Source: Balneolaceae bacterium
GTDB lineage: Bacteria > Bacteroidota > Rhodothermia > Balneolales > Balneolaceae
Direction: 5' to 3'
Assembly: GCA_007693395.1 (NCBI GenBank)
Contig: REDS01000129.1
Coordinates: 1-51,049 of the forward strand
Length of the DNA: 51,049 bases
Each line of letters opens with the position of its first letter. The first letter of the stretch is position 1. The position numbers and the translations under genes are program-made. Shown in pieces: positions 1 to 51,049 of the stretch. The notes under the pieces are model-generated. The model saw only the letters and a program-made list of their open reading frames with translations. It did no database searches and was not told where the DNA came from.

Positions 1-23
1 AAATCATTGAGAGGTGAGATTTG

Positions 24-45
24 ATATCACATGGATATGTGATAT
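24..45. promoter_or_regulatory. Palindromic operator candidate upstream of first lipoprotein/barrel cassette
   Basis: Two perfect 9-bp arms, ATATCACAT (24-32) and ATGTGATAT (37-45), flank the spacer GGAT. The site ends 63 bp before the lipoprotein start at 108. Nearly the same palindrome recurs 68 bp before the paralogous lipoprotein at 2981, which argues for a shared regulator rather than chance. The half-sites resemble CRP/FNR half-sites in the reverse order (TCACA then TGTGA), so a classical CRP site is not claimed. The regulator is unknown. Confidence 0.6.
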
Positions 46-107
46 TTCATAAGTGATAACACTGTATATTACTTACAGCCATATCAAAATCATCATATTA
101 GTCCACT

Positions 108-1115
108 ATGAAAATAATACAGATACATATCACAATTTTTTTACTGGCACTGCTGGTTTTTTCAGGGTGTTACACGCAGTACAATGCAACCAGCGATGAT
201 GTTGAAAACCAGGCTTTTTACGCAGAAGATGGTTGGTTTGAAATTGATGGAATTAATTTTTACATCGATTATACTACAAGACATTGGTTCAGCTATTATG
301 GTATTGATCTGGCAACAGACAGAAACTTTCTGACAATGGCACATTTTTCCTATCATCACCCTACAAGCACTTATTTCTACTCACCATTCAGGGGATCAAT
401 GTTCTATAGCTATCCTGGATATTCCAACAACTTCTTTCAACGCAGCGTGGTTTCATCACGTTCATGGGGCAATTTTTATAGCACCTACCATCCACCGTAT
501 TATGCTAATCAATATATGTGGAGTTTTTACCACTACAGGTGGGCTAATTGGTATTATTGGCAGTCTGTACATCCCAGTGACTGGCAGGGATCTTATGCAA
601 CTGAGGGAAGGGGTTATGCGAGCAATAGCGATGCTTTGAGAGGTACATCTGTAAGTGGTATAAATTCAGGAAACAGATCGAACCAGGTTAGCAGCAGGTT
701 ATCATCAGACAGAAACGAGCTTTCCTCACTTTCTTCCCGTAACAGAATTATGGCTCCATCCATCGACTCGGTTACATTAAATGAAAGGCAACAAAATGTG
801 AAAGACAGAAGAGGTTCTGATTACAGAAGCAGGCTTGGGAATCGTTCTTCACGTTCAACACTTGGCAGTGGGCCTACACGCTCCCCACTAAGCAGTTGGA
901 GTACGTGGGAGCAGCGTAACAGAAATTCAGGCAGTGTTACGAACAGAGCGGCTGTTATTGCACGCACTGTAAACCGGGCGTCTGCGAACAGATCTTCAGA
1001 AAGTTCAACAGTAAGAAACACATCAACAAACAGGGGTTCATCGGGTGGTGCTACACGCTCATCCGGTAGCAGCAGGTCATCAGGTGAAGGGTCATCATCA
1101 CGAGGAAGTAATTAG
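108..1115 (+). CDS. Lipoprotein with Ser/Arg/Asn-rich disordered tail (paralogue of the 2981 gene)
   Basis: 335 residues. A hydrophobic signal segment ends in a lipobox with Cys21 (FSGC), so the product should be a lipoprotein. The next stretch, rich in Tyr, Trp, Phe and His (about 40-185), shares the pattern DGW...YFVDYATRDW..NYG with the lipoprotein at 2981-4591 (here with YIDYTTRHW). From about residue 190 to the end it is low-complexity Ser/Arg/Asn/Gly, strongly basic and probably disordered. It is followed almost at once by a barrel gene, so the two are probably cotranscribed and may act together at the outer membrane. I do not recognise a named family and assign no function. No clear Shine-Dalgarno precedes the ATG. 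Confidence 0.75.
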   Translation: MKIIQIHITIFLLALLVFSGCYTQYNATSDDVENQAFYAEDGWFEIDGINFYIDYTTRHWFSYYGIDLATDRNFLTMAHFSYHHPTSTYFYSPFRGSMFYSYPGYSNNFFQRSVVSSRSWGNFYSTYHPPYYANQYMWSFYHYRWANWYYWQSVHPSDWQGSYATEGRGYASNSDALRGTSVSGINSGNRSNQVSSRLSSDRNELSSLSSRNRIMAPSIDSVTLNERQQNVKDRRGSDYRSRLGNRSSRSTLGSGPTRSPLSSWSTWEQRNRNSGSVTNRAAVIARTVNRASANRSSESSTVRNTSTNRGSSGGATRSSGSSRSSGEGSSSRGSN

Positions 1116-1181
1116 AAGCATTTGCCGGTAATAATCTCACAAACTGGACTAAATACTCATGTAAATTCCCCTCGGATTTGG

Positions 1182-2750
1182 ATGCTTAGGTTTACTCGGG
1201 TTTTGGTCTCAGTCAGCTTGTTTTTTATTGGTTTTATAGTAAAATCATCTTTAGTACAGGCGCAAAATCTCAATTCAATCAACCCCTGGCTCAACACAAA
1301 TCAGGCAACTCTGTTTGGTGATTTTGGCAGACCGTACGATTCTGTTTCAATAATAATGCCGGCAACAGCCTATGCTTCCGGTTTTGGATCTTATCTTGAT
1401 AATCCCGCATCAGTTTCACTTTTCGGTACATCTTTCGCTGAGTTTGGATTTACAACTCGAACGGTTGATGAAGAAGCCGCATACAGAGGTGTAATCAGAG
1501 AATATGATTCGTCTGACTTTCAGAACAGCATCACGAACGCGGGTTTTGTGTATGTATTTCCCGTTGACATTGGTCGGCTGGTTGCCGGGGGCGGCTATAC
1601 TCAGTTTGCAGGATATAATCGAAGCCTGTCGGTAAGTTCAAGAAATGTACTCAGTTCAATTACCGACTTTTTTAAAACTCCGGGAAGTATCTATTCTGAG
1701 ATGGCGTTCAACACATTTGCTACTGATTTTGGGGATGAATTTCAGGACTGGGATGAATCCATTTTCAGGATTGGGTTTGACAACTTTGGTGAATATCCGG
1801 GGATCAGTCAGGTTTTTACGATCAATGAGCGTGGGTATGGAGGGGAATACTCCCTCTTTGGAGCCACAGAATTTCGACAAAACCTCATGGTGGGAGTGAG
1901 TCTTGGGTGGGTTAGAGGAAATTATCAATACGAAAGAGATTTTCAGGAGATTGATGTTTTAAATGATTTCAACTCCAATTTTATCGACACAAGCGGAGAT
2001 GGTGAGCCAGATACTGATATTGACCGAGTACTTCTCGATGACAGAATTGCGGCCACTTTCGATGGTTTCAGAGTAAGAGCCGGGGTATTATACAGAATCA
2101 CACCTTTTATCAATGCAGGGCTTAGTTATGCTCCATCAACATCATTTAAGGTAGATGAAATGCTTCATGCAGATTTGGCTACTGTAATGAATAATCGGGT
2201 ACGATTTGAAGAGACACAAGAGCGTGAATTTTCTTATCGGTTTAGAACACCTTCAAAAACATCCTTCGGCCTGGCTTTAGACCGTTACTACGGTCTAACT
2301 ATTTCTTTAGCAGCTGATTACGTGGATTACAGAAAAACGGAGCTTGATTATGGAGATAGCGAGTTGTTCGACGATCAGGTGCGTGATAATGATGAGATCA
2401 ATGAAGTATTTAGAAACGTATGGAATGTAAGAGCGGGTCTTTCGTATGATGCGAATCCATTCGTAACACTGAGGGCCGGATATGCAAATTTACCAGGCCG
2501 GTTTAATACAAATATGGGAGGGACAAGAGTAGTTTCTTTTGGTGCAGGTTTCATCATCACATCCCGATTAATACTCGATATGGCCTTTCAGCTGGAACGG
2601 TGGGAGGAGGTATCGTCTGTGTACGATTTTGCCCAATATGATTATTCGACGTTACCTGAATCACCACCTGATTTTACGATACAATCTGAAAATGCGGATC
2701 GGCTTGTTCGTCGCTTGAGCATGGCGGCATCCTTTGTTTATCTTTTTTGA
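1182..2750 (+). CDS. FadL-like outer-membrane beta-barrel protein (cassette copy 1)
   Basis: 522 residues from the ATG at 1182. An upstream TTG at 1122 would add 20 residues ahead of what is clearly a signal peptide (MLRFTRVLVS... ending near VQAQ), so I prefer 1182. The mature start has the Asn-Pro-Ala pattern (SGFGSYLDNPAS) resembling FadL/OmpP1 and PorV-like barrels. The rest is alternating aromatic/polar barrel sequence ending in an aromatic residue (VYLF). A loop around residues 268-282 is Asp/Gly-rich (DTSGDG..DTDID), like a Ca-binding type-3 repeat. It is strongly similar along its length to the barrel at 4675. The likely role is an outer-membrane channel or transport barrel; the substrate is unknown. 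Confidence 0.65.
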   Translation: MLRFTRVLVSVSLFFIGFIVKSSLVQAQNLNSINPWLNTNQATLFGDFGRPYDSVSIIMPATAYASGFGSYLDNPASVSLFGTSFAEFGFTTRTVDEEAAYRGVIREYDSSDFQNSITNAGFVYVFPVDIGRLVAGGGYTQFAGYNRSLSVSSRNVLSSITDFFKTPGSIYSEMAFNTFATDFGDEFQDWDESIFRIGFDNFGEYPGISQVFTINERGYGGEYSLFGATEFRQNLMVGVSLGWVRGNYQYERDFQEIDVLNDFNSNFIDTSGDGEPDTDIDRVLLDDRIAATFDGFRVRAGVLYRITPFINAGLSYAPSTSFKVDEMLHADLATVMNNRVRFEETQEREFSYRFRTPSKTSFGLALDRYYGLTISLAADYVDYRKTELDYGDSELFDDQVRDNDEINEVFRNVWNVRAGLSYDANPFVTLRAGYANLPGRFNTNMGGTRVVSFGAGFIITSRLILDMAFQLERWEEVSSVYDFAQYDYSTLPESPPDFTIQSENADRLVRRLSMAASFVYLF

Positions 2751-2893
2751 TTATTGAGCGCCGAAGAGATAGGTACAGCAACAATTTGGGTATTTTAATC
2801 GTATTGTTACTGTGCGATCATAATGAGGAACAAACTGATATCACAAATCGTTGTAAGATTAAGATCAATCAAAAAAAACAAGGATGTTACATG

Positions 2894-2913
2894 TATCACA
2901 TGGTTATGTGATA
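2894..2913. promoter_or_regulatory. Second copy of the palindromic operator, upstream of second cassette
   Basis: Arms TATCACAT (2894-2901) and ATGTGATA (2906-2913) flank the spacer GGTT, matching the site at 24-45 at every position except the spacer A/T and the outermost pair. It ends 68 bp before the ATG at 2981. A further half-site-like GATATCACAA lies near 2839-2848. The rest of the 2751-2980 gap shows no gene and no convincing terminator. Confidence 0.6.
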
Positions 2914-2980
2914 TTGATAATGAAACATTTAGTGTATCTTATAAGTGGATAAGATAAATACCTAAAGTCCGGAGTTAGCC

Positions 2981-4591
2981 ATGAAATCTTCAAAAACATT
3001 ACACATCATCATCTTAACAGCAACCGCTCTGTTCCTGACCGGATGCTACACACAGCTTCAAACTGTTGAGCGTGCACCGGCACCATCAGAAAGGCTGCCT
3101 GCAGACCGTGCAGTATCTACTCAGGCATCTGTACATGAGAGATCTTCTCAGATTGTGAATGAAGATGACTATGTACTGGGTTACGAAGACGGTTGGGAAG
3201 ATGCAGAAGCATATTATTTTGTAGATTATGCTACCAGAGATTGGTATTTGAACTATGGTGCTACTCTTACTCATTCTCCTCAGTTCAGAAGATCAGTTGT
3301 GCATCACCATCACTTCGGCTATGGTAGTTTCTACCATCCACATTTCTACTCTTTTTATCACAGTCCGTTTCTGTTTCACAGATATCCAAGCTGGAGATTT
3401 AGTTTAGCATTTCACAGTGGCTGGCACCGTCCATACCACTTTGGATTCTACTCCTTCTACGCTTATCCCGGCTACTACCCGTACTATGGAGGTTTTTGGG
3501 GCTGGAGTAACTTCCACAGGCCACACTTTGCAACAGTTTATTATCATACAAGCCGTTCTACAAGAGCTGTGAATTATGGACCGAGAAGCACTGCACTTAC
3601 ATCACGCGGTACACAAACATTAAATAGAAATACACGTGCTGATGCCCGTGCTTCAGCGGCACCTAATGTTAGAAACAGAACAGATGTTCGCTCTACTGCA
3701 AGAACACAGCAGGTTAACAGAGGAACTGTTAACCGGAATAATAGTGGTACTACCAACAGAGGTACGGTTACAAGAAGTAATTCTGGAAATACTAACAGAG
3801 GCACTGTTAATCGAAATAACTCAGGAAACACAAATCGCGGAACGGTTAACCGAAACAATTCCGGAAGTACAAATCGTGGAACAGTGAACCGTAATAACTC
3901 ATCAAATACCAACAGAGGTACGGTAAACAGAAATAATTCCTCAAACACCAACAGAGGTACGGTTAATCGAAATAATTCATCGAATACTAACCGAAGTACA
4001 GTGAACAGAAACAGTTCCTCAAATTCGAATCGTGGAACGGTTAATCGTAACAATTCATCAAATTCCAACAGAAGTACTGTTAATAGAAACACGAGCAATC
4101 GGAACACGAGCTCTTCTGTTAACAGATCAACAACGAACAACAATATCAGCTCTTCAGTAAGAAGCTCTTCTTCTACTGTAAACAGAGGTTCGGTTTCCTC
4201 GGCTCAGAATCAGCAAAGAAATGCTGTAAGTGTACAAGGGCCTGCTACAAGACAGCAGCAGGCTGTGCAATCAGTCAGAAACCGTGTTACCACAACTCAA
4301 ACGGTTAATGTAAACAACAGAGCCAGCAACAATACACAATCTCGCCGTAGTGCAATTGCAAGAGAAGTATTACGTGGCGCTTCCAATGCCGTTACCTCAA
4401 GTACAGTGAACCGTGCTGTGAATAACCGTTCTACAGTAAGATCATCCAATAACAGAAGCACAAACAGATCTACTGTAAACAGAAGCTCTAACTCTTCAAA
4501 TAACCGATCAACTGTGCGTTCTTCATCCAGTAGTTCAAATACCCGGGCTACAAGCTCACGCTCAAGCAGTAACAGAGGCAGCAGAAACTAA
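2981..4591 (+). CDS. Lipoprotein with 13-residue tandem repeats and basic Ser/Asn/Arg tail
   Basis: 536 residues. The lipobox ends at Cys22 (LTGC), and a GGAG at a good distance before the ATG supports this start. After a short linker comes an aromatic/His-rich region (about 65-195) paralogous to the lipoprotein at 108. About nine in-frame copies of a 13-residue unit (NRGTVNRNNSSNT and variants) follow, then more Asn/Ser/Arg-rich sequence to the end. The tail carries many Arg and almost no acidic residues, so it is highly cationic and presumably disordered. It could bind anionic polymers or pack as a matrix, but that is inference. The barrel gene 83 bp downstream repeats the order of the first cassette. 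Confidence 0.75.
   Translation: MKSSKTLHIIILTATALFLTGCYTQLQTVERAPAPSERLPADRAVSTQASVHERSSQIVNEDDYVLGYEDGWEDAEAYYFVDYATRDWYLNYGATLTHSPQFRRSVVHHHHFGYGSFYHPHFYSFYHSPFLFHRYPSWRFSLAFHSGWHRPYHFGFYSFYAYPGYYPYYGGFWGWSNFHRPHFATVYYHTSRSTRAVNYGPRSTALTSRGTQTLNRNTRADARASAAPNVRNRTDVRSTARTQQVNRGTVNRNNSGTTNRGTVTRSNSGNTNRGTVNRNNSGNTNRGTVNRNNSGSTNRGTVNRNNSSNTNRGTVNRNNSSNTNRGTVNRNNSSNTNRSTVNRNSSSNSNRGTVNRNNSSNSNRSTVNRNTSNRNTSSSVNRSTTNNNISSSVRSSSSTVNRGSVSSAQNQQRNAVSVQGPATRQQQAVQSVRNRVTTTQTVNVNNRASNNTQSRRSAIAREVLRGASNAVTSSTVNRAVNNRSTVRSSNNRSTNRSTVNRSSNSSNNRSTVRSSSSSSNTRATSSRSSSNRGSRN
3716..4090 (+). repeat. 39-bp in-frame tandem repeat (about nine full copies plus a partial)
   Basis: Successive 39-nt units encode NRGTVNRNN followed by four variable residues (SGTT, SGNT, SGST, SSNT, SSNS). 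Nine full units run from 3716 to 4066, with a degenerate tenth. Synonymous codons differ between units, so the array is not a very recent expansion. Copy number could still vary between strains by slippage. Confidence 0.85.
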
Positions 4592-4674
4592 TTTGTAGCT
4601 GAACTCAGATACTTTTTGTTTTCTTCTCTGCAAACAAAAGATGATCACAAATAATTGTCTACCATAGGTGAATT

Positions 4675-6216
4675 ATGTTTAAAATGATGCCTTTACTTAT
4701 CACGATATTCGTTTTGGTGGGCTTTAGTAGCCTGAATGCCCAAAACCCTAACAACGCACTTTTGTATAGTTATCAGGCTACGCTATTCGGCGATCAGGGA
4801 GCCGCAAACGATCCTATTTCCATAATTATGCCGGGCACGGCATTTAAATCTGGTTTTGGCAGTTTTATGGATAACCCGGCGAGTATGGCTCTTCATCAGC
4901 AAAGTTTCGGCGAGTTTGGGTTGTCTTATCGTTCAGTTGATGAAGATGCTACTTATCTTGGCCAAAACCGTGATCTCAATGATAGCCAAAACGGTGTTTC
5001 GAACTTTGGATTTTTATACTCTTTCCCAACAGTGCAGGGTAGTTTTGTGTTTGGTGCAGGATATTCGCAACACTCCATTTACAACCGGGCACTCGGTTTT
5101 CGTGCTCGGAATGAAAACAGTACAATAACCGATAAATTTAAAGTCAATGGCTCGCCCTATCAGGAGATCGCATTCAATACATTTGCTACGGACGAGGGTG
5201 ATGAATTCGGAGACTGGGATGAGTCTATTTTCAGGATTGGGTTCGATCGGTTTGGGGACTTTCTTGGCCTAAGGCAACAAGGTGAGATTATTCAGCGTGG
5301 TTACAGTGGTGAATACTCTATGTTTTTTGCCACTGAATTTCAGGAAAATTTTCTGGTTGGTGCCAGTATCGGGCTGCTATCGGGCAGATTTAACTATAGC
5401 CGCATATTTCAGGAAATTGATGAATTTAACGACTACTCCAGCACCATAATTGATAGCAATGGGGATGGCTTTGGTGATACCGATGTTGATAATATCATTC
5501 TCGATGACGGGCTGAGAAGCCGGTTTTCCGGTTTCCGTGCGCGGGCAGGGTTGCTTTACAAGATTTCTGATCAGTTTAATATAGGTGTTAGTTACACTTT
5601 CCCCACAACAATTGATGTGGATGAAACCTTTAGAGCAGACTTAAGAACCACTTTTAATAACGGTGTTGAATTTTCTGATTTTACGGATAGTGAATTCTCA
5701 TATAGAGTGAAATATCCGGCAAGGACTGCTTTAGGGTTTGGCATGCAAAATCTAAATGGCTTGTCAGCTTCTTTTTCTGCTGAATATGTTGATTATTCAG
5801 ACACTCGAATAGATTTCAGAGAGAGTAGTTTATTTGAAGATGAGTTGATTGAAAATGATTTTATTGAAGATAATTTCAGATCAGTATGGAGTTTCAGGGG
5901 AGGAATTGCGTACGATATTACGCCAGAATTTAACCTAAGGGCAGGTTACAGCCGATTGCCTGGCAGATTTGCAGAGATTTCAAATGACAGAAATGTATAT
6001 GCACTTGGTGCAGGTTTTTCAATTACTCCGAACCTGCGTCTGGAGTTTGCAGCTCAATATGCAATCTGGGAAGAGGTTTCAGCAGTTTACGATTATGCAT
6101 CGTATGATTATTCCTTACTGCCGGATAATCCCCCAAGCATTAACTTCCGCTCAGAAGAAGTATCACGATCCGTTGATCGGTGGCAACTGCTTAGCACTTT
6201 ACGTTTCAATTTTTAA
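4675..6216 (+). CDS. FadL-like outer-membrane beta-barrel protein (cassette copy 2)
   Basis: 513 residues, clearly paralogous to the barrel at 1182-2750. A signal peptide ends near SLNAQ. The N-terminal pattern SGFGSFMDNPASM matches copy 1. Blocks such as FNTFATD.GDEFGDWDESIF and the Asp/Gly loop near residues 259-273 (DSNGDGFGDTDVD) are conserved, and the protein ends with an aromatic residue (RFNF). AGGTG just before the ATG may act as a ribosome site. The shared synteny says lipoprotein and barrel were duplicated together. FadL/OMPP1 is the nearest family by pattern; the transported substrate cannot be read from sequence. Confidence 0.65.
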   Translation: MFKMMPLLITIFVLVGFSSLNAQNPNNALLYSYQATLFGDQGAANDPISIIMPGTAFKSGFGSFMDNPASMALHQQSFGEFGLSYRSVDEDATYLGQNRDLNDSQNGVSNFGFLYSFPTVQGSFVFGAGYSQHSIYNRALGFRARNENSTITDKFKVNGSPYQEIAFNTFATDEGDEFGDWDESIFRIGFDRFGDFLGLRQQGEIIQRGYSGEYSMFFATEFQENFLVGASIGLLSGRFNYSRIFQEIDEFNDYSSTIIDSNGDGFGDTDVDNIILDDGLRSRFSGFRARAGLLYKISDQFNIGVSYTFPTTIDVDETFRADLRTTFNNGVEFSDFTDSEFSYRVKYPARTALGFGMQNLNGLSASFSAEYVDYSDTRIDFRESSLFEDELIENDFIEDNFRSVWSFRGGIAYDITPEFNLRAGYSRLPGRFAEISNDRNVYALGAGFSITPNLRLEFAAQYAIWEEVSAVYDYASYDYSLLPDNPPSINFRSEEVSRSVDRWQLLSTLRFNF

Positions 6217-6240
6217 TTATAATACCCCAACATCAATTAA

Positions 6241-6273
6241 AGAGCCTGATCTGAACATCAGGCTCTTTTTTTT
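6241..6273 (+). terminator. Rho-independent terminator after the second cassette
   Basis: Perfect 10-bp stem AGAGCCTGAT / ATCAGGCTCT (6241-6250 and 6257-6266) with a 6-nt loop, followed by a run of T to 6273. It lies 24 nt past the barrel stop and just before the convergent stress-protein stop, so it may also help end that transcript. Confidence 0.9.
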
Positions 6274-6282
6274 GGAAATAAA

Positions 6283-7152
6283 TTAACCACCCTTTTTGGG
6301 GTTAACACTTAGCACGGCAGATTTTACGTGTCTTACAACATTTGCAGTTGTACTGCCCATCATTAGATAGTTGATACCGGTTCTTCCAACAGTAGCCATA
6401 ATTATAAGATTGTATGGGTTCTCACTTACATGCTTAAAAATGGCTTCATGCGGGGTATTCTGAGAGATGATTACCTGCTGGTTTACCTGGTCTGATATCT
6501 CATGGAAATACTCTTTTTTCAGAATTTTGAGACGCTCTTCCCTGATTTTCCTCAGAGAAAGATCTTTCTCCTTCTCATCAAACTGATCAAAACTGAGAAT
6601 GTGTACCAGATCTATTTTTCCACCAGTTTGTTTTGCAATCTTTATGGCATGAGGATATGCTTCTGCTGCATTATCTGAAAAATCGGTTGTAAGAAGAATA
6701 TTTTCAAAGTTACCTACATCCGATTCGTTTTCAACAATCATGACAGGTGTGTGTGAAAGGCGGAGTACTTTTTCAGCCACAGACCCAAGCAGGAACCTTG
6801 AAAATCCTGTTCGCCCGTGGCTACTCATGATCACATATTCGTAATTATCGGATGCATCAATGATGCTTTGAGCGGCATTGCCTAAAACAACTACGGGTTC
6901 AGCGAGATTTTCTGTCTGTACAAGCTGTTGTGAGATCTCTTTTACACGGTTGATCAATGTGCCTTCAAGTTCATCAAACTTCTGATACATTTTGCTTCCC
7001 ATGCCTAATGCGTAGGGCTCATCCAACTCAGAAATAGGAAGATGAGAATAAAACGGAGTAACCATACCATTAAACAGTTTGGCAAACGTGTCTGCTACTT
7101 CAAGTGCTTTTTTGCTGCGGTCAGAAAAGTCAATGGGGACGAGAATTTTCAT
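6283..7152 (-). CDS. Tandem-domain universal stress protein (UspA family)
   Basis: 289 residues containing two Usp domains (about 1-140 and 150-286). Each begins with the family pattern (KILVPIDFSD; NILLTTDFSD) and ends with the nucleotide-binding Gly motif. The first reads HGRTGFSRFLLGS and the second VGRTGINYLMMGS, so both look able to bind ATP. Such proteins are cytoplasmic and induced by starvation or respiratory stress; the specific role is not predictable. It is a single gene convergent with the barrel gene, with a 118-nt gap to the next upstream coding region. Confidence 0.93.
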   Translation of the reverse strand: MKILVPIDFSDRSKKALEVADTFAKLFNGMVTPFYSHLPISELDEPYALGMGSKMYQKFDELEGTLINRVKEISQQLVQTENLAEPVVVLGNAAQSIIDASDNYEYVIMSSHGRTGFSRFLLGSVAEKVLRLSHTPVMIVENESDVGNFENILLTTDFSDNAAEAYPHAIKIAKQTGGKIDLVHILSFDQFDEKEKDLSLRKIREERLKILKKEYFHEISDQVNQQVIISQNTPHEAIFKHVSENPYNLIIMATVGRTGINYLMMGSTTANVVRHVKSAVLSVNPKKGG

Positions 7153-7270
7153 AGTAATCCTGTTTTTAGTTTATGGTTAACATCACTTTAAGAGCTTTCT
7201 TGTAATTTGCTCAAAAAAGCTTAAAACGTAAACAGATAAAGCTGTCTTAATTATGAATTTTCGTAAAACC

Positions 7271-7441
7271 TCAGTCTGAAAGCCCTTTTCTCCCTTTATA
7301 TTTTAGGGCGTAATGTATAACGGGTGGTGCAATCAGTATAGCGATAAATAAATTTGCGGTTCGAATGTAGAGAAAAACTGTAAGAACAATGCAGGCAATC
7401 AATATTACGCCGGATATAATCCAGACTTTTTGATTTGTCAT
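7271..7441 (-). CDS. Small two-helix membrane protein (56 residues)
   Basis: An ATG at 7441 on the minus strand opens a 57-codon frame ending in TGA at 7271. The product starts MTNQKVWIISGVIL. It has a hydrophobic helix (about 7-25), a short polar turn (YIRTAN), a second hydrophobic segment (about 31-43), then a basic tail (YKGRKGLSD). The start is 10 nt after the stop of the ABC permease, in the same direction, so it is probably cotranscribed with that exporter. I know no family. The hydropathy pattern and tight spacing support a real gene; an accessory subunit of the exporter is possible. Confidence 0.6.
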   Translation of the reverse strand: MTNQKVWIISGVILIACIVLTVFLYIRTANLFIAILIAPPVIHYALKYKGRKGLSD

Positions 7442-7451
7442 AATAGTGGGG

Positions 7452-10004
7452 TCAGTCGGTTTGCAGTCTCAATATTTCGAGTGGTGAGTGCTTGAAAATA
7501 TGCCTGCTCCCGCTCCAGCCAATAAGAATTGCAAGCAGCATAATAAAAAGTGTGATGGCTGTTAGCGTGAGAAAGTCTGGCACGAAGGCAAGATCGAAAT
7601 AGAAGTAAGCAAGTCCCCAGCTTGCAGCTATCGCAAGTAACAAGCCCGTAAGGCTGGACAGCAGCCCAAGTAATGCATACTCAATGGTTTGAATGGAACC
7701 CACCTGTCTGTTATTTGCACCAAGTGTACGCAACAATACAGATTCCTTTGTACGCTGTCGGCGGCTGATTGCTATTGAACTGGCCAGAACAATGAAGCCG
7801 GTAAATATGCTGAAGAGCGCCATAAATTGTACAGCCATAGAAACCTTATCGAGAAACTCCCGAACGCTTGCCAGCGCTACGGAGATATCTATTACTGATA
7901 CATTTGGCAGTTCATTTACAACGGCGCTTTGCAGCCTTACAGATTGTGCATCGTTGGTAATTTTTACAGTAGATGCAAAAAACTGTGGTGCTTGTTCAAG
8001 CACACCTGCAGGGAATACCACAAAAAAGTTTGGTTCGGGCCGCTGGAAATCTACTTCACGCACACTTGCTATAGTTGTTGTAATCGGTACGCCCTGTACG
8101 TTAAATCCGAGCGTGTCTCCAATCTGAAGCTGGAGCTCATCCTCAATTTGAGTCGAGATAGATATCGGTATTACAGAACTCAGACCTTCTGCCTGGCCAA
8201 TCCATTCACCTCTGAGTATGGTTTCAGCTTCATTAAGCTCCTCCCGATAGGTAACCCTGTACTCCCGCGATAGCACCCAGTTGCTAATGGCTACAGTTGT
8301 ATCCTGCCGTATCTCCTGTACAGATTGCCCTTTCCGGGAAGAGAGACGCATAGAAACAATTGGTACATTTTGAATCACTGTGGCACCCTCTTCGGTAATT
8401 AATTCATTCAGCCTGTCATTTTGATCCATCTGAATATCATAGAAAACCAGGTCAGGTGTATCATCACCGGTTTCCAGGTTTATGCGCTGAAGAAGCATAT
8501 CCTGCGATAGGTAAAGGGTTCCAATCAAAAGCATACCCATTCCAAGGGTTGTAATCAGCATGTTTGTCTGATTGTTGGGCCTGAAGAGGTTGGCCATGCC
8601 TTGCCGAACAGTGTAAGAAAATGATTTGAGCCGTAGTGATTTTACTGTCGCTATGAGAAATGCAGCCACGCCCCAAAGAAGTAACACAAAAAGAAACAGG
8701 CTAAGCGTAAAAACCAGTGAAGCGATATAACTATCGGTTAAAAGGCCAACAATAAATATCAGTACAGCCAGTGATATGGAAAGTGTGATAAATTTCACTC
8801 TTTTTGGGAGAGAGCCTATCGGAGAAAAATCTGTACTTCGCAGTGTTAATAGTGGAGAAATGGCAGAGACTGAGGCGAGTGGCATCAGGGAAAAAATCAC
8901 ACTGATAAGTACGCCTGTAAATAGCCCGAGTGAAATGGCCTCAAAAGAGATGGCCTGAGTTATCTGAAAAGGGAGCAAATCAGCGAATAGTGTGGGGATA
9001 TAGAACTGCAAAATGATACCAATACCAGTGCCGGACAGTGCCCCCATAAAGCCAAGTAACGCAACCTGAATTGCAAATACGGCGAGTATCTTCTCCTTTG
9101 TCATACCAAGACACCGGAGTGTGGCAACGGTTGCTGTTTTTCGTTTGATATAAATATAAATCGCACTGCCTACCCCAAGCCCGCCAAGTAATAGAGCGAT
9201 GAAAGCGATCAATCCTAAAAATCGTGTGAGATTGTTTACGATTGCTTCAAATGTGGAGATACGGCTTTCAACTGTTTCCATCCGCACCTGATGCTCACGG
9301 GCCAGGGGGCGGAAAGCTTCGGTAAAGGCCGTAAGGCTTTCAGCGTCGTTAAACTGAAAATAGTGCTTGTATTCCACGCGGCTGCCCCTGTCCAGAAGGC
9401 CTGTGCCCTCAATGGCACGTTTTGGCAGATAAATTCTTGGCCCAACAAGAGAAAATGCTGCAGCTTCACCGGGAACACTTAAAAGTGCACCCTCCACCGC
9501 AAGGTTTCTGTTACCAACCCTGATGGTGTCGCCCACAGAGATATTGAACTGGCTCATTGCAGACTGTTCCACAAGCGCACTGTTATTTTGCTGATAGTTA
9601 AAAGCTGCTTCTGCTGGCTCTGTTGAAAGTTTTCCATATAGAGGGAATACTCCTTCTATAGCCCGAACCTGTGAAAGCCTTGTAGCACCAGCTTCATTAA
9701 AAAGCACCATAGAGTTGAACTCCCAGGCAGAGGCATCACTGCCACCTGTAGAATCGATAAAAGCAATAACATCATTATGAAACGGTTGTGTTGACCGTAA
9801 CTCCAGGTCGGCACCTAAAAGCTCGCGTGATTGGTCATCTACGGTAAGAAGTACATCGTTCCGAAAGGAGAGTATCGCCACCAACGCGGCCACACCGGCT
9901 ACTACAGACGATGTATATATGATAAGGCTCTTCCACTGTGATTTAGAATCCCTGTACGCAAGTTTCCAGCTGTAGGGTGATAAGAGTTCCCGAAAGAAAT
10001 TCAT
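7452..10004 (-). CDS. ABC transporter permease, YbbP-like (two FtsX domains)
   Basis: 850 residues with an N-terminal membrane helix (about 27-45), a large periplasmic domain, then FtsX/MacB-type helix groups. The first block is near 258-285 and the second after a further periplasmic region near 710-840, in the duplicated layout of YbbP/lipoprotein-exporter-like permeases. It starts where the ATPase gene stops (TGATG), so translation is probably coupled. Its partners in E. coli are YbbA and TesA, and the same trio occurs here. The substrate is unknown; export of lipids or of lipophilic or toxic compounds is the usual suggestion. Confidence 0.88.
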   Translation of the reverse strand: MNFFRELLSPYSWKLAYRDSKSQWKSLIIYTSSVVAGVAALVAILSFRNDVLLTVDDQSRELLGADLELRSTQPFHNDVIAFIDSTGGSDASAWEFNSMVLFNEAGATRLSQVRAIEGVFPLYGKLSTEPAEAAFNYQQNNSALVEQSAMSQFNISVGDTIRVGNRNLAVEGALLSVPGEAAAFSLVGPRIYLPKRAIEGTGLLDRGSRVEYKHYFQFNDAESLTAFTEAFRPLAREHQVRMETVESRISTFEAIVNNLTRFLGLIAFIALLLGGLGVGSAIYIYIKRKTATVATLRCLGMTKEKILAVFAIQVALLGFMGALSGTGIGIILQFYIPTLFADLLPFQITQAISFEAISLGLFTGVLISVIFSLMPLASVSAISPLLTLRSTDFSPIGSLPKRVKFITLSISLAVLIFIVGLLTDSYIASLVFTLSLFLFVLLLWGVAAFLIATVKSLRLKSFSYTVRQGMANLFRPNNQTNMLITTLGMGMLLIGTLYLSQDMLLQRINLETGDDTPDLVFYDIQMDQNDRLNELITEEGATVIQNVPIVSMRLSSRKGQSVQEIRQDTTVAISNWVLSREYRVTYREELNEAETILRGEWIGQAEGLSSVIPISISTQIEDELQLQIGDTLGFNVQGVPITTTIASVREVDFQRPEPNFFVVFPAGVLEQAPQFFASTVKITNDAQSVRLQSAVVNELPNVSVIDISVALASVREFLDKVSMAVQFMALFSIFTGFIVLASSIAISRRQRTKESVLLRTLGANNRQVGSIQTIEYALLGLLSSLTGLLLAIAASWGLAYFYFDLAFVPDFLTLTAITLFIMLLAILIGWSGSRHIFKHSPLEILRLQTD

Positions 10005-10735
10005 CAGACTGCATCCATTTGAACAGCTTCCGGTTCTGTTGTTGAGGTGTATGTATCCTTAAGAATATGTCCGTTTTTCAACTCAATAATTCTGTCGCAT
10101 TTGGAAGCAAGCTCGATATCATGAGTTACAATAATGAGCGTGGTTCCTTTCTCTTTATTCAGGTTAAAAAGGATCTCTTCCACTTGAGCCCCCGTCTCTC
10201 CATCAAGGTTCCCGGTTGGTTCGTCAGCGAACAAAATTTCAGGCTGATGGATGAATGCCCTTGCAATGCCTACTCGTTGCTGTTCACCACCCGATAATTG
10301 AGTAGGGTAGTGATCTGTACGGTCTTTAAGGCCAACACTTTCAAGTAACTCCAGAGCACTTTTTTCTACTTTATAATAAGGCACACCGCGTAGTTCTATT
10401 GGTACCATAACATTTTCAAGTGCTGTGAGTGTGGGAATAAGTTGAAAAGACTGGAACACAAATCCAATCTGCTCGTTTCTTATCTTTGACAAGTTAGCTT
10501 CGCTGTAATCAGAAATTTTTTGATTACTCAGAGAAACTGAACCGGATGTAGGTTTGTCAAGGCCGGCACAGAGGCCTAAAAGAGTAGTTTTACCACTGCC
10601 AGAGGGGCCAACTATAGCACAGGTTATTCCCTTTTCGATTGAAAACGAAACCCCGTGTAAAACCGTTAATGAGTGTCCGGCGGTTGCAAACGTTTTGGTT
10701 AGGTTTTTGATTTCTAAAATTGCACTCTGATTCAT
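10004..10735 (-). CDS. ABC transporter ATP-binding protein, YbbA/LolD-like
   Basis: 243 residues. Walker A is GPSGSGKTTLLG, the signature is LSGGEQQRVGIARA, Walker B is ILFADEP, and the switch His follows (IIVTHD), so the ATPase is intact. It has the length and pattern of the LolD/MacB/YbbA class that serves FtsX-like permeases, and the permease follows immediately. The promoter must lie in the 88-bp gap shared with the divergent TesA-like gene. Confidence 0.93.
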   Translation of the reverse strand: MNQSAILEIKNLTKTFATAGHSLTVLHGVSFSIEKGITCAIVGPSGSGKTTLLGLCAGLDKPTSGSVSLSNQKISDYSEANLSKIRNEQIGFVFQSFQLIPTLTALENVMVPIELRGVPYYKVEKSALELLESVGLKDRTDHYPTQLSGGEQQRVGIARAFIHQPEILFADEPTGNLDGETGAQVEEILFNLNKEKGTTLIIVTHDIELASKCDRIIELKNGHILKDTYTSTTEPEAVQMDAV

Positions 10736-10823
10736 CGCAGTAATTAATTTATAATCGAACTAACGCAACACCGGATTGGCCGTAAACCATTCCTGAGAAA
10801 GAATTTAATTTGGAATAAAACGA

Positions 10824-11441
10824 ATGAATATCCTTAAAGTTACAACTTTTTTACTCACATTATTTTTTGCTGCTTCAGCAGCTGCTCAGGATGCAAAAAC
10901 CATCCTCTTTTTTGGAGACAGTATAACAGCAGGTTATGGTATTGATGAAGAAGATGCTTTCCCGGCACAGATACAGAGAAAAATTGATGAAAAAGGGCTT
11001 AGCTACAGAGTAGTGAATGCAGGGCTAAGCGGTGAAACATCTGCCGGAGGGTTGAGAAGAGTTGATTGGATTTTACAGCAACATATCGATCTGTTTGTTC
11101 TTGGGCTTGGCGGGAATGATGGGTTGAGAGGAATAAATCCCGAAAGTACAAAGGAAAATCTTGCCGGAATAATGGATAAAGTGGCAGAAAAATATCCTGA
11201 TGCCATTATTATTCTAACCGGGATGGAAGCACCACCAAATATGGGTAGCGACTATACCGAAAGATTCAGACAAATCTACACCGAACTTTACGAAAAGTAT
11301 GAAGTAGTATTTATGCCATTTATACTTGAAGGAGTTGCCGGCGATCCCGATCTGAACCTTGCCGATGGCATACATCCTACTGAGGAAGGGCATGAAATTT
11401 TGGCAGAAAACCTCTGGAACTATCTTCTGCCTGTATTATAG
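10824..11441 (+). CDS. tesA: TesA-like SGNH arylesterase / lysophospholipase
   Basis: 205 residues with a cleavable signal peptide (cut near AAAQ, residues 19-22), so the enzyme is periplasmic. The SGNH blocks are complete: GDS with nucleophile Ser33 (FFGDSITAGYG), the Gly and Asn blocks (GGNDGLRG), and the C-terminal Asp/His pair (DGIHPTEEGHE). The family hydrolyses aryl and acyl esters, thioesters and lysophospholipids. Divergent placement beside a YbbA/YbbP exporter mirrors the enterobacterial tesA-ybbAP locus, suggesting a conserved functional link. Confidence 0.9.
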   Translation: MNILKVTTFLLTLFFAASAAAQDAKTILFFGDSITAGYGIDEEDAFPAQIQRKIDEKGLSYRVVNAGLSGETSAGGLRRVDWILQQHIDLFVLGLGGNDGLRGINPESTKENLAGIMDKVAEKYPDAIIILTGMEAPPNMGSDYTERFRQIYTELYEKYEVVFMPFILEGVAGDPDLNLADGIHPTEEGHEILAENLWNYLLPVL

Positions 11442-11443
11442 TA

Positions 11444-12124
11444 CTACAAGCTTTCGGTACCGAAAATAATTGTGATTGACTCCCGCACAGGTATGGTTCG
11501 CTCAAATTGGAGTAACGAACCGCTGCTATCCAACTCCATTGCCATCGAAACGCCTCTTAAGCGGGGGGTAAATCCATCGGTTGAGCCATATTGAATACTC
11601 TTTACGCCCGTTATTTTAAGACCCGCTGCATCAGCAAGTAGTATGGCTTTATTTCGGGCTTCATCAACCGCTTTTTTAAGTGCTTTTTTTTGAGCTGTAT
11701 CAGATTTACTGGATGTGAAGTTGCCGGTAAATGCTCCAAACCCATGTTCAATCATAGAAACCTGCATCAACTCAAACTGTGTTACATCAAGAAGTACAAT
11801 TTGTACCTGCTGTCGTGTTTCGAAACCGGAAACGCTATTTCCCCGCCTTACTGAAGAGATATTCACGGGATTTGCTGAAATATACCGCTCATCAATGCCC
11901 TCCTCAATCAACAGGGAAGTAAGGTAAGCTTCCTGCCTTTTATGTTCTGCAAATGCCTCTCTGGCATCTGTGTTGAACTGAGTAATGTTCACATTAAACA
12001 GAATCATATCAGCGGTTACATTTACCTCACCGGTGGCTTGTATAGTGATTGTATTATCCGTTGCTGATAAAAGGGAAGGAAACATCATCAAAATGATAAA
12101 GAGTGTTACAAGGGGCTTATTCAT
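11444..12124 (-). CDS. SIMPL-domain (DUF541) periplasmic protein
   Basis: 226 residues from the ATG at 12124. A longer frame from 12208 only adds a non-conserved leader before an obvious signal peptide (MNKPLVTLFIILMMF.. ending near LLSA), so I chose the inner start. The body has the SIMPL pattern: an opening beta-strand motif (ITIQATGEVNVTADM), a helix, and near the end the KKAVDEARNKAILLADAAGL helix typical of the family. The biochemical role is undefined; homologues are linked to oxidative or envelope stress. Its stop is 3 nt from the convergent tesA stop. Confidence 0.87.
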   Translation of the reverse strand: MNKPLVTLFIILMMFPSLLSATDNTITIQATGEVNVTADMILFNVNITQFNTDAREAFAEHKRQEAYLTSLLIEEGIDERYISANPVNISSVRRGNSVSGFETRQQVQIVLLDVTQFELMQVSMIEHGFGAFTGNFTSSKSDTAQKKALKKAVDEARNKAILLADAAGLKITGVKSIQYGSTDGFTPRLRGVSMAMELDSSGSLLQFERTIPVRESITIIFGTESL

Positions 12125-12224
12125 AGTGTGTATGTGTTGAGTTTTTGATTGTCTTATTAACGCTGTTCTATAAGAGATTATGATCATTAAATTATTGAGT
12201 ATCAACAAATTGTAAAAAAAATAG

Positions 12225-12238
12225 TGGAAGCGCTTGCA
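12225..12238. promoter_or_regulatory. LacI-family-like operator upstream of TonB receptor
   Basis: TGGAAGCGCTTGCA has the perfect core AAGCGCTT flanked by TG and CA. That is the shape of LacI/GalR-family operators (compare the cre pattern with central CG). It is 95 bp before the receptor start and about 100 bp before the divergent SIMPL gene. A TTGACA lies downstream at 12262 without a convincing -10. No LacI-type regulator gene is in the window. Confidence 0.5.
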
Positions 12239-12332
12239 TGTAGCAATAAATGGCGGTTATTTTGACAAACAAGTAGGTTCAAAAGGATAGAAGCTGCTCT
12301 GCTAAAAATAATTCGAATAAAACTACCATAAG

Positions 12333-15260
12333 ATGAAAAAAAATTACAATTCTACTGGGAAATGGTTGTGTCTAATTGTTGCTTTTTGTCTGATCCTTCC
12401 ACAGCAAACATTCGCTGCAGAAAATGATGAAGACGACAGAATTACAATATCAGGCGTTGTAGTTGATGCTGCTACAGGCCAAAGCTTAGCTGGTGTTAAT
12501 GTTGTAGTAGTGGGCAGCATGGTTGGTGTTGCTACTAATGCTCGCGGAGAGTTTAGTCTCCGTTACAATGGTGCCCCCCCAATCACGGTATCTGTGTCTA
12601 TCATTGGTTACACAACTCAGCGGTTCGAAATAACGGAACAAAATGTAAGCGATCTGCGCATTGAACTGAGTGAAGAGACATTTCTTGGAACCGATATTGT
12701 GGTTTCTGCTTCCAGGGTGGAGGAAAGTATTTTAGATGCTCCAGTTTCTATTGAAAAGATGGATATTATAGCTGTGAATCAAACACCTGCCCCAAGTTAC
12801 TACATGGCGCTCGCAAATCTTAAAGGTGTTGATATGACAACGAGCAGTATTAACTTCCAGATTATTAATGCCAGGGGCTTTAATTCTACAGGCAATACCC
12901 GAATGGTGCAGCTTACGGATGGTATGGATACACAGGCGCCTGCTCTGAATTTCCCTATTGGTAATCTCAATGGCCCTTCAGTGCTTGACGTTGAAAGCGT
13001 TGAATTTCTCCCGGGTGCATCTTCTGCACTGTATGGACCCAATGCTTTCAATGGTATTCTGCTTGTGAACAGTAAGAACCCATTTCGGTACCCGGGTTTA
13101 AGCGTTCACGTTCAGAATGGTGTTAATCATATCGATGGCAATTCTGCGCTTGGTGAGCCGGGTAACCCTCGCCCGATGTTCGAAACATCGTTACGTTATG
13201 CTGATGTAATTGGCGATCGCTTCGCTTTTAAAGTGAACTTCAGCTACATGCAGGCGGACGACTGGGTAGGAATTAACTTTCGCGACAAGAACGCTTCCCT
13301 TGCACCTGCCGGAGTTGATGTAAATCCGGCTTTTGATGGTGTGCACCTCTACGGTGATGATGGAACTTTTAATCTTGCTCTTTTGGGACTGCCCGGCCCG
13401 AACAGAACTCAGGTTGCTCAAGGGCTTGCACAGGCTGCAGGTATACCGGTAGGCCTCGCTGAGCAGTACCTTTCTGCACTTCCGGTACAACCTGTTGCAA
13501 GAACAGGCTACAGAGAAGAATTTCTTGTAGATAGCGATGCAAAAAATCTCAAGCTTGGTACCTCTCTTCACTATAGATTAACAGATAATCTGGAAGCCAG
13601 CTATACATTTAATTACGGGTATGGAACATCAGTATATAGTGGTGCACAGCGGTATAGCTTAAGCAATTTTAGCATTTCTCAGCACAAACTTGAGTTTGAA
13701 GGAGACAATTTCATGGTACGTGCTTATGGTACTTTCGAAGATTCCGGTGATTCTTACATTGCTGATTTTGTTGGATTCTCTATAAATGATCAATATATGC
13801 CAACTACCCAGTGGTTTGGACAGTATGCGGCAGCCTTTGCAGGCGGAATGCTTCAGGCGGCCAATCAGGTTCAGGGAAATCCGGCATTCAATCAGGCTAC
13901 TATCGATGCGATACTTAGCAATCCATCAATCCTTAATAATCTTCATAATGCTGCAAGAGCTTCAGCTGATATGAACCGTTTTGAGCCGGGCACACCTGAG
14001 TTTGAAAATGCAAAACAGATTGCGCTTGACGGTGTAGTTCCACAAGGAGCAAGGTTTAATGATCAGTCCCGCTTTATTCATGTAGAAGGGCAGTATGATT
14101 TTAAAAACGAAATCGATTTTCTGGATCTTCAGGTTGGCCTGAGCTTCCGTCAATATCAGCTGCGTTCAAACGGAACTATTTTTGCTGATGCTGATGGCGG
14201 GATCGACATCAATGAGTATGGCGGTTACATCCAGGCATCCCGTTCACTTCTTGACGACAGACTTCGTCTTACAGGGTCACTCCGATATGATAAGAACGAG
14301 AATTTCGATGGCCAGATTAACCCAAGAATTTCATCGGTTATTCGCGTGGCAGACAGCCAAAACATCCGTGCTTCGTATCAAACAGGCTTCAGAAATCCAA
14401 CCACGCAGGGGCAGTTTATCGATCTGGATGTTCTTACTGCGAGATTACTGGGTGGATTGAATCAGACCGTTGCTCCGTACAACGTAACTGAAAATGCATT
14501 TACACTCCAATCGGTTGAGCGTTTTACTGCAGAATTACTGGCCGGTAACCCTGCGGCAGCACAGAATCTTGTACCATTTACCGAATTTCGGGAAGTAAAA
14601 CCTGAGCAGATTCAGTCATTCGAAGTGGGGTATAAAGGGTTGCTTGGAAATCGTTTGTTAATTGATGCAGCGTACTACTACAACATTTACAACGATTTTA
14701 TTGCTCAGTTCAGAGTTCGAAGAGCAGCAGCACCGTTTACGGGAGATCCAATGGTTGACCAGCAAATTGCAGGATCACTACTCTCTGGAAGTGCCGAAAA
14801 CACATTCCAGCTCTATACCAACGTGGATGAAACCGTGCGTTCTCAGGGTGCTGTATTTGGGTTTGATTACAGCCTGCCAAGGAACTTCCTTTTATCAGCC
14901 AATTACAACTGGAACCAGTTAATTACCGATCAGGATCAGGGTTTTATTTTTGACTTCAATACTCCTGAGCATAAAGTAAATGTATCACTCGGTAACAGAA
15001 GGTTAACCAACAATTTAGGTTTCAACCTTACTTTCAGATGGCAGGATGAGTTTGACTGGACATCTTCTTTTGCAGATGGTACCGTGCCTGCTATTTCAAC
15101 TCTGGATGCACAGGTTTCTTACAGAGTACCAAACCTTCGTTCGGTGGTTAAACTCGGTGGATCAAACATCACCAACAACAGGCACTTCCTGAACTACGGC
15201 GGGCCAAATCTCGGAGCAATCTACTATGTTTCGTTTACATTTGATCAGTTCCTGAACTAA
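12333..15260 (+). CDS. TonB-dependent outer-membrane receptor with CarboxypepD_reg-like N-domain
   Basis: 975 residues. A signal peptide (ends near TFAA, about residue 29) is followed by a CarboxypepD_reg-like beta-sandwich (about 37-115, VSGVVVDAATGQSLAGVNV). The TonB plug comes next (about 130-240, with VSASRVEESILDAP and later SSALYGPNAFNG). The remainder is a 22-strand-type barrel ending FDQFLN. It imports an unknown ligand across the outer membrane using TonB energy. No SusD partner is adjacent, so it is not a typical Sus pair, though a LacI-like operator upstream would fit sugar control. A strong terminator follows. Confidence 0.93.
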   Translation: MKKNYNSTGKWLCLIVAFCLILPQQTFAAENDEDDRITISGVVVDAATGQSLAGVNVVVVGSMVGVATNARGEFSLRYNGAPPITVSVSIIGYTTQRFEITEQNVSDLRIELSEETFLGTDIVVSASRVEESILDAPVSIEKMDIIAVNQTPAPSYYMALANLKGVDMTTSSINFQIINARGFNSTGNTRMVQLTDGMDTQAPALNFPIGNLNGPSVLDVESVEFLPGASSALYGPNAFNGILLVNSKNPFRYPGLSVHVQNGVNHIDGNSALGEPGNPRPMFETSLRYADVIGDRFAFKVNFSYMQADDWVGINFRDKNASLAPAGVDVNPAFDGVHLYGDDGTFNLALLGLPGPNRTQVAQGLAQAAGIPVGLAEQYLSALPVQPVARTGYREEFLVDSDAKNLKLGTSLHYRLTDNLEASYTFNYGYGTSVYSGAQRYSLSNFSISQHKLEFEGDNFMVRAYGTFEDSGDSYIADFVGFSINDQYMPTTQWFGQYAAAFAGGMLQAANQVQGNPAFNQATIDAILSNPSILNNLHNAARASADMNRFEPGTPEFENAKQIALDGVVPQGARFNDQSRFIHVEGQYDFKNEIDFLDLQVGLSFRQYQLRSNGTIFADADGGIDINEYGGYIQASRSLLDDRLRLTGSLRYDKNENFDGQINPRISSVIRVADSQNIRASYQTGFRNPTTQGQFIDLDVLTARLLGGLNQTVAPYNVTENAFTLQSVERFTAELLAGNPAAAQNLVPFTEFREVKPEQIQSFEVGYKGLLGNRLLIDAAYYYNIYNDFIAQFRVRRAAAPFTGDPMVDQQIAGSLLSGSAENTFQLYTNVDETVRSQGAVFGFDYSLPRNFLLSANYNWNQLITDQDQGFIFDFNTPEHKVNVSLGNRRLTNNLGFNLTFRWQDEFDWTSSFADGTVPAISTLDAQVSYRVPNLRSVVKLGGSNITNNRHFLNYGGPNLGAIYYVSFTFDQFLN

Positions 15261-15290
15261 TAGTAGTCTCAGTTACAAATCCTTATTTCA

Positions 15291-15321
15291 AAAAGAGGCC
15301 TCATTCAGGCCTCTTTTTTTT
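15291..15321. terminator. Bidirectional intrinsic terminator between TonB receptor and smr gene
   Basis: Perfect 11-bp stem AAAAGAGGCCT (15291-15301) / AGGCCTCTTTT (15307-15317) with loop CATTC, T-rich on the plus side and A-rich on the left so that it can serve both strands. The stop codon of the minus-strand Smr gene (15305-15307) falls at the loop/stem boundary, so that gene ends inside its own terminator. Confidence 0.9.
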
Positions 15322-15619
15322 GGCCTGATACATCCGGCTTCAGATTTGCGATCGTTGCCCCCCATCCGCCACCGCTTTGATCAGCCAGCTGGTACCCGGT
15401 TACATGTGGATTTCGATCGAGCAGAGCGTGCACACTGCGCCGGACATTACCCATTCCTTTTCCGTGAATGAACCGAACAGAGTAGATCTCTTTCTCAAGG
15501 CAGGCGTAAATATATTCATCTATGAGTGTGGAGAGATCCTGCGGACGAAATGGGTGCAGATCAAGAACACCGTTTATTTCAATATGCTCAGGCTCATCGT
15601 AATCCATGCCAAAGCTCAT
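15305..15619 (-). CDS. Stand-alone Smr-domain protein
   Basis: 104 residues, almost entirely one Smr domain: the LDLH motif (LDLHPFRPQDL), a helix, then HGKGMGNVRRSVH and the closing GGWGATIANL. Smr domains are nucleases acting on DNA or RNA, found alone or at the C-terminus of MutS2, and this window also encodes a MutS2. Both the LDLH and HGKG signatures are intact. Its ATG overlaps the CHAD gene stop (ATGA), so it is the last gene of a leftward operon. Single-domain Smr proteins have recently been tied to ribosome-associated RNA cleavage, but the substrate here is unknown. Confidence 0.88.
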   Translation of the reverse strand: MSFGMDYDEPEHIEINGVLDLHPFRPQDLSTLIDEYIYACLEKEIYSVRFIHGKGMGNVRRSVHALLDRNPHVTGYQLADQSGGGWGATIANLKPDVSGQKKEA

Positions 15620-16497
15620 TTATTTTCAAGTAAAAAAACAGGCTCAGGATAGTCATCGTAAAAGTAATTCCCACTCTCTTTAGCCATTTTTGAAGAGACT
15701 GTATTTGCTTCATTAATTTTTTTTAGTAATGCAGCGTATTGGTCTGAATTATGTAGTACAACGTTTTTTCCAGCCCAAACATAGAGCATATGCATGTCAT
15801 TGGCATTCCCCAGATGCTCACAAATATCTGATATCTGAGTGTGAAATCTGAGTATGTCGTCCTTTTCTGTGGCAGGCATCAATAATTCAGTTTGGTACTG
15901 TATATCTTTCGCCCGCTTTCGCCATTCGTGCACATCTTCTGCATCGGCAGAAGTGAATGCAAAATAAAAAGCTTCCTTACTTTTTAAAAAACTGGTTTGA
16001 AAACCCTTGATCACTAAATTTATGTCAGCAGGCTTAGAAAAATAGTGGCTTATTTCCGGGTTCTGTTTTAGGTTTTTTTCAAGAAGTGTAAATTCGTCAA
16101 TGCTGTGCAACGTGTTTTTTTCGAGTGTAGTAATTTCTGCCCGATTGCGTTTCAGTAATTCTTCAACCACATATTTTTCATCCTCATAATCGGGGTTGAT
16201 ATGAAGATCGTGCATTAGAATTCTTCTCACATGGGCATCGCGCAGGTCAGAAAAAACCCTTCCCCAATCCCTTAGCAGAAAATTAGCTATTTTGTAATCT
16301 GCATCATTTCTGGCAGGTTTAATCAGCTTAGCAAAAGCCCTGAATAGCTTCAGCTTTTTCCTGCTCTGATGAGTTGTCTCAACAAGGTTTTCGTTACGCA
16401 GCTCTATAAAACCAAAAAGTTCGTTGCAGATTAAATCGAATGTTCGGTGGCAGTCAAAATCTGATGAACCATTTATTGGTTGCAATGAGTAGGGCAT
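15616..16497 (-). CDS. CHAD-domain protein (polyphosphate-binding type)
   Basis: 293 residues from the ATG at 16497; a TTG one codon upstream is less likely. It is mainly helical with the two conserved basic His motifs of CHAD. An N-terminal one reads THQSRKKLKLFRAF and an internal one reads VHEWRKRAKDIQYQ. CHAD domains bind inorganic polyphosphate and often accompany polyphosphate granules or CYTH enzymes; no CYTH domain is attached here. It starts at the Dabb stop (TGATG) and ends in ATGA overlap with smr. Sitting below HU genes suggests a nucleoid or phosphate-polymer context, which is inference. Confidence 0.8.
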   Translation of the reverse strand: MPYSLQPINGSSDFDCHRTFDLICNELFGFIELRNENLVETTHQSRKKLKLFRAFAKLIKPARNDADYKIANFLLRDWGRVFSDLRDAHVRRILMHDLHINPDYEDEKYVVEELLKRNRAEITTLEKNTLHSIDEFTLLEKNLKQNPEISHYFSKPADINLVIKGFQTSFLKSKEAFYFAFTSADAEDVHEWRKRAKDIQYQTELLMPATEKDDILRFHTQISDICEHLGNANDMHMLYVWAGKNVVLHNSDQYAALLKKINEANTVSSKMAKESGNYFYDDYPEPVFLLENK

Positions 16498-16808
16498 CAA
16501 AGATCTACCTTATAATCAACAAATCGACGCTTTTCAGTAGTTTTCTCAATGAAATCCATCGCTTTTTTATGATGTGGATTTCGTGTATACATTTGAAAAT
16601 CGAGATCTGTATTAAAATCCATAATGAGAACTACATCGTACGCCTCATTTTCATCAGGGTTAATCTGAATGCCAACCTCTACTGCCTTTATTTCATCAAT
16701 ATTGGTGCGCAGGCCTTCAAGAATCAGTTTTAATTTTTCAGCATTTTTTTGCTTTGTAGCTCCTGCTGCTTGTTCTTTAAGTTTCCACATTACGATATGG
16801 CGTATCAT
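16497..16808 (-). CDS. Dabb (stress-responsive A/B barrel) family protein
   Basis: 103 residues with the Dabb signature: IRHIVMWKLKE at the N-terminus, a central helix, EVGIQINP, the YDVVLIMDF strand and the HHKKAMDFIE helix. These dimeric ferredoxin-like barrels are small cytoplasmic proteins; some are enzymes, but most, like this one, have no assigned reaction. It lies 39 nt after the HU-LysM gene and overlaps the CHAD start. Confidence 0.88.
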   Translation of the reverse strand: MIRHIVMWKLKEQAAGATKQKNAEKLKLILEGLRTNIDEIKAVEVGIQINPDENEAYDVVLIMDFNTDLDFQMYTRNPHHKKAMDFIEKTTEKRRFVDYKVDL

Positions 16809-16847
16809 ATTTTCTCCGTATTTAAAAAAGTTTTATTTAGATGTGAC

Positions 16848-18032
16848 CTATCTGTTCAGGGCAAATGTCAGATCGTCCGGATCAACCTCTGAGGGAGGTT
16901 CCTCCAGAAGTTCGGGCGAAAATACCCCCACAGCCCAAAGGAAAAAGCGGGCGTCTTCCGGGCTGTTTTCTCTGTTCCAGTCGTATAATGCGAAGTAACC
17001 GAGCGCTACCTGCTCTCTTTCAAACTCGTTGAGGTTTTCCGGATCAGAAATTATTGGTATATCAAGCTCAGCTACCGCAGGTAACTGATTAGGGTTTGTG
17101 ATGATATCTCCGTTAAGCTGATAAATAATGGGCCATAAGTATGGATTGCCAAGATTAGCTTCAGCAATAGACCATAATGATTCACCTGGTACAACGGTGT
17201 GGCTTTCTATTTCAAATTCAGTTTGCAGAGGCGAAGTAGGTTCGGGTTGCGCTGTTGGAGTAGGGTCGGGCTCAGCAGTTGCATCTGTATCTGGTACAAC
17301 ACTTGGTTCAACAGGAGTTAAAAGCTGTTCTGTTTGATCAGCAGTTGCCGGCGCAGATGTGTCACCCATTCTCTGAAACATCAGAAACAGAATGATAAAT
17401 GCAATAAGTGCTATGATAACCGCTGCAGCGTAAGACCATTTGAATGATCCGGCCTTTTGTACCTCTTTGGCAACGTTCTCCTCATTAGGGAGGATTGCCG
17501 GGATAGAAGCTTCAGCATCTTCATCCGCAACCAAAGTGGCAAAAGGGTCATTTTCAGGAAAGTGAGGGTTATCGTGTTCTATCAGTAGTTCATCAACAGG
17601 AACAGATGTTTTTCTTACCTCTTTAGCTTTTGCGGCAATAAAGGGAATTTCTATTGTTTCAGCCTCTTCAGGTACAGGTTCTTCCTTTTCTTCTACAGCA
17701 TTTGAAGCAGTATCTCCAAGAACTCTCGCTTTAAGGCTTGCATATGGCTTGTTAACATCTTCTCTTAGAGCTTTATAAGGCTTGAAAACAACTTTATTCT
17801 GCCCCGGAATTACAATTTCTTCACCAGTTTGGGGATTTGTTCCGGTACGTTCATTCATCCACCTGAGCTCGAACTTGCCAAAACCTGAGATGCTTACGGA
17901 GCCGTTTTTTTTTAGCCCACCCTCTATAATCTGAACCAGTTCATGTATAAAGCTATTGGTAGAGCTCTGGCTCTGATTCGATTGTCTGGAGATTTGTTCA
18001 ACCAGATCCTTAAAGGTGATTTTTTCACTCAT
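16848..18032 (-). CDS. HU/IHF-domain, single transmembrane helix and LysM fusion protein
   Basis: 394 residues from the ATG at 18032, which starts a normal HU N-terminus (SEKITFKDLVEQIS). An upstream frame from 18095 overlaps the previous HU gene and is rejected. Residues 1-95 form an HU/IHF fold (VSISGFGKFELRW, then NPQTGEEIVIPGQNKVVFKP), and 96-197 are acidic. Residues 200-219 are a clear membrane helix, 222-270 a Pro/Thr-rich linker, and 277-326 a LysM peptidoglycan-binding domain (HTVVPGESLWSIAEANLG). Predicted topology is DNA-binding domain inside and LysM outside, so it could tie nucleoid to cell wall. It overlaps the upstream HU gene by 8 nt. Confidence 0.85.
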   Translation of the reverse strand: MSEKITFKDLVEQISRQSNQSQSSTNSFIHELVQIIEGGLKKNGSVSISGFGKFELRWMNERTGTNPQTGEEIVIPGQNKVVFKPYKALREDVNKPYASLKARVLGDTASNAVEEKEEPVPEEAETIEIPFIAAKAKEVRKTSVPVDELLIEHDNPHFPENDPFATLVADEDAEASIPAILPNEENVAKEVQKAGSFKWSYAAAVIIALIAFIILFLMFQRMGDTSAPATADQTEQLLTPVEPSVVPDTDATAEPDPTPTAQPEPTSPLQTEFEIESHTVVPGESLWSIAEANLGNPYLWPIIYQLNGDIITNPNQLPAVAELDIPIISDPENLNEFEREQVALGYFALYDWNRENSPEDARFFLWAVGVFSPELLEEPPSEVDPDDLTFALNR

Positions 18033-18318
18033 TTCTGGTTTCCAAAAACTTAATTTCTTCTTTAAGGCCGGCAGCAGGGCTGAATTCAACAACACGCTTT
18101 GGAGGCACCATCATGTAAGCATCGTAGTGGGGATTGTAAACTTTTTTCTCATCACTAACTTTTGTGCTGAATGTACCCAAATCGGGGATTGATACGCCTT
18201 TTCCGTCACACAGCTGTTTTGTGAGTACGTCCACTGTATCCTGAACAAGCTCTTTGGTTTTCACCTTGGAGTTTCCGGATTTTTCAGAAAGTCTGTCTAT
18301 CAGCTGTTTATAATTCAT
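18025..18318 (-). CDS. HU/IHF-family DNA-binding protein
   Basis: 97 residues of one HU fold: an N-terminal helical pair (YKQLIDRLSEKSGNSKVKTKELV) and the turn GVSIPDLGTFSTKV. The C-terminal arm reads NPHYDAYMMVPPKRVVEFSPAAGL. Such proteins bend DNA as dimers. The arm is atypical for canonical HU (HU usually has NPQTGE... here NPHYDAY). It is the first gene of a leftward five-gene operon and may form heterodimers with the HU domain of the next gene, which it overlaps by 8 nt. Confidence 0.88.
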   Translation of the reverse strand: MNYKQLIDRLSEKSGNSKVKTKELVQDTVDVLTKQLCDGKGVSIPDLGTFSTKVSDEKKVYNPHYDAYMMVPPKRVVEFSPAAGLKEEIKFLETRNE

Positions 18319-18609
18319 AGTAAAAGATATTTATCACTAAGTAATAAACGAAATATTTGCCTGAAAAGCACACTGCCTGCAAATGAACATTGCGTTTTAA
18401 ATAATAATTTAAACAGTTAGCCCGACCGATATTATCTCAGAAAATGTTATTGATATATCTTACTGTTTAATCTTGTTAAGTGTTAAAAAAGTACTATTCA
18501 TGTTACCAGTAAGCCAAGATAAGGGATGTTCGCAGTATTATGATATTGCTTATGGAACCCTTATTTTTGATATCTATGATTTTTTTTAAAACCATCTGAA
18601 AAATTGTTA
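18319..18609. other. 291-bp divergent intergenic region (HU operon / folE)
   Basis: AT-rich spacer between the leftward HU operon and rightward folE. It must contain both promoters. I see no RNA gene, no convincing hairpin and no operator palindrome, only short A/T tracts. Confidence 0.5.
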
Positions 18610-19314
18610 ATGAGTAAAGAAGAAAAAAACAGGGCCGGTACACTGGAAATTGATTCTGAAATAGCCGAAGAAATTGGAGATAACCACGTTGGTACATCCA
18701 TCGATACTCCCCTGAGAAGCGATGCTTTTTCACTTACTGAAGAAGAAAAAATTGAGAGAATTGAAGGGCATTTCGCTGAAATAATGCATGTGCTTGGGTT
18801 GGACTTAAATGACGAAAGCCTCAAGGGGACGCCACGCAGGGTGGCTAAAATGTACGTAAAAGAGATTTTTAGCGGCCTTAATCCCAAAAACAAACCCAGT
18901 GCCAGCAAGTTCGACAATAAGTTTGACTATTCTGATATGGTAGTTGTAAAAAATATTGATGTTACATCATTTTGCGAACATCACTTTCTGCCTTTTTTAG
19001 GTAAAGCACACGTTGCTTACATCAGTTCTGGCAATGTGATAGGCCTCTCAAAAATCAACAGAATTGTTGAATATTATTCCAGCCGTCCGCAGGTACAGGA
19101 GCGGTTGACCCTGCAAATTGCCGAAGAGCTCAAAAGAACCATGCAAACTGATGATGTGGCCGTATTTATTGAAAGCAAACATTTGTGTGTTTCAACCCGC
19201 GGCATTAAAGACAAACAGAGCTCAACGGTTACCGTAGAGTACAGCGGTAAATTTTCGCATGAGGATACAAAACAAGAGTTTATTGATTACATACAGGCTG
19301 AAACCGAAGTGTAA
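18610..19314 (+). CDS. folE: GTP cyclohydrolase I
   Basis: 234 residues from the ATG at 18610; a TTG two codons upstream is not needed. It makes 7,8-dihydroneopterin triphosphate from GTP, the first step of folate, tetrahydropterin and queuosine-type pathways. Zinc ligands are visible as Cys122 and His125 in FCEHHFLPFLGKAHVAY and Cys193 in SKHLCVSTRGI. The GLSKINRIVEYYSSRPQVQE signature block is complete. The first 45 residues are a non-conserved acidic extension. cysS follows after a 20-nt gap, suggesting cotranscription. Confidence 0.96.
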   Translation: MSKEEKNRAGTLEIDSEIAEEIGDNHVGTSIDTPLRSDAFSLTEEEKIERIEGHFAEIMHVLGLDLNDESLKGTPRRVAKMYVKEIFSGLNPKNKPSASKFDNKFDYSDMVVVKNIDVTSFCEHHFLPFLGKAHVAYISSGNVIGLSKINRIVEYYSSRPQVQERLTLQIAEELKRTMQTDDVAVFIESKHLCVSTRGIKDKQSSTVTVEYSGKFSHEDTKQEFIDYIQAETEV

Positions 19315-19334
19315 TTCAAACTATTTTATTGTTC

Positions 19335-20855
19335 ATGAAATCCATGTCAGAGACAGACGTATCCAAGTTAATTATTTATAACAGCCTTTCTCGAAAGAAA
19401 GAGGAATTTATACCTATTAACCCACCATTTGTAGGCCTTTACGTATGTGGCCCCACAGTTTATGGAGATCCGCATTTAGGCCATGCCAGGGCGGCAGTTA
19501 CGTTTGATGTGGTTTATCGTTATCTGAAGTTTCTCGGCTATATGGTGCGCTATGTGCGAAATATTACAGATGTAGGCCATCTTGAGCAGGAAGAGACTGA
19601 GCAGGGTGAAGATAAAATTGCAAAGAAAGCCCGCCTCGAACAGGTAGAACCAATGGAGATTGCTCAAAAATACACCATAAGCTATCACAAAGGCACTGAA
19701 TTACTTAACTGTTTAAATCCAGATATTGAACCTAGAGCAACCGGCCATATCATTGAACAGATTTCATTAATCAAGACCATTCTTGAAAACGGTTATGGCT
19801 ATGAAGTGAATGGAAATATCTATTTCGACATAGAAAAATACCGGCAGGACAATCCATACGGCCAGCTATCAGGTAAAATTCTTGAAGATCTTCAGGCTGG
19901 AAGCCGCGATACAGCCGGTTTAGATGAAAAGAAGAGCCCCCACGATTTTGCCCTCTGGAAGAAAGCTTCACCCACACACATTATGCGATGGGATTCGCCC
20001 TGGGGCGATGGCTATCCCGGCTGGCATCTTGAATGCAGCGCAATGAGCCTGAAATATCTCGGGAAAAAGTTTGATATCCATGGTGGCGGCCTCGACCTCC
20101 AGTTTCCGCATCATGAAGCTGAAATAGCCCAGTGCAGAAGTGCTCATGGCCACGATCCTGTGAATTACTGGATTCACAACAACATGGTTACCATAGATGG
20201 TGCCAAGATGAGTAAATCAGCCGGGAATTTCATCAATTTAGATGAACTGTTTGAAGGCAGGCATAAAAAACTTACCAAAGGCTACAGCCCAATGGTTGTT
20301 CGCTTTTTGATGTTGCAATCCCATTACCGCAGTAAGATCGATTTTTCAAATGATGCCCTCAGGGCAGCCGAAAAAGGATTTCACCGGTTAATGACGGCCG
20401 TGGCGCTGCTAAAAGAACTGAAAGAGTCGGGTGGTTTTTCTGAAGAGGAAGGCGTGCTTGATAAAGATGTACTTGAGCTATGTAACCGCTGTCACCATTC
20501 CATGAATGATGACTTTAACACGGCACAAGTCTTGGCGGCACTGTTCGATCTGTCATCAAAAATAAATGCGCTTCATAATGGTCAGCTCTCAAAAACAGAG
20601 CTTTCCCGAAATACCCTGCATAAGCTGGTTAAAACGTTCGATCAGTTTGTATATGCCATTCTTGGCCTCAAAGATGATGCAGGAAATGACGACGGTATCA
20701 CCGAAGAACTTATTGAGCTGCTCATCGATATCAGAAAGGAAGCACGTCAGAATAAAGACTTCGCCACATCGGATAAAATCAGGGATGAACTCCAGCAGAT
20801 TGGCGTTCGCCTGAAGGACGAGAAAGGCGGTACCCGTTTTGAAATTGATCGCTAA
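19335..20855 (+). CDS. cysS: Cysteinyl-tRNA synthetase
   Basis: 506 residues from the ATG at 19335 (an ATG four codons later and a TTG upstream are alternatives). It charges tRNA-Cys. Class I motifs are present: zinc-ligand Cys38 followed by [14 protein letters not shown] (HIGH equivalent PHLGH), the block [14 protein letters not shown] with zinc ligands, and KMSKSAGNF (KMSKS). Length is close to the family norm and the C-terminal helical DALR-like region is present. The 3' end overlaps yidD by 17 nt. Confidence 0.97.
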
Positions 20856-21105
20856 GCATATAGGAAATGCATTAAGCTGGCTGCTGATTAAACTGATTCG
20901 TTTCTATCAGCTTGCTATATCTCCATTTCTGGGCTCAAATTGCCGGCATTATCCAACCTGCTCCAACTACATGATGGAGGCAGTGAAAGAGTGGGGTTTT
21001 CTAAAAGGTTTCTGGCTGGGGATTAAACGAATCGGAAAGTGTCATCCTTGGGGAACCTCCGGCGCAGATCCGGTTCCCAAAAAGAATAATTCATCAATAG
21101 AATAA
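20839..21105 (+). CDS. yidD: Membrane protein insertion efficiency factor YidD
   Basis: 88 residues with the complete YidD pattern: an amphipathic N-terminal helix ([13 protein letters not shown]) and the cysteine motif [15 protein letters not shown], then [12 protein letters not shown]. It is a peripheral inner-membrane protein that assists YidC-dependent membrane insertion. The usual rnpA/yidC neighbours are absent; here it is nested at the end of cysS with a 17-nt overlap, so translation is probably coupled. Confidence 0.95.
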
Positions 21106-21202
21106 AAGCCTATACGCAGAAAAACTGAGTACGGCTTTGAGATTATCTGATTTAATCGCTGCCAATTTTTAAAAAATTCAATCAAATTAGTTAAACTACA
21201 CT

Positions 21203-22093
21203 ATGCGTAAAAAAAGGCCAAATCGTAAGGAAAAACCCAAACGTGAGGATGGCGCTAAGAAAAAACGGCCCGTCATCAACCGGGAAAAAAACCGGCAAAG
21301 AGACTATACAAATCGTTCGGCAACTGCATCACAAAAACAGGTGATTGATGATGAGATACGTATCAACAAATTTATTGCTCACGCCGGTTACTGTTCGCGC
21401 AGAGAGGCTGATGAGCTGATTGCCGACGGGAAAGTGAAGGTTAACGGGCAGGTGGTAACGGAGCTTGGCCTTAAGATTAAGCCTTCCGACCGTGTTGAAG
21501 TTGAAAAACAAAAGCTATCACTTGAGCCATTTGTTTACATATTGCTGAATAAAGGACGCGATACCATCAGCACTACGAGCGATGAAAAAGACCGGAATAC
21601 TGTAATTGATGTGGTAGAAGATGCAACAGGCCACCGGGTATATCCGGTAGGGCGTTTAGACCGAAACACCACAGGCTTGCTGATACTAACAAATGATGGT
21701 GACCTTGCACACCGGTTAATGCATCCCAGTTTTAAGGTTAAGAAAACGTATGAAGTAACCGCAAACCGGCCACTCACCCCGAACGAAGTTGACAATTTGA
21801 GGGGAGAAGTTGTTCTTGAAGATGGCCCGGTAAAAGCTTCGCGGGTAAAACAAGATCCATTCAATCCTGCAGTAGTAACAATCTCTGTTTTTGAGGGGAG
21901 AAATCATCTGATCAGGCGGATGATTGATCATATCGGTGCAAATGTGGAGAGCCTTAAACGCACACGCTATGCCGGATTGAATGTGAAAGGACTCCGTATG
22001 GGGCGATGGAGGTATTTGAAGCAAAAAGAGATCAACGATCTGCGTAAACTTGTTCAGTTAGAAACATTAGATTTTAACAGAGAAGAAAAATGA
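21203..22093 (+). CDS. rRNA pseudouridine synthase, RsuA/RluB family
   Basis: 296 residues. About 45 residues of Lys/Arg-rich leader precede an S4 RNA-binding domain (about 51-100, IRINKFIAHAGYCSRREADELI). The RsuA/RluB catalytic domain follows, with its motif at GRLDRNTTGLLILTNDGDL, and Asp143 is the predicted nucleophile. It converts a uridine in rRNA to pseudouridine; RluB (23S U2605 in E. coli) is the closest by domain order, but RsuA cannot be excluded. Its stop overlaps the ATG of the following hydrolase (ATGA). Confidence 0.93.
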   Translation: MRKKRPNRKEKPKREDGAKKKRPVINREKNRQRDYTNRSATASQKQVIDDEIRINKFIAHAGYCSRREADELIADGKVKVNGQVVTELGLKIKPSDRVEVEKQKLSLEPFVYILLNKGRDTISTTSDEKDRNTVIDVVEDATGHRVYPVGRLDRNTTGLLILTNDGDLAHRLMHPSFKVKKTYEVTANRPLTPNEVDNLRGEVVLEDGPVKASRVKQDPFNPAVVTISVFEGRNHLIRRMIDHIGANVESLKRTRYAGLNVKGLRMGRWRYLKQKEINDLRKLVQLETLDFNREEK

Positions 22094-22965
22094 GATTCAG
22101 CAGTATTTCGAAAATAAGCGGCAAGATACCATCAACCGAGAATCTGCCTATTCATTATGATCTACTGGTTCCGGTAGCGTCTGCAGGAACCGTACTTCCG
22201 GTGATATTATTTCTGCATGGCTTCAAAGGTTTTAAAGACTGGGGTGCTTTCCCTGATGCGTATGAAGAATTTGCCCGTGCTGGATTTGCTGTAGTTGCCT
22301 TTAACATGTCGCTGAATGGCGTTGGAGAGAGCATGGAAAATTTTGATGAGCCAGAGCTATTCCGCAGGCAAACCTTTACGCAGGACCTTGCTGATACCGG
22401 CTCTATAATTGCGGCACTAAAGGACAAAACCATCTCCAGCGATAAAATAATTCTGGATACAGACAGGGTAGGAATAATAGGCCACTCACGCGGAGGTCAT
22501 AACGCAGTTGTAGCTGCCGCTGAATTTTCAGAGATCCATTGTCTCGTAACATGGTCGGCAGTGGCGGATTATAACGCAAGATGGAGCCCTGAGATGAAAA
22601 AAGATTGGGAAAACAAGGGATATACCGAGATAAAAAACTCCAGAACCGGCGAAATTTTGCCACTCGACAAAATTGCCTATGATGATGGCATACAAAATGC
22701 AGAGAGGCTCATTGCCATCAAACGCGTTGAGGAGATCTACATTCCATCTATGTTTATTGCCGGTAAAGAGGATGAGGCAGTTCCAAGCCACGATACAGAA
22801 ACACTCTACAGGAAATGCCCGGCTGATGAAAAAGAATTACGGCTCATAGATAATGCAGGGCATACCTTTCAGGTTTCACATCCGTTTGAAGATGAAGACT
22901 TTCCACCTGAATTCGAAGAAGTGATTGATCTGACGGAAGGGTGGTTTTTAGATCATCTGAAATAG
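22090..22965 (+). CDS. Alpha/beta hydrolase (dienelactone hydrolase-like)
   Basis: 291 residues, without a signal peptide. The alpha/beta fold shows an oxyanion stretch (ILFLHGFKGFKDWG), the nucleophile elbow GHSRGGHN with Ser133, an Asp candidate in FIAGKEDEAVPS, and His in DNAGHTFQVSHPF. The enzyme is therefore probably active. The substrate is not evident. It is coupled to the pseudouridine synthase gene by an ATGA overlap, with the TPR gene starting 8 nt after its stop. Confidence 0.87.
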   Translation: MRFSSISKISGKIPSTENLPIHYDLLVPVASAGTVLPVILFLHGFKGFKDWGAFPDAYEEFARAGFAVVAFNMSLNGVGESMENFDEPELFRRQTFTQDLADTGSIIAALKDKTISSDKIILDTDRVGIIGHSRGGHNAVVAAAEFSEIHCLVTWSAVADYNARWSPEMKKDWENKGYTEIKNSRTGEILPLDKIAYDDGIQNAERLIAIKRVEEIYIPSMFIAGKEDEAVPSHDTETLYRKCPADEKELRLIDNAGHTFQVSHPFEDEDFPPEFEEVIDLTEGWFLDHLK

Positions 22966-22973
22966 CACGTTAT

Positions 22974-24152
22974 ATGCCATTACTTAAATCCTGTAAAATC
23001 GCTGTTCCGGCGATTTGTCTATTGCTCTTGCTTTTTGGCAGCATACCGGTTACATCAGCGCAGACGAAGGTTCTGATTGATGATGACCGGTTTGGAGCCG
23101 ATGCCCGAAATGCAATTAATGCACTATATAACAGAGATAATGATGAAGCCAGGGACATACTTTTCATATGGAAAGAGATCTACCCCGATCATCCCATCTG
23201 GTTACTTTGGGATGGTATGGAACTTTGGTGGAAGGTTCTGGAGGATTTGGTAGATACATCGCACGATAAAGATTTTATTAACCTGATGAGAGAGGCCGAT
23301 TTTGAGGCTTCACGCCTGTTACGCAGAGAACCCGATCATAAAGATGCATTAATTATAAGGGCGGTGTCTAACAGTTACATAGCACGCCTGCATGCTAACA
23401 GGGAAGAGTGGCTTACAAGCGTACAAGTTGGCAGAAGGGGGTATCAGGCCCATCAACGATTGATTGAGATTGATCCTGACCTGCCCGATAATCTTTTTGC
23501 GGAAGGAATGAAACTCTATTATTCCGCATACATACCCGAAACCTATCCTTTTTTGCGGCCCGCCGCGATGTTTTTACCTGCGGGCAGCAGGGAAGAGGGG
23601 CTAAATACATTAAGAAAGGCATCAACCGACGCCATATTTGCAAGGCCGGAAGCCACCTATTTTTTGGGAAATATCTTGTTGAACTATGAAGAGCAGTTTG
23701 ATGAGGCTAAATCGTACTTCCGATTGCTGGTTGATGAGTATCCCGATAACAGCTACTACCGGCGCCAGTATATGGTAACACTGGGTCAGTTACATGAATT
23801 TAGAGAGATTGTACGATTTTATAATGAGACGATGACTCATAGGACAGAAAATAAACTTGCTGAAGATCCGCTGTTAGAATCGGAACTTCTCTACTGGTAT
23901 GGCAGAGCAAATTATTTTATGGGAAATATTGAGCCTGCTTTCAAAGCATTTGAAAAATCAGTTGAGCTTGGAAATACTCTTACATTAGCGAAAGAGAGGC
24001 ACTTCCATACGCTATCTGCCTATTTTGCCGGACGTGCAGCCGAGCGACTGCAAGACAGAGCCACAGCAAAATCCTATTATCAACTGGCAGCCGGGCAAAA
24101 TGCAGCACCTAATGCCAAACGTGCAGCCGGTGAACGGCTTAGATATTTATAA
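22974..24152 (+). CDS. Exported TPR-like protein of unknown function
   Basis: 392 residues from the ATG at 22974. A GTG at 22941 overlaps the hydrolase and would push the signal peptide inward, so I reject it. The signal peptide (LLLLLFGSIPVTSAQ) implies a periplasmic or surface location. The rest is helical with several TPR-like pairs. These include READFEASRLLRREPDHKDA (about 105-125), EATYFLGNILLNYEEQFDEA near 240, and C-terminal units near 310-385. No enzyme motif was seen. I do not recognise a named family. Confidence 0.7.
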   Translation: MPLLKSCKIAVPAICLLLLLFGSIPVTSAQTKVLIDDDRFGADARNAINALYNRDNDEARDILFIWKEIYPDHPIWLLWDGMELWWKVLEDLVDTSHDKDFINLMREADFEASRLLRREPDHKDALIIRAVSNSYIARLHANREEWLTSVQVGRRGYQAHQRLIEIDPDLPDNLFAEGMKLYYSAYIPETYPFLRPAAMFLPAGSREEGLNTLRKASTDAIFARPEATYFLGNILLNYEEQFDEAKSYFRLLVDEYPDNSYYRRQYMVTLGQLHEFREIVRFYNETMTHRTENKLAEDPLLESELLYWYGRANYFMGNIEPAFKAFEKSVELGNTLTLAKERHFHTLSAYFAGRAAERLQDRATAKSYYQLAAGQNAAPNAKRAAGERLRYL

Positions 24153-24194
24153 AAAAGAATGGTTTTGGGTTGACAGCATTTTGCCGTGCGTAAA

Positions 24195-24956
24195 TCAGGT
24201 AAGAGTGTGAACAGACCGGTTAACTACACTTGAATCGCCCGGGCTATACGTTCTCTCCTCAAAATAGATCGAGCCATCTGCGCTTCTTCTAATCAAGCTG
24301 GAACATCGGGTTCCATAGTTATCTGTCTTGATAAACACTGCAGAAACGGCAATTTCAAGTTGTTCAGGAAGGCCGGTTTGTGGCAATATCCCAGTGGGGT
24401 AGGTAGTTGTATTTTTTAGTATTTCGAAATAGAGATCGTTATGACCTGCGTCTGTTGTTAGAATCTTTCTGAACTCTTTTTCAGCCCAATCAGATTTAGG
24501 CCAGTTGCTTTCCAGATGCGCATTGCTGATAGAATATACACCGGGCGGCAGTTTTTGATAGCTGTTTTTTACACTTGAGTAGTAGTAAAATTCATCAGGT
24601 GTGCCCGCCAAAAGGTTAAAACCGTTGTAATTCTGTGCAGTATCCATCAGCTGTTCTAAAAAATCAGGAACGCTATCCGGGGTGGTTAACACATCTTTCA
24701 CGATATCGCCGCGGCTTGGTGCATGTTCTTTAATTGAGAACATATCTCTGAAATTGGTGAGAGCAGCAATTCGTCCTGTTTCAGAAACACCAAGCCATGT
24801 GCCCCCTGCTTTTGCATCTTTCCCGGCTAAAATTTCAGGCTCAGTATCCCAAAATGCAGCGCTTTCCGCAGGCCTGTTGTAGAATTCATCTCTGTTGCCT
24901 GCTAAAATGAATGGATAGTCAGGATGCGCCTGAATTGCAAAAACGATTAAACACAT
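24195..24956 (-). CDS. NRDE-family (TANGO2-like) protein
   Basis: 253 residues beginning MCLIVFA with Cys2, followed by AGNRDEFYNRPAESAAFW and GGTWLGVSETGRIAALTNFRD. This is the diagnostic NRDE/TANGO2 pattern with the Ntn-hydrolase-like N-terminal Cys. Bacterial members have no settled function; eukaryotic TANGO2 has been connected with lipid metabolism and haem handling. It is transcribed alone, convergent with the TPR gene. Confidence 0.92.
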   Translation of the reverse strand: MCLIVFAIQAHPDYPFILAGNRDEFYNRPAESAAFWDTEPEILAGKDAKAGGTWLGVSETGRIAALTNFRDMFSIKEHAPSRGDIVKDVLTTPDSVPDFLEQLMDTAQNYNGFNLLAGTPDEFYYYSSVKNSYQKLPPGVYSISNAHLESNWPKSDWAEKEFRKILTTDAGHNDLYFEILKNTTTYPTGILPQTGLPEQLEIAVSAVFIKTDNYGTRCSSLIRRSADGSIYFEERTYSPGDSSVVNRSVHTLT

Positions 24957-25155
24957 AAATGAAAATATTCAGAATGATCAGAATTATTGAAACAAAGACT
25001 GTTTTTATTCGCTGTAAGTTAGCTATAACATAGCTTGCACTTGATAGAATAACTAATACTGTGTGATTAGTTTCTGTATCAAAAAAGTAAAAAGTTGTGT
25101 AGTATATGAAACCTCAGAAAAGAAAATTACAACATAAATAAGCAGAAACAGAACC

Positions 25156-27669
25156 TTGATTCCGGGAAGTGATACCGCAAAACAAGACATAATCCTGATG
25201 ATTTCAGGTTTGGTAGCAGCTTTTCTGTTTTTCTGGTTGTATTCAGATTTTCATCCTCTTCAATCCGCTGACAGCAGCCTGGGTTTATCCACTGCATCAG
25301 AGAGAGGTGTACAGATTGTAAACCGGTTTGGGTACAGAAGCAGTGAAAGAGCGATAACCAGTTTCAAGACAGATCAGAGTTTTCTTGATTCGCTTCAAAA
25401 CCAAACTTCAGCCAATCAGTTCTACTCTCACAGCATTAATCGCTCACTTTATCCTGCTTTTTACTGGCAGGTAAACCTCAAGGTGGCAGATCTTGAACAG
25501 GATGCAGTCTTTGGGTTTATGAGCGAATCTGCCAAAGTAGTTACAGTAATTCTGAATGAAGCAGGTGAGTTTATTGGCCTGCAAAATAATTATGATTTTA
25601 TACCGGCAGCGCGTGCAGCAGGGTCTGAACTGTTTCCTCAGGATGAATCGGAGGGTTCGCTGCCGGATTTTGATGATCAACAGCTTGAGCAGTTCTTAAC
25701 GCGGGGTTTCAATCAAAACGCAGCTTTGCAACTGGCTGATTTGTACATGAAAGAGTCAGGATGGCCGGAGGGTAGGTTTAGCCACCAATCTACCGAAATG
25801 ATTGAGATCAATGATACCGGGGCTGCAGTGGTTACATACCTGTACCAATCCAATCAGCTTCGCCAAAATGTTCAGGTAGAAGTTACCGTACTGGAAAACG
25901 GTTCTATTCTGAAGATGGGGCACAATTTTCTTCATGCTGAAGATGGGTCCATAGATTTCAGCCCCTATGTATCAGGTATCCGTGCAATTGTAATACTCTT
26001 TGCCATTTTCTGGATATTTGTGCTGTTGTTTAACCGCTTCAGGCTTCGTCTTGTTGATACAAAAGCCGCCATACTGATCGCGGTGCTTGCAGGCCTGCTT
26101 TTTCCTTTCTTGATAACTCTTCAGCAGCTGTACAGCCATATTTCATCGTTCGGCACAATTACATTCTCATTTATCCTGCCGATGCTTGTTACAATCGGTT
26201 TTTTTGCTGCATTCACATCCATAGCATTTTTTAGCGTAACGGCAATATCCGATTCAATAACCAGACAGATTTGGGTTGAAAAACTTCGCACGTACGATCT
26301 TATAAGAACCAGCCACTTTTTCAATGTGCCGGTAGGTGTGAATATTATTCGCGGTATATCCCTCGGTTTTATTCTATCCGCAGTATGGTGTTTAGCAATC
26401 TATTTGGTGCCGGGTGCATACATCACCGTTCCTGAGAGCTTTATTGCGAATACAACATACCTCCCTTATATAGCGGAAATACTAAGCAATTTTGCCATTG
26501 CATTTATCATTGTTCAGATCGTATTTCTGATTTTTCTCGGGCAGTTCAGGTCTGCGTTTCAGTCGAATATAATGGCTGTTCTGCTGCCTGCGGTTATGAT
26601 TACAGTGTTTTATCCTTTCCCGTTCGATGTGGGTGGTTTGCTGCCGGAATTACTCACCGCCGGTGTTGTGGGCCTGGTTCTTGGTATTATATATCTGAAG
26701 AATGATTTCATTACTACGTTTATCTCTCTCTTTGTCTTCTTTTCAGTGATTACCACAGCCCCGGGCTGGTTGTTCTCACCATCTCCCGATATTGTGGTTT
26801 TTCTGCCGTTTGCTCTGCTGTTGATAACGGGCTATGTAATTGGGGCATTCAATATTTATAAAGGGCAAACCGGCAATGAACTTCCCGATTTTGTGCCCGG
26901 GTACATTCGTGAACTTGCTCAGGAAGACCGAATTAAGCAGGAATTGCAGATTGCGAGGCAGGTGCAGCAGTCGTTCCTGCCCGCTGCACGCCCCCTGGTT
27001 GATGGATTTGATATCGCCGCAATTTGTAAACCCGCGTACGAAACCGGTGGCGATTACTTTGATTTTATATCTCTATCTGATGAAAAACTTGCAATCACCA
27101 TTGGTGATGTGAGCGGTAAAGGTATTCAGGCTGCTTTTTACATGACATTCATAAAAGGGGTACTCCACGCGCTATGCAATGATTTCTCCTCACCGAGAAA
27201 AATTCTAACGAAAACGAATAAACTATTCAGAAAAAATGCAGATAAAAGCACATTTATATCTCTGATATTTGGAGTGTTGGACATTACAGAATCCAGGTTT
27301 CGTTTTTCAAGAGCAGGGCATAATCCGGTTCTGTTTTATAATAGCAGGGACAAAAAATTGTATCCATACCAACCTTCAGGCCTTGCAGTAGGGATGGCTA
27401 ATGATGAACTTTTCGAAAAACACATCACAGAGGATGAGATTTCGATGGATTATGGAGATATTTTAATACTATTTACCGATGGTGTTGTAGAAACCATTAG
27501 TAAAACCAATAAACTTTATGGCGATCACCGGCTTCATAATCTCATCATAAAGTATAATTCATACTCATCGTTAGAGTTGATTCAAAGACTGGAAGAGGAT
27601 TTGAATAAGTTCGGAGATAAACTTGATCAACACGATGATCTCACAATGATCGTTGTTAAGAAGAAGTGA
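25156..27669 (+). CDS. Membrane sensor with C-terminal SpoIIE/RsbU-type PP2C phosphatase
   Basis: About 837 residues. The TTG at 25156 is the only start before the first helix (the next ATG, 25198, cuts into it), so the start is uncertain. Residues 13-30 are a membrane helix, 30-275 an extracytoplasmic domain, and about 277-570 eight or so further helices. A short coiled linker (ELQIARQVQQSFLP) leads to the phosphatase at about 600-837. Metal-binding motifs are intact: GGDYFDF, GDVSGKG, FTDGVVE and DDLTMIVV. Such phosphatases act on anti-sigma-factor antagonists in partner-switching pathways, but no antagonist or anti-sigma kinase lies nearby. The thioredoxin-like gene follows closely. Confidence 0.88.
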   Translation: MIPGSDTAKQDIILMISGLVAAFLFFWLYSDFHPLQSADSSLGLSTASERGVQIVNRFGYRSSERAITSFKTDQSFLDSLQNQTSANQFYSHSINRSLYPAFYWQVNLKVADLEQDAVFGFMSESAKVVTVILNEAGEFIGLQNNYDFIPAARAAGSELFPQDESEGSLPDFDDQQLEQFLTRGFNQNAALQLADLYMKESGWPEGRFSHQSTEMIEINDTGAAVVTYLYQSNQLRQNVQVEVTVLENGSILKMGHNFLHAEDGSIDFSPYVSGIRAIVILFAIFWIFVLLFNRFRLRLVDTKAAILIAVLAGLLFPFLITLQQLYSHISSFGTITFSFILPMLVTIGFFAAFTSIAFFSVTAISDSITRQIWVEKLRTYDLIRTSHFFNVPVGVNIIRGISLGFILSAVWCLAIYLVPGAYITVPESFIANTTYLPYIAEILSNFAIAFIIVQIVFLIFLGQFRSAFQSNIMAVLLPAVMITVFYPFPFDVGGLLPELLTAGVVGLVLGIIYLKNDFITTFISLFVFFSVITTAPGWLFSPSPDIVVFLPFALLLITGYVIGAFNIYKGQTGNELPDFVPGYIRELAQEDRIKQELQIARQVQQSFLPAARPLVDGFDIAAICKPAYETGGDYFDFISLSDEKLAITIGDVSGKGIQAAFYMTFIKGVLHALCNDFSSPRKILTKTNKLFRKNADKSTFISLIFGVLDITESRFRFSRAGHNPVLFYNSRDKKLYPYQPSGLAVGMANDELFEKHITEDEISMDYGDILILFTDGVVETISKTNKLYGDHRLHNLIIKYNSYSSLELIQRLEEDLNKFGDKLDQHDDLTMIVVKKK

Positions 27670-27700
27670 ATTACAATCTGAAATCAGTTATCTTCTTCGC

Positions 27701-28186
27701 ATGAAAAAATTATGCCTCTTTTTTGTATTGTTATTGGTAATTATTCCAGCTAAAACGTTCTCCCAGACCGCCCAGGTTACCCCGGTTTCTATTGAAGAAG
27801 CTCTAAAACTTGCACCTCAACAAGAGAGAAAAATTCTGATCGATGTGTATGCAGCATGGTGTCCATATTGCCAGAGAATGCATTCCGAAGTTTATGTAGA
27901 CAGCGATGTTGTAAATGCAATTAACGAATACTTTATTCTGGTACGGATAAATGTTGAATCCGATGAAATGGTGAATTTCCATGGCAACGAGATGACAGAA
28001 TCAGAGTTTGCCCAGGCCCTGCAAAACAGAAGTGTGCCTACCACGTATTTTCTGAACCATGAAGGCGCAATTATTGGTACACAGCCAGGCTACCTTAACG
28101 AAGGGATTTTTTCACAGCTGCTGAACTTTGTTGGCAGTGATGCATTTCTCTCGCAATCGTTTGATGACTACATGGAAGACAGATAG
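27701..28186 (+). CDS. Exported thioredoxin-fold protein
   Basis: 161 residues from the ATG at 27701; the longer frame from 27653 overlaps the phosphatase and is rejected. The signal peptide is clear (LCLFFVLLLVIIPAKTFSQ). The active-site motif WCPYC (Cys54, Cys57) sits in a thioredoxin-like fold of the DsbD-gamma/Thioredoxin_7 type (LIDVYAAWCPYCQRMHSEVY). The cis-Pro loop is SVPTTYF. It is likely a periplasmic thiol reductase or isomerase; the partner is unknown. Confidence 0.88.
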   Translation: MKKLCLFFVLLLVIIPAKTFSQTAQVTPVSIEEALKLAPQQERKILIDVYAAWCPYCQRMHSEVYVDSDVVNAINEYFILVRINVESDEMVNFHGNEMTESEFAQALQNRSVPTTYFLNHEGAIIGTQPGYLNEGIFSQLLNFVGSDAFLSQSFDDYMEDR

Positions 28187-28228
28187 ATCTGATTATAAAA
28201 GACAAAACTAACTTCAGGATTCGAAAAC

Positions 28229-28900
28229 ATGGCCCGCAGCCAGTCAGTTGAAGATTATCTTAAAACAATTTACAAGCTCGAGCAGGAATCAGAAAAAGGA
28301 GTTTCTACATCCAGTCTGGCAGAGGGGATGGGTGTTGCAAATGCTTCTGTTACCAACATGCTAAAGAGACTTTCCGCGATGGGGCTTGTGAACTACGAAT
28401 CGTACTACGGAACCACACTTACTGCTGCCGGCGAAAAAATTGCACTTGAAATTATTCGTCATCACCGCTTAATCGAACTCTATCTAAAAGAGATGCTTGG
28501 TTACTCCTGGGATGAAGTTCATGAGGAAGCAGAAAAACTGGAACATCATATTTCAGAACAGTTTGAAGATAAAATTGCAGAAATGCTGAATAATCCCATT
28601 GTAGATCCTCATGGAGATCCTATCCCAACCAAAGAGGGGGTTATGCCGGTTATTGATTCTGAGCCCCTTACAGGGCTATCTCTTGATGAAGAGAGCATCA
28701 TTATCCGGGTGAAAAACCAGGATCCCGAATTGCTCAGATACCTCGAAGAACAGGGACTCATTCCCGGAGTAAAAATTAAAATCACAAAAAAAGAGCCTTT
28801 TAACGGCCCCTTTCAGTTATCTATTGAGAATGAGAGCTTCACAACCATTGGGTTTGCAATAGCTGAAGATATCTACGTGATGAAAAAAGAGAATGGCTGA
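28229..28900 (+). CDS. DtxR/MntR-family metal-dependent transcriptional regulator
   Basis: 223 residues. The N-terminal winged helix covers about 1-70 (VEDYLKTIYKLEQE, then VANASVTNMLKRLSAMGLV) and a dimerisation/metal domain about 71-140. An FeoA-like SH3 domain occupies about 150-220. Residues aligned with DtxR are His79, Glu83, His98, Glu102, Glu105 and His106, plus Asp9. Glu at 102 instead of DtxR Cys102, with Asp9, is the MntR-like ligand pattern, so it may sense manganese as well as iron. TTAGA-type palindromes lie 3.3 kb away beside a TonB receptor and are candidate targets. Confidence 0.92.
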   Translation: MARSQSVEDYLKTIYKLEQESEKGVSTSSLAEGMGVANASVTNMLKRLSAMGLVNYESYYGTTLTAAGEKIALEIIRHHRLIELYLKEMLGYSWDEVHEEAEKLEHHISEQFEDKIAEMLNNPIVDPHGDPIPTKEGVMPVIDSEPLTGLSLDEESIIIRVKNQDPELLRYLEEQGLIPGVKIKITKKEPFNGPFQLSIENESFTTIGFAIAEDIYVMKKENG

Positions 28901-28907
28901 GCAGGGC

Positions 28908-29726
28908 TCAAGGTGTGTGATCCATCGGGTTTGGATAGGAGAAATCGTAAAGCAGCTCTTCTCTCAGTTTTTGATTCGATACAACCCTGTACTCTTTGCC
29001 GTTTGATTGCCTGAAGTGAGGTTTAGGGAGGTTGAAATGTTCGGCTGCACTCTGATAAAATTCTTTGCGTGGCGGATGGCCATCGGATACCACATTATAG
29101 ATTTCATTTCGCTTTTTCTGGCGGATTACCTCGCAGATTACATTTACACAATCTGTTTGATGAACAAGGTTTACCGGCTTTGAAGCACCATCAAGATCTT
29201 TTTTGCCGCTCAAATATTTTACAGGGTGCCTCCCGTAACCGTATAAACCCCCAAGACGAAGAATAGTATAATCTATTCCGGAATTTCTTATCAACTCCTC
29301 AGCTTTAAGCAACTCTTCACCCGCCGGCCTGGATGCACTGCCGGGCTTTGTATGCTCTTCTTTAGTAATGCCACCGGTTTCGCTGTAAACAGATGTGGAA
29401 CTGGTGAATATGATCCACGGCAAGTTATGTAGCCTGCACTTCTGAATAATTTGTTCTACGGTTTGAACAAAATCACCGTCAGCTTCACCTTTAGCCAGCC
29501 GGGGTGGTACATTCAGTATGAGAAGATCGCTTTGCCAAAACGGAATGATGGTTTCATCATTAACCGACCCCGGCAGGCTGATAAGAAACGGCTCAATTCC
29601 ATTCTGCTCAAGCGTTCGTAATTTCGACTCTGTAGTGGTTGATCCCTTTATAGAATAGTTATGTGCATGAAGACGTTGACCCAGCGGAAATCCCAGCCAG
29701 CCACATCCCAAAACCGATATATTCAT
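28908..29726 (-). CDS. NAD(P)-binding sugar-epimerase-like protein (YeeZ-like SDR)
   Basis: 272 residues from the ATG at 29726, chosen because GGAG sits just upstream; a TTG three codons earlier is less likely. The Rossmann motif is ISVLGCGWLGFPLG. The extended-SDR features include FTSSTSVYSETGG, with a Tyr in the catalytic region, and LRLGGLYGYGRHPV. No substrate is evident; YeeZ-type proteins are uncharacterised. It is convergent with the DtxR-family gene, which ends 7 nt away. Confidence 0.85.
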   Translation of the reverse strand: MNISVLGCGWLGFPLGQRLHAHNYSIKGSTTTESKLRTLEQNGIEPFLISLPGSVNDETIIPFWQSDLLILNVPPRLAKGEADGDFVQTVEQIIQKCRLHNLPWIIFTSSTSVYSETGGITKEEHTKPGSASRPAGEELLKAEELIRNSGIDYTILRLGGLYGYGRHPVKYLSGKKDLDGASKPVNLVHQTDCVNVICEVIRQKKRNEIYNVVSDGHPPRKEFYQSAAEHFNLPKPHFRQSNGKEYRVVSNQKLREELLYDFSYPNPMDHTP

Positions 29727-29819
29727 AAACTCCAAACTTTAACTTGAGATGAAGGTAACGAGTACTATCCAATTTTTAAAAAATAACTCCCTGTTTGGAA
29801 CTAATTTATTTTTTACCAA

Positions 29820-29853
29820 AAAAAGTGGCTTTACTGTGCTAAAGCCACTTTTT
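29820..29853 (-). terminator. Intrinsic terminator of the FecA-like receptor gene
   Basis: 14-bp stem AAAAAGTGGCTTTA / TAAAGCCACTTTTT (29820-29833 and 29840-29853) with a 6-nt loop. On the minus strand the right arm reads first and is followed by a T run. It lies 20 nt beyond the receptor stop. Confidence 0.9.
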
Positions 29854-29872
29854 GAAGCCGGTTGATTACATT

Positions 29873-32134
29873 CTAAAAAGAGAATTTCATTCCACCAAGC
29901 AGTGTGCGGGGTAAACCGGGGCGAATACCCGCAGGCCTGTCTGAGACGATATAGGTTTCATCGAGAAGATTACGAACTTGCACAAAAATATTTACATACT
30001 GATGAATTTCGTACGAAGTGCTGAGATCTATAACAAAGAAGCTGTCTGTACTGAATGAAGGATCAAAAGAGCCGCTTCCGGCAGCCGTTCTCATTTGAGG
30101 CATGTAGGATGTGTTTATGTTTGCATCAAAACCTTTATATATAAATGATAGTCCGCTGTTAAATTGGTTTCTTGGTATAAATGGTATTTCATCACCCGCA
30201 GTTACATTACCCCACGGCCCAAAGCCACTACTGAATGTATTTTGGAATGTAGCATTGGTGTATGTATAGTTAATGTTAAATGGTACAGACGCAGATGTAG
30301 TACCAAAAAATGGCGCAAAGTCGAAATTAGTTGAAAACTCCAGGCCAAATACCCTAACTTCGCCGGCGTTAAACTGTGCAGTAGTACCGCTGCCGCCACC
30401 AGCTGCCAAGTCAGACCCTAAAAGATTGTCGTAGTCATTATAGAAACCGATAACTTCTGTTTGAATCAATTCGCTGGCATAACGAAAACCAAGTTCATAG
30501 TTAATGCTCTCTTCAGAACGCGTTTCGCTTGATGAACCAGGACTTGGAGGTGAGAACCCGCGATGAATACCCGAAAGCAGGGTCAGCGATTCACTCATTT
30601 GATAGGTGGCACCTATGCCCGGTAATAAAATACGTACAGAGTATTCGTTTTTTGAAAGATCAGAACCGGTTCTTTCGAGATCGCTTGCACCGTAATTACG
30701 ATTTGTAAACCAGATGTTTTCGAACCGTAAACCGGGGGTAAAGGTCCAGTTATTCCATTGAATTTCATCTTGAACAAATAGAGATAATGCAGTTGCCGAT
30801 CCAACCCGGTTTGCTTGCGTTCCCGGAATTCCGGCAGTTGTCATAACCATGTTACCATTTAGCATCTGGTAATCATCTTCAAACTGGAACCGGTCTTCCT
30901 CATCCTGATGCAGACGTATTCCAAACTCAAGCTGATTTTGAGCATCTCCAATATCGAAATTCACACCCAGAATGGATTGAATTCCCTGGGAGTAATATTC
31001 CCGGTTGTTATTACGCACAGTTAAAGCATCGGGGGCACTGTCGGCGCCGGCAAGTATGGCATATTCATTTTGATGAATTTCAGGATTACGCAGAATGGAA
31101 GAAAGGTTTCCGGTTTCGACACCTTCGGCACCGGTATTCATGTTATGCAGCTTATACCATGCCCGCGTAAAATTATTTCTGTAAATGGTAGTGGTTAGAT
31201 CAGTATTCTCCGAAAAGAGAACGAAATGCCTGGCAGATAACTGAATATGTTCAGTGTCCATTCTGTCTGCCTGCGAACCCGCATAACGTCTCATAGGTGT
31301 TCTGTTAAAATCGTCCCTGGTTAGGCCGAGATAAGTTTCATCAGATTGTTCATCATGATAACCAAATTTCAGCTCTAACCGCTGATACACTGACGCATTA
31401 TTCGATGTTTGATACATAAACTTTCCAAGAATATCACGCACTACAAAACCTGTGTTACCGCCATTATCGAGATGTTTAAAACCATTGTCTCCAACCTGGT
31501 TTACTTCAAGAAGGTAGCCAAAGCGTTCACCACGGTTGCCAATATTAGCATAAAAATTGTTTGCATTCCTCTCTCCAAGGCTTAATTGTGCTGAACCGCT
31601 AAATTGCGTTGGAATTGGTGTTGAGATAAGATTTATAGCACCACCTGTGGTGTTTGGTCCGTATTTTATCTGTGAAGATCCTTTTCGAACTTCAACGGAG
31701 CTAATACGTGCCATGTTTGGAAAATAATAGGCTGCAGGTGCAGAGTAAGGGGCAGGAGCCGCAAGAATTCCATCTTCCATTATATTTACTTTTGTACTTC
31801 GCTCATTGCCGGCTCCTCGAATACCAATATTTGGCCTGAGTCCAAATCCATCTTCTTCCTGTATGTTCATACCGCTTACATTTCTCAAAATTCTATTGAT
31901 ATCGGTATGATTTTGGCGCTGCAGCTGCTCTGCTGTTATATAATTTGCAGCACCGGGGATTCGGCTCATCCAAACAGGCTGACCCACTACAGTGATGCGA
32001 TCGAGTATGATTTTATCTATAGTCGATGTTGTGTCGTTGGGAGCAGGTTCAGTATCATAAGCTAATGCAGATAAAGAGTAGCTTAATGACACAATCAAGG
32101 TCATAAATACTAATCTGTAACTTTTAATGTTCAT
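29873..32134 (-). CDS. TonB-dependent receptor, FecA-like (iron/siderophore class)
   Basis: 753 residues. A signal peptide (ends near SALAY) precedes the plug domain (about 45-165). The plug has DRITVVGQPVWMSRIPGAANY, the GIRGAGNERSTKVNIMEDG stretch and GPNTTGGAINLIS. A 22-strand-type barrel ends in Phe (GGMKFSF). It lacks the CarboxypepD_reg domain of the other receptor. The pattern is that of FecA/HmuR-class ferric-complex receptors, and the substrate is probably a ferric chelate. It is divergent from a protoporphyrinogen oxidase, with palindromes between the two, suggesting metal-dependent control. Confidence 0.9.
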   Translation of the reverse strand: MNIKSYRLVFMTLIVSLSYSLSALAYDTEPAPNDTTSTIDKIILDRITVVGQPVWMSRIPGAANYITAEQLQRQNHTDINRILRNVSGMNIQEEDGFGLRPNIGIRGAGNERSTKVNIMEDGILAAPAPYSAPAAYYFPNMARISSVEVRKGSSQIKYGPNTTGGAINLISTPIPTQFSGSAQLSLGERNANNFYANIGNRGERFGYLLEVNQVGDNGFKHLDNGGNTGFVVRDILGKFMYQTSNNASVYQRLELKFGYHDEQSDETYLGLTRDDFNRTPMRRYAGSQADRMDTEHIQLSARHFVLFSENTDLTTTIYRNNFTRAWYKLHNMNTGAEGVETGNLSSILRNPEIHQNEYAILAGADSAPDALTVRNNNREYYSQGIQSILGVNFDIGDAQNQLEFGIRLHQDEEDRFQFEDDYQMLNGNMVMTTAGIPGTQANRVGSATALSLFVQDEIQWNNWTFTPGLRFENIWFTNRNYGASDLERTGSDLSKNEYSVRILLPGIGATYQMSESLTLLSGIHRGFSPPSPGSSSETRSEESINYELGFRYASELIQTEVIGFYNDYDNLLGSDLAAGGGSGTTAQFNAGEVRVFGLEFSTNFDFAPFFGTTSASVPFNINYTYTNATFQNTFSSGFGPWGNVTAGDEIPFIPRNQFNSGLSFIYKGFDANINTSYMPQMRTAAGSGSFDPSFSTDSFFVIDLSTSYEIHQYVNIFVQVRNLLDETYIVSDRPAGIRPGLPRTLLGGMKFSF

Positions 32135-32160
32135 ATTTTATTGGTCAGGGTTATCTTTTG

Positions 32161-32180
32161 TTATTTAGAATAAGTCTAAG
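32161..32180. promoter_or_regulatory. Metal-box-like palindrome, receptor side
   Basis: TTATTTAGAATAAGTCTAAG contains TTAGA-N5-TCTAA, the two-fold pattern expected of DtxR/MntR-type or Fur-type boxes. It lies 27 bp before the receptor start on the minus strand. The same 19-bp arm occurs in reverse at 32214-32232. Confidence 0.6.
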
Positions 32181-32195
32181 TTAAGATTGTCTTAA
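32181..32195. promoter_or_regulatory. Middle palindrome TTAAGA-N3-TCTTAA
   Basis: TTAAGATTGTCTTAA has perfect 6-bp arms and directly abuts the receptor-side box. It may extend the operator or overlap a promoter element. Confidence 0.4.
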
Positions 32196-32212
32196 TTAGA
32201 AGGCAAGCATTG

Positions 32213-32232
32213 TTTAGACTTATTCTAAATAA
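32213..32232. promoter_or_regulatory. Metal-box-like palindrome, oxidase side
   Basis: TTTAGACTTATTCTAAATAA is the reverse complement of the receptor-side box over 19 consecutive bases. It ends 30 bp before the oxidase ATG. Two identical boxes in mirrored orientation suggest one regulator controls both divergent genes. Confidence 0.6.
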
Positions 32233-32262
32233 GTAGCGAATCAAATTTTTTGAAAAAAGTTT

Positions 32263-33612
32263 ATGACTAACAACAGCTCTATTGCAGTAATTGGGGGAGG
32301 GATAACCGGTTTAACCGCTGCACATAAATTCCAAAAAATGGGCCTCCACTATGAAGTATTTGAAAAAAACAGCTTACCTGGTGGTGCAATAAAAACCGTG
32401 AAATCTGGACTTTGGCAGGTTGAATACGGGCCCAACACTATGTTGTTAAAAGACAAAATTGTAAAAAAATTCCTCGAAGAAACCGGTGCAATAGGTGAAA
32501 AGGTAACAGCTAACAAAAACGCGGAAAAAAGATACATACTCAAAAACGGCAGATTAGAAGCTCTGCCGGGCTCAGCAACGGAAGCACTCAAAACATCACT
32601 ATTTAGTTTGAAGGGAAAACTCAGAGTGCTTGCAGAACCGTTTATTTCGAAAAGTAATAACCCTGATCAAACCGTTGCAGAATTTGCTGAGCGTCGTCTT
32701 GGAGAAGAGATTCTTGACTACGCCATAAATCCGTTTGTTGCAGGTATTTTTGCGAATAGTCCGGATGCACTATCGCTAAGGCACGCATTCCCGATTATGC
32801 ACAATCTGGAGCAGGAATACGGTTCTTTGATCTGGGGAAGCTTAGCCGGTGCTAAAAAGCGAAAAGAATCCGGTCGAATCACAAGAGAGCTGATCTCATT
32901 TAGTGGGGGTATTGGTCAGCTGCCAACTGCCATTGCATCAACGTTAGATAATATCCATCTGAACACAGAAATATTGAGTATTGAAAAGAAGCTTGATGGC
33001 TGGCATCTCTTTTCGAATAAGAAACAGTATGGGCCATTTAATTCTGTAGTTCTGAATACACCGCTTTATAAATGGAATACCGATTTTTTGTCGATAGAAA
33101 AGGAGCAGATGGAGAAAATTCAATCAGTTTACTACCCGCCGCTTTCTGTTTTTTGCCTTGGATTCAGAAAAGATCAGGTTAGCCATCCGCTTGACGGGTT
33201 TGGTTTTCTGGTTCCTGAGAAAGAGAAACGTTCGATTCTTGGTGCACTCTTTTCGTCAACACTATTTGATAAAAGAGCACCTGCAGGACATCACCTTTTA
33301 ACAGTATTTGTGGGAGGAGGGCGGCAGCCTAAGCTCGCAACTCTTGAAACCGAAAAACTTCTTCCTATTGTTCTTGATGAACTCACAGATATTATCGGTC
33401 TTGATGGAGAACCTGTGTTCAGAGATCATATTTTCTGGCCTAAATCTATTCCTGCATACCATGTAGGTTATGATGAAATTTTACAGGTATTCAATGCCAT
33501 TGAAGATCAAAATCCGGGTTTATATCTGGCAGGTAACTACAGGCATGGTATCTCTGTGCCAGATTGTATTTTAAACGGATTGAAACTGGCAGACAGAGTG
33601 GCTGAGGGTTAA
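32263..33612 (+). CDS. Protoporphyrinogen/coproporphyrinogen oxidase (HemY/CgoX type)
   Basis: 449 residues. The FAD-binding motif is at the N-terminus (AVIGGGITGLTAAHKF), followed by GGAIKTV and VEYGPNTML. The middle carries the family hallmark NPFVAGIFANSPDALSLRHAFPIMHNLEQEYGS, which falls at about residues 160-195 (read here as short motifs NPFVAGIFA and PDALSLRHAFP). A C-terminal FAD block reads GLYLAGNYRHGISVPDCI. It oxidises the porphyrinogen ring late in haem synthesis. Regulation with the divergent iron-class receptor is suggested by the mirrored boxes. Its stop overlaps the convergent SGNH gene by 4 nt. Confidence 0.9.
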   Translation: MTNNSSIAVIGGGITGLTAAHKFQKMGLHYEVFEKNSLPGGAIKTVKSGLWQVEYGPNTMLLKDKIVKKFLEETGAIGEKVTANKNAEKRYILKNGRLEALPGSATEALKTSLFSLKGKLRVLAEPFISKSNNPDQTVAEFAERRLGEEILDYAINPFVAGIFANSPDALSLRHAFPIMHNLEQEYGSLIWGSLAGAKKRKESGRITRELISFSGGIGQLPTAIASTLDNIHLNTEILSIEKKLDGWHLFSNKKQYGPFNSVVLNTPLYKWNTDFLSIEKEQMEKIQSVYYPPLSVFCLGFRKDQVSHPLDGFGFLVPEKEKRSILGALFSSTLFDKRAPAGHHLLTVFVGGGRQPKLATLETEKLLPIVLDELTDIIGLDGEPVFRDHIFWPKSIPAYHVGYDEILQVFNAIEDQNPGLYLAGNYRHGISVPDCILNGLKLADRVAEG

Positions 33613-35114
33613 TCGAGCTCGGGCCTGGAAGAAAATGTTTCCAGCAGAGTTTCGAGAACATTTTTGCCAAAAAATGTTAGTCGTTCCTGGCCGGTCATGG
33701 CTAAAAAGCGCAGTAGTTTCCTCAAGTCGTGCATTAATGGAGGTGGGTCAGTTACAAGTGTTTCGTTTTCAATTACATAGTCCCAGTCGAATGGGTGATC
33801 AAACCTCACTCCGCGTTTTTCCATGTTCATCCGGTACATGTTTGCAATTAATCCATAGCCAATGGTGGTTGGGTGGAGGCCATCGAGGCTGAAAATTCCC
33901 CCACGATCGAGTCTGCCGGTTTTATCATCAAGGCGAAGATAGTCCGTTGATATTCGCGGATAGCCGTTTTCGTTGACAAGATAGTTCGTTTTATTATTTC
34001 TCTTTAACGCCTCAATAAATTCAGGAGGGTACGGCTCAATATGTAGTTTCGGGTGCCTGCGCCTTGCAGCAGCTTTAACATATCGGGCAACAGGTACCAC
34101 GCTAAAATCAAACTCCTCGGCCAGCCGCCTGATGATCTCATTGTACTGATCCACAATCTGGTCGAGTAATATGGCATTGTCTTTTGTGAGATGGGGATGT
34201 TTTTCAGGGTCAAAATCCTCATCCCAAATCCAGAAACGGGCGTAATAATCAAAATACCCTCCATTTGAAGACTGTCCGTTCTTGTTAACTCCCCGTGTGG
34301 CGGGTGGAATGGTTACGTATGGAATTGTAGGTACAAATACATTCTTTACATTCATGCGGGAAACGTGCGAATAGAGTGTGCGGAGCTCTTCTCTGAAATG
34401 TTCCGGCCTGAAAACGGTACACTTCCTCTCGGAGTAGTAATTGTTCAGGTCGTTTTCATCAGAAAAATCTATTCTCAGTTTTGTAACCGCGCCAACAATG
34501 TTATTGTGCCCTATGCATACAATCAGATTTTCAATACCGCCATCATTTTGTAAAAGATCAACATTGTTCAGCATGGTATTATTTTCGGTTTTTGTGCTGA
34601 ACGATGGATTTAGAACAAGCCGTGCTGTGGTGTACATGGCATTATCAGGCAGTACATTAAAAACCGAATATCGTGGCCGCATATTTGCGATATAGTCGCG
34701 GCTGTACTGATCGTTGATCAGCATAGTGTCGCTTATGGAGAATCCCCAAATTGCCTGATTATGGTAGGGTGTAGGTTGATCTACCTGAAGCGATTTGAGG
34801 TGTCCATCCCAATATGATTTTATCCGGCTGAGGGTTCTGTACATCTCTCTTGCTGCAGGTAAAGAGTTTCTCAGGGAAATCTCATCACCATATTTCTCCG
34901 CAAGCCCACGTATTAATATCTCAATGTTGATCGGGATACCGGCCTGGGCAGAAAAGGAAGGCTGATCGAACTGAACAGTGCTGCCCATAGATCTTGCAAG
35001 GAGTGCAGGAAAACTGAGGTCTGTTCTGTAGATTCCTCCATTTTTGAACCCCTGAGCCATGCTGTCGCCCATGGCAACCAGTTTATGTTTGTATGATCTT
35101 CTTCTGCTAAACAA
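33609..35114 (-). CDS. Large SGNH/GDSL-like hydrolase
   Basis: 501 residues, starting with TTG at 35114; an in-frame stop lies four codons upstream and the first ATG falls inside the GDS motif. Blocks seen are GDSMAQGF with Ser18, a modified Asn block (IGHNNIVGAV, where GHNN stands for GxND), and SLDGLHPTTIGYGL with the Asp/His pair. It is more than twice the usual GDSL length, with inserts between blocks. No signal peptide is visible. The substrate is unknown. Confidence 0.78.
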   Translation of the reverse strand: MFSRRRSYKHKLVAMGDSMAQGFKNGGIYRTDLSFPALLARSMGSTVQFDQPSFSAQAGIPINIEILIRGLAEKYGDEISLRNSLPAAREMYRTLSRIKSYWDGHLKSLQVDQPTPYHNQAIWGFSISDTMLINDQYSRDYIANMRPRYSVFNVLPDNAMYTTARLVLNPSFSTKTENNTMLNNVDLLQNDGGIENLIVCIGHNNIVGAVTKLRIDFSDENDLNNYYSERKCTVFRPEHFREELRTLYSHVSRMNVKNVFVPTIPYVTIPPATRGVNKNGQSSNGGYFDYYARFWIWDEDFDPEKHPHLTKDNAILLDQIVDQYNEIIRRLAEEFDFSVVPVARYVKAAARRRHPKLHIEPYPPEFIEALKRNNKTNYLVNENGYPRISTDYLRLDDKTGRLDRGGIFSLDGLHPTTIGYGLIANMYRMNMEKRGVRFDHPFDWDYVIENETLVTDPPPLMHDLRKLLRFLAMTGQERLTFFGKNVLETLLETFSSRPELD

Positions 35115-35178
35115 ATGAGATAATTCTTACCTTTCAGCTTAGAATATGAAAAATGAATCCTTGTCAATCAATAGTTTT

Positions 35179-35541
35179 ATGAGCACAAAATCGAATCGGC
35201 TTGAAGAGTTCAGAAAAAGCCGTGAGGCTGCTAACGATAAAGTATTAGGGTTAGATCATCTGGGGGTAAAACGATTCTTTAATCTCGATTCAAACACATA
35301 TAAGGATGGTGCTCTGCCAGGTAAAACCAAAGAGTTACTTGGCCTGGTGGCCTCAGCGGTGCTTCGCTGTAACGATTGTATAGACTACCATTTGGAGCAG
35401 TGCGCAAAAACAGGCTCAACAAAAGATGAGATTGTGGATGCACTTAACGTTGCGCTTATAGTAGGTGGAAGTATCGTGATTCCTCACTTCAGGCACGCCG
35501 TAACCACGCTTGAGATATTGGAAGAAGAGGGTTTGCTCTAA
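35179..35541 (+). CDS. Carboxymuconolactone decarboxylase/AhpD-like protein
   Basis: 120 residues from the ATG at 35179 (MSTKSNRLEEFRK). An ATG at 35146 would add 11 residues and cannot be excluded. The redox motif CNDCIDYHLEQC (Cys64, Cys67, His71) is of the AhpD/CMD type, after the conserved KTKELLGLVASAVLRC helix. Members are helical oligomers acting as peroxide reductases or decarboxylases; the CxxC points to the redox type. The next gene starts immediately after its TAA. Confidence 0.87.
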   Translation: MSTKSNRLEEFRKSREAANDKVLGLDHLGVKRFFNLDSNTYKDGALPGKTKELLGLVASAVLRCNDCIDYHLEQCAKTGSTKDEIVDALNVALIVGGSIVIPHFRHAVTTLEILEEEGLL

Positions 35542-36702
35542 ATGAGGTTTTTGCCGTTACTTATAGCCCTGTTATTTTTGAGCACTGCCAATAAAGCTAA
35601 TGGCCAGGTTATTCCTCCCGATCGTGACCCATTGCCACCCGATGCCAAAATTGGCAGTTATTATTCTGTGCTGCCCCTGATTGGCTTTAGTTCTGATCAG
35701 GGATTTATTGGAGGCGGTTTTCTGCAACGAATAAATTACGATATCAATCGCGATCCATTTCTCAGTACACTCAAAACAGACGTAACTTTTTCGACCAGAG
35801 GCGATATAATTTCTAAATTGGAGTATGAGCGTACAAGGCTTTTTGGGTTTGAATTGAGAAGCCGGTTGGATTTTATCGGGCAGAGGGAGAGAAAAGGTCA
35901 CTATTTTGGTATTGGCAACGATTCTGAATTTTCAACAGCCGCATATGATGAAGGCTTCAACTACTACGAAAACAGAGAATTTTTTATTAACTATAAGGTT
36001 CGTCAGGGAGTTTTTGAATTTGGTGAAAATGGTAACCTCGATTTTTTTGGTGGTCTAACTTTTTGGCATGTAAACGGGCTTTCCACGGATGATGAATCCC
36101 TCTTTTTTAGTGATGAACCCGTTGGATTTGGATCAGCAAGAGTGGTGAAAGCAGGCTTAGGCTTTATTGCTGACAGCAGAAACAGCGAATTTTCTCCCAG
36201 CTCCGGGATGCGTTATGAAGTTGGTTTTAATAAAAGCCAGTCATTTCTATTGAGTGATTTTAATTTTTCCAGCTTAAGTGGCGATTTTCGTCATTTTTTA
36301 CCGCTCAGGCGTAACATTACAATAGCTCATAGATTGGTGGCCGAGCATACTCTTGGTAACGCACCATTTTGGGCTTTACCAGTCATAGGCAGTGAAAACG
36401 GCCTTCGGGGCTTTCATAGAAACCGCTTCAGGGGAGACAGTTCAGTTCTGAGCATGCTCGAACTCCGTACGTGGCTTTTCAGTGTATTTGATGATAGAAT
36501 TGATATAGGGATGCAAACCTTTTGGGATACCGGTCGTGTTTATTCCGATTTCGATTCCGGCGCTTTTTTTGATGACTGGAAGCACGTGTTTGGTATTGGA
36601 GGTGCCGTTACACTTTTAAGTCCGGATTTGATTGTAAGAGGCGACATTGGATTTTCTAATGAAACCTGGAGAATATATTTTGGAGCAGGTTACGTATTTT
36701 AA
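35542..36702 (+). CDS. BamA/TamA-family (Omp85 surface-antigen) outer-membrane barrel
   Basis: 386 residues with a signal peptide (ends near KANGQ). No POTRA domains fit before the barrel. The sequence is alternating barrel strands with the Omp85 L6-loop-like segment LPVIGSENGLRGFHRNRFRG and ends in Phe (GAGYVF). It is a POTRA-less barrel as found in single-domain members of the family; export or lipid-assembly roles are possible. Its ATG directly follows the AhpD-like stop codon, and the HemD-like gene follows 17 nt later. Confidence 0.83.
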   Translation: MRFLPLLIALLFLSTANKANGQVIPPDRDPLPPDAKIGSYYSVLPLIGFSSDQGFIGGGFLQRINYDINRDPFLSTLKTDVTFSTRGDIISKLEYERTRLFGFELRSRLDFIGQRERKGHYFGIGNDSEFSTAAYDEGFNYYENREFFINYKVRQGVFEFGENGNLDFFGGLTFWHVNGLSTDDESLFFSDEPVGFGSARVVKAGLGFIADSRNSEFSPSSGMRYEVGFNKSQSFLLSDFNFSSLSGDFRHFLPLRRNITIAHRLVAEHTLGNAPFWALPVIGSENGLRGFHRNRFRGDSSVLSMLELRTWLFSVFDDRIDIGMQTFWDTGRVYSDFDSGAFFDDWKHVFGIGGAVTLLSPDLIVRGDIGFSNETWRIYFGAGYVF

Positions 36703-36719
36703 TCCAAACGTTTTGAAAT

Positions 36720-37472
36720 ATGGGGAAAATTCTATTTACTGCACATCCTGATACAGTACCTGAGATAATCACTTCAGGTACAACAACTGGCACTGCGTTA
36801 CTACACCTTCCTCTCGAAACTTATTACTACTCTATTGATGAAGAGATGCATGCAAAAGTGGAAAGGAAACTTGATTTATACGCTTATGTAATCTATGGGA
36901 GCCGGTTACATGCTCACTACTTTTTGCGATGGGCGAAAGAGTACGGTCAGCTGGAACGCATACAAAATCTTGTGAATTTGGTGATGGATCAGCCTGCAGC
37001 AACATATCTGGAGCAGTTCCACATTCCCGCAGTAAAACCTAAAGATAATGCCCGCTCAATTGACCTGATCGAATTTTTGCTGCGAATTTCGCATGAGGGT
37101 GCTGTTTTATACCCAACAGGTGATCATAAAACGGACGAAATTCCGGGCCTGTTGATTGAGCTCGAAATGCCATTTACAGAGTTTCAGGTTTTTTCTGAAG
37201 ACAGCCTTGATCGTGAAACATTAGAGGATTATAGAAACCAGGTTCGTAATTCCGGCCTTAAAGCCATTCTGTTCCACAATGAATCTTCCATACTTCGGGT
37301 ACAAACAGCGTTTCCTCATTTAAACCTTGCCACTCTAAAGTTGATAGCAGCTGGTGGAAGAGTATCACGGAAATTGCAGAAAGCAGGATTCAAAGACGTG
37401 ATCGACCTGAATGGAGATTGGAACAAACTACCGGAAGTTGTTGACAATCTAATTAACCAGGGTTTGAGATAA
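36720..37472 (+). CDS. Uroporphyrinogen-III synthase-like protein (HemD fold)
   Basis: 250 residues resembling a divergent HemD: two alpha/beta lobes with YAYVIYGSRLHAHYFLRW in the first. The C-terminal block LKLIAAGGRVSRKLQKAGFKDV then PEVVDNLINQ matches the HemD ending (GxxTA..L...G / ...L...L). HemD cyclises hydroxymethylbilane in the tetrapyrrole pathway. A protoporphyrinogen oxidase lies 3 kb upstream, which supports this reading. The N-terminus is not typical (ILFTAHPDTV). Confidence 0.55.
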   Translation: MGKILFTAHPDTVPEIITSGTTTGTALLHLPLETYYYSIDEEMHAKVERKLDLYAYVIYGSRLHAHYFLRWAKEYGQLERIQNLVNLVMDQPAATYLEQFHIPAVKPKDNARSIDLIEFLLRISHEGAVLYPTGDHKTDEIPGLLIELEMPFTEFQVFSEDSLDRETLEDYRNQVRNSGLKAILFHNESSILRVQTAFPHLNLATLKLIAAGGRVSRKLQKAGFKDVIDLNGDWNKLPEVVDNLINQGLR

Positions 37473-37654
37473 AAACTAAGTGTATACCAATATGTTTCTC
37501 AATTGACAACAAAAAAGAGAGAGTTTACACATCTGTTTTTTTTTGAATGTAGTTGAACATTACTGAGTTATAAAACGAGACGAACAAAAAGGGTTGTATC
37601 TAATTATATACAAACGATTTATGCCCGGGAACATTTTTTAGAATAAGCCCTGAA

Positions 37655-38161
37655 CTAAAGAACGGGCTTCGTTAATTTTTTGATGATAGCCTCATGCTCC
37701 GGAAAAGCCTGCAGCATTTGGTATCTCCCTGCCATTTCAAAATCCCGGAAATCAAATCCAGGTGAAACGGTACATCCACAGAGTGCGTAGCTATTCTCAT
37801 CATCTACCGTTACACCAAACCAGGTATTTGCGGGTACTACAAGCTGGGGCAGTTGCTGACTATCAAAATTCTTGCCAAGATACACTGCCCTGTACAGCCC
37901 ATCCTGATGAATCATGTGAATGGTGATGGATGAGCCTTCATAGTGATGCCACATTTCATCAGATTTTATTCGATGAAAGTGCGAAGTATCTCCGCTACCA
38001 AGCAGATAGTAGATGCCTGTTTTGAAGTTCCTTGCATTAGGGAATTGTTCTGATTCTCCCTGATGTGCCCCCTCGCTTCGGTACGTTTCAGCGTAGAAAC
38101 CGCCTTCAGGGTGTGGTTGCATAGAGAGTTTTGAGATAAGTTCTTCTTTACGCGAAATCAT
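37655..38161 (-). CDS. Cupin_5/DUF985 family protein
   Basis: 168 residues with the family signature MQPHPEGGFYAETYRS near the N-terminus, IYYLLGSGDTSHFHRIKSDEMWHHYEG in the middle (metal-type His cluster) and GCTVSPGFDFRDFEMA near the end. These single-domain cupins are of unknown function; a sugar-nucleotide or small-molecule binder is possible. Its ATG overlaps the GDPD stop (ATGA), so it is cotranscribed with it. Confidence 0.9.
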   Translation of the reverse strand: MISRKEELISKLSMQPHPEGGFYAETYRSEGAHQGESEQFPNARNFKTGIYYLLGSGDTSHFHRIKSDEMWHHYEGSSITIHMIHQDGLYRAVYLGKNFDSQQLPQLVVPANTWFGVTVDDENSYALCGCTVSPGFDFRDFEMAGRYQMLQAFPEHEAIIKKLTKPVL

Positions 38162-39066
38162 GGAACAGGCCTTAAAACAGTAGCACTGTCAGGATAATCG
38201 GTAATGATTCCGTCAACACCCATTTCCAGTTGCCTTCGCATTTCAGCTACGGTATTGATGGTCCACGGTATCACAGTCATACCGCGCTGATGGGCTTCTT
38301 GAACCATGCTTTCAGTAACAAGGTTATAGTTAGGACTCCATATTTCAGGCGTATATCCAAGAATATCAATAAACTGATCCATCGTTGTTTCATCAAAAAC
38401 AAGAATAGCCTGATCAATTTCTTCATTCAGTTTTCGAAACTCAATCAGAGTTGCGGGATCGAAAGATTGAATGATAATTCTGTCGAAAAGATCGAACTCT
38501 TTATGAAGCATGGTTAGTTCATCATAAAGTAATTGAGCAAATTCCTCCGGTTGCGGGTACATTACACCATACAGTTCGGGGTTACTTTTGGTTTCAATAT
38601 TGTATGCTACAGGGGGCAGGTCAAGCTCTTGTGTATATGCTTCAATAGCTCTGATGGCATCTCTCATCAATGGCTTTCTAATTTCAAGTGGTTGTTGATT
38701 TGGAAAGTTGACGTGCCCCCGTTTTCCTACATCAAACTGGCGGGTCTCTTCATATGTCATCTCAAAAATGTTGAACTCCATCTGTTCATCTTCGGTAACA
38801 GGTGTGCCATCCGGTTTGGTGCTGATGTGATGATGAAACCAGGGTTCATGAGAGATCAGTATCTGTCTGTCTGCAGTTACTACAAGATCAAACTCGATGG
38901 TATCTACACCATGATCAATGGCAATCAAAAAACTTGGAATGGTATTTTCGGGAAGAAGGCCTCGTGCACCGCGATGGCCCTGAAGGTCAAAATCCCAGGT
39001 TGCTTCTTCTACAGCACAGGCAGTTAGTAATAACATGGCAAAAGTTAAAAGCAGAAAATTTCGCAT
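38158..39066 (-). CDS. Glycerophosphodiester phosphodiesterase lipoprotein
   Basis: 302 residues with a lipobox at Cys17 (LLTAC). The GDPD catalytic start is GHRGARGLLPENT (His31, Glu40), followed by TIEFDLVVTADRQILISHEPW with the metal-binding Glu/Asp and second His. The C-terminal GVDGIITDYPD block is also present. It cleaves glycerophosphodiesters to glycerol-3-phosphate in the periplasm or at the membrane. The cupin gene overlaps its stop. Confidence 0.95.
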   Translation of the reverse strand: MRNFLLLTFAMLLLTACAVEEATWDFDLQGHRGARGLLPENTIPSFLIAIDHGVDTIEFDLVVTADRQILISHEPWFHHHISTKPDGTPVTEDEQMEFNIFEMTYEETRQFDVGKRGHVNFPNQQPLEIRKPLMRDAIRAIEAYTQELDLPPVAYNIETKSNPELYGVMYPQPEEFAQLLYDELTMLHKEFDLFDRIIIQSFDPATLIEFRKLNEEIDQAILVFDETTMDQFIDILGYTPEIWSPNYNLVTESMVQEAHQRGMTVIPWTINTVAEMRRQLEMGVDGIITDYPDSATVLRPVP

Positions 39067-39122
39067 GATGATTCAATAATTGGTTGTTAAATCTGAATGG
39101 CTAAGATAAGCCACGGGTTAAC

Positions 39123-40019
39123 TTAATCCAGCAAGTTTAGGAAAAGATTAAGAATCTCTTGCCATTCATCGCTCCAGGGGGCGATCATCTCAAAATGGCC
39201 GGCATTTGTTTGCAGGATGTGCGTAGCATCATCACCTGCGTCTTTCGCCTGATTGACAAAATGATATCCAAAAAATGGAGGGACAGGAACATCAAAAGCC
39301 GCAGAAACTTCCACAAATGGCACACCTAAAGGCAACAGTTCTGCGGGGGATGTATCAAGATAGGCGTCGGTTCCCCTGTTTTCGTAATCAACAAGCCGTT
39401 CAACTATATTTCCACCACAGGATGTCGCGCCGTAGTTATTAAATCTCTGAAGGTCGTTTATTCCGGCCAATGAAATAGCCCCATGAATTTCGACTCTCTC
39501 ATGAAGTTCACTGTAAATATCCATATTGAGCGGACTCTCTTCCGGAATGTTATGCCTTGCGGCAAGCCAGGTGGCAAGATGTCCTCCAGCTGAGTGGCCT
39601 GCAACAATCACCCTCTCTCTGTTCAAATTGTGATCGGCCGCTACTCTTTGGAAGAAATCGGTCCCAAAAACGGCACTACGAAACGTATTGGGATAACCCC
39701 CACTTTCCTGACCAAGCCGTGCATATTCCACATTCCAAACAGCAAAACCTGCTTCCTTTAAAGCATTTGCCATGTGATTCATAATTTCCACACCGGGATA
39801 GATATCGAGCCAGCAGCCGCCATGAAACAGGATAACTGAGGTGTGCGGCTCTTCATCTGGGAGCCACAACTCTCCAAACATATGCTCACTTGTTCCATAG
39901 TAAATTCGCTCTGTGGGCTGAGGCAGATCACCTTCAACCAGATCCCGCCAGCTGATAAACTGGGCTGTTGCCAGTTCAGAAATAAAACAGAGGAAGAGTA
40001 TTTGAAATAGTATTTTCAT
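39123..40019 (-). CDS. Exported alpha/beta hydrolase (esterase/lipase-like)
   Basis: 298 residues with a signal peptide (ends near ATAQ). The hydrolase shows the HGG oxyanion motif LFHGGCWLDIYPG and the nucleophile elbow GHSAGGHLATW. An Asp region and a C-terminal His (NAGHFEMIAPW) follow. The pattern recalls BD-FAE/formamidase-type esterases, but the substrate is unknown. MutS2 lies upstream in the same direction with an 18-nt gap. Confidence 0.88.
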   Translation of the reverse strand: MKILFQILFLCFISELATAQFISWRDLVEGDLPQPTERIYYGTSEHMFGELWLPDEEPHTSVILFHGGCWLDIYPGVEIMNHMANALKEAGFAVWNVEYARLGQESGGYPNTFRSAVFGTDFFQRVAADHNLNRERVIVAGHSAGGHLATWLAARHNIPEESPLNMDIYSELHERVEIHGAISLAGINDLQRFNNYGATSCGGNIVERLVDYENRGTDAYLDTSPAELLPLGVPFVEVSAAFDVPVPPFFGYHFVNQAKDAGDDATHILQTNAGHFEMIAPWSDEWQEILNLFLNLLD

Positions 40020-40037
40020 GAAGAGTACTGGTTTAAC

Positions 40038-42446
40038 TTACTTTAAATTCGCAACTGTGCAGCCGGTACCGCCACTTTCCCATGGGGCAATTTCAAAAGA
40101 TTCTACTTCGATGCGTTTGTCGAGGTATTCGTTGACCAATACATGCAAAATTCCTTCCCCTTTTCCATGAATAATTTCAACCTGTCTAAGCCCCCGTGCA
40201 ATGGCTTTGTCCAGGTAGAGTGTCAGTTCGTTGATAGCTTCATCACCCCGCTTGCCCCGAAGATCGAGAGTTGGCTTTACAGACAGGTCCAGATCGCCCG
40301 ATGTAGAGTATGATCGCTTAAAACGCGGCGCTTTCTTTTTCGCAGGCGGATTGGTTTTTACAAGTTTATTCAGTTTCGATTTTACCCTCATACCGTTCAT
40401 TAAAATCGTTGCCTGTTTCCCGGAAATTTCCACAAGCTCACCTCGTGTGTTGCTATCGCCAATCAGCACAAAATCGCCCAAAGCCGGTTTCTCTTTACTT
40501 CTGAGTATCTCCTCTTCAGTTTCCTCCTCAAATTGATGTTTTTTTTGGGAGATCTCTTTTTTTGCACCCTCCAGTTCTTTTCGGGCTTCCTTAATCTTCT
40601 CTTTGTTTTCGCGTCCTTCCTGCACAACTTTTTCTACGGCTTCTTCAATTCTACGGTTTGCATCCCGCATAATATCACCGGCATCTTTGTATGCCTTTTC
40701 GAGTATTTTTTTTCGCTTCTGTTCGGTGTTATCTGCCTGCTCTTTGTAAATACGTTCACGCTTTTCGATATCCTGAAGACGTCTGTTAAATTCCGAAGCA
40801 AGATCTTCCGATTCCTGCATCTTTTTCTCGAGGCTTACCAGCAGTTCGCCCATTTTATCACGATTTTCACCCAGCAGAGAACGCGCTTTTTCCATTAAAT
40901 TTGCAGGCAAATGCATCCGTTCAGCAATTTCAAAAGCGTAACTGCTGCCGGGTATTCCTTTTTTAAATTTGTAGGTGGGAGAGAGGTTCTCCTGGTTGAA
41001 CTCCATCGCGCCGTTCACAACGTTTGGATGTTCGTGTGCAAACACTTTCAGCGAACCGTGATGGGTGGTAACAATTACTCTGCAATTTCGGTTGATAACC
41101 TCCTCAACAAAAGCCTGAAAAAGAGCGCCACCCTCTTCAGGATCCGTACCCGATCCAGCTTCATCTATCAAAATAAGAGCTCCGGGCTGAAGTTGATCAA
41201 GGGTTTGTTGCATCCAGTGTAAACGTGAAGAGAAGGTGCTCAAATCATTTTCTATGGATTGATCATCACCCACATCAAGAAACAGGCCGCTTATAATTGG
41301 CAGAACCGAATCTGGCTGAACGGGAATGGGGTAGCCGCTTTGCAGCATCATACTCAGAATTCCGGCAGTTTTCATGGCCACGGATTTTCCCCCTGCATTA
41401 GGCCCGGTAATAATCAGCCCAAGTTCACTGTCCGAAAGTTTGAGATCCAACGGTACAACCGGCTCGGCTTCTTTAAGAGTTCTGTCTTTAAGCAGCAGAT
41501 TTGGATTTTTTGCCCTGATCAGATCCAGGGTATTCTTTTTTGAAATTACCGGAATGGAGCCATCGATATCGAGTCCTGTTTTTACGCGGCAGTGAATGGC
41601 ATCAAGCAGTGCAAGGTGTACTGTATTTTCGAGCAGGCTATCAGCATATTTGCGAACTTCCACCGTGAGCTGCCGAATAATTTTTTCTATCTCACGCTGC
41701 TCCTCGGCTTCAAGCTGGCGGATATCGTTATTGATTTGAAGTGCCTCGACCGGTTCAAGGTAAACGGTTTGGCCTGATGAGGATACATCCTGTATAAAAC
41801 CCTGAACTTTTCTTTTGTATTCTGCCTGAATCGGTATCACCATGCGGCCATTTCTGATGGTGGCACCTTCGTCTGACGTCATCCCGTCTTTTGCAGCACG
41901 CCTCATCACCTGCATGATGGTGCTTCTGAGGCGATTACGCTCGCGATTGATGCGCGTTCTGATGCGTTTCAGTTCCGCACTTGCATCATCACGGAGGTCA
42001 CCTCTGTCTGTTACCACCCGCTGTATAGCTGTTTCGAGCGGTTTCAGGTTTACGAGTTTATTGGTGATTTTTCTCAGCGAAGGATACTCATCTTCCGTTT
42101 TTTCGAAAAACTGTTTGATTATTCGGGCCAAAGCCGCATTCTGAAGGATCACTACAAAATCATCAAGCGGAAGAAGGTTGCCAGAAATTCTGCTCTCCTT
42201 AACTGCATCGCGCACATCATCAGCAACAGAGAGGGGATGATTTGAACCACTCTGAAGCAGTTGCATCCATTCTGATGCCCGGAAGAGCTGTTCAGAAACT
42301 TCCTCAAAATCTGCCGATGGATATAATTTTCTGAGGTATTCACGCCCGTAGGGAGTAAATGCTTTGCGAAGTGCTGTCTCCCTTACGGTTTGAAATCCGA
42401 TCTTAAACGATGATTGCTCCGGGTGCAAAATCATTCTGTAATGCAT
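40038..42446 (-). CDS. mutS2: MutS2 endonuclease with C-terminal Smr domain
   Basis: 802 residues with an N-terminal MutS-like helical core. The ATPase has Walker A GPNAGGKSVAMKT (Lys354), Walker B LILIDEAGSGTDPEEGGAL and VTTHHGSLK. A long coiled coil (about 520-640) is followed by a KOW-like strand region. The Smr domain starts at LDLRGKRGDEA and includes HGKGEGILH. The first Smr motif is LDLR rather than LDLH, as in many MutS2. Members suppress homologous recombination or rescue collided ribosomes. A second ATG four codons in is an alternative start. Confidence 0.95.
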   Translation of the reverse strand: MHYRMILHPEQSSFKIGFQTVRETALRKAFTPYGREYLRKLYPSADFEEVSEQLFRASEWMQLLQSGSNHPLSVADDVRDAVKESRISGNLLPLDDFVVILQNAALARIIKQFFEKTEDEYPSLRKITNKLVNLKPLETAIQRVVTDRGDLRDDASAELKRIRTRINRERNRLRSTIMQVMRRAAKDGMTSDEGATIRNGRMVIPIQAEYKRKVQGFIQDVSSSGQTVYLEPVEALQINNDIRQLEAEEQREIEKIIRQLTVEVRKYADSLLENTVHLALLDAIHCRVKTGLDIDGSIPVISKKNTLDLIRAKNPNLLLKDRTLKEAEPVVPLDLKLSDSELGLIITGPNAGGKSVAMKTAGILSMMLQSGYPIPVQPDSVLPIISGLFLDVGDDQSIENDLSTFSSRLHWMQQTLDQLQPGALILIDEAGSGTDPEEGGALFQAFVEEVINRNCRVIVTTHHGSLKVFAHEHPNVVNGAMEFNQENLSPTYKFKKGIPGSSYAFEIAERMHLPANLMEKARSLLGENRDKMGELLVSLEKKMQESEDLASEFNRRLQDIEKRERIYKEQADNTEQKRKKILEKAYKDAGDIMRDANRRIEEAVEKVVQEGRENKEKIKEARKELEGAKKEISQKKHQFEEETEEEILRSKEKPALGDFVLIGDSNTRGELVEISGKQATILMNGMRVKSKLNKLVKTNPPAKKKAPRFKRSYSTSGDLDLSVKPTLDLRGKRGDEAINELTLYLDKAIARGLRQVEIIHGKGEGILHVLVNEYLDKRIEVESFEIAPWESGGTGCTVANLK

Positions 42447-42563
42447 TGCAGAAAGTTCGTGATCTTTTGATAGAAAAAGTAGTTGAATAATGTAGTTTAG
42501 CTGAACTTCCTAAAAATGAATTTAACTCAACAGAGAGATTCGTTACATTCAAAATAAAAACGT

Positions 42564-43346
42564 ATGCGAATTTTTCAGGTTGATGCTTTTTCAGACAGAG
42601 TGTTTAAGGGAAATCCGGCAGCTGTTATTCCGCTGCATGAATGGCCTGAAGATATGATTTTGCAACAGATTGCAGCTGAAAATAATTTATCAGAGACGGC
42701 TTTTTTCTCTGAAAGCAAAGATGGTTCGTATAAGCTGAGATGGTTCACACCTCAGACAGAAGTTGATCTGTGCGGTCATGCAACTCTTGCGTCGGCTCAT
42801 ATACTATTTGAGCAATTCAACTATTCTAAGCAGGAAATTACGTTTCATACAAAAAGCGGAAAACTGAAGGTAACGAAGCGGTATGATCTATACATCATGG
42901 ATTTTCCATCGAATCCTCCCAAACCGGTTCCTGTGCCAAAACTTCTGCCCGAAGCAATAGGCATAATACCAATTTATACAGGTGTTAATATCGATATGTT
43001 AGTTCTCGTGCAAAGCGAGCGTGATGTACAAGATATTAAACCGGATATGCCACTTTTGAAAAAGATGGAGGTAAGGGGCGTTATTGTTACAGCCCCGGCT
43101 GATGATCCCGAAACTGATTTTGTGAGCCGATTTTTTGCGCCTGCTGTTGGCGTGCCTGAAGATCCTGTAACGGGTTCTGCGCATACTGTGCTAACACCAT
43201 TCTGGGTTAAGAGGCTTGGCAAAAGTGAGCTCAGAGCCAGGCAAATTTCAACAAGGGGTGGAGAGTTAATCTGTAATCAGAAGGATGGCAGGGTAGAAAT
43301 TGGCGGCAAAGCAGTAACATATATGGCCGGTGAGATAACGATTTGA
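42564..43346 (+). CDS. PhzF-family isomerase-like protein
   Basis: 260 residues. The fold has the two characteristic blocks QVDAFSDRVFKGNPAAV and NLSETAFF, where Glu44 corresponds to the PhzF catalytic Glu. DLCGHATLASAH and PEDPVTGSAHT follow. These enzymes shift double bonds by proton transfer, but most members do not make phenazines. Divergent from mutS2; its stop overlaps the next ATG (TGATG). Confidence 0.92.
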   Translation: MRIFQVDAFSDRVFKGNPAAVIPLHEWPEDMILQQIAAENNLSETAFFSESKDGSYKLRWFTPQTEVDLCGHATLASAHILFEQFNYSKQEITFHTKSGKLKVTKRYDLYIMDFPSNPPKPVPVPKLLPEAIGIIPIYTGVNIDMLVLVQSERDVQDIKPDMPLLKKMEVRGVIVTAPADDPETDFVSRFFAPAVGVPEDPVTGSAHTVLTPFWVKRLGKSELRARQISTRGGELICNQKDGRVEIGGKAVTYMAGEITI

Positions 43347-44152
43347 TGATTTTTTTGCTGTTGATACTTCTGGGTATACTGGCGGGTGTTGTGGCCGGGT
43401 TGTTTGGCCTTGGTGGCGGTGTTTTATTCACTCCAATTCTCTTTCTTCTCTTTTCAGCGCAATCTCTGCCCGAACCGGCAATCTGGGCAATTGCAACATC
43501 TCTGTTTTGTACGTTTACAGCATCGGTAAGCAGTTCTATACAGCAGAGAAATCAGCGAAATTTTTACTGGAAAGAGGGATTAACGGTAGGGCTTCTTGGC
43601 AGTATAGGTGTGTATGCAGGCAGGCGTGTTGTGCTGTCGGAGGTTTACACAGAGGAGGTATTTGTAGTCATTTTTTCGGTATTAATGCTCATTGTGGCAT
43701 CTCTTTTTTATCAAAGAGGGCAAAAGAGAGATGTTGATGAGACAGAAAAAGTGAAAGGTGGATTTTTACCATTTACCGCAACAGGCAGCCTTGGCGGATT
43801 TGTAGCCTCACTTGCCGGAGTAGGGGGAGGGGTAGTTATGGTACCGGCCATGAACCTTATTCTGAAACTGAAGATGGCCAAAGCTGTGAGCATTTCATCG
43901 CTGGCTATTGTGTTTATTTCTCTTTCCGGGTGGCTGCAATATGCATTTCTTGCCGGCAACCCTGCCGAAATTACCGATTTCAAGATAGGATATGTTGATT
44001 TTGGTACAGGCCTTCCGTTGATATTCGGGGCATTCATTGGGGGATTTTTGGGTGTCCGGATCGGAAAAAAAGTCCCTCAACGTATTCTTCAGTTGGGTTT
44101 TTCCATACTGATTGTGATTATAGTTGTGCTGATGGTAAAGAGCATTTTATGA
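43346..44152 (+). CDS. TauE/SafE family transporter (copy 1)
   Basis: 268 residues from the ATG at 43346, with about eight membrane helices. The N-terminal motif LGILAGVVAGLFGLGGGVLFTPIL and its internal repeat GGFVASLAGVGGGVVMVPAM are the TauE/SafE duplicated signature. Members export sulfite, sulfoacetate or other organic anions. The gene is coupled to phzF, and its 3' end overlaps the convergent second TauE/SafE gene by 6 nt. Confidence 0.92.
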   Translation: MIFLLLILLGILAGVVAGLFGLGGGVLFTPILFLLFSAQSLPEPAIWAIATSLFCTFTASVSSSIQQRNQRNFYWKEGLTVGLLGSIGVYAGRRVVLSEVYTEEVFVVIFSVLMLIVASLFYQRGQKRDVDETEKVKGGFLPFTATGSLGGFVASLAGVGGGVVMVPAMNLILKLKMAKAVSISSLAIVFISLSGWLQYAFLAGNPAEITDFKIGYVDFGTGLPLIFGAFIGGFLGVRIGKKVPQRILQLGFSILIVIIVVLMVKSIL

Positions 44153-45121
44153 GTTTACATGAGCTCCATTTTTCCGGGTAAGAACAAAGAAAATCAACAG
44201 GCCCACTGAAAAAATGAAGGATGAGAAGAGAAGAAGTTCACTGCCGGGGCGTATCACGTAGAGGGCAGTAAAAAACTGAATCACAATAATTGAAATCAGA
44301 ATAGATGCGATTGTTTTTCTGCCGATAAGGGTAATTACAAATGCACCGAGTGGGGCACCAAAAATAACCACGGGGATACAGACAAGCAGGTAATTTATAG
44401 CCTCCGGCTGCATGGTATCCAGAACAAAAAGATGGAGCATAAAGCCAATAATAGCATTTGAAGCCATTAAAATTACAGAAGTTGGCGTGGCTACTTTTTC
44501 TGATAAGCCATATTTAAGCACTACATAAGAAAAGGTACAGATATCAATTCCGTTTCCGAGAACGGAGCTGAACATACCACCAATTATTCCAACAGCAAGC
44601 AGTTCAATTTTTTGACCATTCGTTAAAACGGGCAGCCGGCGAACACTTTTTCGTTTGCTGATAAAGTTTACTATCCATAAAGCTATGCCAAAACTGAGCC
44701 AGAACGATACAAACATCATCTTTGCATAATCTGGTTTTATAAGCGGCACAATGGTGTACGAGCCCAAAATTATTCCAATAAAACCACCAAATCCGGCTAA
44801 GATTAGATAGTTTTTCTCGATCTCAATTTTTGAGAGAAAAATCCAGATGGCAGCAAATGTCATACCGAAGCTTTGGATTGCAAAACTAAAGTTTCGGGCT
44901 ACATCCGGTTCTATATTAAATAAAAGGGTCATAGCCGGGTACGCAATAGCCCCGCCTCCCTCTGAACTTGCACCGGCAATAAACGAACCAACCACCATCG
45001 TAACGGTCATGAACCAGTTATCTTTAAAAAGGATCCATGAGTCTGTCTGAAACATGTACAAAATCCAAAGGATTAGTACAATTGCAGCAAAACATGAGAA
45101 GTATAAAAGCGGCCTTTTCAA
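44147..45121 (-). CDS. TauE/SafE family transporter (copy 2, divergent)
   Basis: 324 residues from a TTG at 45121; an in-frame stop lies ten codons upstream and no ATG precedes the first helix. About eight or nine helices. The repeat motifs GSFIAGASSEGGGAIAYPAM and GGMFSSVLGNGIDICTFS show the family, but the first has SEGGG in place of the common GxGGG. It is only distantly like its convergent neighbour, so not a recent duplicate. The substrate is unknown. Confidence 0.87.
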   Translation of the reverse strand: MKRPLLYFSCFAAIVLILWILYMFQTDSWILFKDNWFMTVTMVVGSFIAGASSEGGGAIAYPAMTLLFNIEPDVARNFSFAIQSFGMTFAAIWIFLSKIEIEKNYLILAGFGGFIGIILGSYTIVPLIKPDYAKMMFVSFWLSFGIALWIVNFISKRKSVRRLPVLTNGQKIELLAVGIIGGMFSSVLGNGIDICTFSYVVLKYGLSEKVATPTSVILMASNAIIGFMLHLFVLDTMQPEAINYLLVCIPVVIFGAPLGAFVITLIGRKTIASILISIIVIQFFTALYVIRPGSELLLFSSFIFSVGLLIFFVLTRKNGAHVNS

Positions 45122-45230
45122 AAAACTAAATTTAAATATGGTTCGTGATCAATGGATAAAAATCAAAGAAAAGGTAATACCGTTCAAAATATAATTCAGC
45201 ATCGTGATACCTATACCTATATAGAAAGTT

Positions 45231-45710
45231 TCACTCATGTATCACTGGCAAGGCTTCTTTCCCGGTAGTTAAGAGAAACCAGCGCATACAGCGATGAATG
45301 ATGTCAGGTTCAAGAAACATCATTGGGCAGCCCCCTGGGATAAGTGTTATTCCATACAGATTTGCAATCTCTTCTGATTCTGAGTGATAGCTTCCGTCAC
45401 CAAAAGAACGGTGTATCCAAACCCGTTTAATTCCCGCCTTTCCGCACTCGTGCAGTAATTCCGGTGTAACATCAGGGTGAGTGGCAATAAAAACTACATC
45501 AGGCAGCTCCGGTAAAGAGGTGATGTTTGGATAACTTTTTACCCCGTCAACTTCCTGTGCATTTGGGTGTAGCACGCTTAATTTGTAGCCATATTTCTTT
45601 AGCTTTTTGAGAACTATATTGCCTGCAGTATCCCCTTTTGATGATGCGCCGGCAACCGTCATGCTTTTTTGGGCGAGAAATTCTTTAGCTATTTCTTCTA
45701 TTAATTTCAT
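45231..45710 (-). CDS. CoA-binding domain protein (YccU-like)
   Basis: 159 residues forming one Rossmann-type CoA-binding domain: MTVAGASSKGDTAGN, then VLHPNAQEVDG and the C-terminal IPGGCPMMF. Single-domain members resemble the CoA-binding part of succinyl-CoA synthetase and have unknown function. No partner gene is adjacent. Confidence 0.92.
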   Translation of the reverse strand: MKLIEEIAKEFLAQKSMTVAGASSKGDTAGNIVLKKLKKYGYKLSVLHPNAQEVDGVKSYPNITSLPELPDVVFIATHPDVTPELLHECGKAGIKRVWIHRSFGDGSYHSESEEIANLYGITLIPGGCPMMFLEPDIIHRCMRWFLLTTGKEALPVIHE

Positions 45711-45892
45711 TGGAGTAACGTTTTATGAATGGGGGTAATTGATCAATGTAATCAGTTTTGGCGATAAAGCGCATTATCATATCGGTGAAACTCTCAAAAC
45801 AGGAAAATTTTTTCAAAAAAAAATGTAACAAAAGGGACTTTCGTGGATCATTATAATAAACACCGCAAAACAGACAATTAAGTATTTTTGTA

Positions 45893-46501
45893 ATGAAAGT
45901 TAGTTTTATGAAAACTTGTGTTCTTTTCCCAAAAGCTTTCTCATATAATTACATAGAAGGTTCTTTAGCTCACGCTCTTGAAACTCCCTCTATGTATGAA
46001 GAACATCTCACACTCAGCGATTTTTCAGGCCCTAAACTGGTAAAAAATAGAATTACAACCCGCAGCATATCAATTACCAACAGGGATAAAGCAGAGGCTG
46101 TTACAGAAAAGAAAAAGCCTAAAATGCTGCATGTAGAAGATAGTGCTCAAATCAGGCTGCTTGTTTCTATTTATCTGAAAAACGAATTTGATGTGGAAAG
46201 TGTGGAAAATGGTGAAGTTGCCCTAAAACAAACCAAATCCAAGCAGTACGATTTCATTTTAATGGATATAAACCTTGGCAGGGGAATTGACGGGTTTGAT
46301 GTAATAAAGAAGATCAGAAATCTGGAGAATTATAAATCCACCCCTATTATTGCCCTTACAACCAACGAATATCCAAATGTTAGAGAAGCGTGCCTTGAAT
46401 CTCGGGTTAATGCATACATACAAAAACCATTTAATAAAGAGTACCTGCTTGGAACAATTGAAGAGATTGACAGCAGGATGAAAAAAGGAAATAATGCCTA
46501 A
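45893..46501 (+). CDS. Receiver-only response regulator with long N-terminal extension
   Basis: 202 residues. The receiver domain spans about 76-197: acidic pair Glu82/Asp83, phospho-acceptor Asp125 (FILMDINLG), Thr156 and Lys178 (YIQKPF), all intact. The first 75 residues are unlike any output domain I know; a start at Met34 (45992) is possible. TATTTTTG at 45883-45890 matches the Bacteroidota -7 consensus but lies 2 nt before the ATG, which would favour a later start if used. No kinase is in the window. It overlaps the next gene by 8 nt, so the two probably act together. Confidence 0.85.
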   Translation: MKVSFMKTCVLFPKAFSYNYIEGSLAHALETPSMYEEHLTLSDFSGPKLVKNRITTRSISITNRDKAEAVTEKKKPKMLHVEDSAQIRLLVSIYLKNEFDVESVENGEVALKQTKSKQYDFILMDINLGRGIDGFDVIKKIRNLENYKSTPIIALTTNEYPNVREACLESRVNAYIQKPFNKEYLLGTIEEIDSRMKKGNNA

Positions 46502-47267
46502 CTTATACACCATGAACAGTAATTACGACATAAAGTTTACCATACATGAGTATCTGGACGGTAATCTAAATGAAGAACAAATTGATAAACTATGGGCAGA
46601 GCTTCTGAGCAGGCCCGAGGAACTCGAATACCTTGAAACACTTGCTTCTCTCAAATCAATGGGGCAGAAAGGTGCATTTACATCAACAGGTAAGCCAAAA
46701 GTTCATACCATTAGCAAAGAAAATGAACAAGTACATATCGGCATTCTTAGTATCTTAAAGCCCTATCTCGTTGCGGCATCTATCCTTATTGCCGGTATGC
46801 TTGTTCTTTATAATGCATTCCCGCCAAATGAATTTGGTACCAGTGTTACACCAATAACCTCAATTGAATATGATATTGTCAGATCAGCAGAAGTTACTTC
46901 ATCATTCGAGTCATATCTGCAGGGAGCTGTTAACTATGCAGCACTTGGGAATATTGATCTGGCAACGCAAAAGCTCAATGAAGCATCCAATCTTGAATTA
47001 AGCAGTGATCAGGAAGCTGAACTTGAAATAGTGAGAGGATCTATGCATTACAACCTTGGTGAATTTCAGGCAGCAGCAGAAATATTTTCTCAACTTTCTG
47101 ATAATGATCAGATAGATGTACTGAATTTAGAAAAAGCTCTTTGGTATCTTGCCAATTCTCAGCTACATCTCAATGAAATTGATGCAGCTAAAGAAAATAT
47201 AATAATGGTTATCGATTTGGATGGTGCTTACAGCAGAATTGCAACTAATATGCTGAGCAACTTTTAA
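46494..47267 (+). CDS. Single-pass anti-sigma-like membrane protein with periplasmic TPR region
   Basis: 257 residues from the ATG at 46494, preferred because AAGGAAATA precedes it; ATG 46512 lacks a ribosome site. The N-terminal cytoplasmic part (about 8-60: IHEYLDGNLNEEQIDKLWAELLSRPEE) has the anti-sigma-like N-domain pattern of Bacteroidota FecR-type or RseA-like proteins, but no zinc ligands. A membrane helix runs about 91-109. The C-terminal part (145-250) is helical, with TPR-like pairs (YAALGNIDLATQKLNEASNL). No sigma-factor gene is adjacent. It faces the CHAT gene tail to tail. Confidence 0.7.
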   Translation: MPNLYTMNSNYDIKFTIHEYLDGNLNEEQIDKLWAELLSRPEELEYLETLASLKSMGQKGAFTSTGKPKVHTISKENEQVHIGILSILKPYLVAASILIAGMLVLYNAFPPNEFGTSVTPITSIEYDIVRSAEVTSSFESYLQGAVNYAALGNIDLATQKLNEASNLELSSDQEAELEIVRGSMHYNLGEFQAAAEIFSQLSDNDQIDVLNLEKALWYLANSQLHLNEIDAAKENIIMVIDLDGAYSRIATNMLSNF

Positions 47268-47325
47268 GTGTATTGCAACCATTTTTGTAAACTAAAACTC
47301 CTTTCTTGCTCTATATTTTCTTAAT

Positions 47326-47358
47326 AGGTAATAGAGATTTCATTAACCTCTATTACCT
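47326..47358. terminator. 11-bp hairpin across the CHAT gene stop codon
   Basis: Arms AGGTAATAGAG (47326-47336) and CTCTATTACCT (47348-47358) are perfect, with an 11-nt loop containing the CHAT gene stop (47343-47345). There is no T run on either side, so it may block convergent polymerases or stabilise RNA 3' ends instead of being a canonical terminator. Confidence 0.5.
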
Positions 47359-50300
47359 GTAAGAATTATAAAACTGCTTCCAAAAATTATTACAAAGCCA
47401 AGAGAGAGAAAGAATATGCTTGCAAAGTAGTTCTTGCGCGGCAGGGGGGAGTGGATGTCTCCATAAATAACAAAAGAACCCCAAAGGTAAGGGTCGCTAT
47501 TTGTGTTATTCAGATACTTAAGCCTTGCCTGGCGAATAGATTCAGCCTTGTTTTCACCGCTGTTGAGCCATTCATAAAAGTTGATTGATATATCAGAGGC
47601 AGTTTGATCACGAACCGGCCATAAGTTCATAGCCAGGCTTCTCGCTCCGGCAAAAGAGAACGCTCTTGAAAAACCAAGAATGCCTGAGCCCTGCAAATAT
47701 CCGCCTGCTCCCGATTCACACGAGCTAAGAAAGATCAGGTCAGCATTCAGGTTCATATCAAACAGTTCGTAAGCGTGGATTATTCCGTCGTATGGTGAGT
47801 TTGGATCTTCATCAGAAAAGAGAAATAATGATGAAAACAGAGGGTTCTCATCATTCACCATGCTATGTGTTGCTAAATGCAATATTCTGCTGTTCCCGGC
47901 AATATTTCTGAAGTTTTGTTCTGTACTTTCACTCTCAAGAAAAATTCTTCTGTTATTGAATGAGTAAAGCTTTTCGTAACTGTTTTTAATTTCAGTAGAA
48001 CTAAACGGAAGATTTTGCAACCATGAATGCCCTGCATCCTCGAAGTTTTCTATTCCAAATCCAACCATATCGTAAGCAAAATCAGTTCTTTCTGTTTGTC
48101 GTTCATTAATCAACTCAGTTAAGGAGTTCAGGTAGCTTATGCTGTAATCTTCAATCAGGTATCTCGCAGTACCAAAGCTATGTGTAGTATTAGCACGGTT
48201 TACAGGTAAAATCTCGAGTGGCAGCCTGTAAAAATCACCGTCCGGAATCATATAAATGTGAGAAACAGTGGCAGGTATATTTCCATCAAAAAATGCAGTG
48301 TATATATCATGCAATTTGTGCAAGTCAGTGCTTCTGTAGCCAATGGTATTGATGCCGCTCCGCAGTAACTCCAGATAGTTATCATTGGCAGTATAAATAT
48401 TCATCTTGATATCCCTTCGGGTGATCACAAACTGGAAAATATCTTCATCAAAAACCGTAAAATAAAATATCATCTGATCAGGTTTCAGTTCTCTGCGGAG
48501 GCTTCGGAATAACTGATCATACTGGCGTTCATTGTAATTTGGGAAAGCTTTGCTTTGCAGCCGGTTACGCTCTGAGATTGCATTTAACAGTTCGTTACCA
48601 AGATACACTCTCTGTTCGCCTGTGGCAGTTTGATAGCGGCTTCTTAGTTGTTGTATTCTGGTACTCAGATTAAAATCCTGAATCAGTTCTTCTTCAGAAA
48701 GCACTTTCGATTTGAGGAGCGGATTGTTATAAAAACCGGCTCTGGAGATGTTTCTCAGTTCACCTATCACAGAAAGAGCTTTCTCATATTGGCCGGTTTC
48801 ATACATTAGCATAGTATGAAGTTTAAAAGCTTCTGAAAACTCTTCATCCATTCGCATATGGCCGGTTTGCATATCTGAAGATTCCCGGAGATGATCGAGG
48901 ATTTCGGTTATACTGCTTGTTGATAGAGCTACTGCATTATCGATATGTTTTTTTTGCTTAAGAAGTCTGGTTTTGACGTTTTGATATAAGATCTGAATAT
49001 TAAAAAATTGAGTAGCAAGGTCTTTATGATCTAACTTATACAGTAATCTTTCAGTCTCTTCATATCTACCTTGATGTATAAGCATATTAGAATATCTTAT
49101 AGCTGCTTGAGTATAACTCCTTGTGTCTTCTCTTGAAAACGTGAGTTGTAGAGCATTTTTAAAATAATATTCAGCGTTATACCAATCTTGTTTCAACAGA
49201 TAAGTTTCTCCAATTTCAAGATAACTCATGTAATGATGTTGATAGTTATTGGTTTCTGTTGATAATTGCAATGCACTATAATAGTGATATAACGCCTCTT
49301 CAAAATTTTGTTCAACAGTTTTTTTGTAAATACCAAGAGAAATAAGAATTGAAGCTATTTCTGTTGTCAGATCATTGTCACGAGCAATTTGCAAAGCTTG
49401 ATTAAGATAGTTAAAAGCAAGTTCTGTCTCATTTTGACGTCTGTAATAGATAAATAAATTTCTGAGAATTGATAACTGTTGGCTGTAGTTATTCTCTGAA
49501 GAAGCTATCTCAAAAGCATTAAGTTGAAATTCAACATACCTATCAAACTGACCGGCATTCAGATAGCTAATCGCTAAGTTATTAAATAGAGTTGCCTGAT
49601 AGCGAGAATCGAGAATTGAATAATCTTGGTTAAACACGTCTTCGAATACAGTTAATGAAGCATTAACATTTCCTACCCTGAATAGTAAAAGTGCATAATC
49701 CAATTTAATTGTTAATAGCTCTTGATCATTGCCTAATTCATTTGCGATTGGTTGAAGTATCTGTTGATTGATGGATAAAGCTTGAGAATAATATCCCAAA
49801 ACTCTTGAAGAGTAAGAGATTATATCAAATAAGTTTAAACTAAAGTATGAACTCGGAAAGGGATTTTCGTTCACCAATATTGAACCAAGCTCGTGGACTT
49901 TTTGGAAATTGTTTAGATTGTCGTATCCATGAATCAAAGCTTGTATTTTAAAGCTCTCTTCAATAGGAACATTTTGATGTGCAGATTCCAGTCTATCATA
50001 CCAGTGTTCTAGTAATTTTCTGGCCTCAGTCTCTAATTCTGATGGGATACTCGTAGTAGTGAATGTATATATATCATATAAAGAAAAGTCTCTAACTTTA
50101 TAATATGAACTATCAATTGTATTATTTATGTAACTTAAAAAGTGGTCAGGTAATTGTTGAACTAAATCATCATTATCGTAAATATAAGCGAATAGCTCAG
50201 CTCTTTGAATACTGTTCGCCTCATGATAAGCATAGGTTAAATATGCAATATTTTGAGTTGATTGATATAAATCGAAAAATTGTTCACTTTTTACGTCTAA

Positions 50301-50465
50301 CGCAGATTCGCCGGTTTCATATGCAATTTGGTTCGCTTTAATCGAAGCCATGAGCCAATTATTTAAAACATCAGCTTCACTATTTGAAATATTTTGTAAC
50401 TTAATTTCATCTGCATGAAGAGAAGTAAAAAGGCTTAATAATACTATTGTTAAGTATTTCTGCAC
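47343..50465 (-). CDS. Exported TPR-CHAT protease with C-terminal membrane anchor
   Basis: 1040 residues, starting with GTG at 50465; the next Met is past residue 30, beyond the signal peptide (KYLTIVLLSLFTSLHA). About 60-560 is helical with TPR repeats (e.g. EASSENNYSQQLSILRNLFI and YHYYSALQLSTETNNYQHHY). The CHAT caspase-like domain is about 700-1000. Its catalytic dyad is intact: His867 in HLATHS and Cys916 in LSSCESG, 49 residues apart. A hydrophobic helix at about 1013-1035 would anchor the end. Peptidases of this kind cut proteins in response to TPR-sensed signals; this one appears to be extracytoplasmic. The N-terminal half is markedly more AT-rich than the C-terminal half. Confidence 0.88.
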   Translation of the reverse strand: MQKYLTIVLLSLFTSLHADEIKLQNISNSEADVLNNWLMASIKANQIAYETGESALDVKSEQFFDLYQSTQNIAYLTYAYHEANSIQRAELFAYIYDNDDLVQQLPDHFLSYINNTIDSSYYKVRDFSLYDIYTFTTTSIPSELETEARKLLEHWYDRLESAHQNVPIEESFKIQALIHGYDNLNNFQKVHELGSILVNENPFPSSYFSLNLFDIISYSSRVLGYYSQALSINQQILQPIANELGNDQELLTIKLDYALLLFRVGNVNASLTVFEDVFNQDYSILDSRYQATLFNNLAISYLNAGQFDRYVEFQLNAFEIASSENNYSQQLSILRNLFIYYRRQNETELAFNYLNQALQIARDNDLTTEIASILISLGIYKKTVEQNFEEALYHYYSALQLSTETNNYQHHYMSYLEIGETYLLKQDWYNAEYYFKNALQLTFSREDTRSYTQAAIRYSNMLIHQGRYEETERLLYKLDHKDLATQFFNIQILYQNVKTRLLKQKKHIDNAVALSTSSITEILDHLRESSDMQTGHMRMDEEFSEAFKLHTMLMYETGQYEKALSVIGELRNISRAGFYNNPLLKSKVLSEEELIQDFNLSTRIQQLRSRYQTATGEQRVYLGNELLNAISERNRLQSKAFPNYNERQYDQLFRSLRRELKPDQMIFYFTVFDEDIFQFVITRRDIKMNIYTANDNYLELLRSGINTIGYRSTDLHKLHDIYTAFFDGNIPATVSHIYMIPDGDFYRLPLEILPVNRANTTHSFGTARYLIEDYSISYLNSLTELINERQTERTDFAYDMVGFGIENFEDAGHSWLQNLPFSSTEIKNSYEKLYSFNNRRIFLESESTEQNFRNIAGNSRILHLATHSMVNDENPLFSSLFLFSDEDPNSPYDGIIHAYELFDMNLNADLIFLSSCESGAGGYLQGSGILGFSRAFSFAGARSLAMNLWPVRDQTASDISINFYEWLNSGENKAESIRQARLKYLNNTNSDPYLWGSFVIYGDIHSPLPRKNYFASIFFLSLGFVIIFGSSFIILTGNRG

Positions 50466-50533
50466 AGAAATCTTATTGCTAACACTAGGGTGAAGTATTC
50501 AGTAATATAGTTATTTAAATAGTTGGGTATTTT

Positions 50534-50749
50534 TTAGTCTCTGTCTCTGTAACGATTACGAGGTCTCTCATCGATCATATCTTCCTGGTCACCGCCTCGG
50601 ATAAAATCTGGAGTTTCCATATTAAGAATTTGAGAATCGTTGGCATTGAATTGTGCATCAGCATCTTCAACGGTGGCATCAGTAAGGCCAGCGCAACCGG
50701 TTAACAGTGCAAAGAAAAGAGCTGTGAGAGTAAGTTTAAGTGTTTTCAT
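50534..50749 (-). CDS. Small lipoprotein (71 residues)
   Basis: 71 residues with a signal segment and lipobox at Cys19 (LLTGC). The mature part is short and acidic (DATVEDADAQFNANDSQ) and ends in an Arg/Asp tail (RPRNRYRDRD). No known domain. It lies 68 bp upstream of the CHAT gene in the same direction, so it may share its transcript. A secreted or membrane-attached partner or substrate of the CHAT protease is conceivable, but nothing in the sequence proves it. Confidence 0.7.
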   Translation of the reverse strand: MKTLKLTLTALFFALLTGCAGLTDATVEDADAQFNANDSQILNMETPDFIRGGDQEDMIDERPRNRYRDRD

Positions 50750-51049
50750 AATGAGTCGTATTGTTTATTAATTATTGATATTTATCAGTTTATTAAAAAT
50801 GAGTCTAAGTTTTGTGTAAACTATCCACCTATATGATCCACAAAGGTGCTAAATGTTACAAAATTAAGTGAAAATATAATCATGCAAATTAACATGTATG
50901 ATTGTAATTAGATTATCATATACAAACATAAGAAAATTTTAATATTTTCGCTTAACATTTTTTGCGCGTATGTTACTTGTTATATAATTTTAATCATAGC
51001 TGTCCAAAACGTTTTACAATTTACTGAAAAACTTCGATTCAATCTGTTT
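50750..51049. other. AT-rich 300-bp region upstream of the small lipoprotein
   Basis: No open frame of note, RNA gene or terminator was found. It contains an imperfect inverted repeat, AATCATGCA (50878-50886) and TGTATGATT (50895-50903), with one mismatch in nine, in an AT-rich setting. It may hold the promoter and an operator for the lipoprotein/CHAT transcript. The window ends inside this region, so any gene beyond is unseen. Confidence 0.45.

Follow-up and report, generated by a model that had tools for sequence, protein, structure and literature searches.

Could a TPR-CHAT protease that is exported to the periplasm be coupled to the control of transcription? The question arises from one end of contig C155 of a Balneolaceae bacterium, whose genome assembly comprises 227 contigs; the window analyzed here is this entire contig, 51,049 nt in length. 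The initial annotation had proposed such a coupling through an anti-sigma-like protein and named four genes, a receiver-only response regulator, the anti-sigma-like protein, the TPR-CHAT protease and a small lipoprotein. Gene calls and domain matches confirmed all four, each of them intact, and corrected the order, which had been given as a single row. The response regulator (RR; 45893..46501, + strand) and the anti-sigma factor (AS; 46494..47267, + strand, likely start 46512) form one unit, and the lipoprotein (LP; 71 aa, with the lipobox LTGC; 50534..50749, - strand) and the protease (CHAT; 47343..50465, - strand) form another. The two units are convergent, their 3' ends separated by 76 nt. 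The right end of the contig cuts the module 300 nt upstream of LP, before a fifth gene. PADLOC gave no defence-family match except one weak TPR match, and a scan of the genome contigs returned two loci only.

We compared the neighbourhood with that of module-family CHAT genes in related genomes. AS was located within 400 nt of 39 of the 53 CHATs with enough downstream DNA and was convergent with CHAT in all 39, and the AS loci numbered 45 in total. At the 30 loci with enough upstream DNA, a divergent sigma gene was present in 26 and LP in at least 19. The possibility raised at the outset, that most homologues might lack these neighbours, was thus not borne out, and the grouping of the module genes is far above chance; synteny among the relatives ruled out a fortuitous arrangement. 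The receiver did not prove to be a constant member, being found at 24 of the 45 AS loci and absent from 21, and RR is an accessory, optional component of the module. None of the AS, sigma and LP neighbours occurred at seven other CHATs that we examined, one of which is the second CHAT of the window's own genome. This second gene (G000:C194, L075, 7080-10169) encodes a TPR-CHAT protein with a signal peptide and no C-terminal helix. We also observed a locus (L062, G004:C14) with a CHAT gene broken by stops, where AS, RR, four LP genes and the sigma gene are still there, and two loci (L202, L203) where a CHAT without a signal peptide lies opposite a sigma gene that is itself followed by the gene for an exported protein of about 290 aa of a different kind.

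CHAT is a 1040-aa protein with a GTG start that matches PF12770 (1.2e-48) and TPR_12 (1.2e-13), and its His/Cys dyad and TPR repeats are those of the separase-like TPR-CHAT peptidases of clan CD. The dyad residues had been numbered correctly as His867 and Cys916 and, together with Asp953, are invariant in 37 of 37 CHAT sequences. The signal-peptide-like N-terminus and the hydrophobic C-terminal helix, also described earlier, are both seen and are general in the family. The AF2 model, built with four sequences, gave a pLDDT of about 25 for the CHAT domain; the fold search with this model returned TPR proteins only, among the matches listed, and the only PDB profile match of the CHAT domain was weak (8rot, E 0.14). 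Asp953 lies at Cys+37 within a separase-like NLWxVxD motif, and we take it to be the probable counterpart of the separase Asp for P1 Arg, at a proposed S1 position, by this motif and by the spacing in human separase, rather than by structure. The residue is kept in most CHATs and is not specific to the module. Separase cuts after ExxR, with an Asp for the P1 Arg, and Csx29 of Craspase has Lys670 at that position (PMC9729208), whereas the window CHAT keeps its Asp.

We further analyzed the association of membrane anchoring with the sigma and anti-sigma genes. Both genes were nearby for 17 of 26 envelope-anchored CHATs vs 1 of 14 without a C-terminal transmembrane segment (Fisher p 0.0006), in a set whose first 20 loci were selected for resembling the module CHAT and supplied part of the training data of the HMMs. 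A sample drawn by PF12770 alone contained both genes at four of five anchored CHATs, and AS genes that were found without using CHAT usually had a CHAT gene adjoining.

AS has putative cytoplasmic helices at about residues 3-49 and a transmembrane segment at about 82-102, followed by a periplasmic linker and a TPR domain. Outside Balneolales, its homologues lie directly downstream of the sigma gene and on the same strand in 12 of 12 sigma/AS/CHAT trios, and 10 of these 12 sigma-AS pairs overlap or are within 2 nt of each other. The AS profiles of Balneolales and of other Bacteroidota matched each other with a probability of 99.6% (E 1.4e-24, profile-profile comparison). The zf-HC2 family was matched weakly by 8 of 40 Balneolales members, the window AS itself matched no Pfam anti-sigma family, and His-x3-Cys-x2-Cys motifs occur at two loci (L135, L143). 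The AF2 model of AS had a mean pLDDT of 62, with the TPR part alone usable. Homology and topology identify AS as an anti-sigma factor that crosses the membrane once, having a predicted cytoplasmic sigma-binding domain and a periplasmic TPR domain as its putative sensor. The sigma gene is not adjacent to AS in Balneolales, so that the AS-sigma pairing in this order is one that we infer. A second sigma-then-AS pair of the same family, with the Arg-Ser described below kept, is located in the same genome (G000:C47, L238, at about 2.4-3.8 kb), and no CHAT gene was near it within the 12 kb inspected.

In the relatives, the gene beyond LP and divergent from it codes for a protein of about 190 aa. Many members match PF07638, Sigma70_ECF, r2 and r4 in profile searches, and the protein gave a near full-length profile match (2e-6) to the solved ECF factor SigE (2q1z), identifying the divergent gene, on sequence grounds, as one for an ECF sigma factor. 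In the window, only the remaining intergenic region (50861..51049) precedes the contig end, and the sigma gene would follow on contig C218 of the same genome. The ortholog there (9799-10356, minus strand) is 66% identical to the copy in the relative L055, its start lies some 100 nt short of the C218 end, and eight genes from that end inward are colinear with L055. No sequence overlap was found between the ends of C155 and C218, and the join is inferred from synteny. With this copy, an ECF sigma factor is encoded with the module in the window's own genome as well as at the 26 loci. The contig end contains TGTCCAAAACGTTTT (51001-51015), whose reverse complement we observed where the reverse-complemented C218 (L207) begins, and this inverted repeat between LP and sigma may have caused the assembly break.

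The two units of the window are preceded by the same ECF-type promoter motif, TGTAAC (-35) N15 GGATCAT (-10), located 69 nt before RR (45824..45851, + strand) and 111 nt before LP (50833..50860, - strand). TGTAAC was found within 300 nt upstream of the AS or RR head gene at 42 of 45 loci vs 32 of 396 other genes, and also precedes LP in many loci where such DNA is present, so a sigma-type promoter is common to the module genes. Within the clade of the window the -10 element resembles GSATCAT, and outside this clade TACTCTT; the sigma subtypes match the division, which is confounded with phylogeny. TGTAACA-N14-TACTCTT was enriched relative to the reversed pattern in four Balneolaceae genomes, where it marks LP, AS and receiver genes and the gene for a membrane protein that was assigned as M23-like by reading of its sequence rather than by a database match; in G030 and G048, the motif belongs to a receiver-only gene. 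The motif was found before unrelated genes too, and might serve a different ECF sigma factor. Elsewhere in the window's genome, on contigs C49 (L124) and C203 (L125), a TGTAAC...GCATCAT-like motif occurs at a distance of 116 nt before small genes whose products begin with MKNGDKQ; these genes are HTH-like by eye and have propeller-like lipoprotein genes nearby.

The most conserved residue of AS is Arg124, present in 53 of 54 aligned anti-sigmas and always followed by a small residue (Arg124-Ser125 in the window; 46881..46886, + strand). It lies in the periplasmic linker, about 20 aa outside the membrane. We counted Arg or Lys followed by a small residue in 33 of 40 further anti-sigmas (Arg 29, Lys 4), from loci chosen by AS homology, a few of them in first-set genomes, and read by eye from sequence segments. 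The other seven had no basic residue: three came from genomes without a CHAT match (G161, G240, G318), three stand beside a CHAT gene, and one is an AS without an adjacent sigma gene. It is this conserved Arg and the small residue after it that point to Arg124 as a putative site of cleavage by CHAT.

Taken together, we consider it probable that the module is a sigma/anti-sigma switch across the membrane with the exported TPR-CHAT peptidase as the site-1 protease of AS. The ECF sigma factor would be held at the inner membrane by the cytoplasmic N-terminal domain of AS, and CHAT, with a signal peptide for its export and a C-terminal helix as its tether, would share the periplasmic space with the TPR domain of AS. 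An envelope signal reaching the TPR parts would lead CHAT to cut AS after Arg124, upon which a general site-2 protease would complete the cleavage and free the sigma factor. The free sigma factor would then transcribe LP-CHAT and RR-AS from their promoters and, in relatives, a wider regulon including the envelope M23-like gene. The circuit would have feedback of both signs, because AS and CHAT would both belong to the regulon. The coupling of an exported TPR-CHAT protein to transcription, as first proposed, thus gains from the conserved gene set, the sigma factor that was found, the promoters and the Bacteroidota-wide trio, and loses the one-row layout and the constant receiver; neither the sigma factor nor the promoters figured in the initial annotation.

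We evaluated the possibility that the sigma regulon has CHAT among its outputs and not as its trigger. Another protease would free the sigma factor, which would induce CHAT and LP to cleave envelope proteins or remove them during stress. The LP-CHAT unit is itself under the shared promoter, and two genomes (G353, G293) keep the Arg in AS and yet have no CHAT match, as such an arrangement would allow. Against it, CHAT genes lie beside the anti-sigma gene repeatedly within the phylum, and the Arg on the outer side of the membrane is almost invariant; we regard this possibility as fairly unlikely. A further explanation places LP, instead of AS, as the substrate or ligand of CHAT, with tandem LPs supplying a cleavable or inhibitory peptide. 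LP has a variable linker and a conserved C-terminal motif, adjoins CHAT and occurs in one to five tandem copies in relatives, and TPR domains of similar structure to the one in AS, such as HOP TPR1, bind C-terminal peptides. However, outside Balneolales the sigma/AS/CHAT trio occurs and an LP-like gene was not noticed, and the LP tails have Arg-Pro, a poor cleavage site, making this explanation quite improbable. Tandem arrays of near-identical LP genes were observed at L046 (5127-6300), L062 (10636-11700) and L044.

The receiver offers another route, in which RR, standing in the place that the sigma gene has in other Bacteroidota, would control AS directly as a phospho-dependent partner, with CHAT secondary. 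Its position directly upstream of AS at the loci that have it, the promoter in common, and the motif-bearing receiver-only genes of G030 and G048 are consistent with such a role. Against it stand the 21 AS loci that have no RR, and the composition of RR itself, in which the REC domain (aa 79-189; PF00072, 5.8e-22) follows an N-terminal extension of about 70 aa with no Pfam family matched and no output domain was found. We consider this route very improbable.

We compared the module, read as a CHAT-driven sigma/anti-sigma switch, with described systems. In the Csx29/Csx30 system, a TPR-CHAT protease cuts a protein that inhibits an ECF sigma factor (PMC10028731), and this cutting is reported to lift the inhibition (PMC10028731, PMC9729208). 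Type III-E Craspase (Csx29-Csx30-CASP-sigma) resembles the module in that a TPR-CHAT protein, a sigma inhibitor and an ECF sigma factor are encoded together, and by analogy is its closest precedent in logic. Craspase differs in being cytoplasmic and gated by Cas7-11 and target RNA, and Csx30 lacks the single-pass TPR architecture of AS. Its TPR-CHAT component has neither signal peptide nor anchor; the window system is not a member of Craspase because its CHAT appears to be exported and membrane-anchored. No recurrent Cas7-11 or CRISPR neighbour was noticed in the neighbourhoods of the module loci. The arrangement also resembles DegS-RseA-RpoE, with a membrane anti-sigma factor that has a periplasmic part, an exported and anchored site-1 protease and an ECF sigma factor, but DegS is a PDZ serine protease whereas the candidate here belongs to the cysteine peptidases of clan CD and contains TPRs, and AS bears TPRs where RseA has its periplasmic domain. 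ECF54 factors are likewise encoded together with a CHAT protein, with proteolytic control proposed (PMC8999054), so that a link between sigma and CHAT genes is in itself already known; ECF54 is discussed as having no anti-sigma factor (PMC8999054), whereas the module has the TPR anti-sigma as a constant partner. HetF combines CHAT, TPRs and one transmembrane segment as well, but is a cyanobacterial divisome and development protein with another domain order, for which no sigma or anti-sigma partner is described there (PMC8406250). The apparent novelty lies in the exported CHAT and in its partner, a membrane TPR anti-sigma factor that has a conserved Arg. We found no description of the periplasmic module in the literature searched, which included few subscription papers and not the main paper on ECF classification.

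A broader proposal, which we put forward tentatively and consider unlikely, is that anchored CHATs are widespread site-1 proteases for the anti-sigmas of Bacteroidota, cutting after a membrane-near Arg, and that the Craspase trio was derived from such a circuit and moved to the cytoplasm under RNA control. The protease class is not described in the role of activating a sigma factor through its anti-sigma in the literature searched. Through the module itself, many Bacteroidota anti-sigmas would gain a candidate activating protease with a precise predicted cut site, and the sigma pathway of Craspase would gain a plausible non-CRISPR relative.
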